A stretch of DNA of 64,000 bases from Polyporus tsugae (lineage: Eukaryota > Basidiomycota > Agaricomycetes > Polyporales > Polyporaceae): positions 248,001-312,000 of the forward strand of contig JAHRBS010000008.1 of NCBI GenBank assembly GCA_024305745.1. Reading direction: 5' to 3'. The notes below the pieces were generated by a model. The model saw nothing but the letters and a program-made list of their open reading frames with translations, was not told the DNA's origin and did no database searches. Position numbers and translations under genes: made by a program. How positions within the stretch are numbered: position 1 is the stretch's first letter; each line of letters starts with the position of its first letter. Below are positions 1-64,000 of this stretch, piece after piece.

Positions 1-1163
1 GGCGTGGGGGCGTGCTGTCCCGCCGTTTTGCCCGGCGGGCCTCGAGGAGTGGGAACGGGCAGGATTTTTTTTTTTCGCCAGGGCTGGACAAACAAGGCTA
101 CGGCGGCTTCCAGCTCCCAGAGCGCCCACGCACCGTCCGATATGGAGACCGGGTCCCCGCACGGCGTCTCGCCCGGAAGGCGTCAGAAGGGGCTGGATAT
201 GGCAGGTGCCCGTTGAGAGACCGGAGCCTGCGCTGGAGGAGTGTGGCCTTGTCTCGATCGTGTTACAGATCGACGTTGCAACGCCTTCTTGTCGACGAGA
301 CCCGCCCCCCCTGCCTCATCTGGTTCCGCGACGCTTGCGCCCGCTCCTATGTCCCGTTTCACTCCCGTTGCGCCCGGAACCGCCCTGGTCCCCTGTCTCC
401 CCGCTCGCACGCCCGTAGCGACTCAGAGCACAAGACCGCGCGTGACCACGCAGTTTCGGAACAACGGGCCTGAGCGGGAATGCGACGTGCCACCGCTGTC
501 CCGGAAATTTCAGTGCGCCGTGCCATGCGGAGCGGAGGGACAAGATGATGATATCTGGAACAGTGGAACTTGAAGTGCAGCTGGATTCAGAAGGCCCAAA
601 AGCGCCGTTTAGCGACAAGACGCATGCGCATATTCGGATCACCAGCGGAGTGGGAGCGTGCGTCGCTTCTCAGATCTCAAGCCCCGCGGGCACGGAGGCA
701 ACTTTGAAGGGTTCTTCTCAACTTTCTGTCCCCGTGCGAGACTCAGAACGAATGCCAGCGGTACGGTACCTGCTTACGGCGCCAAACAGGCTGTGGCCAG
801 CGATCGGTAGGGAATTCCAAGGAATTATGACGCACTCACCTCTACATACACACCTCTGCGCGCAGGCCGGCACCCATGGCCAGTGCACCGAATATCTGGG
901 CGGAGTGCGGGAGTGCGGGCGCGGGCTTCCTAGCGATGCCTGTGCGGACGGAGTGGCGACGGAAATGGCAGCATTGACCATGCCGCATGGAGACTGTAGC
1001 AGCCACACTGAGACAGTGAGCCCGGATCCTCCACACCGGTCCCAGAGATGGGAAAACGCACCTCAAGGCTCAGGGGGGCAGAGACGGATCACTTCCATCT
1101 CACATCGCGAATGTCTATCTGCCTCTGCGCTGGTTTTGCACGCCGCGAGGCAGATGCTGCTGC

Positions 1164-1191
1164 GGGATATGGGATACGGGATACGGGATAC
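1164..1191. repeat. Heptamer tandem repeat
   Basis: Four consecutive copies of a 7-base unit (GGGATAC, the first copy ending in T) are visible. It looks like a small replication-slippage minisatellite, and no function is suggested by its position. Confidence 0.85.
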
Positions 1192-2210
1192 GTATGTACA
1201 ATGCGGGACCCGGATGATGATGGATGGACGCGATAGATCCATGGATGGATAAGTAGACGGGAACGGAATGAAAGAACTGTGGCCAAGACGTAAACGTCGC
1301 GATCATGCATTCATGGATCATGGATGCATATGGATGGCCGGCCAAACGAACTGCCACTGCCCCAGCGCCGGAGCCAATGTCATTCTTGCATTGCCCGCGC
1401 GAGCCGCGTCGTCATGTCTTCTGAAGCGGAACCCACGGGGTGCTCGGGCCATCCTTCAGCTGACAGAACGCAAAGACCCGCGTCATCCGAGAGAAAAAAA
1501 ACATCTGACTGTGCGGGCTGCGTACGCAGGCGAGAGAGTTCGCGAAATGACCGACGCAGTGGCATATCAGAGGCACCATCACCTCATTCCCGTCCGTTCG
1601 CAGCACGGCAAAGCGTTCGAGCGCTGTCCTGCTGGGCGGAGGGTTGTGCGGCAGCTGAGGTGGGGCGGAACATGGTATGTATCAGGCATAGGACGGCGGC
1701 TCAGATATTGGAAGTCGAATTCGAACATGGACGTCTTCGGACCTCGGAGCAGGTTGAGATTTGCTTCCGTTCCCTCTTCGAGTATCATTTGCATGACAAC
1801 TGATCGCACGGCCCACTTGGTTAGCCAGTTCGCCGTCGGTGCGGGGTACTTACGCGAGTGACACGTTGCGCCTCCACATCAGAGACCTTGTCCTGACTCA
1901 TATCCATGATGGGCCTCCGTGCACGGCAGGCCTAGCGAGGGACGGTTCGGACGCCACAGAACGCGGAACGACGGGCGACCTGGCGGAGCCAAGTGTCGAA
2001 GCACGTTCCTCGCGCACCCGCTATCTAATTTCGCGTATCTCATCGCGTTGGCGGGCAGGCACATGATGACCCGCCCCAGTCACGGCGGCGGGGCTTGTGA
2101 CATGTGAGCCACCCGCCTCTTACTTTGTCTGAGCTTCATGTCCGAAAGTGAAGCCGGCTAGCTGGAATTTGGACTTGACAGGCCTGCAGCTGGTGATAGG
2201 CACGATAACT

Positions 2211-2266
2211 CGAGTGGCTCAGCACCTGGTCCAACGAGTGGCTCAGCACCTGGTCCAACGAGTGGC
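2211..2266. repeat. 24-bp tandem repeat, 2.3 copies
   Basis: Two perfect copies of a 24-base unit beginning CGAGTGGCTCAGC (2211-2234 and 2235-2258) are followed by the first 8 bases of a third. It lies in gene-free DNA and the sharp periodicity suggests recent slippage. Confidence 0.9.
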
Positions 2267-4030
2267 GCGTCGGCCACTTGTGTGCATACGGAATCCCGCG
2301 TAAAATCGATCTGGAAGGAGCCCTGAAGAATGCGATGTTTATGGGTATATCACGGGAGAAATCGACTCACCTGCGCTGCGCCGTGCTCTCTATCTGCCTT
2401 GAAGCCTCGCAGGAACGCGATCGGACAACGATCGCCGGTCGAAACAACGTACGAGATGAGCTCATAGCCTGGCTGCGTAGGTTGGGGAAGCGATCACGCA
2501 CGAGGAGGTTACGGTCAATGAATGCGTGCAGAATTGCTTCCGCAGCACGAGCACGGCCGGAACGGAAAGAATTGGGAAGGATGCACTGCCCTTGCGTCAC
2601 GTTTGGGAAAAAACAGGAAAGGAAATCACGATCATCGTGATCAACGATTACTTATCGCCTGGGCGTTCCGCCGATCGCGCCGCCCACCATACTGTCGCAT
2701 GGACGCATTCAATGGCAAATGCGTCTGCGAGATACTTAATCGTACTTTGTATTCGAAGCGGGTGGGGACGAAGCTGTCGTCTGCCTCGCGACCTCGGGCA
2801 GCTGAGAGAGAACCCGATCCAAACAGACTCCGCGATCCACGTCACGCGGTGCCGAACGCGTTACTACAGGGCAGGGAAACCTTCAGCTGGGCAGACAGCC
2901 TCCTTCACTCAGGGTCGCGCATACAGCCAGTCCGCCATCTGCGCGCGGAGAGACGGAAAGTAGCGCTATCAGCCCCATCGGAAGGTACCATCCAACCGTC
3001 GCTGGATCGGCACGGAGGAACAAGACATTAACCTTCTAAGGTTCCACTAGCAACCCGCAACCACACCATGCCGATCGCAATACAGTACTCCGCGTACTTA
3101 CTGGCATCACAGTCAAGCTCTCCCATCGAAGTATAGGCCGCCGCGTAGACCAATATGCTGCTGCCCTTTGGATGGGCCACCGTTAGCACTTGGTGGCGGG
3201 AACTGCCGGTACATTTGAGGAGTGTAGCCACACCGACATGCCTAGTACAATGAGTGCATGTGAATGAACCATATGAAGCAGAATGACGGCACATACGTAC
3301 ACGGGACGCGATTGCGCGTGAATGCGGGTACACTGAGACGTACGCGTCGCTGTCCCTCTTCCAGTCAGAAGCCAGTGAGATCGATCACGTAACGGAAAAA
3401 GGAGGATGACGATGCGCTTGTGGTCATCGACTCACCTGTTGCAGCTGTCCTCATGGTCCCTCGTATCGTAAAAGATTGGTTGGAGGCGCATATAGAGACT
3501 ATCGCTATGGTGTACCATCCGGGGTTGGATGACTTCATGTTGCCGGTGGTCCTAATCCAGGATAGCCTGCCAGTGGTGCCTGTTGCCAAACGAGCGTGGT
3601 CTGGGAATCATCAAATAGCCAGAGTGGGTATTCTGGAGAGAGGTCATAAAGGAGTCATGGAATCCGAATGAGAGCAGACGGCGATGTGCTGGAATAGTGC
3701 AGGATGAGTGTGCACGCCGAGCATGACGTCATTCTCGCCCCAAAGGGCAGTAGAGGCGCGAGATCGACGATCTCGGTCGGCCATGCCAAATGAGGCAGGA
3801 TAGCACAAATCGGGCAGGAGCGGAAGCAAATGCCACGTGTCCTCCTGCATCCTGCGCATTCCAAACGGCAACGCTCAGGCTGACGCTGTCGCTTGGCACT
3901 CATCCACCTCGTTTCGTAAACGGTCTGGAACTCGTCAGTCTCGACCGCTCTAACTCCTGGATGCACACGGCTGGTCTCACTTCTCGGTCGCAATCTAGCA
4001 CCCCGAATCTGGTTCTCTCGCACCGACGAC

Positions 4031-5107
4031 ATGGCCCCGAAGTTGAAGCGTTCGCGTTCACGCTCAATCACACCGGCGATCCCGCAGCGTAGTGACGAAG
4101 CAGAAGGGCGACCCTCGTTGCCTCAGCCTCCGAGTCAGCGAGCCAAAAAGCTAAAGCTTCTAGCCTCACATTCCATCTCCTCTCCATTTCCGGACTTCCC
4201 CCATCCCACTCCTGCCGAAGCGGGACAGGTCCACGCTCTCCTCGCGTCGACTCATCCTGACATTGCTTCCTCATACGCGCACCGCCGTGCGTCGCCTCCC
4301 GAAGATGGCAGTAGCAACTCGGCGCAGACGTGCGGCCAGGTCGCCAACGTGCTAGACTCGCTGATCGGCACCATCCTCAGCCAGAACACGTCCTCCAAGA
4401 ACTCGACCTCTGCGAAGCGCGGGCTGGACGCAGCGTTCGGACGGCACAACTTCCGCGCGATCGCAGAGGCGCGGAAGGAAGACGTCGCGGAGGCGATCAA
4501 GACTGGTGGTCTGGCGAACAAGAAGGCTGGGGTCATCCAGAAGATACTGCGAGAGGTCCACGAGAGGCACGGCGCGTACTCCCTGCAGCATCTTTCACGC
4601 GTCACGCCCTCCTCCTCCGACCCCAACGCAAAAGGCAAGCTGAAAGGCGACGGCGCGCACGATCACAGCCAGGCTACGGCAATGATCACGGACGAAGACG
4701 CTATGCAGGAACTAGTGTCGTACGACGGCGTTGGTCCCAAGACGGCCTCGTGCGTGCTCCTCTTCTGCCTCGGGCGCGCCTCGTTCCCTGTCGACACACA
4801 CGTCTTCCGGTTGTCCCGTCTCCTGGGCTGGGTCCCTGCGCGTGCCGACCGCGTGACGGCACAGGCCCACCTCGACCTCAAAATCCCGGATGACCTCAAG
4901 TACGGCTTACACGTACTGATGGTCGGCCACGGCCGCCGGTGCAAGGGGTGCAAGGGCACGAGCGGCGGAAAGGGCGAGTGCGTGCTCAAGCGGTGGCTCC
5001 GAGACCAGAAGGGCGAGGAGATCGGGGGGATAGCTGTGAAAGCGGAAGAGGACGCGGTCGACGTGGCAGTCAACGGCGCGACGGATGTTAAGAGCGAAGT
5101 GTCGTAA
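4031..5107 (+). CDS. HhH-GPD DNA glycosylase (endonuclease III-like)
   Basis: An intronless 358-residue protein that should remove damaged bases in base-excision repair. The start is the ATG after GACGAC; residues 1-60 are basic and Ser/Pro-rich, possibly a nuclear targeting tail. The glycosylase core includes DSLIGTILSQNTSSKNS near residue 110 and a helix-hairpin-helix with GVGPKTA, followed about 18 residues later by PVDTH. These match the catalytic Lys and Asp of endonuclease III, so a bifunctional glycosylase/lyase is expected. The C-terminal cluster region reads CKGCKGTSGGKGEC, only three cysteines in C-x2-C-x9-C spacing instead of the four of the classic 4Fe-4S loop. An acidic tail follows. 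It could equally be called a Nth-like or uncharacterised HhH-GPD protein. Confidence 0.9.
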   Translation: MAPKLKRSRSRSITPAIPQRSDEAEGRPSLPQPPSQRAKKLKLLASHSISSPFPDFPHPTPAEAGQVHALLASTHPDIASSYAHRRASPPEDGSSNSAQTCGQVANVLDSLIGTILSQNTSSKNSTSAKRGLDAAFGRHNFRAIAEARKEDVAEAIKTGGLANKKAGVIQKILREVHERHGAYSLQHLSRVTPSSSDPNAKGKLKGDGAHDHSQATAMITDEDAMQELVSYDGVGPKTASCVLLFCLGRASFPVDTHVFRLSRLLGWVPARADRVTAQAHLDLKIPDDLKYGLHVLMVGHGRRCKGCKGTSGGKGECVLKRWLRDQKGEEIGGIAVKAEEDAVDVAVNGATDVKSEVS

Positions 5108-6058
5108 GTCTGCCTCGTTTCTGGTTCTTCACGCTGGATGCTCCGACACTGTCTAGGCGTCGTAATGAATTGATCTTCGGGACTTTGAAGGAACCGTACT
5201 TAGCTCAGAGTTCCCCGATGCTTTACCTCTGCCGGCTTCCAACGCACTCTTACGCGGCTTCCTGACCCTTCCATGAGCTCATATTGCACGCGCAAGAAAC
5301 GCTTTGTTGACGCGTGGTGAGACGCGTCTAATGAGACACCACGATCACGTGCAGCTAACCGTTTCCATGCCGAGCAGTTTGTACCGCTAGCAAACATTGT
5401 ACTCTCGGAAATCAATCGATTGTACCCCGAAACAACACTTCCGTAACGTCGACGTCGCGCGCACACAAGACATACTCGGTCGTCAAGTCGGCCCTCGAGA
5501 ACAAGTCCTCGACATCAGAATCACTCACAAGTTGCCTGTTTCGGCACAAGAGCGCGTCTCGTCTGGCTGCTCGGACTTTGCCATCGCCCACGTTCTGCAG
5601 CACGCAAGCCCGCGCGGGGCTGCGAAGCTGCCACTGATGTTGGCGATAATACGAGGAGCACGAGGGATGAGCTACGATTCCTGCCTTTCTGAGGCCCTAG
5701 GACCGTGCCCTTCCCCAGCCCAGCCTCAGCCACTTGCGAGGCCGTGCACCGTGCACTGGCAATGCTTGAACCTCGTGCCGCGCCTGTCTTTTCGTCCTGA
5801 CACTCTAGTCCCCCCTCACTCCTTCGCTACGCCCGCCTCTGGTCACCCGTCTCCGACGGGCCTCCACACTCTGTCGCTCGCTCGGACGCACTTCATAACC
5901 CCGCACGCGATCACGACGTCGGCCAATCACGACACCACCCTCGGCACCCGCAAAGGCACCGGAGCTGACGCCAGAAGACGGCCGGAGGCTCAGAACGCGA
6001 AGCCCCCTCCCACTTCCAGTTGAGTTGAGCTCCGGAGAAGAAGACTATCACTATCACG
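5108..6058. other. Intergenic region
   Basis: No gene is recognised. It holds the 3' flank of the glycosylase and the promoter of the DUF6699 gene. The 5700-5990 part is C-rich with repeated TCGCTCG and CACC runs, as is common upstream of basidiomycete genes. Confidence 0.55.
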
Positions 6059-8054
6059 ATGACCCCAGGCCCGTCAAGTAGTAGTAGCCGGCCAGACCAC
6101 GGACAGGAAGGCTGGCCCCCAAATGCCGCGAACCCACACCACCGCGTCGACTTCAGACGATCGTGGGTGCCCTCGCCGGAGATGCCAGGGCCCGCGCCGC
6201 TCCTAGACGCCGCCCTTCCGGGCATCGAAGAGGACGAACTCGAACTCGAACTCGACCGTGACCACCTGCTGGGTTCGCGGCGGCATAGAACGCGAAGCTC
6301 ACGGACATACGGAGGCGAGGAGAACCAGAACCCACCCCCGAACGGTATGCACCCGAATCCCGGGAAGCGGTCTGTCAGCGGGAGCACGGGCAGCACGCGC
6401 ACGGCGGCGAGCGTGCACACGCACACGCACACATATGCGGGCCCCAGCTGCAAGCGGCCGCTCCGGTCGACGGGCACTCTCTCTGGCAACGGTGAGGCTG
6501 CGTATGCATACGATGCCCAGCGGGCTCATCATACGCACCCTGGAGATGATCTGCCCGTGCATGTCCCACGGACGCGGCCGGCCCCTGCCACCACCATTGG
6601 TGCACGCCCGCGGCACCCCGCACGCGAACAGGAACGCGAGCTCCAGGGCGATTCAGATCCAGAGTTTGTGCGCCGCAAGTCGTGGCTCTCCGTGCTGAGC
6701 CCAAAGAAGCTCTTCAGTACTACTCGTGCGTAACCGTTCATGATCGACTTTTCACGCTTACGAGTATTTCACGCCTCCTGTCCCTGTCACCTTTTCGCTC
6801 GTGCTCAAGCTTTCAGTTTTTTGGGTGGGAGGCAGCGGGATCGGCATGTTGACGTAATGGCCATTGGCTGCTTAGGGAAACGCCGCAGTATTGTGCCGCT
6901 CATGGCTGAGGCGGACGCCAGAGTGGGCCGCTCCTACCTAGAGAACGCAAACGAGAACGAGTACGCGAGCGCGAACGCGAACACGAACACAGAAATTTTG
7001 GGGCGCACGCACGCTGCACACGTGCACGTGCAAAAACGCGAGGTGTGCCCGGCGGAATGGCGGGCGTACGGGATGTGGGCGCGCCCCTGGCTCGGGAAGG
7101 AGTACGGGGAGATAATCGTCCGAAATGCCAGTGCGTATCTCGCCCCCCCCCCTCGCTTTCCATGGAACCCGCGTGATCGCATGCGGCTGACAGCACGACT
7201 CCGACACGCACTCTGCTACTTTACTTACAGCGCCCCCCGACCCCCCGCGCGAGCTGAGCCCGCCGCAGGTGGAGGCCATGATCGCGACCCTCTGGGAGGA
7301 CGAGCGTCCGCACCCCGACCGGTGGATCCCGCGTGTCCAGCATTTGTCGCTGCCGCCGCGACCAGACCTCTGGCCGACGCCCAGGCAGACGTACCAGCCG
7401 CTCCCCGAGGAGCTGCAGCTGAACCCGTTTCTCGTGCACAGCCTCATGGGCCGTCCCCCCCTGCACTTCGACCTGCGGCTGCGCGCGGAGGACATCATAC
7501 TTGGGGAGCGGCCGCCCCCAGCCAATCCTTACGTGCGATCTCGACCAAGCGCCAACCACGCGAACAGCAACTTCTTGCTCGGGCTCCCAGGGCACGCGAC
7601 TTCAGCTTCAGACTCGTCCTCGGACAGCGAGCGCGCGGCCCCGTCCTGGTGCGACGGCCCCAACGGCGCGCAGCCGGCGACGTACCCGGGGGTGCCGCGC
7701 CTGCGCATCACGGCGCTCGCGGGCGACGCGCAGCACTCCTTCCCGTGGCCGGTGACGGTGCTGCCGCACCACGAGGCGCTGCCCGTGCTCGTCGCGGACG
7801 TCGCGCACGCGCTCGTCGCGAACTTTGAGGAGCGCCTCGCGAGCGCCGAGGTCGAGGCGCTCTCCGACGGCCGCCGCGTCATGCTCTACCAGGCGTACTG
7901 GCGCCGCATGCGCCTCCCCGTCGGGGGCCGCACCCCACCGGAGACCGACGGGCTGAGGAGGGTCGACTACTTGGGCGACGCGGTGTACTTCCTCGGGCTG
8001 GAGGCGAATCCGGGCGGGGACGGGTTCGTGCTGTTCATGGGGCCTCCGCCGTAG
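6059..8054 (+). CDS. DUF6699-domain protein, function unknown
   Basis: A three-exon model gives 559 residues: exons 6059-6725, 6942-7130 and 7231-8054, with GT-AG introns of 216 and 100 nt that keep phase. Residues 1-220 are low-complexity, with an acidic run (EEDELELELD), a His/Thr run and basic patches. A short Asn/Glu/Ala/Thr repeat follows at about 6945-6990. The C-terminal half carries the fungal DUF6699 layout: LNPFL near the start, PPLHFDLRL, then PGVPRLRITAL, FPWPVTVLP and a helical segment ending in YLGDAVYFLGLE. The family occurs widely in mushrooms and has no known activity. The third exon is secure. The join between exons 1 and 2 is inferred, and exon 1 could be a separate gene. 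Confidence 0.7.
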
Positions 8055-11000
8055 TCCCGACATGTCAATGTCAATGTCACGGAGCGGCCCCAGCGTGCTG
8101 GGTTGCCGCGAGGTGCGCCGCCGTGCGCGTGGTGATGGTCGGCTGAGCGCAGGGCATGGCGTACAATTGGGCACAATGTCGTTTTGTTTCGGGGAGGGGG
8201 ATAATGGTACGAGTCGCCCTCCGCTCGTACCGTACTTCGTCCGGTCTGGCTGGCGGAGCCGCGCGGCGTACGACATGCCAAGCGCGGTTGCGCCGCGGTA
8301 TCCCAGACGGGGAGGGTGTTTATACGGTTGCTTTTGGGTACTTCGCTGTCTGTTCCGGGATGGATTCGTCTGCCTGCTGTATCTCGTCATGCTTTCCTGT
8401 TCTGCACGCAATGCATCTCTTTCTCGTTTCCGCATTGACTCCAGTCCTCCCGCGAGGCGCTGGGGAGGACGGGGGGAAGCCGGGGTTAAGGATACATTGC
8501 GGCGCAGGGTAACGATAGTCAGTGAATTCTGCCGATGCCTCGGGCCATGTTGCACATAACGCCCCGCGCTGACTCGACTTCAGAGTTCGACACCCAGAGA
8601 TGGCAGGTAGGAGTACCAGGTAGCAATGGAAGACGGACGCAGAGCATCGGGAAGACGTCAGTCAAACTCTGTCTGCAAATCTGGGACAAAGGCAACCGAG
8701 AACGTACGAGGGGCGCCGTGGGTTGAATACTGAGTACTGAGCGCTGAGCATGAGACCGGTAGAGAGGGAAGGGGTCTCGAGTCGCGTGTCGATGTTGAAG
8801 TATTAGAGTTACGGAAGCAGTCCTATGCTGCTAGGAGAAGCGGGGAAGGTGCAATACCGCTCCCGGATCACCAGCATTCCAGGAGGTGGATTTTGCGGCC
8901 TTCGTGAACGATTCCTAAAGCACACGCACCTACTACCAAGTACGAAAAACGCTGCCGACAGTCGCAAGGTTGTACCAAGTTCTCGGATGGCGGAGCTGGA
9001 CTGTCATAGAACTGGACATTCGCCATTGTACACCTCCGAATACGTGTCCAGGGACACCGTTTTGGTCCGCGCTGGCCGAACAAGTGCCTGGTGAGGAGTT
9101 TAACTGTCAGCGGAAGAAGGACATACCCTGGCTGAACCGTGGCATCGTATCTCGACATGCCGCAGATGAGAACTCTGGGAAGAAGACGTACCCGCAGACC
9201 CCGACCCATTGGACCAAGTTCATCCCACCCTCAGGGAGCGCCTGCGCACATGACATGAGGGGGTTCGGTCCGACCGCCGTACACCAGAGCCGTCGGAGCG
9301 CTGGGGTCTACCCGCCGCCGAGGCGGGACGGACGGGCAAGATGGAACAAAGTGAGGACAGGGGAGTGGGAGCGGGGAGGAAGGTGTCGTCGCTTTTCCGT
9401 CGCAGGTCCGATGCGCGTGTTCAGAACGTGGTCCCCGAGAAGTTGTGGGGGATAGCGGGTCACGTAATTGCTCGCGCGGGGGTCCCCGCTCGTGTCCGTA
9501 CAGCTGTCAGCAGGGCGCGCTCTTTCGTGGGGTGCGGACGTAACGGAGTGCAGGATGCTGGAACTTAGAATCCCGGGCGTCCCTCTGAGACGGCTGGCGT
9601 CGAACTCCATCCCCGTGCGCGCCACGCTGGAGATGGAGATTCGTCAGTATGAATCCGAGCCCAGCGACGACGATCGAACGGAGATCTCCCCACTCGCCCC
9701 GTTGGGCGGTGGGCAGTGAGCGACGAGTGTCGAAAGGGAAACCAGGCCGCATACACAGCGACTCCTCCCAGTCTGCGAAGCAACGCCTCCGCAGTGCCAT
9801 ATTTTCGGAGCAAATGTGGGGAAATTTGTGCCGAGCACCCCGTGCCCTCTATCGGCGGAGACCAGGCGGAGACCATGTCGTACATTCGTGATATGTTGAA
9901 CTTTGACAGAGCGCGTAAGATGAATGCAACCGTACGAGGACCCTAGACTAGGCGGTGCCACATTCATCATGTGCAGCGATATGGCGCGCCTGACGGAGGA
10001 AGCGGGAGGAGCGTAGTCGGGGATATGCTCGTGATTGTCGGTCCGAATGTCCTGATAGTGAGCTGGCATCGTTCGACGTTGGACAAAGATATGCTGGTGG
10101 ACAAACGAGATCCCCGGCGGTGGCAAGCGGCAGGGACGCATTCAGATCCGACAGGGAGGATGCGTAGCCGGAGCAAGATCCTTGCAGGCGTGACCACCAG
10201 AGCGACGGCCGAAGGCGTGTATCCTAGCCTCAAGGCAAAGAAGCGAGAGGTTAAAGATATCTGGAGGAAGTTCCGGACGTGGGTAGACGACACCTGTGCT
10301 ATGACGACAGTGCGTCCACGGAACGGGTCTTGTTTCGTTGATACCATGTCGCTTGTTGATCACTGCAAGCATGTGCGTGGAAGTAGATGGTTCTAAGTAT
10401 TCTTCACGTTTAGCGAGGGGGGGCAGATGGGGACAGGAACAACGGGCCGGAGTTCTGCAGGGTTGGGCAAAACCGTCAGGAAGGCAGTAAGCGAGAGCAG
10501 TCGGACCTGCCGCCTGACGGCATGTTCCAGGGAACAGAGAGGCTCCGGACATCCAGGATTGCGGACATTTGAGCTTTGGCTGTACGGAGAGCGTTGGCGA
10601 AGATGACCATGACGCAGCAATCGACGCAGGCGGCTCGGAACACGGCGCCAGCCGAAGGCGGAGCAGGCGAGTTGAACCTCCGCTCGCACTAACGCTTCCA
10701 TATTCTGGCCACGTTGACCGCGACTTGCACCGTCTTGTACATTGTCTATCCTTCTGTCTATGTCTTCTTGCTCCATGTCGACACGTTCTGCGCTAGAGAC
10801 CGATCTCGCTTCAGGTGATGTGTGTGGAGGAGTCAGGCGACGGCCGACTGAAGACCGCATCGATATATTCCGAATCAAGGCTGTGCGCAAGATTCAGAAT
10901 CAGAGCAGCCGCCAAGGTGAGTGCTCTTTTCGCCCGGGGAATGCGTTCCCCGGATGATAGGGGAGATGAGGTGCCACACAGTCACTCCTAGTCATGGGGA

Positions 11001-11531
11001 TTCGGGAAGAAAGCGAGACAACGCGTCCCTTCATCCGTAGCTATAACCGCCCCTGCCATTAATGATCGACGTATGCCGCCGAATGAGATACGGGCATCTG
11101 GACGGGCATGGCTGGCTAATAAAGCTTGGTTCTAAGTCGCGTGTTGCCCAGCTTGCGTGGTTCTTGCGCACGCTTCTTGTTCCCTCTGCAGCTCGTCATT
11201 GCCACTTACTCGACGGCGTGTCCGTCAATAACCTTTCCCGGCGCCCAGTTCCCATTAAGAGGCCGAGGCTCGTGCTCACCATCACCTTCACTCGAGGAAC
11301 TCGACGGAAGGCAACGCCACGCACGTCGCTGCGCCTGCCACCTGGGAATTGCTGCCGGCACGAAGGCCAGTCCCCAGTTGCCTAGAAGAGAATAAAGGCA
11401 GTGAATATTTGGGTTCGACGCTCTACTCCCACCTGATCCCTTGTCGAGATCCTCTTACGTTTCTTTCCTCCTCGTCCTCTCCCTGCTCCCTACCGCTTCA
11501 GCCTCTCCATTCCAATCTCACAGCTCTCCTG
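8055..11531. other. Gene-poor stretch
   Basis: No convincing gene is seen. Open frames are short and multi-frame. A stretch at about 10580-10800 read on the minus strand has a hydrophobic run (VMVIFANAL) that could be a decayed membrane-protein exon, but the frame breaks on both sides. The last 150 bases (pyrimidine-rich, CTTCCTCC motifs) are the HMG gene promoter. Confidence 0.5.
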
Positions 11532-13507
11532 ATGCAGCCCTCGCTAGACCACGAAATGGCCTTCGACGACGATGGTGCGTACCATTTCCAAATATAGGCA
11601 TCACGCGCCCCGTACTGACTCGAGCCGCCCGAACCGCAGACGGCATGCCGCCCTTGGTCGACAATCCCCTCCCGCCCATGACCTTTACCTTCTCGGCGGA
11701 CCTACCTCCCATCTCATACAACTATGAATTTGCTGCACCCGAGTACCCCCCTGAGGTCCCCGCCACCGACATGAACGTGTATTCTCCCCAAGAGACCACC
11801 GTGCTCGACCTGCCTCGTGGATCACACGCCAAGAAGCGCGACGCATCCTACATCCCGCGTCCCCCGAACGCCTTCATCCTCTTCCGCTCCTCCTTCATCC
11901 GCGGCGGCCACATTCCCGGCGAGATCGAGGGCAACCACAGTGCGCTCTCTAAGATCATCGGTACGTTGGATTTCACCACCACCCTCTGCGCGGAAACCGC
12001 GTGCCTGACGCGTTTTGCATCCCCAGGCAAGTGCTGGAAGGCCCTCCCGCGCGAGGAGCGCCAGGTGTGGGAAGCGAAGGCGATCGTCGCGCTCGCGGAG
12101 CACCGCAAGAAGTACCCGGACTGGCGGTTCAAGCCTGCGGCGAACGCGCTCGCGAAGGTGAAGGACGGACCGCGGAAGAGGGGCAACAGGAAGGGGCGAG
12201 GGCAGTCGGAGAAGGAGGAACGCAGTCGCGAGAAGAGGTGCGCCAAGATTGCCGATCTGCTCGTCGCTGGGAAGACGGGATCCGACCTCGCCGCGGCGGT
12301 CGAGATGTACGACTGCGAGACGGGCAGGGGCCGCCGGCCCAAGGACGAAGGTGCGATCGCGAACCTTGGGCTGCCGCAGGTGGAGGGCGAAGGCGACGGT
12401 CGCGGCGTTCCTGCCGTAGGAGAAGATGTCAAGTTCGGTCCCGTGATGGGGCAGCCCGTGCCCAATGCCCATGCCCCGACCCTTACCATTGCGACGGACG
12501 GTCTCGACGTGAAGCCGCTTGCCCCTCGCTCGGCCATAGACGGGCGTTTCAAGGTACCTCTCACGGCGATGTTCAAGCGATCCTCGTCCGCGCCTGCCCG
12601 TCGCGCTCGCACGCCGACTGGGGAAGTTCCGCCCTTTTTGAGCCACCGCCGTGACTCGTTTAGTGCCGCGCCTTCGTCGTTTTCGCGCGCGACCAGTTTC
12701 GACGCTAGTGGGGCCACGCGCGAGGAAATGGCGGAAATTGTATTCGACGGTGGCGCGCCGTGCAAGGGCACAGGGCACGCGTTTGCAGACTGCATGTCTT
12801 CCATCCAGTCGTTCAGCCCAGGCGCTGCCGCGTCTCTCAGTATTCTTCCTCGGAACGCTGTGGACGGGGCCATCGGGGTCAATGACGTGAGTCCATCACG
12901 ATCACACATTGCTTTTTACGCTCGCTTACACTCTGTGGCGTTGCCCTTTTTCAATTTTTCTTCTCCGACGCAGCGCGCCTTGGATGCGTTCGGGTTCGCT
13001 GCAAGCACGTTCTCGAGCCCCCACCTCCCCGCGTTCGATCCTGACACGGATGCGCCCAGCAGCCCGATTCAGTCCCCCATCGACACTCCCCTCGTGTTCG
13101 GCTGGGGCCAGGAATCCGACGTCGGCAGTCCGACGAGCATCTCAGACATGATGGACGAGGCGTACGCACCTGCACCCTCTCCCTCGTCGTATTCCTCTCT
13201 GGAGGGCTGGGCTGGGAGCCCCCTTCCGAAACCGGTGGTTTCGCCGATCAACTCCCCCCTCCCGCGGGTTTGGCATTACGTGGACGGCACCGATTCTCCC
13301 AGCGTCATGAAGAAAGCGTTTGACGCTGCAGCGTGTGCAGCTTACGATTGGAACGTCGAGCGATTCGGATATGAAGACGACCCACAAGGCCACGGACTTC
13401 CTACTGCCCTCGGCTCCGCGCACGCGTTCTATCCCTGGGGTTCGGATGCGCAAGCCCTCGCAGCGTATACCTTCCCGGCCATCCACTGTCGTCAGGACGA
13501 CTTCTAA
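11532..13507 (+). CDS. HMG-box transcription factor
   Basis: Four exons (11532-11574, 11640-11960, 12027-12886, 12974-13507) give 585 residues; introns of 65, 66 and 87 nt all have GT-AG ends and keep phase. The HMG box covers about residues 84-155: it opens with YIPRPPNAFILFRSSF, has the HSALSKIIGKCWKAL helix and ends in HRKKYPDWRFKP, the MATA/Sox-like type used by fungal sexual-development and mating regulators. A Lys/Arg-rich segment follows, probably nuclear localisation. The rest is Ser/Pro-rich and probably disordered. The second intron lies inside the HMG box, between the Gly and Lys of IIGKCW. Two introns are multiples of three and open, so intron retention would not truncate the protein. 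A second gene of this type lies at 43599-45483. The target genes are unknown. Confidence 0.88.
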
Positions 13508-16500
13508 TTGTGTCGCGGTCGATGCCACACTCGCATTCTTGGCCGCATGCCTCGGTAGGTTCGGTCGAATGCGCTCCCGCTCCGTTCAAACCTCGCAGCG
13601 TCTCTTTTGAACGCGCCATCTCCTCGTTTCCCATTCCCATAGACTGCCGTATGTTTTCCCTATGTCGAACGGCCACCGTTATTCGTCTCGTCCCCTTGCT
13701 TCTCGCACCAGTGATTCAACTCACAGGTTCGGCCTCTCCCCTGCGACCGTCCATTCATCTCCCCTCAAGATAAAAAACTTTCCCTTCCTGTCTGTGGTGT
13801 ACGATATCCTAAAGCCGAGGAGCTGGTTTGACAGCGACAGGGCTGATGATCCTGCATGACATCGCTTCATCAACGTCTTCTGGTCTCGTGTTGTGCGGCG
13901 TCTCCGGGTTTCCCTGCCTGATCTCCCTTTTCATATGTTCCTTGACTTTCCTTCCTTACGTATGATTCTATGCCTTCCCCTTAGACTGAGAATATGGGCG
14001 TCGACGCCACATATCCTCTGTAGGTATGTCTCCGCATTGTACAGTACATCATGTTGCACTCATCCCGAGCACCACTCAGATGAGGACTATCTTCACAACC
14101 CCGTCAATATGTATGCGTTACGTATGGAAACCGACCAGCAGTGTAATAGATGTGTGTGCGCTCTGCACCCTGGCCGCCAACGGACCTAAACTTCTAGCGT
14201 CCTTCGACATATTTCCGTGCAATACCGGACGTCCTCGAGTGGTATAATTTCCTCTAGCATTTCTCCTCTTCCCATGTCCGTTTTCCGGTATTCTACGGCC
14301 CCCCTACTGTGGGCCGTGCATGCCTCCGCGGGGCTATCTTATCGTCTCACGTGGGCAATCAGATGATCAATCTCGAATTTCGCTGCAAATCGCAGAGCCT
14401 GTCTGCCCGCAACGTCCAGACTCCACGTCCAGGCCGCCCGGCTTTCTGCCCAGGTCTTCATTAAACATGCCGCCGCCGCGAGGCACTGGACGGCCAGGTG
14501 GAAATCGAGGGAAACCGTCGCACGCGCACGGGTCGGCGTGGTGAGTGTCGTCCCTGCTCCAGTCAGACACAGTCTTTCTCCGCCGAGTGGCGCGAGTCTT
14601 TGCACCCGTATTCGACTACAGTGTACCGACGACGTCTTGTCCTCTCCAGATCCAGGACGCCTCGCGCTCGCGGCGGCTCCGCCACTGCCCCGCGATCAGG
14701 CCTTCGGGACCCCAATCTATGCAACCCAAGCGGACGGGGCTAGGGCCAGGTGCCGTGCGCCACTGCGCGCTGCTGACGGTGTCGTGCCAGCGAATTCAGG
14801 CGACTTCGGGCCCTGGTCTTGTCAGCGACGGCGGCGTAGCACATGTCTCGCCCGGCTTCTCTCGCTCTCACCGCCTTCTATCCCTTCCAAAGGACGCCGG
14901 AGCCGGCGTCTGGACGTCTCTGCTTTGCTTCCGCGCGGCGCGCAGACAGAGAGGGTTCCATCTCGCACGGACAGAGAGTTTCTGCAAATTGTGTCGCCCA
15001 ATGGCGTAGGTGCGCCCCGGGGTCCGGGGATCGCGCGCGCAACCCTCACGGTCAGCCTCGAGCTACCAACCGTCTGGGGCGGAGCGCACGGGCCCTTCCC
15101 CCGGCACGTCGTCGGCTATGGCACTGGCAGCGCCGGGCCCAGGGGGCTTCGGGAGCCTGTTCTCACAGCATGCGGCGCGTGCGGGAGCTTATGCCAGGCT
15201 ATTACGGCGCTTGGTGAGGATTCAACCCGGACGTTCCGGGGACCTGGATATCTCGCTCTCATGTTGCGCAGCAGGACAAGACCAAGGCCCAAACTGACAG
15301 ATTATACGTTATTAGCGGTAAGGCCCGGAGAGCAACTTTGAACTTGAAGAACGTGGAAGGCGCCGCGGCCGCTACTAAGTTAGCGTGTCGCGCCCTGGGC
15401 TATGTATTCGCGCTGCGATGCGAAAATATCGAACTTCGGCGTGAGCGCGCGGGATGACGGCGGGGGTCGTCGCGCTTCCATTCTCGCGAATTTGGGGCAC
15501 ATGTCCTGGGGAGGGCAGGTACGGCTTCCACGATCTTGTGAGCGGGTTGTAAGCGCGACTCAAACACTGATCCTCATCATCGCCCTCGTCGGGCTGTCCA
15601 GACCCGCGGTGAAGAGCTTATCGATGATGAACTGGGGCTCTTCCGTGCTACGAAAGAAAACCCCCTCCTCGCGTCCTCGGCTGTAGGGGCAGGAAGGTCG
15701 GTAGAACGTAGTCAAATTCGAAAAGAGATCGTTTTGAGTGGCGCGCTTAGGTATGTCATGATTCATCTGACATGTCTCGTATGGTTCATCATGTTCTGAT
15801 CTTACGAGCAGGTCAAAGACGCCCCAATAGTTTCGAAGGTTTTAGTGGGAGTGGCCGGAGAGTGAACGATCTCCGCGGCGGGCATAACGAGGCGGTTCGC
15901 TGCGCTCCGAGCACAAGGTTTGAACTTATCGAGCCACCGGACACGAGCTCCTTACATCACCCTGAACTCACGCCGGGCGGGTTTTTGGCAACGAAATGCC
16001 TCCGCGATCTCGCGCGCGAAGCTCCACATGATTTGGGGCTCACAGCACCCGCCTTTCGAAGCGTCCTGGATTGAGCGTATGTTTCGCGCCGCCCTCTTCT
16101 GGCTCACGCGCTCAGGAAGCGCGAGCGATTCGGCGCGGCGAAGCGCACAGACGTGAGTGTGTTTTCCATTTGCAGAGGAGACGCGACTTTAATTAACGAC
16201 CGAGATTAGATTTTTTTCTCAGCTGTGGAGGGGGTGCTGTACGGCAAAATCTTCGGGACGAATTTGCGAGGATTTGAGCCGGTAATGCATGACCGGCACG
16301 GGCCGTCTCGTCGCCCCATGTTCATGCTCACGTCTCTCCCGGCTGTGAACCTATCCGTCCGGCCATGCCAGACGCTTATCAAAGTGACAGGAACGAACGC
16401 CTCAGTACCTTCTCTAGCAAGTCGTACCTTTGGCTCAATTCAAAAAGTTCGTCGGTGCGTCAGTCGATTTCCACATCGATGGGCTGCTCATGCTATCCGC

Positions 16501-18986
16501 GATCGAGACTCGGTCTCTCCAGTGACTAGAGCGCGTTCCCCGTGGAGGTCGAGACCATGAATTTCCCCGGCTTCGCGGAACACTAGCGCCCCACTTTACT
16601 CTATCACCCGGCATACGAGATCTGAGCTCGCGCCCGGACTCTTATTGTCTTCGCTCGATTTGGAGTGGCGGCTAGGCGCACGCGGCTCGTCCCTCGGGAC
16701 GCGATCTCCGACCGGATTGGCTCCTCCTTCGAGGTCCTGGAGGCCTTCGAGATGTACCGGTGAGTGTCTCAGTGTTGTGTTGCGTTGCTATGGCACTCGG
16801 GCTATGTTGTCGAGGACGACTCGCTAGCTGTTGCACGCTCGATCGAATAGTGTGTAGGCCACGAGTCCGCGCCGGTGGTCTTAGCGTTAGGCTCGCATGG
16901 AGGGAGTCATGAGTTACGTTCGTGCAATTCGTTGACATGGTGATCCTCGAAACCTTGGCTGGCTAGCACGTACGCCGTCTCAGTCATCGTTCCCAATGTT
17001 TTCGTCCGTGGAGGAATCCATCGAGGACTCACCTCATGGCCTTCGCGGTTCTAACACGGCAGCAAGCTACCGCCCGGGATTCGCCGATAAATTGGGAAAT
17101 TGGGGCCCTGACCTCGCCTCGTGTCTGGGATTATTGAAAGGGTGGCGCGGTCCCAGTCGCAGAGCCATTGGTCGAATTGCGCCGCGTCCTTTCACAGACA
17201 CATTGACTCGAAGAGCCTACCGGATCAGGCAACCTTCTTACCACATCTGGCAGGTCCATGAAGTGTGTTTGAACACTCGCTCCGGTTGCAACATTGACAT
17301 CTCCACATGTCCGACGTATGCGGCGCATGCCCTCGTGTGCACGGACTGTGCGGGATTCCATACATTGGTCGTTCTGGGCGACGCGATCTCCCGCACTCCT
17401 CAAATAGTGTTTGACCGAGCGCGGAAGATCTGGCTTCGAAGTTTGGGGTACTGAACGTTCCATCTTTTCCCTCGCTCGCCAGGTTTGGCTAGACAGCTCG
17501 GTACCGGACACCCATTCGTACACGGCCAAAAGCCAATCTGAGTGAATTCCAAGTTTGATGGGAAGACGAGGGCCCTTAAGAGCGAAAATCCTGTAACTCT
17601 CATAAAATTCAATTATCAGAAATTCTGATGACAGGGAGCGCGCATTCCAACGTCCGCTTACCAGCAACCGAGATGCTATCAATCCGGCGCCGATGGACTT
17701 CAAGTCACCTTAAAACCCGAGCCCAGCCAAAGGTCCAGCCGGGCGGTCGGAAGACTGGACCGATGGTGGCTCCGGAAGCGAAAATTTCCGAGTTCACACG
17801 GTTCGAATTCCGGCCAAGAGCGGCCATGCTGGACTTGTCTTTCTCTTCCTTGTTCCCCCACCATCGTCTGCCCACCGGATGCTCCCCTTCCGTTCAGCCC
17901 TTTGCAGACGGACGACATTGGCAATCCGGCCGCCTTTTTACAGCATATGTCATGCGATTCCAAGCTAACTTGGTGGGTGCTTCACAGGTGATCTTCACGT
18001 ATACAAGTGGTGCTGACGTGGCATCAGCTGTTCGACGCCGTGGGCCTTGCGTGGGCCGTTCACCGCCTGTAATCCAATTTTAAGTCATTTTTTCACTTGC
18101 ATTGCTGGTATTTGAATACTGCAATTGTTATGCCGCTGATAGTCTTCCAACAGTGCACCTATCGCCTCCCCGCGTTCCGGAAGGACATTCCAAGAACTGT
18201 GCTGTCAACAGCACCGTGATGGTCCCCGATGTGTCTGACCTCGGGGAGTGGTTCTGCGCAGAGTACGCATCTTGGCTCGTAATGCCGCTTCCGTCGCAGT
18301 TGGTCCATTGGGTAGGCATGCAGTGCCATTTCGTGGTCAACGCACCTCCCTGCCACCAACGTGGTTCTGGCACTGGGTTTGAGCCCGTGCCCATAGGTTC
18401 TGGGGTATGGTATACTCAGTAGATTTGTCCGTAGTTTGTTAGCGTAGTTGCTATTGCTGTAGTTGTAGCTATAATATATTTCTATGTCCCACCTAAAAGC
18501 AGCGTGAACGTGAGTGACCTGGCTGGTAGCAAATGTCCCAAAATGGTCCATCTGACTGATTTCGCGGAGCGTGAGACTTCGGTTATCGGAGATGCATCAT
18601 AAGATCAACTTGAGAAATATCGCTCTTAGGTCAATTTCAAGGGCCCTCAAACGCGATTCACTTAAGATTCCCTTAGCGAAATTCCCAAGAGCAAAATCCT
18701 TAAAGTGACCCTAACGTAGCGCTTCCCCCGTGTAGGGGACAATGTCTCAGTGCGTGTGCCCATCCTGCTCCTTTGGGGGAACCAAAGCTCAGCATCAAAG
18801 GCCAGCATTCGGGCGCAGTAGTGTGTGAGGTTCGTCCTCGCGATCAGTGTCAATGTGATGGTTTTTGTTGTTAATGTGCCTTCCAGGAGTCAGCATTCGT
18901 TGTACACAAGCTCGGCCTTCTCTAGGCAGAGTTCAGGGCGAGCCCGGCCGCTCGAGAATTTGTAAGACGCCAGGGTCAAACCTTGC
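13508..18986. other. Gene-poor stretch with decayed coding-like fragments
   Basis: No intact gene is recognised. Short stretches have protein-like composition: 15610-15751 on plus reads GEELIDDELGLFRATKEN and continues open to a good GT donor; 15260-15440 contains an open Lys/Ala-rich frame; 16680-16770 ends DRIGSSFEVLEAFEMYR at a GTGAGT donor. None links to its neighbours without frame breaks. I read this as the remains of one or more old genes or transposons. The transposon starts immediately after. Confidence 0.45.
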
Positions 18987-18988
18987 TA

Positions 18989-19013
18989 CAGTAGACACCC
19001 TCTTAACGCATAC
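18989..19013 (+). repeat. Left terminal inverted repeat of pogo element
   Basis: This 25-base end is identical to the reverse complement of 21514-21538. It is preceded directly by the TA target site at 18987-18988. Confidence 0.95.
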
Positions 19014-19165
19014 CCCTCGGGAAGGGGTCCGTGGTATGTGTTATTAGGGGTCATGGGTTATGGGAGGCGTCGATATTAGGCGCCCACCAAGGGACGAGAC
19101 TTCTGATTATAGGCGCCCACCATGTGGTGGAGTCGTTCGTACATAGGTGGTCTAACTAGACTAGT

Positions 19166-21301
19166 CTATCTAGTACGTGCAAAGAAGTCAGTGATTTCAG
19201 TAGGGACCATATCGCGCTGTATACCAATCCGAATCTGTCGCGTAAACATTGCCAAGACACCCTCCAACTTGCGCGCAACTGGATCATCTGTCACATCGAG
19301 GAACCGGGTAAGGAGGCCGGCAGCCTCCAGGACTTCCGAGCGCGTCGGAGGCTCGACGACGGGTCCATCGTCTTCGGGCTCACCTGAGTCCTCGACCGCC
19401 CTTGCTTCCCGGACAGCCTCCAAGATCTCGGCGTCAGTGATGTCCAGGTCGATTGCCTCCTCCTCCGGGTTGAGGAGCCTCTCGATGCTCATCTTGTTGG
19501 ATGCTTGAAGAGTGCCCCTTGCGCAGAGGCCGTCAAGCGCGTGCTCGACTTCCTTCTCGGCTTCGGCCACTGGATCAGCGGCGGGAGTGTCGTGAATGAG
19601 GGATGAGATGGGAACGCGTGGGGTGGCGATCGGGGGAGATTCAAGATCGGGCGGCAGGATCCCCGCCTTGCGCCAGCAGTGACGGATTGTCGTCGTATCC
19701 ACCTCCCGCCAAGCCGCGTCGGCGAGTCGCATGGCCTGGAGTTGATCAATGTTGTAGATGTCGGCTGGGGGAACATTCGAGTCGTAACGGTTGATAGCGC
19801 GCTCGATGAACTTCGCGCGATAATGAGCCTTGAAGCAACGGATGATCCCTTGATCGTTTGGCTGGACATGTGACGTGAGGTTCGGCTCGAAATTCTCAAC
19901 ACGGATGGCGCGGAGGTCTGGTGGGGGAATGTGACCACTAAAGTTGTCCTGAAGAAGTAGAATCGGCCTATGATTCTTCGCGACAAGTTCTTGATCCCAG
20001 TTCGACAACCATTCCTGGTACAGGTTTGCGGTCATCCAAGCCTTCGCGTTGTTACGATAGCGAAAACCCAGTTGCTCGCCCGTCTTGCCGACAAAGCATC
20101 GGGGCTTCTTCGACTTGCCGATGACGAAGGCTGGTCGCCTCTCGCTGCCGTCTGTGTTCACCGTGAATGCGTATGTAAGGCGAGTCTTCTTCCCTTTCAT
20201 GCCCGCGCCCGGCTTGTCAGCGAGTCCACGATCGGGGGGCATCCTGCCGCCGTCGACTAAACTTAGCGCAAAAATATGCAATGAATTAATTGCGCACTCA
20301 CTGATAGAACAGGCCGGTTTCATCCATATTGAAGATATCTCGGGCCTGGTAGCCACCATCCCTGATGAGATTCTGGATTCGGAGGCGCTCCGCTTCCACA
20401 GTTGCCATGTTCGCTGAGGCTGCCTCACCGTGGCGTCTGATATCCCTCAATCCATGACGCTTCTTGAACCGGTCCAGCCAGCCGTTGCTCAACTCGAGCT
20501 GGTCATCTGCGGGGACCCCCACGTGGACCGCGAACTGTCTCCATTTCTGGCGAAGCACCTCGCCGGTAAGCAGAATGCCCTTCGACATCGCGGTCGACAC
20601 CCAAAGATCCATTGCATCCGAAATCTCTGGATGCTGTGTCTGCCTAAGCCTCTTCGCCGACCTGTCTCCAGCTCGAGTGCTGTCAGCGAGCCGCTCCCGC
20701 CACATCGCCTCCTCCTTCAGCCATTTCGAGATCAGAGGCTGCTTGATATCCCTCTTCCATTTCTTCGCGAAGTGCGCCGCAGTGCGAGTCTGGTTCTTCC
20801 CATTGGCGTAGTGCCAGTCGAGGGCCTCGACCCGTTCCTCGTTCGTCGAATTGTCCCTTTTCTTCTTCTCCGCTGTCTCGGAGCCCTCCTTCTTCTTCGA
20901 CTGGCCTTTTGTCGTCTTGAGATTCTCGGGACCTTTTGTAAAAGCGAGAAATCAATCACTGCAGCGCTCACACTGATGTGCCACGTACGCTTCCTTTTGC
21001 CGCTGACAGACTTCTCTTCGGACTCCTCCTTTAACGCCATCTCGCGGAGTCGGGTGACTGCTGCTTGTTGCTGCTCCGGGAGCGCATCGATTGCCTTCTC
21101 GAAGTCGGAAGCCTTCTCGAGCACATCCACAGCGACATGTTCATCGACGAGGTTCCCTTCCTCATCCAGCCATCGCTCGTCTTCGGAGGTGATCGATTTG
21201 TTCTCGGCGCGACGAGCAAGGAGTTGAGATTTTCGCAATGCAAAAGTGGCTTCTAGGACCTTAAGCCCTCTTTTGAGGATTTCGATCGCTTTCGGGGCCA
21301 T
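19166..21301 (-). CDS. pogo/Tigger-like transposase (CENP-B HTH plus DDE domain)
   Basis: This enzyme should cut and paste the surrounding element. On the minus strand the exons are 21301-20989, 20932-20302 and 20243-19166, giving 673 residues; introns of 56 and 58 nt have clean GT-AG ends (donors GTACGT and GTGAGT). Residues 1-104 are helical and charged. A Tc5/CENP-B-type helix-turn-helix region follows (ISKWLKEE; later NGWLDRFKKRHGLRD). The catalytic domain has Asp308 in FNMDETGLFYQ, Asp414 in LLLQDNFSGH and Asp445 in SHVQPNDQG, a DD30D triad with pogo spacing. The second splice restores the family motif MPPDRGLA. The C-terminal 150 residues are acidic and helical. No stop or frameshift was seen, so it may be active. 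An upstream in-frame ATG at 21331 is possible but 21301 (MAPKAIE) is preferred. Confidence 0.92.
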
Positions 21302-21513
21302 AGGGAGGAGCGACAGGGGATTAAGGAACAATTTTATTCAACCGCAGCACCGTATGTGCCCAACAATTGAAATTACATAACGTCCAGGTATGCCTTTATC
21401 CCGGCCCGAAGGGGTATGCGTATGCGTTATCAGGGGATTATGCGTTTTCCCCCCTTCCCCAAGTCGGGAAAGGCCTCGAGCCATGCGTTATAAGGGGTTA
21501 TGCGTTATGAGAA

Positions 21514-21538
21514 GTATGCGTTAAGAGGGTGTCTACTG
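21514..21538 (-). repeat. Right terminal inverted repeat of pogo element
   Basis: This 25-base end is the exact reverse complement of 18989-19013 and is followed by the TA target duplication at 21539-21540. Confidence 0.95.
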
Positions 21539-21540
21539 TA

Positions 21541-23294
21541 TGTAACAAGACAGAACTTTGCTCAGCCAGTCGGGATCAGTTGGCAGGGAATCGGAGCCCG
21601 GTAGCGTAAGCTACAGGTGCGTGCCTAGGCTCGTCATATTCACGGACGAAGGTGACGGTTCTCGGCGCACACGCCATAATGCATGTCCGCGCTTCTCGTC
21701 AATTTGGCCGTGGCGGGAAGCCGCGAAGCCAGCCGCTAGGCAACGACCCTCCACCACTCATTGACATGCGATTTCGTCGTGAGCCTGTCCAATCTCATAA
21801 GGCCAGCAGATGACCGGCGAGAAGGCTTGGCCGCGATATCGGGTGAGACCTTCACGCGCCATATAATGTATCACGGCATCCGATCCCTCACCGGCACCGT
21901 CCAGCTTGTGATCCATTGTGCGCCATGTTGGTGCATGAATCGACTTCCGGTGGGATGGGAACCTGGGTAGACTTCTCATTCATTTCTCTTATTTCACAGA
22001 ACTACGGCAACGTCTCGGGCTCCTATGTACTGCGTCTGCCGGTTCTGTATGAGGCGGTAATTGGGCTCACGACTTCGCTTCCTAGCATCTCCTGACGCCT
22101 AGGGTGTTTTCGGGAGGCGAGGCAACTGCGCGCGATAGGCATTGCCTGGCCATCTCTACGCCCGGCGCGGTACATCTGTACCTTCATATCTTCCTGCAAT
22201 GTGGGAGGTGGCGTTCATGCACACGCTCGTCACCTTCTAGCCCAAATATGTATCGGACGGAACATTGCCTCATCGATATCGTACTATCGGCGTGCTCGGC
22301 CTCGTCCAGTGGGGACTCGCCTCACCTTGAGCCGCTCTCGTCCTGATCTCCGATGGCGTCCTCCCAGCTCGTACTCTCCAGGTTCACGTTTCCTGCAGGA
22401 ATGAAATACCCTTACTCCTTGCATCGAGTGGCCCCAGAAGCTCAGCCATCATGCTTCTTTGGGTTGCAATTACGCTATGCTCGTATCCAGTGCGTACGTC
22501 GCACGCTTTGCCCATTTCCATTTCCACCGATGACTGGATGGTGTATCGAGTTCGAGCATGACGTCTTCATACTGCTTAGTCGAATGGTGGCGCGTCGAGT
22601 CAAGTTCTCAGAGGGCATCGACGCCATGGTACGTGCTCTCGCTTCTCATATACATCATGTGAGCGCGTCTCTCTTCGAACGACGGCGATTAACGTTCATT
22701 TTTATCTGTCAAATGCCGGTTGGATGTGATGTCCTACAATGGTGCTGAATCCGATGGACTGTTTGAACTCCGTCCCGAACTGTTTCTGAAGATTTGGCGG
22801 ATATTCTGCTTCGTGGAACCGAAGTAAGTACTGTCCCTTTCCATTCTGCGGGACTAGGTGTTGATCTGTGTGTGGCTCTCTCGCTACCGAGGTCGATTTT
22901 GTGGAAAACATTGACCTGCATAGCAAACCTTCAAAAGTACGGCAAAACACTGGCAGACTTCGCGAGGTTCAACCGGCGGAGGCCAGTCGACACATCCGAC
23001 CAGAGTACAGTTCCCTCATTGATCCCATAAACTCATGGCCAATGGTGCGTTCCAAGGTTCTGTCGAGCTCAATGAGCAGCGGTTGACTCGGCTCCTCGGA
23101 GTCTCTCAGGACTCCTTATGAACTGGATTACCATATGGGGCCATACACTCCTTACGTAAGCGGGCTCAGCGACCTCCACGTCGTCCCGTTCTCAGCCCTG
23201 CCTCTGACAAAGGCCCCTCAGAGCCGCCATTCACCCTCACCACCCCTCTTTCTCCACCTTCATCTCTACCTTCGTTCTCGCCTTTGCGGACATT
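21541..23294. other. Intergenic region upstream of PDI
   Basis: No gene is recognised. A short open piece at about 22750-22800 (ELRPELFLKIWRIFC) has protein-like composition but no partners. The last 150 bases are C/T-rich (CCACCTTCATCTC type) and likely form the PDI promoter and leader. Confidence 0.5.
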
Positions 23295-25242
23295 ATGAGA
23301 TTTGGGACTTTCCTCGCGGCGGTGCTGTCCCTCGGCACTGCGCTGGCATCCAACGTGCTCGAACTCACACCAGACAACTTCGACACCCTCATTGGCCAGG
23401 GCAAGCCTGCTTTGGTTGAGTTGTAAGTACAGTTACCGTGTATCCAATGCCAAGAGACCTCAGTGCAAATGTTGCCTAGCTTCGCGCCATGGTGTGGACA
23501 CTGCAAGGTACGTTCATGATGTGTCCTATCCCGTGTCCGAGAACTTCGGAGTCACACATGCCCCCTCCTCTTCAGAACCTCGCCCCTATATACGAGCAAC
23601 TTGCGGACGCTTTCGCCCACCAAAAGGACAATGTCATCATCGCTAAGGTCGATGCGGACGGTGTTGGAAAGCCGCTCGGCCAGAAGTACGGTGTGACTGG
23701 CTTCCCAAGTGCGCGTTTCTTGCAATGCTCTCTTCGGCTTGTATTCCAACATAGCTTCACCCTCAGCCCTCAAGTGGTTCGGCGCCGATGGGAAGGAGGA
23801 GAAGTATGAGGGTGGCCGTGATCTCGAGGCTTTGGCGAACTTGTAAGTTGTTGCTTTGCAGTCCCTGTTTGCACCTTCATCCTCGCCGTGGTATGGCAAC
23901 GTTTCGTCGTCCGTGGAGGAACCCCTTCCTTCTCAAGTTTGAACAAGCCATTACCCGTTTTCGAGTGGATTTGCTTGCTTGGACGGAGGGGTACGCGCGG
24001 AAGCATGGCACTCTCTACGCCATCAGTTTCGGATGCCATATATTATCGTCTGTGCATTCTGCGATGTCGGGTTTTGCCTTTTGTCTGCAGCTGGGTCGAA
24101 CCTTCCTGCATTTACCGTACAATCAATCCCCCCGTCCATTTATTGGGCATGATGCGAATCTAATCAGGTTTAAGGTCGCTGAATCTTTTGAGATGAGACC
24201 ATATTTCATCCTGACCCAAAGTTTACATCTTTTGGCTCTCTGTTGATCACACGAGACGTGGTTTTAATCTGGGTTGTTTTCAGCGTCTCCACACAATCCG
24301 GCGTGAAGTCGAACATTAAGCCTCCAGCACCACCGGCATACCAAATCCTTGATATCCACTCGTTCGATGAGGTCGCACTTGTACGTCATCCCGTCTCCAT
24401 CCTGCCCTGCGAGTGTTATGCTCATATGGCGCAATTTCATTACAGAACCCGGAGAAGAACGCGATCGTCGCTTTCACCGCTCCCTGGTGCGGCCACTGCA
24501 AGCGCCTCAAGCCCATCTACGAGGAGGTCGCAAAGGACTTCTCCAACGAGCCTGACGTCAGTCCCACCGCAGCTGCCGGAACGGCGCCATACTGATCCCC
24601 CTTGCAGTGCCTCGTCGTCAACGTTGACGCGGACGCGCAGAACAATCGCCCCCTCGGCGAGAAGTACGGCGTCGGCAGCTTCCCCACGATCAAGTTCTTC
24701 CCCAAGGGCGCGAAGGGCGAGCCCATCGACTACGACGGTCCGCGCACCGAGGAGGCGTTCGTCACGTACCTCAACGAGAAGTGCGGCACGCAGCGCGGCG
24801 TGGGCGGCCTGCTCCACGAGAAGGCCGGCCGCCTCGAGCAGCTCGACGCGCTCGCCGCGAAGTTCTTCGAGGAGTCCGCGGCGGCGCGCCAGACGCTCCT
24901 GAAGGAGGCGGGCGACCTCGCTGCGACGCTCGGCGCGGGCGCGAAGCACTACCTCCGCGTGATGGAGAAGGTCGTGAACGGCAGCGAGGACTACCTTGAG
25001 AAGGAGACGACCCGGTAAGGTGGCTGTTTCGTGCGCGATTGGGATGATGGCTCATCGTTATTGTCGTGCGACGTAGTCTGGCGTCGATCCTTCAGAAACG
25101 CACGCTCTCTGCTGGCAAGCTCGACGAGATCAAGATCAAGGCGAACATCCTCGGTGCCTTCCGCCCCGCGAAGGTCGAGGAGACTGCCGAGGCCAAGACT
25201 GAGACTGAGGCCGCGGGAGAGGTGCAGCGCGACGAGCTGTAG
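23295..25242 (+). CDS. Protein disulfide isomerase (ERp38 / P5-like)
   Basis: An ER-lumen oxidoreductase that makes and reshuffles disulfides in secreted proteins. Eight exons (23295-23422, 23480-23507, 23576-23708, 23767-23842, 24284-24380, 24446-24556, 24608-25014, 25077-25242) give 381 residues with all phases consistent. Residues 1-19 form a signal peptide (MRFGTFLAAVLSLGTALA). Two thioredoxin domains each carry an active site APWCGHCK, with Cys48/Cys51 and Cys169/Cys172. The cis-Pro loops are VTGFPTLKW and VGSFPTIKF. A helical domain of the ERp29 C-terminal type follows. The protein ends in RDEL, a recognisable ER-retrieval signal. Intron 4 is 441 nt, much longer than its neighbours. The short exon 2 (28 nt) carries the first active site. 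Confidence 0.95.
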
Positions 25243-26253
25243 AGGAAGTAGTCGCGATATCGCTACGTCCCTCTTGTTTACCTTAAGTTATGATTGATGA
25301 TTTCATGCGTTCTCTCGCCGCGCAGAGCTTTCGAACTTCGTGGAGCTTTCTTGGCACGTCCCAAACCGCGTTATCACCACAGACATGCTCGAGCTGCCGT
25401 ACCTTGCTTATCCATCTTGTGGGCTGACCGGGCGATCGTGCCATGGCACTCCATGTACGGTGTACGAACTGGAGTTACGGCCGTCCTGGCCAACAGAGGA
25501 CTACGGCCTCCCTTTCAAGTTCAATATCCCCAGCACTTACTCAGCAGTCGCTGCTTCCATCCCGTCTTTCCTGCCACTAGCGCGATCGTATGCTTTGACA
25601 AGAACCATGTCGTTGTGCGATCGTGGACTGTTGGCCTCGCTCCCACTGGTGCCGTATGCACAGTCGGGGTCTTCCCTGGTCTTCGTTGGCCTCCCCACTC
25701 CAACGCTATGCGGCGGCGGGCGCGGTCCAGCGCGAAGCTTCCCATCGCGTTCAAGCTCGGCAGCTTTGGGGGGACCGTACACGCGTGTAGTGCGGAATGT
25801 GAGCGTCAGGTCATATCTCTTTCCTTCCCTTACGTGCGGGGGTTCATCGGACCTTCCCTGAATTTCAAGCAAGTCCAAATCCGTCCTGTGGCCAAGTACA
25901 GTCCATGCTGGACATCCTGGGGCATTATGGCTTTGAAGCACGTTCGACGACGGATATTCTCCAACCTGATGAGGTGTAGTGCTCTCACAGTATGTTGCCA
26001 TTCATCAATTTCATGTAAACAATGCCAGAAATCATCCCCGATGTGCCTCTTTCCAACGTTCCTTCATCGATCCATCCCTGGATTTGAAGCGTACATCGTT
26101 CTGAGACTCTTTCCTGACCACGGGCTCATGTAAGCTGCCATCAACCTCGCTGGTTGCTTGCTTGCCTAGGTTATATGCTAAGCACAGATGTGAAGTCCCC
26201 GGTAGTATCCCTCTGCGTCTCATTCAGCTGCTCTACAACTAGAAGATATACTT
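25243..26253. other. Intergenic region
   Basis: No gene is recognised. Reading frames of up to about 280 codons exist but are shared between frames and have no motif. It contains the 3' flank of PDI and the 5' flank of the P450. Confidence 0.5.
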
Positions 26254-28553
26254 ATGCTCCCGCCTCTGCCCGAGTGGGCCTCGTTGGCATTGGTTCTGTC
26301 TGTCTCAGCGCTGGTATGACTCGATGCAACTCACCAGTTAGTGGGCTCCGTTGACCGTCGTGATATAGCTCGCCCATCAAATATTTCGCAAATTCGAGAC
26401 TATCTCTTTACCATTTCATGCATTCCTTTTACTCATTCCCCCCGCCATCGCCGCCAGTGGTGCCAATTCTGCCGGTATCGAGTGGCCGCTGCTTTACCGA
26501 TTCGCCTTCTGCTTTACCGATTCGCCTTCTGCTACACCACATATATCGGACCTCTGGCGATTTCGGTCATCACTTATCGGTTGTCTGCCTTCCACTCCCT
26601 ATACCGATACCCTGGTCCTCTTTGGTGCCGGATGTCTATGCTCTGCCACGCGATTCGTATGACCGGTGGAAAACAAATGGCATACTTCAGATCCTTGCAT
26701 GATGCGTACGGAGATATAGTCCGAATAGGTGCGTCTCCTTGTCACTGCGTCGGAGCTCCCCCATATGCTCACAAACTCTCCGTTCCAAACGTCCGTCAGG
26801 GCCGAACCACCTCTCAATACGCGATCCGTCGCTAGTCGGACCAATCCTGGGAGCGTCAGGTATACCGAAAGGACCGAGTACGTCCGTTTCCAATGCCATT
26901 CACGCTTTCACGGTTCATCTTGCTGATCTGCTGTCACAGCATACAAGGGCGCGGCTTTGACGGAAGCGAATGTCCCCTTCATTGGTATTCAGAACGTCGA
27001 AGAGCACGCGCGTGGAATCGAGGACTCGGGCCGGCCACGCTCAAAGGCTACGAATATATGATGGCCAGCCGTGTGCAACAACTAGTCAACTTGCTTGAAC
27101 AGCAAGAGGGTCCGCTCTTTCTCGGCAGGTGGATCAAGTACTTTGCGTGGGTGTGCTTCAGTTGTCTTTTCAGGATTACGGTGTTAACTTGATTGGGTGT
27201 AGGTACGACTTTATGTCTGATATGGCGTACGCCTTCCATTCTGTGATATTGCTTCCTTGTCACTGAAGAGCCTTCGTCTTTGGAAGGTTTGGTGGCGGAG
27301 AGTCTGAACAAATGCAGGAAGGGGACAGGAGCGATATTTGGGCAATAGCGGATACGGGAGCACAGTATATCTTCATCACTAACACTGCTGCGTCACCCGG
27401 CTGATAATGCGTACCTAGGATAGCGTACTTCCTCGGGCAGATTCCCTGGTTGGGCATTTACCTCGGATACCTTCCCGGTGCCGGACGCGCAGCCAGTATG
27501 ATCCTCGAGCATTCTCGCAAGGAAACGACAAAGCGCCTTGCGAGAGGGTCTTCGAGCCGCGACCTGTTCTACTACTTGGTGCGAGTTTCGTTTGGTCTGC
27601 GTCCCACCACCTGTTCATGGTTCTGAAACGGCAGAACAACGAAGACCTCCCTGACGAGGCCCCTCCTCCGACTCGTCATCTCCTTAACGATAGCATTCTC
27701 GCGATGGCAGCTGCGTCAGAAACCACCTCGGGTGCCATCGTCAGCATCTTTCATTGTCTCCTCGCGAACCCCGAGGCATACGCAGCGCTTCAAGACGAGG
27801 TTGACCGTTTCTACCCTCAAGGCACAGACTCATGTAACACCACGCACCATCGCGACATGCATTATCTAACCGCGGTCATGTACGTATCGGCCGTACCATA
27901 TCCTCCAGACTTCCGCTAACGTGCGCGCCTTCAGACACGAAACTCTCCGTCTCTGGCCGCCTGCTGCAACGAGCACCCCGCGCCAGGTCCCTCATGACGC
28001 CGCAACTGTCGTGCTCGGCTCTATGTCGGTTATGATGCCGATACCCCCCTTCCACATGTGCTAACATGGATTTACTTCGATGTTCAGGGTGCTCCCACCT
28101 GGGACGTATGTCTCCGTACCCCCGTGCGTCCTCCACCGCGACGGGCGAAACTTTGTCTTCCCGGACACGTTCTGGCCGGAGCGCTGGCTGGTCGCGGCCG
28201 GTCAGCTGCCTCTCGAGCGTGCACGCCCACCCCAAGCCCTCGCCCCGCCCTCTTCGTCGGACGGTGTCCGTTTCGTGCACAATAGAGCGGCGTTCATCCC
28301 GTTCTCGCACGGGTCGATCAACTGCCCCGGGAAAGGGCTCGCGATGCTGGAGATGCGGACCGTCGTGTGCACGTTGGTGCAGAGATTCCGGATACGGCTG
28401 AGGGGGCAGGGGGATCTGAAGAGAGACGGGGATGAGATCAAGGGCTACCTGACCGCCAACCGCCTGGAACTGCCTGTTGTGCTCGAGCCGCACTCGAGTG
28501 TGAGAGCCTTGGGGCAGCCCCCCGCACCCGTTGCGGTCTCTAGGCTACCGTGA
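26254..28553 (+). pseudogene. Cytochrome P450, disrupted
   Basis: A haem mono-oxygenase gene of the basidiomycete multi-exon type. Landmarks in order: N-terminal anchor MLPPLPEWASLALVLSVSAL (exon 26254-26313), a second hydrophobic span, YRYPGPL, a GASGIPKGP block, the I-helix AAASETTSG, HETLRLWP with the ExxR pair, FWPERWL, and the haem loop FSHGSINCPGKGLA containing the Cys ligand. About ten GT-AG introns of 50-60 nt join these in phase. Two lesions break the frame. A 20-bp unit is duplicated at 26491-26530, before the PGP hinge. At about 27011-27015 the text jumps from IQNVEEHAR to WNRGLGPATLKGYEY with bases missing in between. I therefore call a recent pseudogene; an assembly error at the second site cannot be excluded. 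The substrate is unknown. Confidence 0.82.
26491..26530. repeat. 20-bp perfect tandem duplication inside P450 exon 2
   Basis: GCTTTACCGATTCGCCTTCT occurs twice head to tail. Twenty is not a multiple of three, so it shifts the P450 frame; reading through one copy only joins the upstream and downstream membrane-anchor segments in one frame. Confidence 0.93.
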
Positions 28554-30007
28554 CCGTCTCTCCGCAAACCGGCATCAGTCGGTCTCCCTAGGCTAGGGTT
28601 GGTTTTGACTGCAATGCATGTTACAGTGTCTACGTGGGGGTTGTAGTTGATATCGCCATGCGTCTGTGTTGTGGATATCGGCTTACACGGCCCGATAGGC
28701 TCCGAAGACTCGACTCAATACGCACCGCCTAAAGTTCCTCAAACACATTTCCTCCTCCTCTCTTCCTCCCTCTCCCTGACTCACGTACAAGACTCGTGTA
28801 CTATCATCATGACTCGGTTTTCCTCCTCTGACTACTCGCTCTCTCTCGACCACTGCAGAACATTCTGGGTTTGGTAGCACGAGTTGTATATAATAGTGAG
28901 CACCTGCGGCTCGGATAGAGCATTGATATACTTGCATTACTCCACTCTCGCTATCGCTACGCTCGACGCGTCTCTCTACCCTCGGCTGCCAGACGCGTGC
29001 AAGACTTGACTCTGCTCGCAAGACCCCGAGTCCTAGTAAGCTACGCGCTACTAGTCCAACTCGGCGTCATCGGCCTTGGTACCGGGATACAAGCCTACGT
29101 AGGACCATCACCTTACCCAGTATCGTGAGTCTCACTTCTTCCGAAGCCCAGTCCTCCTTCCTTCCCGCGCCGTACACCGTCCGTCGCGGTACTCTCCTAG
29201 CGCCCAAACCTCCGACTCACAACAGTCGGGTAGAACTGGTCGAGGACGAGTTCTGCATCCACAAATATTTATATTTTCTTCGACACTGACGCTGTTCATC
29301 GCGGCGTGGTGCCACACTTCAACAACTGGGTAAGCTTTGCCAAGGCCTCTACCCCAAGTTGTGTACCTAGGCCTTACCGATCCACTGCTGAAGTGATTTT
29401 CGATGGAAATGCTGCCAGGAGTCCTCAGCTCCTCATCTTCTCCGGTATTCTGTGTAAGCTCCGCCTTGCGGCATTCCTCGAAATATTACTTCCATCCGGC
29501 CAGGCTACTTCTCATGAACATAGTCTCTCCCCGGGCGAGAAAAATAGTCTCTGGTCGTTGCCTATACACCGTAGAGAAGTATAGCAGGACTGTTAGACGC
29601 AGTCACCCCATGATTTGATGCTTGAGCTGAGGACCTTCATGGCGTGCCATTCAAGAAGGCCGCGGTATATCCATAATAAGGCTTGTCAAGTTAACCTCAA
29701 TGCGGCTGAGACTTGAGGTATTGATCGCGACTGAAGCAGGGAATACACTAGCAGAGAATAGAACTATACACAGTAACAGGGTCGGAGGGAGGCCCTCGGA
29801 TGCCTAAGGCTGGTAGAGAACATGGACGACGGTGGGGAACAGGAATGAGCGACAGTGGTAATCATACAAGCGTTATATTATCCATCCCAGACAATTCAAT
29901 TGAACCAGTCGTCACAACATGTACGGGTCGAGGAACTCGCGAGGCGAGATTCCCCACAGCTGCAACGATTCGGCCCCTGCGTGTGTCAAAGTCTGCGCCA
30001 CGACAAG
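28554..30007. other. Intergenic region
   Basis: No gene is recognised on either strand. Base composition drops toward AT in places (28900-28960, 29640-29780). It lies between the 3' ends of two convergent genes. Confidence 0.55.
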
Positions 30008-30710
30008 TCAGGATGCCGGACATGCAATGGTTGTGGTGAACAACTCTCGGCGCACCTTCAACTCCTTGTCTGAGAGAGGCGGACGATAGATAGCCCAATC
30101 CGGGAAACGCTCGAACTTGAAGTCCGATTCCACGAATTTGAACCCTCCTGCCTCTCGCCTCTCGTCATCCTTGATGAGGCTGTTTGCCTCGTCGATGAAG
30201 GTCTGGATCCGCTTACGGTCTATGTCTCTAGGTCCCTTGGTTCGCATGGAAGGACCGCTCCAGCTGGTCGGGATGAAGAGGTTCCACTCGTAGAATCGAC
30301 CCAGTTGAGGGTGCTTGATGATCCGGGTGAAGGCTAGACTCGTCATGATTAGCTTGCCTACGCCATCTCAACGAGTTGTTGAGCGACAGATACTCACTGT
30401 GGGGAAGGACTAGCCTGGTCCTTACCTCCGGAGGAGCATTGCGGTAAAGACCTCTGAAAGATTGTCGATAGTCGGTGACGCGATGGGATACGAACTCCTG
30501 TTTCGCGAGCAGCTGCCTCTCTTCCTCGGACATCTGCGGTTTACTGCCCTCCCGCTCCTCTTCATCGTCGTCTTCGTCGGACGACTCCTCGTAGACCGCA
30601 ATGTCGTGGTGTTCAAAGAGTACGTTGTGGCCGTCCGTGAAGTACCGTTTCCAAGCGTCCAAGCTGATGACGTAGCCAGCGCGAAAGAGGGCAGTGTCTG
30701 AGCGGTGCAT
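30008..30710 (-). CDS. Hypothetical protein, acidic middle
   Basis: I do not recognise the family. Two exons on minus (30710-30398 and 30357-30008) give 220 residues beginning MHRSDTALFRAG. An acidic run (EESSDEDDDEEEREG) lies near residue 50, and the C-terminal third is rich in charged and aromatic residues (GGFKFVESDFKFERFPDWAIY). There is no signal peptide or membrane span. The intron between them is only 40 nt (GTGAGT to GCGTAG), short for this genome, but splicing keeps the frame. The N-terminus could extend through an upstream exon. It is divergent from the gene at 32012 across about 1.3 kb of shared upstream DNA. Confidence 0.6.
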
Positions 30711-32011
30711 GTTGGCAAAGTTATTGTGGGGGATGTGCAATGTGGTCGATGGAGACGAACAGACAGAATGTCAAGCTCAAGTTTCCAACTTGGTTCAAGT
30801 TCTCAATGGCTATTTATAATTATAATTCGCTCATCACGTGAAGATGGGCATTGTCGTCACGTGAGCCACAAAGAACAAAGAACCGGAAAATTGGTCATTC
30901 CAAGGCGCCCAAAGGTGACCAGGGGTTGGACCAATCGTCGCGCTCACCTCTCCCAGCGACCCCCACCGGCCCACCTCCGACTTCCTTGGTTCACTCAATA
31001 ACTTGGCTATCTGGGTCCTCAAAAACGCGCTATTCGTACTTCGAATTCTTGTCAGCTCGCGGCGGCCCGCGCGCCGCCGCGCCTGTGCCCACCAAACCTC
31101 AACAAGAACACTGTCCCTGCCCCCTCTCTCATTCACTTTCGACGCTGCCAGGTCGCGCACCCATCGCGTTCCCATGCTTTTTAGCCTGCTTATATGTGAG
31201 TACCATTTTCATCAGTATCATGCAATGGGTTGGGAGGAGTAGCTGGGGAAACACATGCCAAGCGCATGTGGCACTCTTGACACGCCTCCCTCTCCTCCAG
31301 CTCCGGTCCGTTTCCCTTGATTCTACGCTTGTTTGAAAGCTACGTTTCGCCTCTTTCGAACGAGTGTAAGATCGTTAGATAGCGTTCGCGGCTTATGTTG
31401 ATATGGAGTTTTGTTTTCTGTCGACCTTTTCTGTCAATTAATTAGTATCCTAGTGCTTTCCTTTGCTCTCCATGTGTATGGTATGCTCCCATGAGTGATA
31501 AAATATATTTCAAGCATGGCCCGTGTGCTCTGAAACTTGTTAGGTAGCACATTGAGCTAGATCCGGCCATTGCGCGCGGCGGCGATGGTCTTCGGTTAGG
31601 GCGCCTATTGTTGGTCTAGGGTTGGGGTTGGATTGACCAATCTCCGGCTTAGTCAGCGCTGGCAGTGCGTGTCCTGCCACATTCCGAATAACAAGATGAT
31701 CAGGCGCGTTGAATGCGGTTTCCTTCCTGATTCAGTTGAATGAGGACTCCTCATTTAGTTGAACGAGGAAGCAGTCCTCGTTCAAAGCGGAAGGAGTCAT
31801 CAGCCTCGAAGTGTCCGAGGATCCATTGTTCTTCAAAAGGCAATCTATCTCCAGCTCGAGTCAGGTTCGTGCCGCACAAGTACTATGTAAGCCCCTCATG
31901 AACATCCCGACGTCGGTACTACTTGCCCAGTCCATCTCTTCTCTAGGTCAGTCAATCCCATGTCCTGCTGCTTACGCTTTAACCTGAACTGACGCATTTC
32001 TACTAGTCACG
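30711..32011. other. Divergent intergenic region
   Basis: This stretch separates two divergently transcribed hypothetical genes and should hold both promoters. CACGTG-type palindromes occur near 30834 and 30858 and a pair of hairpins at 31739-31785. No coding region is recognised. Confidence 0.5.
31739..31785. repeat. Two adjacent perfect hairpins
   Basis: A 17-base palindrome (31739-31755, AATGAGGACTCCTCATT) is followed 3 bases later by an 11-bp stem with 5-base loop (31759-31785, arms TTGAACGAGGA and TCCTCGTTCAA). The arms of the two hairpins resemble each other, so the block is built from one repeated inverted unit. It lies about 230 bp upstream of the gene at 32012. Confidence 0.85.
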
Positions 32012-32846
32012 ATGCCTCGAACTCGTTTCGATCCCCTCGACAACAACATCCCCCCCGTCCTCAGAGAGCGCATCGAAAGTTGGCGGGACGACCCGCCGTC
32101 CACCCAGTTTCAACAATATGGGCCGATTAACAGGTACCTCAACCTGAAATTCGACCACGACAACCACATGATCAAACCGCAGGCCCTCTTCCGGGAGCCC
32201 GTCCCTCCCAGGGATGAGGGGTTGATCGCGCTTCACGGTGCCAACCTTGACGACGACCTCCCATCAGACCCTGAAGAGGCTGATATTGTGGCAGACCTTC
32301 GCATCGATATACAGCGAGGGGACATCAGCATCGATTCAACCCATGACGGTGAGGTTCCAGTTTTATAGGGTGGAAATGCTGGCACTAATATACTATTGAA
32401 TGTCGGTCACAGGCCTCGTGGAAAAGAGAGTCAAGGAAGGCCATAAGCGCTACCCTGATTTTGTGGTTTGCACTTTCGCGGGCAACCCTCGTCAAGCGGG
32501 GTCGGAAAAGGATAGGGTGCTCATCGTGATAGAGATAGCCTCTCTTCCACGCGGGAAGCCTCTGTCAGAGTTATCCGGCGGGGAGCTCCAAGGCATGAAG
32601 CTCGCTGTTTTGCAGCAGTTGGAAAGCTACATGGATATACTGGGTGAAAAGGGCGATCGTTGGGACAACAAGGTGGTTGGTATTGCCTTATTCGGTACAG
32701 AAGTGGCATTCCTGCAGCCCCAGGGCAGCGAGGACGACGACCACCGCAGGTGGGAGATCTACAAGTCAAGGAACGGTAGAAAGGACTGGTTTTCGCTTTA
32801 CGGGAAGGAATTCTTGAAGTTTGTGAATGAAGCGAGGGATCGCTAG
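32012..32846 (+). CDS. Hypothetical protein, possible PD-(D/E)XK-like fold
   Basis: Two exons (32012-32348, 32413-32846; 64-nt GT-AG intron) give 256 residues. I do not recognise a named family. The C-terminal half reads like a nuclease-fold core: YPDFVV (Asp128), then RVLIVIEIAS about 20 residues on (Glu153), then a strand VVGIALFGTEVAFLQ. In PD-(D/E)XK enzymes the second motif is E-x-K; here Ala155 replaces Lys, so if the fold assignment holds the protein may be inactive or use another residue. The N-terminal half is acidic and probably flexible. No transmembrane segment. Gene-level confidence is good; the fold suggestion is inference. Confidence 0.7.
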
Positions 32847-33451
32847 TCGTTTATCATTTAGTATTTATGTGCCATTCAACTCGAATACTTGTATTCAATT
32901 ACCGGTGACTCGAATTCAGTTCAATTGGAACCGTCCTATCCGCAATTTCCGTGACAATATGCACCTGGCAGCCCCTCTAGAGATTGCATCTGATCAGCTT
33001 CCTTAGAACGTAAGTGTGGGTTGTCTATCGGTCTTTGACAGCTGTTTTCATAGTAACGTTCAAAGGCCTCTGGTGCGGAACAGCCTTTCGGTGCAACAGC
33101 CATGCGCATTGAAAAATAGCAACTGATCTGGTGCTACGGTTTCGAGTCGAAGTACGACGGAGAAGATGCAAAGATTTTCATAATGGCAAATTACGGCCGC
33201 AAACCAGGGGGCCGAGGATGTACGGTGAGCGGACAGGCATTTGAATCAGACACGCGTGTCCTGAACCTAGCGTAGCACCAACACCAACACATTTGGGTAT
33301 GCAAGAAGGCATCCCAGAATGTAGGAATAAGCGGATTGTTGATTCCCAATAGCACGATAGCACTCCCGGCCAGAGCGGAGTGGAGAAAATCATGAGTATT
33401 ATCATCAAGACACTGAGGATGCTGGAAAAATGAAATGAACGACATCTATAG
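32847..33451. other. Intergenic region between convergent genes
   Basis: It holds the 3' flanks of the 32012 gene and the secreted-protein gene. No coding region is recognised. Confidence 0.6.
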
Positions 33452-34542
33452 CTAGAAGAGCATATGCCAAACGACTACGATACTGAGGCAGAGCGTACCC
33501 GCCATATCTAGTCGAGGAAGAGCCCGCGGCGCGGAGCTGAAGAGAGGGACCGCTTCACCAATCGTCGAGTTGAGGCAGCCAAGCAGCTGCGTGTCGACGT
33601 ACGAAGGAAGCGGGATAGCCTTCGCGTTCGCATCCGAAGATAGTGCCGCGGTGTTGTTGTACCCGTCGAGCGTCAGGACGACGCTGCTTGCACGGTAGTA
33701 CTGGATTGCGCCTTCCGGACGCGGGTCCGACGTCGAGCTACCGTACGGCGCCGGGGATGTCGACGAACTGTTGCTGAACTTCCCTGAGCAGTTGACCCTG
33801 ATCGACCCGATGAGGGAGACGACAGTGCTATTGTCAGCGATGACGTGGAACGTGGAATTCGACGAGGCTGAGCTGAACGTTGCTTGCATCTCCGGTCCAC
33901 CCGTGCGGTTTGTGCTCTTGGGTTCGCCGTACTAAGGGTTAATCGCAATAAGTGTGGCGTTCGACAGAGACGTGATTGTGAAAGACGTACTTCATGAGAG
34001 GAGTACAAGTACGGAGGCCCGTACCCATAGTCGACCCAGACGATAGGCGGGTAGATGTATGGGAAGTTGCGACCAGCGACGCCACTGCCAGTCACTCCGG
34101 GGTATCCACTGCCGTACATCCTTGAGGAACTAGTAGTTAGCAAGCATACCGCCAGTGGTTGACTTCGCGAAACCCAACAGTGTACTCACCCCGTACCATA
34201 GATCTCTCCACGAGTCGCGCCACCATACGTGCGTCCGGCAAACGGCTGGCCCTGAGGGATGGTCGTCACCTTCACGCCCCCAGACCCGTAGGCCGTCGAT
34301 GTCGTCTTGCCACTCCCGAAGGTGGTTCCGGAGACGGGTACGGTGGAGCCGCGGCTACCCACTGCGGGTGCGGGCTTACCACTGGACCCCTTGGACCCCT
34401 TGGAGCCGCTGCTCCCACCCTTGCCGCCGCCACCCCTGCCGCCACCGCCTTTTGGTTCAGGGAGAGGACTGCGAGGATGGAGAAGAGTACCCCAGGTCTC
34501 ATGGCACGATTCTGCGCACGAGGAAAGGAAAGGGAGGTGCAT
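33452..34542 (-). CDS. Glycine-rich secreted or membrane-anchored protein
   Basis: Exons on minus: a short first exon (34542-34520 in my model), then 34468-34190, 34129-33991 and 33931-33452, giving about 306 residues with consistent phase. The body begins LPEPKGGGGRGGGGKGG, continues Gly/Ser-rich, then has a YGSGYPGVTGSGVAGRNFP block. A folded region follows with several Asn-X-Ser/Thr glycosylation sites, YYRASSVVLTLDGYNN and LGCLNSTIGEAVPL. It ends in a hydrophobic tail (TLCLSIVVVWHMLF) suited to a GPI signal or membrane anchor. This architecture recurs in mushroom genomes and its function is unknown. The oddity is the N-terminus: a good signal peptide (MRPGVLFSILAVLSL, ATG at 34502) is one base out of frame with the body. 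The spliced model stays in frame but has no clear signal peptide. Confidence 0.72.
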
Positions 34543-35168
34543 CTGCGTGGTGGATGGTGGGACGAAGAAGGGCAAGGAAACGGCGGTGATGGGAGGTTTT
34601 TATAGAGAGATCGAAGGAGCTGGTTGTAGTTGAGCCGGTTCGTGAATCCGGGGCGTTGCTAAGCGGTGTGGCTGTGGCGATAATTGGGTGTAGTTGGAGG
34701 CCTTGGCCGTGGCGAGTGGTAATCGCTTTGGGCGTCTTTGCCATGACCACTTCAGGACAATTAAGAATGTGAAAAACAACATTTAGGATGCATAACGGTG
34801 GCACGACGTACAGCGCACGCGCTTTGCAGCAATCCGACTGGCGCATAGCTGTATGGCATAGGTTAGACATGGTTTTTGTATGACAAGGAAGTTGGGTCAT
34901 ACCTGTATCAGACACAACGATATTGCAGCTGAATGTCTCCCCACCACTGTGCAAGATCGGGGTGCAACGATGACGGACATTTCATTTGCTTACCCAGAAG
35001 ACGGACAAAAGCACAACCCAGCTCGCTTGCGATCCCCCCCAAACGGCAAGAACAAGATAGGGAAGAATCTAGAAGATCGTATTACACTGGTACATCAGTA
35101 CGATTGAGTCTGCATTCCACACCACGACCACATCGATGCAAGAAAACCGCTTCACCATCAATCGCCAT
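34543..35168. other. Intergenic region
   Basis: It contains the promoter of the glycine-rich protein gene and the 3' flank of the arginyl-tRNA synthetase. No gene is seen. Confidence 0.6.
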
Positions 35169-37672
35169 CTACATCCGCTCGAGCGGCTTGATGCTGAGCA
35201 GCCTCAGCGCCGCGCCCAGGACGTCCCGCGCGGCGAGGTAGAGCGCCATGCGTGCCCGCGCCTTGTCCCCGTCCTGCTCGCCCTTGACGATCACCGTCTC
35301 CCACGCACTCGAGATCGCGTGGCTCAGGCGGAACGCGAACGTCACGATCCCGCTCGGCTCGTGCGTCTTCAGCGCGGTTTTGACGACATCGGGGTACGAG
35401 CCCAGCAGGAACACGATCTCGCGCGCCGACGGCTCGACGAGGAGCTCCGTCTTCAGGTTAGACGGCGCGGGGAGGGGGAGCAGCTCGGGGTTCTTGCGCC
35501 CGATGGAGGAGAGCCGGACGTGTGCGTACTGGAGGTACGGCCCCGTGTCGCCCTCGAAGGAGAGCATGCGGTCCCAGTTGAAGTTGTAGTTGTTGATTCT
35601 GGAGGGCACAGACACGGACACAGATCATGATCATGTCAGCAGCGTTAAGGGTGGCACAGATTAGGAGGACCTACCGCTTAGCAGCCATGTCCTGGATCTT
35701 GACACCAGTGATGCCGATCTCGGTCGCGACGTTCTCGGGGTCCTCAATCGCATTGTACTTGTCCTCGTTCTTGCGCATCTGCTCGTGCATGACCGATGCG
35801 GCCTCGCGGATGATCTGGTCGAGGAAGACGACGGTGCCCTTGCGGGTGCTCATACCGAGCACAAGGCCGTAGTTGACATGCTCGAGGTCGTTCGCCCACT
35901 CGTACCCCATGAGCTGCAGGACCTTGAAGAACTGTGAGAGGTGTAGGTCCTGTTGCGCAGCGACGACGTAGATCATCTTGTCGAACTTGTACTTCTCGTA
36001 CCGCTCGATCGCGGCTCCGATGTCACGAGTGAGGTAGATCGAGGTACCGTCTGCGACACGAGAAGGTCGTCAGTAACGTCAGTAAATATCGGCCCACAAA
36101 CTGGCTAGAAGCAAACATACCCCGTTTCCGGACGACAGCCTTGCCGAGCTTGTACTTATCCAAGTTCACGCGGAGCGCGCCGTTATCCTCCTCGATCAAG
36201 CCCATCTCCTGGAGCTGCTCGAGCGCGGCGGCCATCGTCTTCGGCGACACCTTGCTCTCGCCCGTATACTCGTCAAAGCGGACGTTCAACCGCGCGTACT
36301 CCTCCTCGTACTTGCGGATGGAGAGCTCCCGCCACTCCCGCCAGTTCCGGAGCGCTTCCTCGTCGCCGTCCTCCATACGCTTGAACCACGCGGCCGCGTC
36401 TTCACGGACCTTGGGGTCGTTCTCGGCGTCGGCGTTGACCTTGACGTAGATCTCGAGCAGGTGCTGGATCGCGTTCTGCTGGAGGGCATCCTGCGAGCCG
36501 TACTTCTCAAAGCCAGACGCGATCAGACCGAACTGTAGTGCATCTCTGAGATGAGCTGCTTTGGAAGAACAGGACCACGTATGAACGGACCTGAGTTCCC
36601 CAATCACCAAGATAATTGAGCGAGAGGACGTCCCACCCGCATGCACGGTAGAGGTTTGCGAGGAACGCGCCGATGATGGTACTTCGGAGGTGGCCCACGT
36701 GGAAAGACTTTGCGATGTTGGGAGACGAGTATTCGATGACAAGTCGCTTGCCCTCGCCGATGCTATTTGAGCCGTACTCAGGCTGTTTTGACTCGGTGTC
36801 GTAGGTGAGGGCGTGAATTTGGTCGAGGATGAGACGAGTGAGAGTGGCTGTTCGGCATTTGAAGTGAAGGAAGGCTTTGTCATGGATTACGGACTCGATC
36901 CACTCGTCGGGTTGGAACTACAGTGCGTTCGAGTCAGTACGTCCAGCTAGAGTCATGACGCGAGAGCATGTCTCAAGGCCTCAAGTCGCATCAACTACCA
37001 CAGAGTCCGTTGCCCCGTCGCGATCACAATAATGGAACCACTACACACCCTCCGTAAAGTGACCATCAACTTAACGTCCGAAGGCACCATACCCAAAGAC
37101 AGGAACCCCTCACAGGTTGAAGCCCACACGCACCACTAGTCAGCGCAAGCTCAAGTCTGTTGATTAGGGAGGATATCCACGCAATTTATGCCTTTGGCCC
37201 GCGAACTCTGACCGGTCTGACCATTTCTGCAACACTTGGGAAGGATGCGTCTAACCCTAACCCTATTCTAACTGCACACGAGCAGCATACAACTCTCGAA
37301 GGAAACCGGGTGGGGCAACCAAAAAGGTCTCGCAATAGAAGGACAGTAGAGCAAAGAGGGACATACCTTATCCAAAACCTTCTTGGCAAGCTCATCAATC
37401 TTGCCCGGGAGACGGAATCGCGGCAGTGCCACGGTGAAGTCCTCCCCCTTCTTCCCATAGTCCACACCCTGGTAGACCTGTTCGACCGTCAGAGAGTCGA
37501 GTCCGTCCGTCACAATTTTGGCGATCGCGATCCGGAACGAGTCGAGGACACAACGGGCGGGGTCCGTGCCCGCCACCTCGGGGAGCGGAGGGAGGTCAGA
37601 GGGGACCTTGAACGGCGAGGGGCCGAGTTTTGGTCGGTTGGATGATGATGATTCCGCAGCTGGCGTGGCCAT
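35169..37672 (-). CDS. Arginyl-tRNA synthetase
   Basis: A class I synthetase that charges tRNA-Arg. Five exons on minus (37672-37367, 36917-36591, 36532-36121, 36050-35675, 35598-35169) give 616 residues, the usual length, with all joins in phase. Landmarks: [18 protein letters not shown] with the HIGH-type motif HVGH at residues 175-178; [26 protein letters not shown]; the degenerate KMSKS region [14 protein letters not shown]; and the C-terminal anticodon-binding helices ending [10 protein letters not shown]. Intron 1 is 449 nt, unusually long here. The frame stays open more than 100 codons upstream of the chosen ATG and is Arg/Leu/Ser-rich with few acidic residues, so an upstream start could add a mitochondrial presequence and one gene could serve both compartments. 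Confidence 0.95.
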
Positions 37673-39266
37673 GGTGTATCGTCGTCTATGAGTTAGGAGA
37701 TTTTGGCGAGGGCAGCGAGATCTAGCAACGAGGAGCAAGGCGTGTTGGGGTGGGGAGAGCTGGCGAGGGTATGGTACAGTGACAGAGCGAAAGGTATTTA
37801 CACGGAATGGTGGTAGTCGGAGGAAGAGAAAGGACGCCAGAGCGAGGGTTGTCGAGTTCGCGCCAGGTCCAGAGTCAGACGGCCGGGCAAGGTCCGCGGG
37901 GATGAGTCGATGCACACATCGATTGGAATTTTTTTTGGACAGAGTCATTTGCGCAAGGTTCATGCAGGCGCCTATTAAGGTGTCGTGCCGAATATGGCAA
38001 CTGTGTACGTTCGTCGAGCCACGCAGGCGTTCAGCACGGTTGCATGGGACCATGAGCTGTAACAAAGTCAGAAACACACATTGAAATTGTCCACAAATAT
38101 CCAAGGATTGACGATTTAAATTTCTACCGGTATTTCCTCGATATTTGGCTAGCCCACTGACAAAGGTTTTTTCACGGTCACGGCTGCGGAGAAGACATTC
38201 TCCTAGGATCCATATTCTTGTTAATGGCGCAAAGCGACTGGAAACTCCGGAGAGCTGAATATGCGTCGCCTATCATTGGAACTAACTGAGGGAGACGCAC
38301 CGAACACCGTCATCCTATATCCGCCGGAAAGTAGGGTCATCGTCATTTGTAGTATAGGGAACACTTCTATGCCCGTCGTCAATGGGAAGCACACAAATCA
38401 ATGAGAGTGTAGAATTTAAGCACCATGGAGGATGGTCACTGAGAGGTGCATGACTCCGACCGCTCTTCGGCCTTGGAAGATAGCGCATTGGTGCTGCTCA
38501 GTGCAGGGGCCGCCGCCTCGATGTATGAATTTAAGCGCACGATGGGCCCCATGCCACCCTCAAGGCGATGTAGTTGCGCTTCCAGAGGCCGACGCATCGC
38601 GGGAAGTGGGCATCCGACTGTGGAGGACCACTGGCTTACGCATCGAGTCCCCAGCTGGCCGCGCAAAATTTCGCGCAAGTGACGCTATCGGTGGAGATAG
38701 GACGGCCCCTTTGAAACGTACATTCGAGGGTTCTCCGTGACCCATAGACAGGGGAGCTCCCCAGATTTCTCATCGAATTCATCGCTGCCATCAAGAAGTC
38801 AGGGCGGAGTTGTGGTTATCTGATGGGAGACTGTATTAAAAGCTCGAACGTCACCGCTTCTGGGCGCAAGAGATAAGTGGGTAGGAGCCAAAGCACCGAG
38901 CTTCATCCAGTCGAGACTCGAGACCTGCTGGAGCAAATCAGCCGATGGCATATGACGCAAGAGCCTGAGCAGGTGTGCTTTGCTTGTACGATTACCCGGA
39001 CAGACGGTCATCGCTCAGACCAGGCCTCCGACCCAGCGCGGCGAATATCCTACACGATCGATCCTATTCCTATCCATAGCATGTACTAACGAACGACAGC
39101 AAGGCCAATATCCACAAAGAGTCTATGAAATGTCCGTAAACATAGGACTAACAGTACAAGAAAATCCAGACGACCGCGAGAGCACTTAACTCACAAACCA
39201 GAACATGCCATCAAAGCCTCCATAAAAGAGACAAACAAAATCAAACCAGCCCCGCCTCGCAGGCGT
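37673..39266. other. Intergenic region
   Basis: The part next to the synthetase (37673-38100) is its promoter or an optional N-terminal extension. The remainder to 39266 shows no gene. The 3' end is the flank of the myo-inositol oxygenase gene. Confidence 0.5.
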
Positions 39267-40718
39267 TCACCACTCGATGACGTCGGGGAAGTACTTCGCG
39301 ATGATGGCCTGGTAGTAGGGCTTCGCCTTCGTGAGATCCACAGGCTCGTCGCTCTTGCTGTACAGGTCGTACGGGTTGAACGCGCGGACGGCCTCGAGAG
39401 CGCGCTCGTCCTCGGCGTTCGTGAGGTGCGCGTACGCGCCCTCGCGATGCCACGGGTAAAAGCTGTGGTAGCGGATCATGTACAGGGCCTCCGCGGGGAG
39501 CGAGCTCTGGCGCTTGAGGACGTGGTACAGGTACTGTCACGGGAGCGTCGCGGTCAGCTCCTGAGCCCGCTGGCGAGGAAACGAGGAGGGCATACCTCGT
39601 CGTGGCCCCACGAGAGCATGACGTTCTCGAGACCGCAGTGGGGGGAGTATACGCCGTACTTGGTCGAGTAGACGGGGTCCTGAGAGTCCGGGTTGGCGGC
39701 AAAGGTCTCGGGGTAAATGACCTTTTCCGAGAACTTGCAGCCCACGACGAACGTGTCCTACGTAGCACCACTGTCAATCAGTGCCGGTCATCAGCAGCAC
39801 GTCAGCGGTGACATACCCCGACGACGTCCCACTGGCCCCTGGAGGCCAGAACAGTCAGCGCCGCCCCACGCGGATGAACCCAGGAGACATAAATATACAT
39901 ACTCAGAGCCGAAGAAGTAGAGGAGCTTGCCGAGGTCGTGGACGAGGCCCGCGACCTGCATCCACTCGGGCTTTCCATCACGACGGATGGCCTCCGCGGT
40001 CTGGAGGAGGTGCTCGATCTGGGAGAGCTGAGTCTGGAGCGGGAGGAAAAACGGATATCAGATAGCAGATCGGACGGATGCAGACGTCCAGTGCTTATCG
40101 GGGCGACGCTCACATCGGGGTCGGACTCGTCCACTAGGGTGTTGAGCTTCTCCATCGCCTCCCAGATGCCTGCAAACGGAACGGGGGCGGAGCACCCAGA
40201 AGCTCGATCAGCCGACGGGTAAACTGAGACGGAGCCAGCATACGGGGACGGGGACAGGGATAGGGACGGGGGCGGGGGAGGATGGGAACGGATACGCACC
40301 CATCCGGGCGTGCACGGTCTTCTTGAACTCTGCGCGCACGCGAACGTTGAACTCTACCGTCTGCTTCTCTGCGGAACGAGAGGGGCAAGGACAGTGCATC
40401 AGCCGCTGTTCACGTTTCATTTCCGCTGCTGTGCACAGCAGCGGCGCTACGCGGAACGTACCGTGCTGCTCGCGGTAGAAGTTCTTGACGCGGTCGCACG
40501 CCGCTTCGTACTGGCGGAAGTTGTTCTTGTCCTTCTCGGTGTCGAACTTGGACCTTTCGTCCCATTTGGCGGTCTGGCCCTTCAGCTGGTTGACTGCCGG
40601 GACAACAGTGAGTACGACTTAGGGCGGGACAATGGCGCGAGGTGGCGCGAGGGTACGTACCTTCGTCGACGGCGTCAGAGACTGTGTCGAGAGCGCGGCC
40701 ATCGTTGACGAGACGCAT
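39267..40718 (-). CDS. Myo-inositol oxygenase
   Basis: A di-iron enzyme that cleaves myo-inositol with O2 to D-glucuronate, the first step of inositol catabolism. Eight exons on minus (40718-40661, 40593-40462, 40368-40300, 40169-40114, 40033-39903, 39838-39817, 39757-39596, 39533-39267) give 298 residues, close to the family norm. All six iron ligands of the family can be placed: His113 ([12 protein letters not shown]), His137 and Asp138 (GLVHDLGK), His208 (SWGHDEY), His233 (RYHSFYPWH) and Asp266 (FNPYDLYSK). The catalytic Lys141 follows the HD pair. It ends DVIEW, the conserved C-terminus. Exon 6 is only 22 nt. Introns are 59-130 nt. No targeting signal; a cytosolic enzyme. Confidence 0.96.
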
Positions 40719-41739
40719 GATGGGAATGGAAGGTTTGATAGAGGTGGGGGGGTAGGAGGTGAGAGGTTATGTGAAACGCGGGGTGACGAGTGAGTAAACG
40801 GTGGATGGGGAGGGCAGATTTATACGGGGCCGCCGAGGGGCTTATGTCAGGCGCAGCGGCGTCTGGTCGCCATCGTTGCCGCAAGCATCCAATCTTCTAT
40901 CCTTGCAGGGCTCCCCAGCTAGCCAAAGGGCAGACCAAGCGACAATAGGTCATAGGGCAATGGTATCGCGACGCAAGCGTCGCGAGAAACGGAATGAACA
41001 GCGTCAAGTGACCGGACCTCGGATACGGACCGAACGCCGGGCTGGGGCTCGATTTTAGCCAACGGCAACGCTGCCAAAGTAGGCGCGAAACGGGGAACTC
41101 AAACGGTGGACGTGCCTCGAGTACGAGAAATCGAAGGGTCGGTGTCCTGTCGATGCGCTGAGGAACGCAAAATCGTGCGACTCTTGCAGGGTCATACCAT
41201 CTTGCGGGGATACAAAATGCTACCAGCTGATCGTATGAAATCCATGGCCGGCCTGAGCAGAGCCGTCCAACCGCGCACTGGTGGGATCCTCCTGGCCAAA
41301 CGGATGTCCAACTGCGGACCAGAAGGCGGTCGTGGAACCCAATGTCCGTTGATGATAAGTTCAAGACTGAACGCCGTTTTCTGTCGCTACATTGCGCAGT
41401 CTGGGTGAGTGTGAGAGATGATAAAGAATGAGCAGCGCGCTAGCAGTATTCGATCTGACACTCGAACCCACCTCATCGTCGGAAGGAGACGATGGAGAGA
41501 AGCAAAAGGATCTGCAAATTCCTTTCCGGCCAAGTGGCGCCCACGACCGTGCGTCCAAAAAAGGCAATTCTCAACGTCTCTAACTTCACGTTCCACCACA
41601 TCTCGCGGACTCTCGACTCTCGAGATCTCAGCCTCGTTGTACAAGACGTCGAGTCTACTCGGATCTACGATTACGCCGGACTCATACCTGGGTCGACCCT
41701 TTCACCCTACTCCTCCGAGTGCCAGTGGCTCCCAGCAGG
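40719..41739. other. Divergent intergenic region
   Basis: Shared promoter region of myo-inositol oxygenase (minus) and the metallophosphoesterase (plus). No coding region is recognised. Confidence 0.55.
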
Positions 41740-42850
41740 ATGCCATCTCCCACTCCTGCACAGCGCACAACCCTCTCCGATATTCTCCTTCGAAAACACC
41801 TCCCAGACTGGTGGGAGAATTTCGCGCAGGACCCCCTTCTCGCCATCGCGCGACGAGCCTTTGCCACATGTACACTAGCGAAACTCCCTCCCTCCTGCGC
41901 TCCAGAAGAGGACGATCCTCAGGGAGAGTCCGAGACGAGGGGGTCGAGCTCGCGCCCACCGCACGCCCGCGTGGTTTGTATCTCCGACACGCACAATCGC
42001 CACGCCGAGCTCCCTCCCCTCCCGCCCGGAGACATCCTCATCCACGCCGGGGACCTCACGAACACAGGCACAGAGGCAGAAATCGATGCCGCGCTCGCCT
42101 GGCTTGACGCCGCACCACACCCGCACAAGATCGTCGTCGCCGGGAACCATGACAGCGCGCTCCAAGTCACTCCTTCTCGTTCTCGAACCTCCAAATCCAA
42201 CTCCAAATCCAAATCCAACTCCAACCCCAACTCCACCTCGGAAACGGAACGGCGCGACGCCCTCCTCCTCCGCTACCCCACCCTCACATACCTCGAAGAC
42301 TCCACCACCACGCTCCAAGTGCACGGCCGCCTCCTCTGCGTGCACGGCAGCCCCCGCACCCCAGGCTCGATCCGCCCGCGAAGCTCCGGATCCCCGGGCG
42401 CATTCTAGTACGCGCCCCGCGCCTTCTCGTGGAAGCGCCGCCTCCCGCCCGTCACCGACATCCTCGTCACGCACCGCCCGCCCGCGGCCCACCTCGACTG
42501 GCGGCGCGGCGTCGGGTGCCCCGGCCTCCTCAAGGGCGTGTGGCGCACCAGGCCGCGCCTGCACGTCTGCGGGCACGTCCACGCCGGGCGCGGCGTGCGC
42601 TTCCTCCCGTGGTCGCGCGTGCCAGCCGGGTGCGGGCTGGGGGCCGCGCGCGTGCTACACGCTGCTCGTCGTGTGCGCCGCGGCGGGGACGAAGCTGGCC
42701 GGGGTCGTCGGGCGCCCGCTGCCGAGCAGCTGCAGGCGGGGCACGATCCTGGTGAACGCGGCGTCGGCGGGTGGGTTCAGCGCCGATGGCACCCCGCACG
42801 CGTTGCAAGGGCCTATCGTCGTCGACGTTCCCCTGTCTGAACGGTTGTGA
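41740..42850 (+). pseudogene. Calcineurin-like metallophosphoesterase, damaged
   Basis: The family hydrolyses phosphoester bonds with two metals. All five metal-site motifs are present in order: CISDTHN, ILIHAGDLTN, VVAGNHDS, DILVTHRPP and HVCGHVHAGRG, followed by the family C-terminus TILVNAASAGGF and PIVVDVPLSE. Two breaks interrupt it. A TAG at 42406-42408 sits in GAF-stop-YAP, where relatives usually have Gln. Between about 42600 and 42665 the frame changes from the GHVH segment to the CYTLLVVCAAAGTK segment, and the only GT-AG pair that would fix it implies a 31-nt intron, which is too short. A 68-nt intron (donor at GTGCACGG, acceptor at the TAG) would skip the stop but lose the VHGSP segment. 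ATG 41740 is chosen as start. A Ser/Asn/Lys low-complexity insert lies at about 42170-42240. Confidence 0.78.
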
Positions 42851-43598
42851 GCGATTCGGATCGATATGTCGGACTTTGTTGGAGATAGCTACTGCCCCCC
42901 CCCTCCCAAGTCGCCGCGCACATTCGAGCTCAAGTTCGAGGTGCACCGTTAGCGTGTTCTCCCGCGTTTGCAAACCGAGTAGAAGTTTAGAAAGTTCAGG
43001 GTTTGGGGCCTCAGACAAGCCTCAGACCTCAGGTCCCAGGGTCCGTGTGTTTTTAGATCGTCCAAGTTGGGGTGCACTGCGAGAACTAGGTTGGTTTAAA
43101 CTCTCCCGAGGCACGCATGCTTCAGGCCACGATTCGGTGTTCAACGCTCATCTCTTCAGAACCAGTGCACGGAAGAACGGAAGACCAGAAGCACGATCGA
43201 GCAAGACTACGCATCGCACAGTCGGGCTTCGCGAACACACGAGAGTTCCGAGGACGCAACGAGTTGCTCAGTTATATAGATAGATACAGTGGGTGGTTCA
43301 AACGCTACTAATGCAAGGACACCAGGTAGGGTATGGGGCGCGGGGTGCGGATGTGCGCTGCTGACGGGGTAGGTATCTATGTGAATGAAAGATGCAACCT
43401 GCCAAAACTATGTACGTGGAGTTGGAGTTGGGATGCGAGCACAGTATAGCTACAGAGAGGGATATATCAACCGGAGCACCAGACGGACAGAACGGATCTT
43501 GGACACGACATAATGGCTACAAAGAGTTATTAGCTGCCCCAGGAGACTCGGAGCAGGGTATCGTTACTGATATCCAGATCGATAACCAAGAAAGTCAT
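42851..43598. other. Intergenic region between convergent genes
   Basis: It holds 3' flanks of the phosphoesterase and the second HMG-box gene. No coding region is seen. Confidence 0.6.
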
Positions 43599-45483
43599 TT
43601 ACGGGAACTTGAATGCGGATACGTTGGGTATGCGAAGGCGAAGGAGGAGCGAGCATAGAGCCCAGAACTCCTGCGCGTCGCAGAAGCCGTAGTCGACCGC
43701 GACCCCGGCCATGTTCATGTTCATCTCCGTCCCTGGAGTCATGCCCATGCCCACCATCCCGGCGTCCGTGTAGTACTGCTCCGGCACGTAGCTCCCTTCG
43801 ACCGTGACGTCCACGTCGAAGTCGAGCGGCATCATAATCTGTCCGTGTTCGTCGACGTGCACCACGGGGCCCTTGTCGGCACCCTGCTCGGCCATGGCCC
43901 ACGCGTCGAAATGCGCCTGCAGGTGCTGCGGCTGCGGCGCGCACATCGCCGGGGGCATGGTGCTGGTGGGGAGCGAGGCATCGGAGTGCGCGGGGGAGCC
44001 AGAGAACGCGCTCGACGGCCCGCTCTCGGGGACGGGCCACACGGCGTGCGGGTCCACGGGCTCGTACGCGCCGTGACCGCCGGGGGTGTACGCGTCCGTC
44101 GCGGTCGACGGCGCCGACGCGAAGTCGAAGCTGTCGAGCGGGCCGATGTTGAGTTGGAGCGGGCCCTGGGCGTCGGGCGGCCCCGACATGAACGCGTGCA
44201 TGTTCATGCTCATATTCATATTCATGGTCGGGTCGAAGGGTACGGCGGCGTCGTCCTTGAAAGAGTTCGTCCAGCCGGGCTGGAAGATGCTCGCGTCGGT
44301 GACCTCAGGGAGCGGGGAGGCGTCGGGCTGGAGCTGCCAGCTCTCCGGCATGCCGGTGTAGCCATACGCGGCGTGATACGGATGGGGGTCATAGCCGTCC
44401 CACATGCGCTCCGAGGGTATCGGCTGGACACTGGACGCCCGGCGCATGCCGAAGAGAGCGCGAGAACGGGAGATGTTCCCCACGGGAGATGGAGCGCGCG
44501 ATGGGTGGAGGCTGCTCGTGCCTGCGGCATACGTGGCGTTGAACATGTTCGCGCCAAATGCCGTCTGGGGCTGTGGTGAGACGAGGAAGGGTAGCGTCGG
44601 GAGAGAAATGGGAGGGACGGAGGATGGGCGGCGTAGCAGGTAAACCGGCTGGGGATGCGTCGGGAGGGGCTGGACGAATTGGTCCGCCGGCTGGGGCTCG
44701 ACGCTCTCGGGGCGCGAGAACTGACGGGCCATGTCGATTTGCCTCATCGCTGCAGCGAGCTCCTCGCCCTTCTTCCCATCCAGAAGGAGCTGCGCGACGA
44801 CTTCGCAGCGCTCCTCCTCCGCGGGCTGAACAGGGAGCTTCTCCTTGCGCTTGTCAGCGACGAGGGCCTTGTCCTTATTCTTACTCTTGTTGTGAACGGG
44901 ACGGAAGCGGTAGTTGGGGTAGCGTTCGCGGTGAGCAGCCTTGGCCTTCTTCGCCTCAACCTCCCAATACCTCTTCTCCTCCAAGGGCAGGGCACGCCAG
45001 CAGTTACCGATGATCTTGGACAAGGAGCCGTGGTTGGTCTCGATGGATCCGGGAACGTGCTTTTGACGGACGAAGTTTGCGCGGAAGAGCATGAAGGCGT
45101 TTGGGGGTCGGGGGATGTAGCCCTGAGAGAGACGCTTACCAGGCGGGAGTCGCCTGCGGGTCGGCGCTGGGGGCGGTTCGGTGGGAGGGAAGAGGGCGGT
45201 GGTGGACGATGGAGGGTTAGCATCGCCATTGATGTCGTCGTCGACTTCTACGAAAGTGCTGGGGGTGACGTTGGGGGCGAAGCTCAATGCTCGTGGGGAG
45301 ATAGCAGAGTTGACGGTGATGCCATAGTTGCCTGGCCTGACCTGGGTCAATGCTGAGGACGACGATAACGAGGAGATTATGAGTTCTTCTACTCGTGTAG
45401 TGAGAAAGCCATGTTACGGGTAACATACCGAGTCCAAGAGAAGACCTTCTGCGGCGAGCGAGACTTGAGCGTATGGGAGACAT
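43599..45483 (-). CDS. HMG-box transcription factor
   Basis: Two exons on minus (45483-45429 and 45352-43599; 76-nt intron) give 602 residues starting MSPIRSSLARRRRSSLG. The HMG box is at about residues 97-165: it opens YIPRPPNAFMLFRANF, has HGSLSKIIGNCWRAL and ends RERYPNYRFRPV, close to the box of the gene at 11532. The residues in between (VRQKHVPGSIET) match the fungal MATA/Sox-type subgroup. The box is followed by a Lys-rich stretch, probably nuclear localisation. A Met/Asn run (NMNMSMNMH) sits in the Pro/Ser-rich, probably activating, C-terminal half. Unlike the paralogue, the HMG box has no intron. A role in mating or fruiting is an inference from the family. Confidence 0.9.
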
Positions 45484-48400
45484 GAGGAGGTTGTCGGAAG
45501 CCAAAACGGGGCAGACAAAAGGGAGGGAAAGCGCGGGGGGATGCGTTATTGTTCTCCGCCTGCTTTAAATGATCCCCTTGCAGCGGACATCAGAGCCTGT
45601 CGACGGACGTCCTGGCCCCGGGAAGCGTCCCATCGCCCCCACATCAGCCCTCTAGCGCCCGCCATCCCTGGGCGCTCTCCGCGCCCTTTCCCAAGACGCC
45701 TGTGCAGCACAGCCCTCCTGCATCGTGATCGCTCTCTTTTCAGACACCAACATCTCTCTCCAACACTTACAACGACTCCAATCCCCTTCCACTAAGCCTT
45801 TGTGCCCGCAAATCCTCGTACTCAGCAAAAACCAACGGAGTCAGGGCATCTCTCGGGGTCTCGCTCGTGGTCACAAGTCAGTAGACGAATTAGTGCTGTC
45901 CCCTTATGTACTGATTTGGAAGTCACTTTGTACTTGCTCTTCCTGGGCCGCACGGATGCGCTGCGAAAGCCTTCGCGAACGTGGCCCCTGTGGGAACACC
46001 GCTTGCCGATTGCGGGCCACTCTCCCCCCTCTGAGGGTGCAATGCCGGCGGGAATGGTCAAGAAAAATGGTAATGACCTTCAGCAAGTACGTACGCACGT
46101 CAACCGACGGAGCGCGGAAACTCATAGGCGGGACGTCGGGTAGACATGTTCCCTGTCGGTGTGCCCGACCCGATGGCCCAGCAGTACTGTTGCATGCGGT
46201 GCCATTCGTTGAGTACGTTCTGTTCGGACGAACCTCACCAGGCCCCGTGCGCACTGATGCAATACCATTCCGACCGAGAACATTTTCTCGTCGGCGGAGA
46301 CGTTGGCAGTCGGCGACATCTTCAAGGGGCCTTCTGCTTACGACGTCGGAGTCGTCTGAGGAGGATATGGTCGCGAGCCCGTACAGTACGTCCCGCCGCG
46401 ATCCACGGTTTGTCGGTTTCTGATAGACTTTATTCCTCACTGTTCTGTCTCCCAAGGTTCAGAGCCTCGATGGATCTCTTTCCCCACGTGGTTCTCAAAC
46501 GGTGTCTAGACTTTACACCCTCGACTACCTCGATATAGGAAGTAGAAACCGACAGGCCCTCCCGCGAGCTGTCTCGTCGTGGAGAACGGTCGTCCTCGAA
46601 TGGCAATCGTTGTCCTTCTCGTCCACCGCCAATATCCTAGTCTCTCCTTAGCGGCGCCTTCCGAGGCGTTGCTCGCTGGTGTTCGATCCAGGGCCTGCCT
46701 CTCCCCAATTCAATTCGAAGGTCACCCCAGTGCTGTTGGCGACCGGAGTGGACTTCCGACGAGATGAATCGGCGACGTTGTTTGTCTGCTTTCGGTGCTT
46801 CTGGGCCTCGATCCAACCTCTCGTTTCTCGTCTTTCTCGCCAGGAGTCCGAATACCTCGCAATCCAAGATGCTGACGAAGGTGAAACTGCCTGCCCCAAC
46901 ATTCCTTCTGATCTGCAATTCCGCCGGATCTTCCGTGCAATACTTAGGTGCGAGTCGTCCCTGGGTTTTAGAACGCCACTTTGCATGGTCGTCGACGTTT
47001 AGCGCTTTGGCTCTCCGCCCATGCATGATCTACTCGCCAACTTCAGGGCTTATGTATGGCAACACGGACCTTAACTCCCACTCGTGCCGCCCCTTGGTTA
47101 CACCACGCCACCGAAGGCGACAGTCTTGGCTTATGTTCCTCTCTACCCCGACCCATATACTTACCGACTTCGTCCCCGTTTCGCCCGGAGCCGCGTAATT
47201 GTCTCAGTGCGCCGTAGCTACTCTGTACTGTCCACCAGAGTTGCGTGCTACAACGATGGAATTCAAAGCGTACATCATGATTAGTGGCCCGGGCGTGATA
47301 CCTACCCACTGCGAGCGACGACTCCAGCTCAGTCAACTCCTGAGGGTATCTGCTGGGTACGAACAGTATGTGAGGACATGCATGTCATGGTGCATGAGCA
47401 TTCAATCAAAATGCGCGCTCTCGAGGCAATACTGAATGTGTTACTTACACAGTGTGGTTCGTTGTGCACGGACGGTGCTGTGCAGCGGCGGATCCGCTCT
47501 GCAGGCACACAGGCTCACAGGCTCGCCGCCTCGTGGCTAGCCGGTGCCCCTTGACCGCCCATGGCTGGCATTCTCCTTCCCATCGTCAACGCAATGTCTG
47601 ATATGAGCGGTGGCGACCTTGGATGGCGGTGTTCTCGGTGCTCCGTGCACCGTTCGAATTCCTGTTCCTTCAATATGCATCTGTCCGGAAGTGGTCACCA
47701 ACACCCGCGGATATGGATTTTTCCTCCACCCGCCGTCTCTCCGATCCGAGGGTCGCCCTCAGTCACGGTCATCTCTACGTCGACGTCGTTTTCATTGGTG
47801 TGTCATAAACCGTCACCCGCGCACCGGAGCACCGCCAGTGCCTTTGCTTTGGAAGCTACTAGGTGGTGATTGAGAGGTGTCGATATCCACGGTCTCATGC
47901 GGGCGCGCTCGCGGCCAACTCGAGGGTCAGGCTCAGTGCGCTGTTGGGGGATTGGTTCTGTTTTGTTTGTTGCACCATTGGGGGCCCGGCAGCACCAGTA
48001 GTAAGTAAGTAGGCTGTTATTTCGCACCACCTAAGTTGTCATCCCCTCGCCGGGACTGCCGTTTCAGCAGCTTCCATCCAATAACGATTTTCTAGTATGC
48101 ACATACACACGCTGACTCAAATTTAAAGCGATCGACATCGTGGCGTCCCCAAGCGCGGGCTTCTCCCAACAAAGTCAGACCTCTGCTTACAGCCTCAGTC
48201 CGCGCGGACACCTCAGACTTCAAGCTTCAAGTTCGGGCTCAGCGCTCAGGGCCCAACTTCCTCGACGAAAGGCTCGCGCGCCGCCGTTGAGACTTCGTAT
48301 CCTCGACCACCGTGACCGACACTCGCTCTGGCTCTGGCTCGGGATCCGATGCCCTCTGCGGCCGCGACGACTTGAAGCCTGAGAGCGGCGTCACCTCACC

Positions 48401-48554
48401 CAGTCCTGCTCCGCCCTCCGGAGTGACGGATCCGGATAGACTCGGACGCGCGAGTCGGGACCGTCCTTGTGCGCCGGCAAGTCATCGACTTGGATCATCC
48501 AGCCGTCCTCGTCGAAGGAGTCCTCGGAGCCGTCCGACTCCCCGGGGAGACCCA
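45484..48554. other. Gene-poor stretch, possible gene remnants
   Basis: No intact gene. On plus at about 46505-46640 a frame reads LDYLDIGSRNRQALPRAVSS followed by WRTVVLEWQ, faintly like an F-box-region helix. A second open piece at 46680-46990 (including LVSRLSRQESEYLAIQDADE) has coding-like composition. The two are separated by a stop and I could not join them. The 48050-48150 part resembles 50060-50160, the downstream flank of the DUF6533 gene, so the duplication of that gene reaches here. Confidence 0.45.
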
Positions 48555-49600
48555 CTACTGAAGGGGCCACCGTGACCGTGACCGTGACCGCCGCCTCGCC
48601 GTTTTATTCACGGACTGGAGGTGGAGGAGGAAGCGCGAGATGAGGATCGTCGTGATCCTGCGTCGGGGAGGAGTCAGCGGCGAGAGCGGTGGAGGCAGCG
48701 GCGAGGCGACGAGGAAGACTCGAGAGGAGGTGCACGTACGGTCCGATGAACTGCACCACGGCGTGGATGACGTTTTGAGTGCGGATTTGACCTGCAGAGG
48801 GGGGGCGTTCCCTGCATATTCCAATCTGTGAACAGAACGAGAAAGAGGTGCTTACGGGAGTCATCGATCCTGCGATGTTAGCAACGTTAAGGAGCAGTAG
48901 CACACTTCAAGTTGGCGAAGTGTCAATGGAGTTCGCGCGTACCAAGCCAACGCGACTCACATAAAATATATTGTAACTGTGGCGGGTTTGGTCAGTTGTG
49001 CGGTGGTTGTTCTACGGACGATGCACATACCGTCTCGTAGCAGTACAGCGACGAACCCGTTCATGATATACCGAAATATGCCGCCCCTGTGGAGGTTCAC
49101 CCAGGTTATACAAAAGAGTAAGCAATCCCCGGCGATCAGGCATGTCCGAGAAGTAATCGTAACTGGCAGACGGTCAGTCCAGCTTCCTCAAAGAGTAGGT
49201 ATGAGGAATGAGAAGCGCACGTCTGAAATTAATATGAATCGGTGTCGAACATGGATGAAGGAACGATAAGAGGTACAATTTCGAAAGGTCCGAGGAAATA
49301 TGCTCGGTCGCGATGCATTCCAGGTATCCATACAGCGGAATCTGAACGATAACAGTGGCTTGTCCGATTGATGACTGGGCTGTCCGGACTAGCATGAGTG
49401 GGAAGATTTATCGTCAAAACAAGAAATGCGAATGCCATGAGAGAATATGGGTGGCTGGCTGGCTGGAAGAGCTTCCGTGCAAGACGTTGAAGGCCTGCCA
49501 CTGGCCAGCGAGCGCGATTGTGCTGGTCGCCCACCAGAGCAGGCCATGCATGTGCGAACCAAATCCGAGTCTGCCGAGACCAAAATACACATGACGTTGG
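48555..49600 (-). pseudogene. DUF6533-type membrane protein, decayed paralogue
   Basis: A partial copy of the gene at 50215-52133, same strand. Matching exons can be placed: ISSDLSKL ending at 49277, a 2-nt exon at 49221-49222, 49162-49031 (TSRTCLIAGDCLLLCITW, then VAVLLRDG), 48976-48961, 48904-48856 (VLLLLNVANIAGSM) and the last exon with TTILISRFLLHLQS. The last exon runs into Arg/Ser repeats and stops at 48555, without the long acidic tail of the intact gene. The first exons, with the VVYEYFITL helix, are missing, and the segment before ISSDLSKL is only weakly alignable (SLMAFAFLVLTINLP). I read it as a truncated, probably non-functional duplicate, though part could still be transcribed. 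Confidence 0.6.
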
Positions 49601-50214
49601 TGCAGGCTGCATATCGGAACAATCGCGAGTGTACCGGGGTTTCCTTGTGCGCGTTATTTGAGGTTCTATTTGTGAGTAAAGTTTTCAAGACGGATGGCAG
49701 GCAGGTAGTAAAATGACCGGTACCGCCATATCGATGACTTGACCCTGGCTGCGTCTCTAACGCTGATCCTGGAGGTGTTGCAGGCCACGTTTCGCGAGGT
49801 GTTCGAGGTCACTGGTACCGACAAGCGGCGGGAGACATCCGAGACCGAGTCCACTGGCGAGTGTGCACCCTTCAAGCTTTCGCTCTTGAATCGACGACGA
49901 CAGGGAGAGGGCGCTTATGCACCGCCCCTGTCGAATCGTGCTCACTTGGAATGTAGCCAACTTTCGGAGGCCTTCACTATTAGCACTGACAAGATGCGCT
50001 GTTGGGAGGTTTCTATGTTTGTTCCCCACCATTATCCATGTCATCTTGACATCCGCTCACCATTAATCATATTCAAGGCTTCCATCCATCAACGACTTTG
50101 TACTTGTACACACGCTAAGTTAAAGGCGGTCGACATGGCATCCCCAAGCGGCGAACTTCTCTCCCGTCAACCTCCAACCTTCTCCATGATACAAGCGCGT
50201 CCCGCACGGACCCA
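49601..50214. other. Spacer between DUF6533 copies
   Basis: It includes the 3' flank of the intact gene. The expected first exons of the downstream paralogue are not found here. No other gene is seen. Confidence 0.5.
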
Positions 50215-52133
50215 TCAGACTTCAGGCTCGCCCAGCGACGGAGTGCTCGCGCGCCGCCGTCGGGCCACCGTTTCTTCGACCACCGACAATCGCTCTGGGT
50301 CCGATGTCCTCTGCGGCGAAGACAGCGGCGTCATCTCCATCTCCATCTCCAGCCTCGGTCCCCCCTCCGAGTCGACGCCCGAATCTGGGCCGCCCTTGTC
50401 CATGCCGCTCGCAGTCGAATCGCCGACTCGGATCGTGAGATCTAGGCTGCCCTCGTCCTCGTCCTCGTCGAAGAAGTCTGGATCCTTGTAGCCGCCCTCC
50501 CCGAGCCCGATATCGATCGACGACCCGAGGGAGCCGATCACGCGCTCGAAGACGAGCGCGCCGGGGTCGTGGATCGTGAGCGATGTCGTGCCCTGGGGGT
50601 TGCTCGCCTTGCGTTTCGCGGACTGGAGGTCCAGGAGGAAGCGCGAGATGAGGATGGTCGTCATCCTGCGCCGTGGTGGAGTTAGCTGGAGCGGCGGCGG
50701 GCGAGACGATGGGTGAGAGGGGTGCTTACGGTTCCGAGAACTGCGTCACGTAGCTGACGTTCTGGACTGCGTATTCGACCTGAGCAAAAGGAGGGATGGA
50801 TGGTCACTTCTCCAGGTAAGGTGAGGGGTGCGAGATGAGGAGAGGCGCTTACGGAGAGCATGGACAATGTCAGGTGTAGGGTGTTGAGGAGGAGTAGCAC
50901 GCTTCGTGAAGTGTCAGTGGAGTCGAGCCGGCGGATATGGTCCAGACCTCTCGCAACTCACACGAAGTATATTGTGCCTGTGCCGGGGCTTCGTCAGTCG
51001 TGCGGCGGTCATTCTGAGGGCGACGCACATACCGTCTAGCAGTAGCACGGCGATGAATCTGTTCATCTCGAGCGAATGCCGAAGGCCGCCTCTCTTGTAG
51101 AGATTCGCCCAGGTTATGCAAACGAGGATGAGATCGGCGGCGATCAAGCATGTTCGAGAGATAATCGTAACTGGGCAGTATATCAGTTCAATCCGAAGGG
51201 ATGTGGCATCAGACGGATGAGACAGCCTACGTCTGAAAGTACTCTGAATCAGCGTTGAACATGGGTGGAGTACTTAACGAAACGGGGAGACGTACGATTT
51301 CGAAAGGTCAGACGAAACATTATCGTTCGCGACGCATCCGGTCAGCGGGTCGATAACACCTGTCAGTCCTTTTGCAAAATGAGTCTGTTCCACAATGTTA
51401 GGTGTGGATCTCGCTGTGCTGGTACAAGGACGCACGAAATTGATGGGAATGGGTACGATAGACAGGCAGAAGACGAAGGTCGCCAATGGATAACTCCGAG
51501 TCAGCGCAAGTGCTCGGAGTGTGGAGAAGACTGCATGGCTGGCTCGTTATTCGGGATTGATCATGGCGGAAGCGGGCGGCACTCACCGGCCCAGGGCAGA
51601 TACTGCATGATGTCAATGACCTTATTCGCTTTCAACTCCCCAGGGCAACTGTAATAACAGACTTATTACCGAGTCTCCGTGTGTAAGTCAAGATAGAGGG
51701 ATACCTCTTGTAACAAGATCGAGTATGAGCTTGGCGATGAATACACACAAGTTCCGAGAATTCTACACACCTGGGCGGATATGTGGGCATTGCTTGCCAG
51801 CCCGTAGATATTGACGGCAAGACTGAGATATCTGTTGACATAGAACAGGATCGCTGCACCCGTCCACTTTCCCTTCCAGAACAGCTGTACTTCGCGCCCG
51901 AGGGTTATGAAGTATTCGTATACGACCAAGCCTAGATGCGAGAGAAGGTTAATATGATTCGTATGATCTTTGGAAGAATACGATACCAGATCCAGCGTTC
52001 GAGCAGTAATTTGAGATCTGACTAAACACAGAACAAGACATGTCAGTACGGGAAAGGACGCGTCGAACACTGAAGACACACACCGGGTGAAAATTTTCCC
52101 AACAATAGCAGCGATGTCAGCTTGGGAGGACAT
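50215..52133 (-). CDS. DUF6533-domain multi-pass membrane protein
   Basis: A mushroom-specific membrane protein family of unknown function. Twelve exons on minus (52133-52084, 52021-51987, 51931-51769, 51648-51587, 51530-51436, 51384-51296, 51231-51232, 51170-51033, 50977-50962, 50901-50853, 50779-50730, 50665-50215) give 399 residues. The DUF6533 signature is ISNYCSNAGSGLVVYEYFIT and LFWKGKWTGAAILFYVNRY. Further hydrophobic helices are MQYLPWAVFSTLRAL, LATFVFCLSIVPIPINF, TCLIAADLILVCITWANL and VLLLLNTLHLTLSML, about seven in all. After TTILISRFLLDLQS comes a 130-residue acidic, Ser-rich cytoplasmic-type tail. Exon 7 must be 2 nt long (AC) to keep phase, between introns of 63 and 60 nt; the paralogue shows the same. 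All joins are GT-AG. Confidence 0.8.
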
Positions 52134-53629
52134 GGCGGAATACGTATGTCCCACTCGAAACGAGAGGGGAGGTAGCGAGGTCCGACGGCAGAACGCGTCC
52201 GCCACTACAACTTTATGAGCATTCGATCGGACAGGCCGGTGGCATGACCGGGAACCTTCCTGTCACCGGAGAATGCAATGCAAATGCCGGTGAGTGCGGG
52301 CCCGAAATTTACTAAAGTTCATGCTAGTCGCCCACCAGAGACGCTATGTCTACATAAGCATATCTGGCAGGCCCGAAGAAGGTGTGACGTAGGAGAGACT
52401 TCGGCGCAGGCACCGCAGATTGAAGTGAACGTTCCTGTGATGAAGTATTTGAGGATTTTAATGATGAGTACGGTTCTCAAGATCCAGCCGAGCCTCCATG
52501 AGAAGGTAAAATGTCCGAGAGCACCGTAAGTTCCTCGGATACAGTCGTTGGACGGATGGATGCGGTTTTGACATATGTGTGCCACTTCGAATTCATTCCG
52601 GTAGTTTCGGAGGGCGATGGTGTCAGTGTTCCTGGTTGTGGCCGTTCATTCATTCATTCATGGCATAGGGTTAGATATAGAGACTCCGGTGATGATAGGG
52701 TTACCGAACATGCGTGAAGACCTTCCACGCGTCCCCCGGCGAAGACCCATTTTCTGCAAACGCAGGGATCGGCTGTTCAGAACAGAGGGGCAGGGTAAAG
52801 CCATGGTGTCGAACATAGGGAGCCAAAATGGAGTGAATCATGTCGACATCGATCTACAAAGGACACGACTGCATTGAAATGCATGAAAAGTACTTGCTTA
52901 CCGAGGGTTGTGAGGAGTGCGACCTCCGGAAATCGCAATGTGGAGCCACGGCGGCAGCGTGACACCACTGCAGAGAAAGATGTGCTCATCCGCTCGTCGT
53001 AGTACTTGGATGGAGAGTGTGCGGAGAGGTGCGGAGGGTGGGATGGCTCGAGGCGATCAGTGATGGGAACAGACAGATCTCCTCCCGATCCCTACAACCT
53101 ACAAATTTGGTGGTCTCGCCATTCATCCAAAGCGCCATCCTTCGCTATCTCACCACAGCCTCATGTTCTTACAGTACTACATATGTAGAGAATGCGGCCT
53201 GTAACATCGACAGAAACAACCAGCGTCTGGCACCCGGGGTCCATCGCCTAGGACGACTTTAGGCAACGAACGTGTACAACGTCGGATAAGCAGGCGTCGA
53301 GCGGTCTTCGGAGGAGGTATGGTGTCTTACAACTAGGCAAGAACGATCCGACTCACCTCCTCACTGACAGCCAGATCCTTGCTTCAAATTTGGCGATGAG
53401 CGTGGCGAGTGCGCAATGATGCCTTCGAATTGCGCCAACTCCATTGCCGCTTGCCCGCCATCAGGGTTCAACGTAACTATCTGCGCTTCTTATGGGCCCG
53501 GCAGCAGAATTCACTCCACGCTATCGCACCGGGCCTCTTAAAGTTCGACCGCTCTTGGTTGAATTATCTCTTCCCTTCCTCCCTCCCCTCGCCGTCCTCG
53601 ACCACCGGCTCTTTGGGCTTTTCCTCCAT
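52134..53629. other. Intergenic region; start of duplicated block
   Basis: No gene is recognised between 52134 and 53116. From about 53117 the sequence matches the DNA upstream of the second transporter (57148 onward), for example ATTCATCC followed shortly by ATCCTTCGCTATCTC, and continues as the duplicated promoter to 53629. A short CATT repeat lies near 52648. Confidence 0.55.
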
Positions 53630-56338
53630 ATGTCATCCATTCTCAAGTTTCTACCGACGTCGAGGCGACAGGAGAGCTCAGATGACGCGGCGTCCGCGAT
53701 ACCCGGAGAGCAGGTGGATGTGAAGGGAGAGAAGTCCGGAGATAGCGAATCGGAGGAGCTCCCAGAGGGTGATCTCAACCCTGGCGGGCTCTCGCTGGAG
53801 GAAGGTGCGTCCTGTGCTTGCGTTTTTGTGATGTTCTGTGGATGCTCATATGACCGTGTCAGATGCGGCCGGTGGGATGGGCCGGCATCTGGGGGTCTTC
53901 AGTTGCACCCTCCTCATGTAAGTTCGCTCGTAGTTTGCGGGTGTATGCGCAGGTTCCCATTCCTCTCCCTATAGCGTCGGCCGGATCATCGGGACGGGTA
54001 TCTTCTCCACCCCTTCCTCTATCTTGGGATCCGTAGGATCGGTCGGCGCGTCCTTCATGCTCTGGGTCGCCGGCTTCATCCTATCCTTCTGCGGTCTATT
54101 CATCTGGCTTGAGTTTGGAACCATGATACCCCGCTCTGGAGGAGAGAAGGTCTACCTCGAGGCCGTGTACAAGAAACCGAAGTATCTTGTCACCGTTATC
54201 TTCGCCGCCAATGCTATTCTCCTCGGTTTCACGGCGTCTGGTTGCATTGTGAGTTCCTGCCGGATTTTGACAGTCGGAAGAACGCCCATTAACATACCAC
54301 ATACTTCCACTTAGGTATTCGCACAGAAGTGGGTCACATCGTCTGATAGCATTCATGCGCGTACAGGATTGAATTTTGGGGCAGTATCCTTGTCACCGCA
54401 GGTCACACGGCGGACCGATGGGTGACGCGTGGAATCGCCCTCGGAGGTCAGCCGCACCCATTTCTCTCTTGCAAAGGTGACAGAATTGTTGACGTGCTTC
54501 AAACAGTTATCGCGTTCGTCACCCTGCTCCACGGCCTCACCCCGAGGCTCGGCGTTTGGGTCATGAACGTAGGTGGTCGAGAGACGGTTCTTGCGGTTCG
54601 CGCCGTTGATTTTCATTTTCGTCTTCCCTCAGGGTCTGAGCGTCTTCAAGATCGGCATCCTCGTCTTCATCGTCGTCACCGGCTGGGCTGTCCTGGCCGG
54701 GCACACCTCCGTCCAGGACCCGCACGCGAACTTCCGCGACGCGTTCGCCGGGAGCTCGCACAGCAGCAACGACGTGCGCGTTCTTTCATGCGGGACTGCC
54801 GGGCGTTAGGTCGATGCTGATGTTGGTATGGACTGCAGTACGCGACGGCGATGTTCAAAGTCCTGAACGCGTACGCGGGCTGGTCGAACGTGAACTACGT
54901 GCTGAACAACGTCAAGAACCCTGTCCGGACGCTGAAGATCGCCGGCCCGCTCGGCCTGAGCATCTGCGCGGTGCTCTACCTCCTTGCGAACGTCTCCTAC
55001 TTCGCGTAAGTGCCGGTTTCTCTCGCCTCAATGCCCGATTGGTTAGGGGAGACGGCTGACGTACGGAACGCGACGCAGGGCTGCTACGAAGGATGAGATC
55101 AGGAAATCGGGTGTTACCGTTGCCAGTTTGTTCTTCTTGAAAGTGTTCGGGCCGACGGCGCAGAAGGCGTTGACGGTGTTCGTTGCCCTGAGGTAAGCTA
55201 AGCTACTCCAGTTGATTCCATCAGATGTACGCGGCTGACACTCGTCACAGTGCCCTTGGGTGAGTCGTTTCGGAGAGACTGGACCTGGAAATAAAAACTA
55301 ACAACGTTTCCCTGGCGCTCGCGGCATATTCTAGAGTATGTTTCCCTACGCTTACGACCGAATTCGCACTAACCTTGAGACCCATAGAATGTCGTCACAG
55401 TGGTAAGTACCCAACTGCCTCTGGAGGTCGTAATGCAAATTAACTGTGCTGTAGACCTTCGCCGCCTCCCGTGTTAATCAAGAGCTCGCGAAAGAGGGTA
55501 TCCCCCTGCCCTTTGGTAGCAAGTTCTGGGCGTCGAACTGGCCTACCGGCAAATCGCCCCTCCCTGGTTTGATCGTTCACTTGATCCCTTCCGTACGTTC
55601 TATGCCTAAATCCTACCTGCTTTCCTGTTGAGTCTTACCAGAAGTGCAGGTAATCATCATCCTTGGTCCCCCGCCTGCGGTCGCATATCCCTTCATCCTC
55701 GATGTGGAGGGCTACCCAGGGCAGATCATCAACTTCTTCATCGTCATTGGCCTCTTCTGGCTCCGGTACCACAAGCCCAACACCCCGCGTCCCTTCAAAG
55801 GTTCCTCCTTCCTCCCGTTTCCCGGAATACTTCAGGTACTGAACCTTGCTGCCACAGTCTGGTTGCCTGTCGCCGTGTTCTTTTTGGCGGCGTCTGTCTT
55901 CCGTACGTCGTCGCTTTCGACCTCGCTTCTCACATCACTCCGTCCGAGTCTGACCTTGCCTCTACAGTGCTCGTCGCCCCCTTCCTCAGGCCCGCAAACC
56001 GCGTCGGCGATACCCCTCCTCTGCCTTACTACCTGTATGCTGCCCTCCTCCTCCTCGAATCGCCCCTCTTGTTTCTCACCTCCCACTCCACTACTTAGGT
56101 ACTGTCTCGTCGGCATCGCGATCATGGTCGCCGGCGTCCTCTACTGGGCGCTCTGGCGCGTCGTGCCGCGATGGTTCGGCTACGACTTCGTGCCGCGCAA
56201 GGAGAAGCTCAGCGACGGCACCGTCGTCACCGTGGTACGTCTCTCGTCCGGCCCCCTCATCGCCCTCGGAATAGCGTTTGTACTGACTGTGGGGTTCGTT
56301 CCTCAACTCTGCAGTTTTCGACGACAAGGCTAGACTAG
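53630..56338 (+). CDS. LAT-type amino-acid permease (methionine-permease-like), copy 1
   Basis: A plasma-membrane amino-acid importer of the APC superfamily, about 12 membrane spans. Eighteen exons give 549 residues: 53630-53804, 53863-53917, 53975-54248, 54315-54328, 54385-54446, 54507-54568, 54633-54773, 54839-55005, 55079-55192, 55251-55259, 55335, 55388-55402, 55455-55592, 55650-55800, 55858-55902, 55968-56034, 56099-56234, 56315-56338. Residues 1-58 are a charged cytosolic tail. The first helix has the substrate motif GRIIGTGIFSTP (LAT consensus G-x-x-I-G-S-G-I-F). Later landmarks are WLEFGTMIPRSGGEKVYLEA, YAGWSNVNYVLNNVKNP, SRVNQELAKEG and FWLRYHKPNTPRPFK. Exon 11 is a single A that completes a Gly codon; without it the frame fails. 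Family members import methionine or other neutral amino acids; the exact substrate is inference. Confidence 0.92.
55335..55335 (+). other. Single-nucleotide exon of LAT copy 1
   Basis: The base A lies between a 75-nt intron (55260-55334, GTGAGT to TTCTAG) and a 52-nt intron (55336-55387, GTATGT to CCATAG). It joins the GG of the preceding 9-nt exon to give GGA, followed by AATGTCGTC. Skipping it shifts all downstream exons out of frame. Confidence 0.8.
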
Positions 56339-56874
56339 AGGTGGGGACTCGGACTCCCCCTGTCGGACTCACGCCACTCACTCGCTAACTCTAACTTATT
56401 ATTGAGTTGAACATACGCTTGGTTAATTGTCGTGTGGTTGTTGTACACAGGGTTACAGTAATTGTTGTCTAACGTTTGTTTTGCGTACGGAATGTCATTA
56501 TGCAGGCTCGTATCATGATGCTCTTGGGGATTGGACGGCTTGGGCAATCGGGCGGGCGCCTTCTGTGTCTTCCGTAGCCAAATTTCTGGTACGACAATTG
56601 AACGAGAGTTGACGGGGACACGGATGGGACATTGTATGTTCAACTTGGAAATTATTGAAGTGCACCATGACGCTCGGCTTCACCCTATCGTGCGACAGAG
56701 GCAGGCGCTAACATGTCCGTCTTGTTCAACCGTTTTTGGTTTTGCAACGTAACTTCGTTCAACCGTCCAACCGTCCACACGAGAGCAAAGAATATTGCTC
56801 GCAACCGAGCCCAACACAAGTATATCATCCCTTAGCGTTATTAGATGTCACTAATGAGCTTTTTAAAATGCAGA
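56339..56874. other. Spacer between LAT copy 1 and truncated F-box
   Basis: It holds the 3' flank of copy 1 and a divergent version of the F-box promoter; a stretch with AAGAATATTGCTCG near 56796 resembles the equivalent DNA at about 60795. No other gene is seen. Confidence 0.55.
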
Positions 56875-57147
56875 ATGGCGGTCGCGAGACTAAACACGGA
56901 CGGATGAGCATATCCTGCGAATTTCTACAGAGGTCTACGATCACACTGCTCCCTTTCCCGGCCCTCGCCCTCATTCGCTCGGCCTTACATCCTATCGCGA
57001 TCCTACGGTTTCTTTCCACATATCTCACTGGGAGTGCCTCAATCCGCCGATTCCGTTCCTTGTGTTCGCCGATCTTGTCAGGGCGGGCGGGACACATCCG
57101 TGCGCTGCCCGGGCTGTCGACTTTGGATGGCCTCGCACTCGCCACAT
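56875..57147 (+). pseudogene. Truncated F-box gene, copy 1
   Basis: This is the 5' part of the gene at 60869. It starts with the same ATG context (ATGCAGAATGGC) and MAVARLN, then hits a stop within 11 codons after frame changes. DNA similarity to the intact copy continues through ATCCTATCGCGATCC and GGGAGTGCCTCAATCC to about 57115. The sequence then switches to the flank of the second transporter. It is a by-product of the tandem duplication and should not encode a protein. Confidence 0.8.
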
Positions 57148-57639
57148 TGCACCATTCATCCGCAGCGCTATCCTTCGCTATCTCTACTACAGGCCGACCT
57201 CATATCCCTGGTAAAAATTAGCCCAAAGCATCGACAGACAGGAGCAAGAAGCGTCACTTAAGGCCAATAGCCGGGGACGACTTTATGCGCGAACGCAGCA
57301 TCTGATAAGTCGTCAGGCGGTCTTCGGAGGTACGGTGTACAACGGGAAAGAACGATCCCACTCACGCACTGGCTGCCGGATCCTTGCTTCAAAATGGGCG
57401 ATAAGCGTGTCGTGTACGTGATGACGCCCGCGAATTGCGACAACGCCTTTTCCTTTTTCCCCCCGCACGGTGTGTAACGTTCGACCGTTCAACGCGGCTA
57501 TCGCTACTTCTTATAGGCCCTCCATGCTATCGTATAGGGCCTTCTCGACTGCCTTCGGTCGAGTTCTCTCTGTCTTCCCCTTCCTCTCCTCGTCGCCGTT
57601 GTCGTCCTTGACCATTGGCTCTAAGGCGCTCTACACGAC
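57148..57639. other. Duplicated upstream region of LAT copy 2
   Basis: It aligns with about 53117-53629 (shared GATCCTTGCTTCAAA and GCGGTCTTCGGAGG). It begins at the duplication junction and should contain the promoter of copy 2. Confidence 0.6.
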
Positions 57640-60336
57640 ATGTCTTCCCTCCTCAGGTTTCTACCTATTTCGAGGCGACAGGAGAGCTCCGACGATGTAG
57701 CATCTGTGATACCTGAAGAGCAGGTTGATGTGAAGCAAGGGAAGTCCGGAGATAGCGATTCGGAGGAGCTCCAAGGGGTGGAGCTCAGCCCTAGCGGGCT
57801 CTCATTAGAGGAAGGTGCGTGCTGTGTCCTTGGGATATTCTGTAAATGCTCATGCAGCCACCTCAGATGCGGCCGGCGGGATGGGTCGGCATCTGGGGGT
57901 CTTCAGTTGCACGCTCCTCATGTAAGTTCGCGCACATGTCGCGCGTGTCGGTGCAAGTTCAGATCTTTTTTATACAGTGCGGGCAAGATGATTGGGTCGG
58001 GTATCTTCTCTACCCCGTCTTCTATCCTGGGATCCGTAGGGTCCGTCGGCGCGTCCCTCATGCTCTGGGTCCTCGGCTTCATCTTGTCGTTCTGCGGTCT
58101 ATTCATCTGGCTCGAGTTCGGCACCATGATACCCCGCTCTGGAGCAGAGAAGGTGTACCTCGAGGCTGTTTACAAGAAACCTAAATATCTTGTCACAGTT
58201 ATCTTCGCCGCCAACGCCATTCTCCTCGGTTTCACGGCCTCTGGTTGCATTGTGAGTTCCCGCCGGATTTGGATAGTCAGCAGGACGCCTAATAACATGT
58301 CAATATCTCTCTGTCTAGGTATTTGCACAGAAGTGGGTCACATCGTCTGGTATCGCTCGAGCGGGTACGGGATTGAAGTTTCGGGCAGCATACTTGTTAC
58401 CGCAGGTCACGCGGCAGAACGATGGGTTACGCGCGGGATTGCGCTCGGAGGTCCGCTGCGTCCACTCTCGTCTTGTGAACACGACGAAATGGTTGACGCG
58501 CTTGCCACAGTGATCGTGTTCGTCACCCTGCTCCATGGCCTTGCGCCGAAGCTCGGCGTCTGGGTCATGAACGTAGGTTGAGCAGCCGTTCTTCCGTTTC
58601 GCTGCGTTATCTGATATTGTTTTTTATTTCGTCACAGGGCCTCAGCGTCTCCAAGATTGTCATCCTCATCTTCATCGTCATCACAGGCTGGGCAGTCTTG
58701 GCGGGGCATACCTCCGTCCAGGACCCGCACGCAAATTTCCGCCACGCGTTCGCCGGAAGCTCACACAGTAGCAACGACGTGCGCGTTCTTCATGCCGGAC
58801 TACGGGGCGTTCGGTTAATGCTGACATTGATGTCGACTGCAGTACGCGACGGCGATGTTCAAAGTGCTCTTCTCGTACGCGGGATGGTCGAACGTGAACA
58901 ACGTCATGAACGACGTCAAGAACCCCATACGGACGCTGAAGATCGCCGGCCCGCTCGGTCTCGCCATCTGCGCGGTGCTCTACCTCCTTGCGAACGTCTC
59001 CTACTTCGCGTAAGTGCTGTTCCCTTGCGACTCGATGCGATTAGATTGGGGAGAGGGCTGATGCAAGTCGAACGCGCCGCAGGGCTGCCACAAAGGAGGA
59101 GATCAGGACGTCGGGTGTTACCGTCGCAAGTCTGTTCTTCCGCAAGGTATTTGGGGAGAAGGCGCAGAAGGCGTTGTCTTTTTTCGTTGCCCTGAGGTAA
59201 CCTACCTTATTCGACTTCAGCAAATGTACATCGCTAACTCGTGTACAACAGTGCCCTTGGGTAAGCGGTTTCTCAAAAGAAAGGCCAAGAGATCGGAGCT
59301 GACAAAGTTTCTATGGCGCGCGCAACATTCTAGAGTACGTTTTCCCTATCCTGTGACCGACCGCGTGCTGACCATAACACCCGTAGAATGTCGTCACCGT
59401 CGTACGTATCCACTGCCATCTGGAGGTCGGAATGGATCATAACCAAACCATCCTCTAGACCTTCGCCGCCGCCCGTGTTAACCAAGAGCTCGCGAAGGAG
59501 GGTATCCCCCTGCCATTCGGTAGCAAGTTCTGGGCGTCGAACTGGCCTACTGGCAAATCGCCCTTCCCTGGTTTGATCGTTCACTTGATCCCTTCCGTAC
59601 GCCCATGCCTACATCCTCCCTGCTTTCGTGTTGGGTCTTACCAAAAGCGCAGGTAATCGTCATCATCGCTCCTCCGCCTGCCGTCGCCTACCCGTTCATC
59701 ATCGACGTGGAGGGCTACCCAGGGCAGATCATCAACTTCTTCATCGTTATTGGCCTCTTTTGGCTCCGGTACCACAAGCCCAACGCCCCGCGTCCATTCA
59801 GGGGTTCGTGCCCCCCCTCTCTCTCTCTTTGTACTCGCTTCGCACAAACTGAACATCGTTGCGACAGTGTGGTTGCCCGTTGCAGTGTTCTTCCTGGCGG
59901 CGTCCGTCTTTTGTGCGTCCTCACATGTTCCACCGACTTCCTCGTATCCCTCTGTCTGACCTTTGCTTCTCAGTGCTCGTCGCCCCCTTCCTCAAGCCCG
60001 CGAACGGCGTCGGCGATACCCCTCCGCTGCCTTATTACCTGTATGCTGTCCTCCTTGTCGGAATGCGTATCCTCTTTCTCACCTCACTGTCGCTTTCACG
60101 TCCATTAGGTACTGCCTTGTCGGCATCGCAGTCATGGCCGTCGGCGTCCTCTACTGGGCGTTCTGGCGCATCGTGCCGAGATGGTTCGGCTACGACTTCG
60201 TGCCGCGCAAGGAGAAGCTCAGCGACGGCACCGTCGTCACTGTGGTGCGTCTCGTCCTCCTCGTCGCCCTTATGGTAGCATTGGCACTGACTTTGGGGTT
60301 CTCTCTCCGTAGTTCTCGACGAAAAAGCTCGACTAG
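57640..60336 (+). CDS. LAT-type amino-acid permease (methionine-permease-like), copy 2
   Basis: A tandem paralogue of 53630-56338, also 549 residues from 18 exons of identical length: 57640-57814, then a 55-nt exon, 57978-58251, 58319-58332, 58389-58450, 58511-58572, 58638-58778, 58843-59009, 59083-59196, 59252-59260, 59334, 59387-59401, 59459-59596, 59653-59803, 59868-59912, 59974-60040, 60109-60244, 60313-60336. The first helix has GKMIGSGIFSTP, the exact LAT consensus where copy 1 has Arg and Thr. YAGWSNVNNVMNDVKNP differs slightly from copy 1, so substrate preference may differ. It ends in FSTKKLD (FSTTRLD in copy 1). The 1-nt exon at 59334 is flanked by introns of 73 and 52 nt. No lesion was seen, so both copies look functional. 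Confidence 0.93.
59334..59334 (+). other. Single-nucleotide exon of LAT copy 2
   Basis: The base A lies between introns 59261-59333 (GTAAGC to TTCTAG) and 59335-59386 (GTACGT to CCGTAG), in the same place as in copy 1. It completes GGA before AATGTCGTC and is required for phase. Confidence 0.8.
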
Positions 60337-60868
60337 ATGGGGGACCCGGGCACTGTCGACGTTCTGATTCGCTCGTGACGACCACCAGTAACTTATTGTT
60401 GATTTTGAACATCACCTTGGTTAACTGCGGAGTGTTTGTTGTACTAGGGTAATAATGGTTGTTTATCATTTTTCTGCCACAGAATACCATCATGCCTCCC
60501 GTACATCACGTTATTTGGTGAATCGGACGGTGTGGCTTCCGCGTTCCATCCGAGAGATACTTTGCTAAGTATCTACATAGTGCTGACTCGAAGCGAATGG
60601 GACGAGAGGCGGTGATGCCAGTGGGCCTTCAAGAGTGGGCCCGATCATGAGTAGGCGGGCTGGCGCTCCGAGTCAGCGTTCCCCGATCGTGCCACAGAAG
60701 CAGGCGCTATACTTCTTGTGACGCAGTGGTGACCTTGCTCCCAGCTTCCACACTGCACCGTCAGGCTGTTTCAACCTTGCCCACAAGAGCACCGAATATT
60801 ACTTGACAGTATAAAGCATCTCATTTCTTAGCGTCTGCGCATGTGCTAACTCGCCTCTCAAATGCAGA
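60337..60868. other. Spacer between LAT copy 2 and F-box gene
   Basis: It holds the 3' flank of the transporter and the F-box promoter. A CTCAAATGCAG just before the ATG looks like a 3' splice site, so a 5' non-coding exon is possible. Confidence 0.55.
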
Positions 60869-62609
60869 ATGGCAGTTGCGAGACTAAATGTGGACGTGCT
60901 AACCTATATCTGCGACTTTCTTACGGACGTCTCACATATCCTTTCCTTGGCCCTCACCTGCTCAGCCCTACATCCTATCGCAATCCGATGGCTACTTTCT
61001 ATGCGTCCCGTCTATCTTACGGGGAGTGCCTCAATCCACCAATTCCATTCTTTCGTGTTCGCCGATAAACTTGCCAGGGCGCGGCACATCCGCGCGCTCG
61101 AGATTGGGACTCGGCCACGCCTTCGCCAACTCCCAGAGGCGACCCCGGCCGATGACGATTCCCTTGTCGTCGACATCCTCAACCTGTGTCCACGTCTCGA
61201 GCGCATCTCCGTTGTTTTTAGAGACCGGCGCACCGACGACCCGCGCATCTCCAACGTGATCGCTGTTATCCAGAGCCTCCGCTCGCTCTCTGTCCATGGC
61301 AAGCTTGCAGATACGGTCGCCTTCTTCCACCAGATCCATGCCCCCCTCCGTATGCTCGGCATCCACTGCCGTAAGCCGAGGGGTGGCCGCTGGTCCCCTG
61401 CCGCTCTCAAGAAATTTCTCCCTTGCTTTGCGTCGACTCTAGAGGAACTCGAGCTTATCACGTTCCAGAGCGGCCCAAATAAAATACAAACCTTCTCGAC
61501 GCCGTCACGATCTGTCTTCAGCATGACGCAGTATCCTGGCGTGCGCTCGTTCTCCGTGACCGCATTCGGGGAGATGCCCTTGCTCGACCACCTGCAGCAC
61601 CTCTTCCCGGCACTCGACGGCATACGTTCACTCTCCACCTTCGGCATGTGGACCAACGAGGACGAGTTTGCCGGTTTGCGCGCCGCCAACCAACGCGCAC
61701 AGGAAAGCGACGGAGACAACCCGCCCTCCCGCCCGTGGAAGAAGCTCAACCGGGTTGTCTGCAATGTGCTCATGTTCTATGTGCTAGACCTCCGCTGTCC
61801 GGTCCGCCTCATCATGCTCGACAGCGGTTCCGCGTACAGAAAGCGTTATATCACTGAGGCCCTGCGCGAGAATCCCGTTCCTCGACTGAAGCTGTCGCTC
61901 CGGCTGAGCCACGGGCTTGGCGTGTTTGAGGGGCTATTTCCTCCAGAACTGGGAGGGACGCTCACGCATCTCACCCTCTTCTGTGAGGATGATCAATATG
62001 CCCAGGGCGACGCGGATGCGGCCACCATTGCGCGGCGCCGATGGGACGACCTCCTCGTGCGTGCTTTACCATAACGTCGCATTGACTCTCGTTAACGTAG
62101 CCGCTCGTACAGGACAAGATGAGCTCCTCGCTCCAGCCTCTGCAAAATCTCACCCATCTCCGCATTGTCTTCCACTGCAACATCCATCACCCCTACTTCT
62201 CCCCTGACGCACGCGCGGAGGAACTTGAACTTGTGCGCGCCCTCCGGGGACCCGCATTCGATTCCGCACAAGAGACTGTTGCCTCGCTCGTCCGCCCGCT
62301 CCCGTCCTTGGAGTACGTCTTCCTCACGACCGCCGGGCATCTCGCGCCCTACGGTAGTTCCCAGGTAGATGAGCGGTGGCATGTTGCCCGGGCTTGGCGT
62401 GTTGCGGAGCCGCCCACCGACGGGATAAAGGATGGATGGCCGGTTCTTGTGGGGCTGCACGACGAGGTCGCGGAGACGATCATTCGGAAAGAGGAACTTG
62501 TGCTGTCACAGGCGGATGAGGTGAGTTTGTTGGGTTTATGATGCTTGAGAGATGAAGCTAAACACTGTGCTCTGGGGTGCAGGCGGTGCTTCGCAAGTTT
62601 GAGGTTTAG
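60869..62609 (+). CDS. F-box-like protein with LRR-type C-terminal region
   Basis: Three exons (60869-62056, 62113-62520, 62583-62609) give 540 residues. The first 45 residues resemble an F-box: LNVDVLTYICDFL, then ILSLALTCSALHPIAIRWLL, the usual SKP1-binding helices of mushroom F-box proteins. The rest has loosely periodic leucine-rich segments (LRSLSVHG, LRMLGIH, LEELELITF, LTHLTLFCED, LTHLRIVFHC) that probably form a solenoid for substrate binding. If so, it is the adaptor of an SCF ubiquitin ligase. The last exon has only nine codons, ending AVLRKFEV. Introns of 56 and 62 nt keep phase. Its target is unknown. A truncated copy lies at 56875. Confidence 0.8.
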
Positions 62610-63049
62610 CAATAATTGAGACTCCAGTATGAGCAAAGGGGTGCGGGCTAATATCAAGACCGGGCGTAATATCAGGACATCCTGACACTTGTAATTATTG
62701 TCTATTCTTTGCTTGACTAAGGAATACCATGCCTCTCCGAGCTGTGTCTTCCCCCTTTGGCGATTTGGGCGCATGCAGATAATGGCCAATCCCGAGCGTT
62801 GCAGTCCAACTTGAAGCGTGAAGCTGAGATCTAAGCCAGGTGCCTGGCGGCTCGGCTATAACTTAAACAAGAGACCGACCGTGGCACGCCCTTGGAAGCG
62901 GGCACTACCAGGTTCGGTGCCGCGGCGGCCAAGCTCAGGCTGGAGTTGATGACTTGGATCCATCCTGTTCGCTACTTCCAACAGGTACCTCCTTGAGCCG
63001 TGGGGCTCACCGTAATGATCACCAAAGCCGACAAGGAGCCCATTCCCAT
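62610..63049. other. Intergenic region
   Basis: 3' flank of the F-box gene, AT-rich around 62640-62730. No gene is seen. Confidence 0.6.
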
Positions 63050-63612
63050 CCTTCCCAAACTGGCCGAGCGCCAAGAGCTACATCTCTTCCTACGAAATAC
63101 CGGCTCGTCCTCGAGCTCATCGACAGGACGAATAGCGTTGACTTGCACGATAGTGCAGGCATTCCGTCCGTTCACCATGTCCCCTGCGCTACCTGTCTCG
63201 CTCGTTCAGGCCACTACATCGCCCCACGACCTGGCACGCCTCCCTGCCCTCCACCGTGATCCTCAAACTGTACGACCGGTGCTGACTTCCGAATGTCGGC
63301 GAGGAATGGGACGACGACGAGCCGTGGTCGCTGAACAAGGAACACAAGTACCAGCAGTACCTCGACGATATCGTCGCCGAGGCCACGACGCGCACGCCGC
63401 AAGGACTTCGACAATCCGACGTTTTTATGGGCCAATGAAGTCTCAGATGCCAGCGAATTCGAGTCGTACCTCCAGCACCTGGCCCAGAAGGCGTTCGACG
63501 CAGAGCACCCGACGTACTTACGAGCGATTGCGCGCCCTGCAAGGAAAGAAGATCCCACGGCTAGTATACGGCGTCGTCGAATACGAGTGTGCGCATACTC
63601 ACGGGTGCGAGT
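63050..63612 (+). pseudogene. Fungal protein-kinase-like gene fragment
   Basis: Pieces of a mushroom-expanded kinase-like family can be read in more than one frame: YRLVLELIDRTNSV near 63100, VILKLYDRC followed by a stop and LPNVGEEWDDDEPWSLNKEH at 63250-63345, a DNPTFLW-like piece near 63415 in a shifted frame, then TYERLRALQGKKIPRL and YGVVEY at 63510-63585. These are the N-lobe segments preceding the catalytic loop in relatives. The stop after KLYDRC and at least two frame changes show it is not functional. The kinase C-lobe is absent. Confidence 0.7.
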
Positions 63613-64000
63613 CACTTGGCTAACTTGTGCCCCCTAGTAATAAGCCTCACACCCGTGAGTCGCGTGAGGCGACACGGGCGATAGTTCAACGTACTGCCTG
63701 AGTCGTATAACCATCTCCAGGCTTGCTTATGGGCTGCCTCTCCGTACACCCGTCACCCTCGCGCCTTAGGCACCGCCGACTAAAGTGGCCACCGGACGCT
63801 GATCCTTCATCGCTGCCCTCACCGCAACGAAAGTTTCAAGCGTGCAATGTCAATGTAGCTGACCTTCCGGTCCTTATTTTTTTCCATTTATTATATTGCC
63901 ATCTGTGCCGTCTTCTACTCTTCTATCCAAATCGAGACTTGTCATGGTAGCGTCCGTATCGGCGTGAATATACTGGACTCCACTAGCACCACCGTCAGTC
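63613..64000. other. Unassigned window end
   Basis: No gene is recognised. The window ends before any further feature can be supported. Confidence 0.55.

Follow-up and report, generated by a model that had tools for sequence, protein, structure and literature searches.

A predicted one-base exon recurs in three amino acid permease genes of the fungus Polyporus tsugae

Known one-base exons

One-base exons stand at the lower limit of what the spliceosome can treat as an exon. They are very rarely reported. Nuclear genes with such an exon in the limited literature searched are APC11, VPS55 and CYP621A.

In Arabidopsis APC11, a single A that the reading frame requires lies between two GT-AG introns. 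The interval is 422 nt long, and the proof came from cDNA and mutants. The authors favour intron definition and sequential removal, according to their account (PMC4674806). In plant VPS55, a 1-nt exon absent from annotations affects a membrane protein. It is described as conserved in land plants, with RNA-seq and RT-PCR as proof; among the duplicated genes of flowering plants, one clade only retains it (PMC8831610). The third example is Fusarium CYP621A, where the exon is the middle base of a glycine codon in a conserved motif, the G in AGGGT. The usual models of this ascomycete gene are wrong. Its interval is 139 nt in F. graminearum, the exon is conserved across orthologues, and 18 RNA reads are reported (PMC12940212). 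Its authors count it as the second such exon and as the first from a fungal gene (PMC12940212); the VPS55 publication (PMC8831610) predates that paper.

Other systems are more loosely related. In stwintrons, two adjoining short fungal introns are removed consecutively, and one interrupts a splice element of the other; the same source takes fungal introns to be recognised across the intron (PMC6616335). MEPDB lists plant microexons of 1-15 nt, a range from which further plant one-base exons may exist (PMC12409088). A placozoan mitochondrial single-base exon is reported (PMC5436844), and P450 exons down to 6 nt are described in the basidiomycete Phanerochaete (PMC1184071). A search of limited literature on mushroom microexons showed no basidiomycete one-base exon.

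The permease gene considered here resembles APC11 in its single, frame-required A between two GT-AG introns. It differs in being fungal and predicted from DNA, with a 128-nt interval, flanking exons of 9 and 15 nt, and three copies. Like CYP621A, it has the base inside a conserved glycine codon, but as the third base, an A in AGAGT, and in a basidiomycete. In contrast to VPS55, all three close copies have the base. Like stwintrons, introns 10 and 11 are short and adjoining, but both are complete and a coding base stands between them. A stwintron is rejected for this locus: donor, branch-like site and acceptor are intact in each intron, and the frame is wrong if the entire stretch from exon 10 to exon 12 is spliced out.

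The permease gene and its exon map

The gene lies in a window of 64,000 nt, positions 248,001 to 312,000 of contig JAHRBS010000008.1 (assembly GCA_024305745.1). Its features, all on the forward strand of the window, are as follows.

53630..56338, forward: LAT/MUP-type amino acid permease gene, copy 1; 18 exons, coding sequence 1650 nt including stop
55079..55192, forward: exon 9, 114 nt, final bases CTG AG
55193..55250, forward: intron 9, 58 nt
55251..55259, forward: exon 10, 9 nt, TGCCCTTGG
55260..55334, forward: intron 10, 75 nt, gtgagt...tctag
55298..55302, forward: branch-like CTAAC of intron 10, branch A 33 nt from the intron end
55335..55335, forward: putative one-base exon 11, a single A, third base of the Gly codon GG-A
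55336..55387, forward: intron 11, 52 nt, gtatgt...catag
55369..55373, forward: branch-like CTAAC of intron 11, branch A 15 nt from the intron end
55388..55402, forward: exon 12, 15 nt, AATGTCGTCACAGTG
55403..55454, forward: intron 12, 52 nt

The model has 17 GT-AG introns of 52-80 nt each, and exons 9 to 13 measure 114, 9, 1, 15 and 138 nt. A first-pass annotation had placed the 9-nt exon, the single A, the 15-nt exon and the introns of 75 and 52 nt; these coordinates are exact. Its 18 exons and 1,650 nt are likewise exact, but its 550 codons count the stop, so the product has 549 residues.

Membership in the LAT/MUP-type permeases follows from the family profile: the protein is an AA_permease_2 (Pfam PF13520, E 9.2e-95, residues 68-503). 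Its PDB matches are b(0,+)AT and LAT1 chains, and the segment SALGNVVTV across the junction aligns ungapped to the b(0,+)-type chains with the glycine matched. Among the matches listed, the top relatives are Ganoderma models named “high affinity methionine permease”, with at most 95% identity.

The reading frame and the single base

Direct joining of the 9-nt and 15-nt exons had been said to give the wrong frame, and it does: copy 1 then reads SALGMSSQ and a stop. Without the A, the proteins of copies 1, 2 and 3 end after 362, 401 and 356 residues. Treating A55335 as an exon, as proposed in the first pass, is the sole canonical splicing solution found that keeps SALGNVVTV.

In copies 1 and 2, a single position between the 9-nt and 15-nt exons can remain as a retained base when two canonical introns (GT-AG, GC-AG and AT-AC types counted) are removed. 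Copy 3 has two such solutions, one of which (78+55 nt) is at the homologous place. In all three copies the base is flanked by the AG and GT of complete introns.

A single shifted intron was also considered, with donors from -9 to +12 and acceptors from -13 to +11. Each copy offers three in-frame candidates. Two read SALG-stop in every copy, and the third, with a GC donor, is ruled out because it deletes A-L-G. One merged intron would span 128, 126 or 134 nt, and the other introns of the three copies measure 52-82 nt.

A wider enumeration allowed up to four introns of 45-160 nt, with splice scores close to the range of the genes themselves or higher. It gave 180 parses of copy 1, nine of them open and in frame. 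Among the eight of these nine that were listed, the 9/1/15 parse has the top family score (143, next 114) and the top splice-site total (48.7, next 44.6). The one-base exon is used in seven of the eight, and SALGNVVTV is kept in only one. Copy 2 has nine open parses among 70; one without the one-base exon (SALGMSSPSYTFAA) is open, with a score of 94 vs 131. For copies 1 and 2, then, the frame is lost without the base, and no other canonical junction was found that restores the conserved protein. Copy 3 gave 40 parses, and its two open ones include the one-base exon and leave out exon 12. Its 9/1/15 parse falls outside the enumeration because its last acceptor scored under the cut, an outcome that counts against copy 3.

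A55335 is predicted, with high probability, to be a one-base exon between two short GT-AG introns.

Recurrence in the genome

A genome search with the protein returned 37 matching pieces. Besides the two copies of the window, they include a complete third copy, L039, on contig 6, the distant relatives L040 and L041, and a single weaker match, L037, on contig 7. A pattern search with the 9-nt exon as query was uninformative, with 305 forward and 262 reverse matches.

57640..60336, forward: tandem paralogue, copy 2, same 18-exon layout, 1650 nt
59252..59260, forward: copy 2 exon 10, 9 nt
59261..59333, forward: copy 2 intron 10, 73 nt
59334..59334, forward: putative one-base exon 11 of copy 2, a single A
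59335..59386, forward: copy 2 intron 11, 52 nt
59387..59401, forward: copy 2 exon 12, 15 nt
L039:2655-2812: one-base exon region of copy 3, contig 6, same genome

The 18-exon layout and the exons 10 to 12 of 9, 1 and 15 nt are common to all three copies, and the single base is always A. Introns 10 and 11 measure 75+52 nt in copy 1, 73+52 nt in copy 2 and 78+55 nt in copy 3. The base is needed and present in 3/3 close copies found by the search, which may have missed others. The feature had been described for copy 1; it is not peculiar to that gene. The one-base exon is very probably real in three genes.

Other shared features accompany it. A 14-nt exon 4 (54315-54328 in copy 1, 58319-58332 in copy 2) is also common to all three copies. 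Downstream of the two window copies, the stretches 56866-57106 (after copy 1) and 60860-61098 (after copy 2) share 72% identity, which suggests that the tandem duplication took part of the neighbouring sequence along.

In the distant paralogues L040 and L041 the codons read GGC-AAC and GGG-AAC, unbroken within one exon. The two intron positions one base apart are absent from both, and the flanking introns thus belong to the close-copy subfamily.

Database relatives and their gene models

Three protein searches (best 120 of 1,277, 995 and 1,228 matches) yielded 134 distinct proteins. SALGN, SAIGN or SSLGN is intact in 100 of these 134 listed relatives, so many of them may lack the one-base arrangement. 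A looser intact-region pattern gives 98 intact, 32 broken and 4 without the anchor, two of which read SALGN. The 34 listed models without a SALGN-type string include several from Trametes and other bracket fungi; annotation errors are a possible cause.

All seven proteins named Ganoderma among the 134, from three species, are broken at the junction; this counts named entries, and unnamed ones could include more. Two of them carry an intron-10-like peptide up to the base and then continue NVV. The peptide of G. leucocontextum P0001 is identical at 16/19 positions to the translation of copy 1 from intron 10 to the base, and that of G. adspersum P0006 at 9/18 to the corresponding translation of copy 2 (0/20,000 shuffles as good for each). 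The same donor after the same base therefore appears to be present in those separately deposited genomes. In several others, for example P0008 (VSM), P0011 (VCF) and P0047 (VCP), the residues after the glycine would be a translated donor, a merely suggestive hint from protein models. The Trametes versicolor peptide in P0027 was rejected as an intron translation (9,264, 9,888 and 3,757 of 20,000 shuffles were as good for copies 1, 2 and 3).

These models raise the prospect of a longer exon. In this account exon 10 is skipped, a piece of intron 10 through A55335 is used, and 18-19 residues replace S-A-L-G. The two deposited models read exactly so: their frame stays open across the intron, and the donor that follows the base is the same. 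Yet the residues lost would be those that align ungapped with b(0,+)AT and are intact in the 100 listed relatives. The acceptor that copy 1 would need (ggagag, read by hand) has G at -3, where 45/45 others have C or T, although the copy 3 intron 11 acceptor has G there as well. Each peptide also matches strongly only its own copy (P0001 against copy 2 gives 5/19, with 253/20,000 shuffles as good), which is unlike the expectation for a conserved exon. P0001 and P0006 look like a gene-finder workaround, and a longer exon is very unlikely.

At the DNA level the arrangement is conserved in two paralogues of the same genome; for two Ganoderma species the support is indirect, through protein models.

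Splice signals and chance expectation

The chance of such a site was estimated from 4,000 dinucleotide shuffles of the combined intron stretch (128 nt in copy 1). A site was counted when it read AG-N-GTRNG, had no G before the AG, and left both introns at least 45 nt long. It arose in 0.35%, 0.95% and 2.6% of shuffles for copies 1, 2 and 3. When each acceptor was also required to have a branch-like YTRAY 12-45 nt upstream, these values became 0.05%, 0.025% and 0.15%. A looser donor, GTR, gave 1.4%, 3.2% and 9.7%, or 0.2%, 0.25% and 0.85% with the branch-like sites. The AG-A-GT arrangement is a real feature of the sequence.

In all three copies a branch-like YTRAY (CTAAC, CTGAC or CTGAT) lies 15-37 nt upstream of both acceptors. 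Overall, YTRAY occurs 5-45 nt from the acceptor in 33/51 introns. The donors of introns 10 and 11 are ordinary, ranking at 14-45 of 45. The acceptors of these introns are weak in copy 1, at or above only 7/45 and 3/45 other acceptors, and in copy 2 (6/45 and 3/45). In copy 3 the intron 10 acceptor is strong (42/45) and that of intron 11 (GTTGAG) is below all 45. Including exon bases in the score lowers the ranks further in copies 1 and 2; in copy 1 the acceptors reach 1/45 and 0/45, and the intron 11 donor 2/45.

Weak acceptors leave room for partial skipping. It could be proposed that the microexons are mostly skipped or mis-spliced into alternative isoforms, for instance SALG joined to TFAAS, with the one-base exon as one outcome. 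Some of the in-frame parses involve skipping, and the model of G. sinense P0097 reads SALGAFAA. Elsewhere, an artificial 1-nt exon in potato invertase is skipped in 33% of transcripts, as cited in PMC4674806, and plant VPS55 transcripts are reported with and without theirs (PMC8831610). Against this, transport should suffer if a conserved helix loses five residues, and conservation across three copies favours use. Predominant skipping has little probability.

An origin of intron 11 as a duplicate of intron 10 was also tried and rejected; their similarity is not above that of shuffles (127, 160 and 69 of 500 as good).

Divergence and selection

Between copies 1 and 3, dS is 1.1 and dN is 0.11-0.12 on each side of the junction. 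The three pairwise comparisons give dN of 0.04-0.13 vs dS of 0.31-1.13 on both sides, and the exons flanking the junction are under purifying selection. Across their 17 introns, copies 1 and 3 are 52-60% identical (mean 56%), against 52% for non-homologous introns in the same alignment. Introns of copy 3 share 50-65% identity with their counterparts in copies 1 and 2, where unrelated intron pairs average 52%. Identity so close to the non-homologous level means that intron sequence is nearly saturated, and AG-A-GT is still in place.

An assembly error or pseudogene, in which a base is missing at the edge of exon 10 or 12 and a single ordinary intron suffices, gains something from the donor lying inside a GGG run in all three copies, where any third base gives Gly, but it is scarcely credible given a deficit shared by three diverged copies in one assembly, the broken models in all seven named Ganoderma proteins of three species, a dN/dS of 0.10-0.14 in the post-junction exons indicating purifying selection, and an AG-A-GT with two branch-like sites that it leaves without explanation.

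Copy 3 has some features of its own. It has Val where the conserved Asn follows the glycine, a strong acceptor before the one-base exon, and GAG at the next acceptor. It may be drifting or spliced differently.

A model for splicing of the one-base exon

Introns 10 and 11 are both short and complete, of the GT-AG type, and each has a branch-like site to itself. In the model favoured here, recognition of each would take place across the intron. With a single base between the acceptor AG and the donor GT that follows it, the two could not be engaged at the same time, so the introns are presumably removed sequentially. Either order would leave GG-A-AAT. The first pass had stressed that such an exon has no room for internal enhancers; the space is indeed lacking, but enhancers would be unneeded if the introns are recognised singly. 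The arrangement would have arisen earlier than the split of the three copies, through two intron positions one base apart.

A broader proposal is more tentative, and its chances are somewhat below even. The one-base exon may be of old origin and common among the methionine-permease genes of Polyporales, possibly also of other mushrooms, long kept as an obligatory two-step splicing event that silently corrupts many deposited models.

Significance

The permease exon is an addition to a very small known kind. If the prediction is true, it adds a further gene, a second fungal phylum and three diverged copies, and such an exon would be inheritable through duplications. The locus would also provide a short natural substrate for testing the order of intron removal. 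Finally, the one-base exon gives a way to explain why a series of public gene models is broken.
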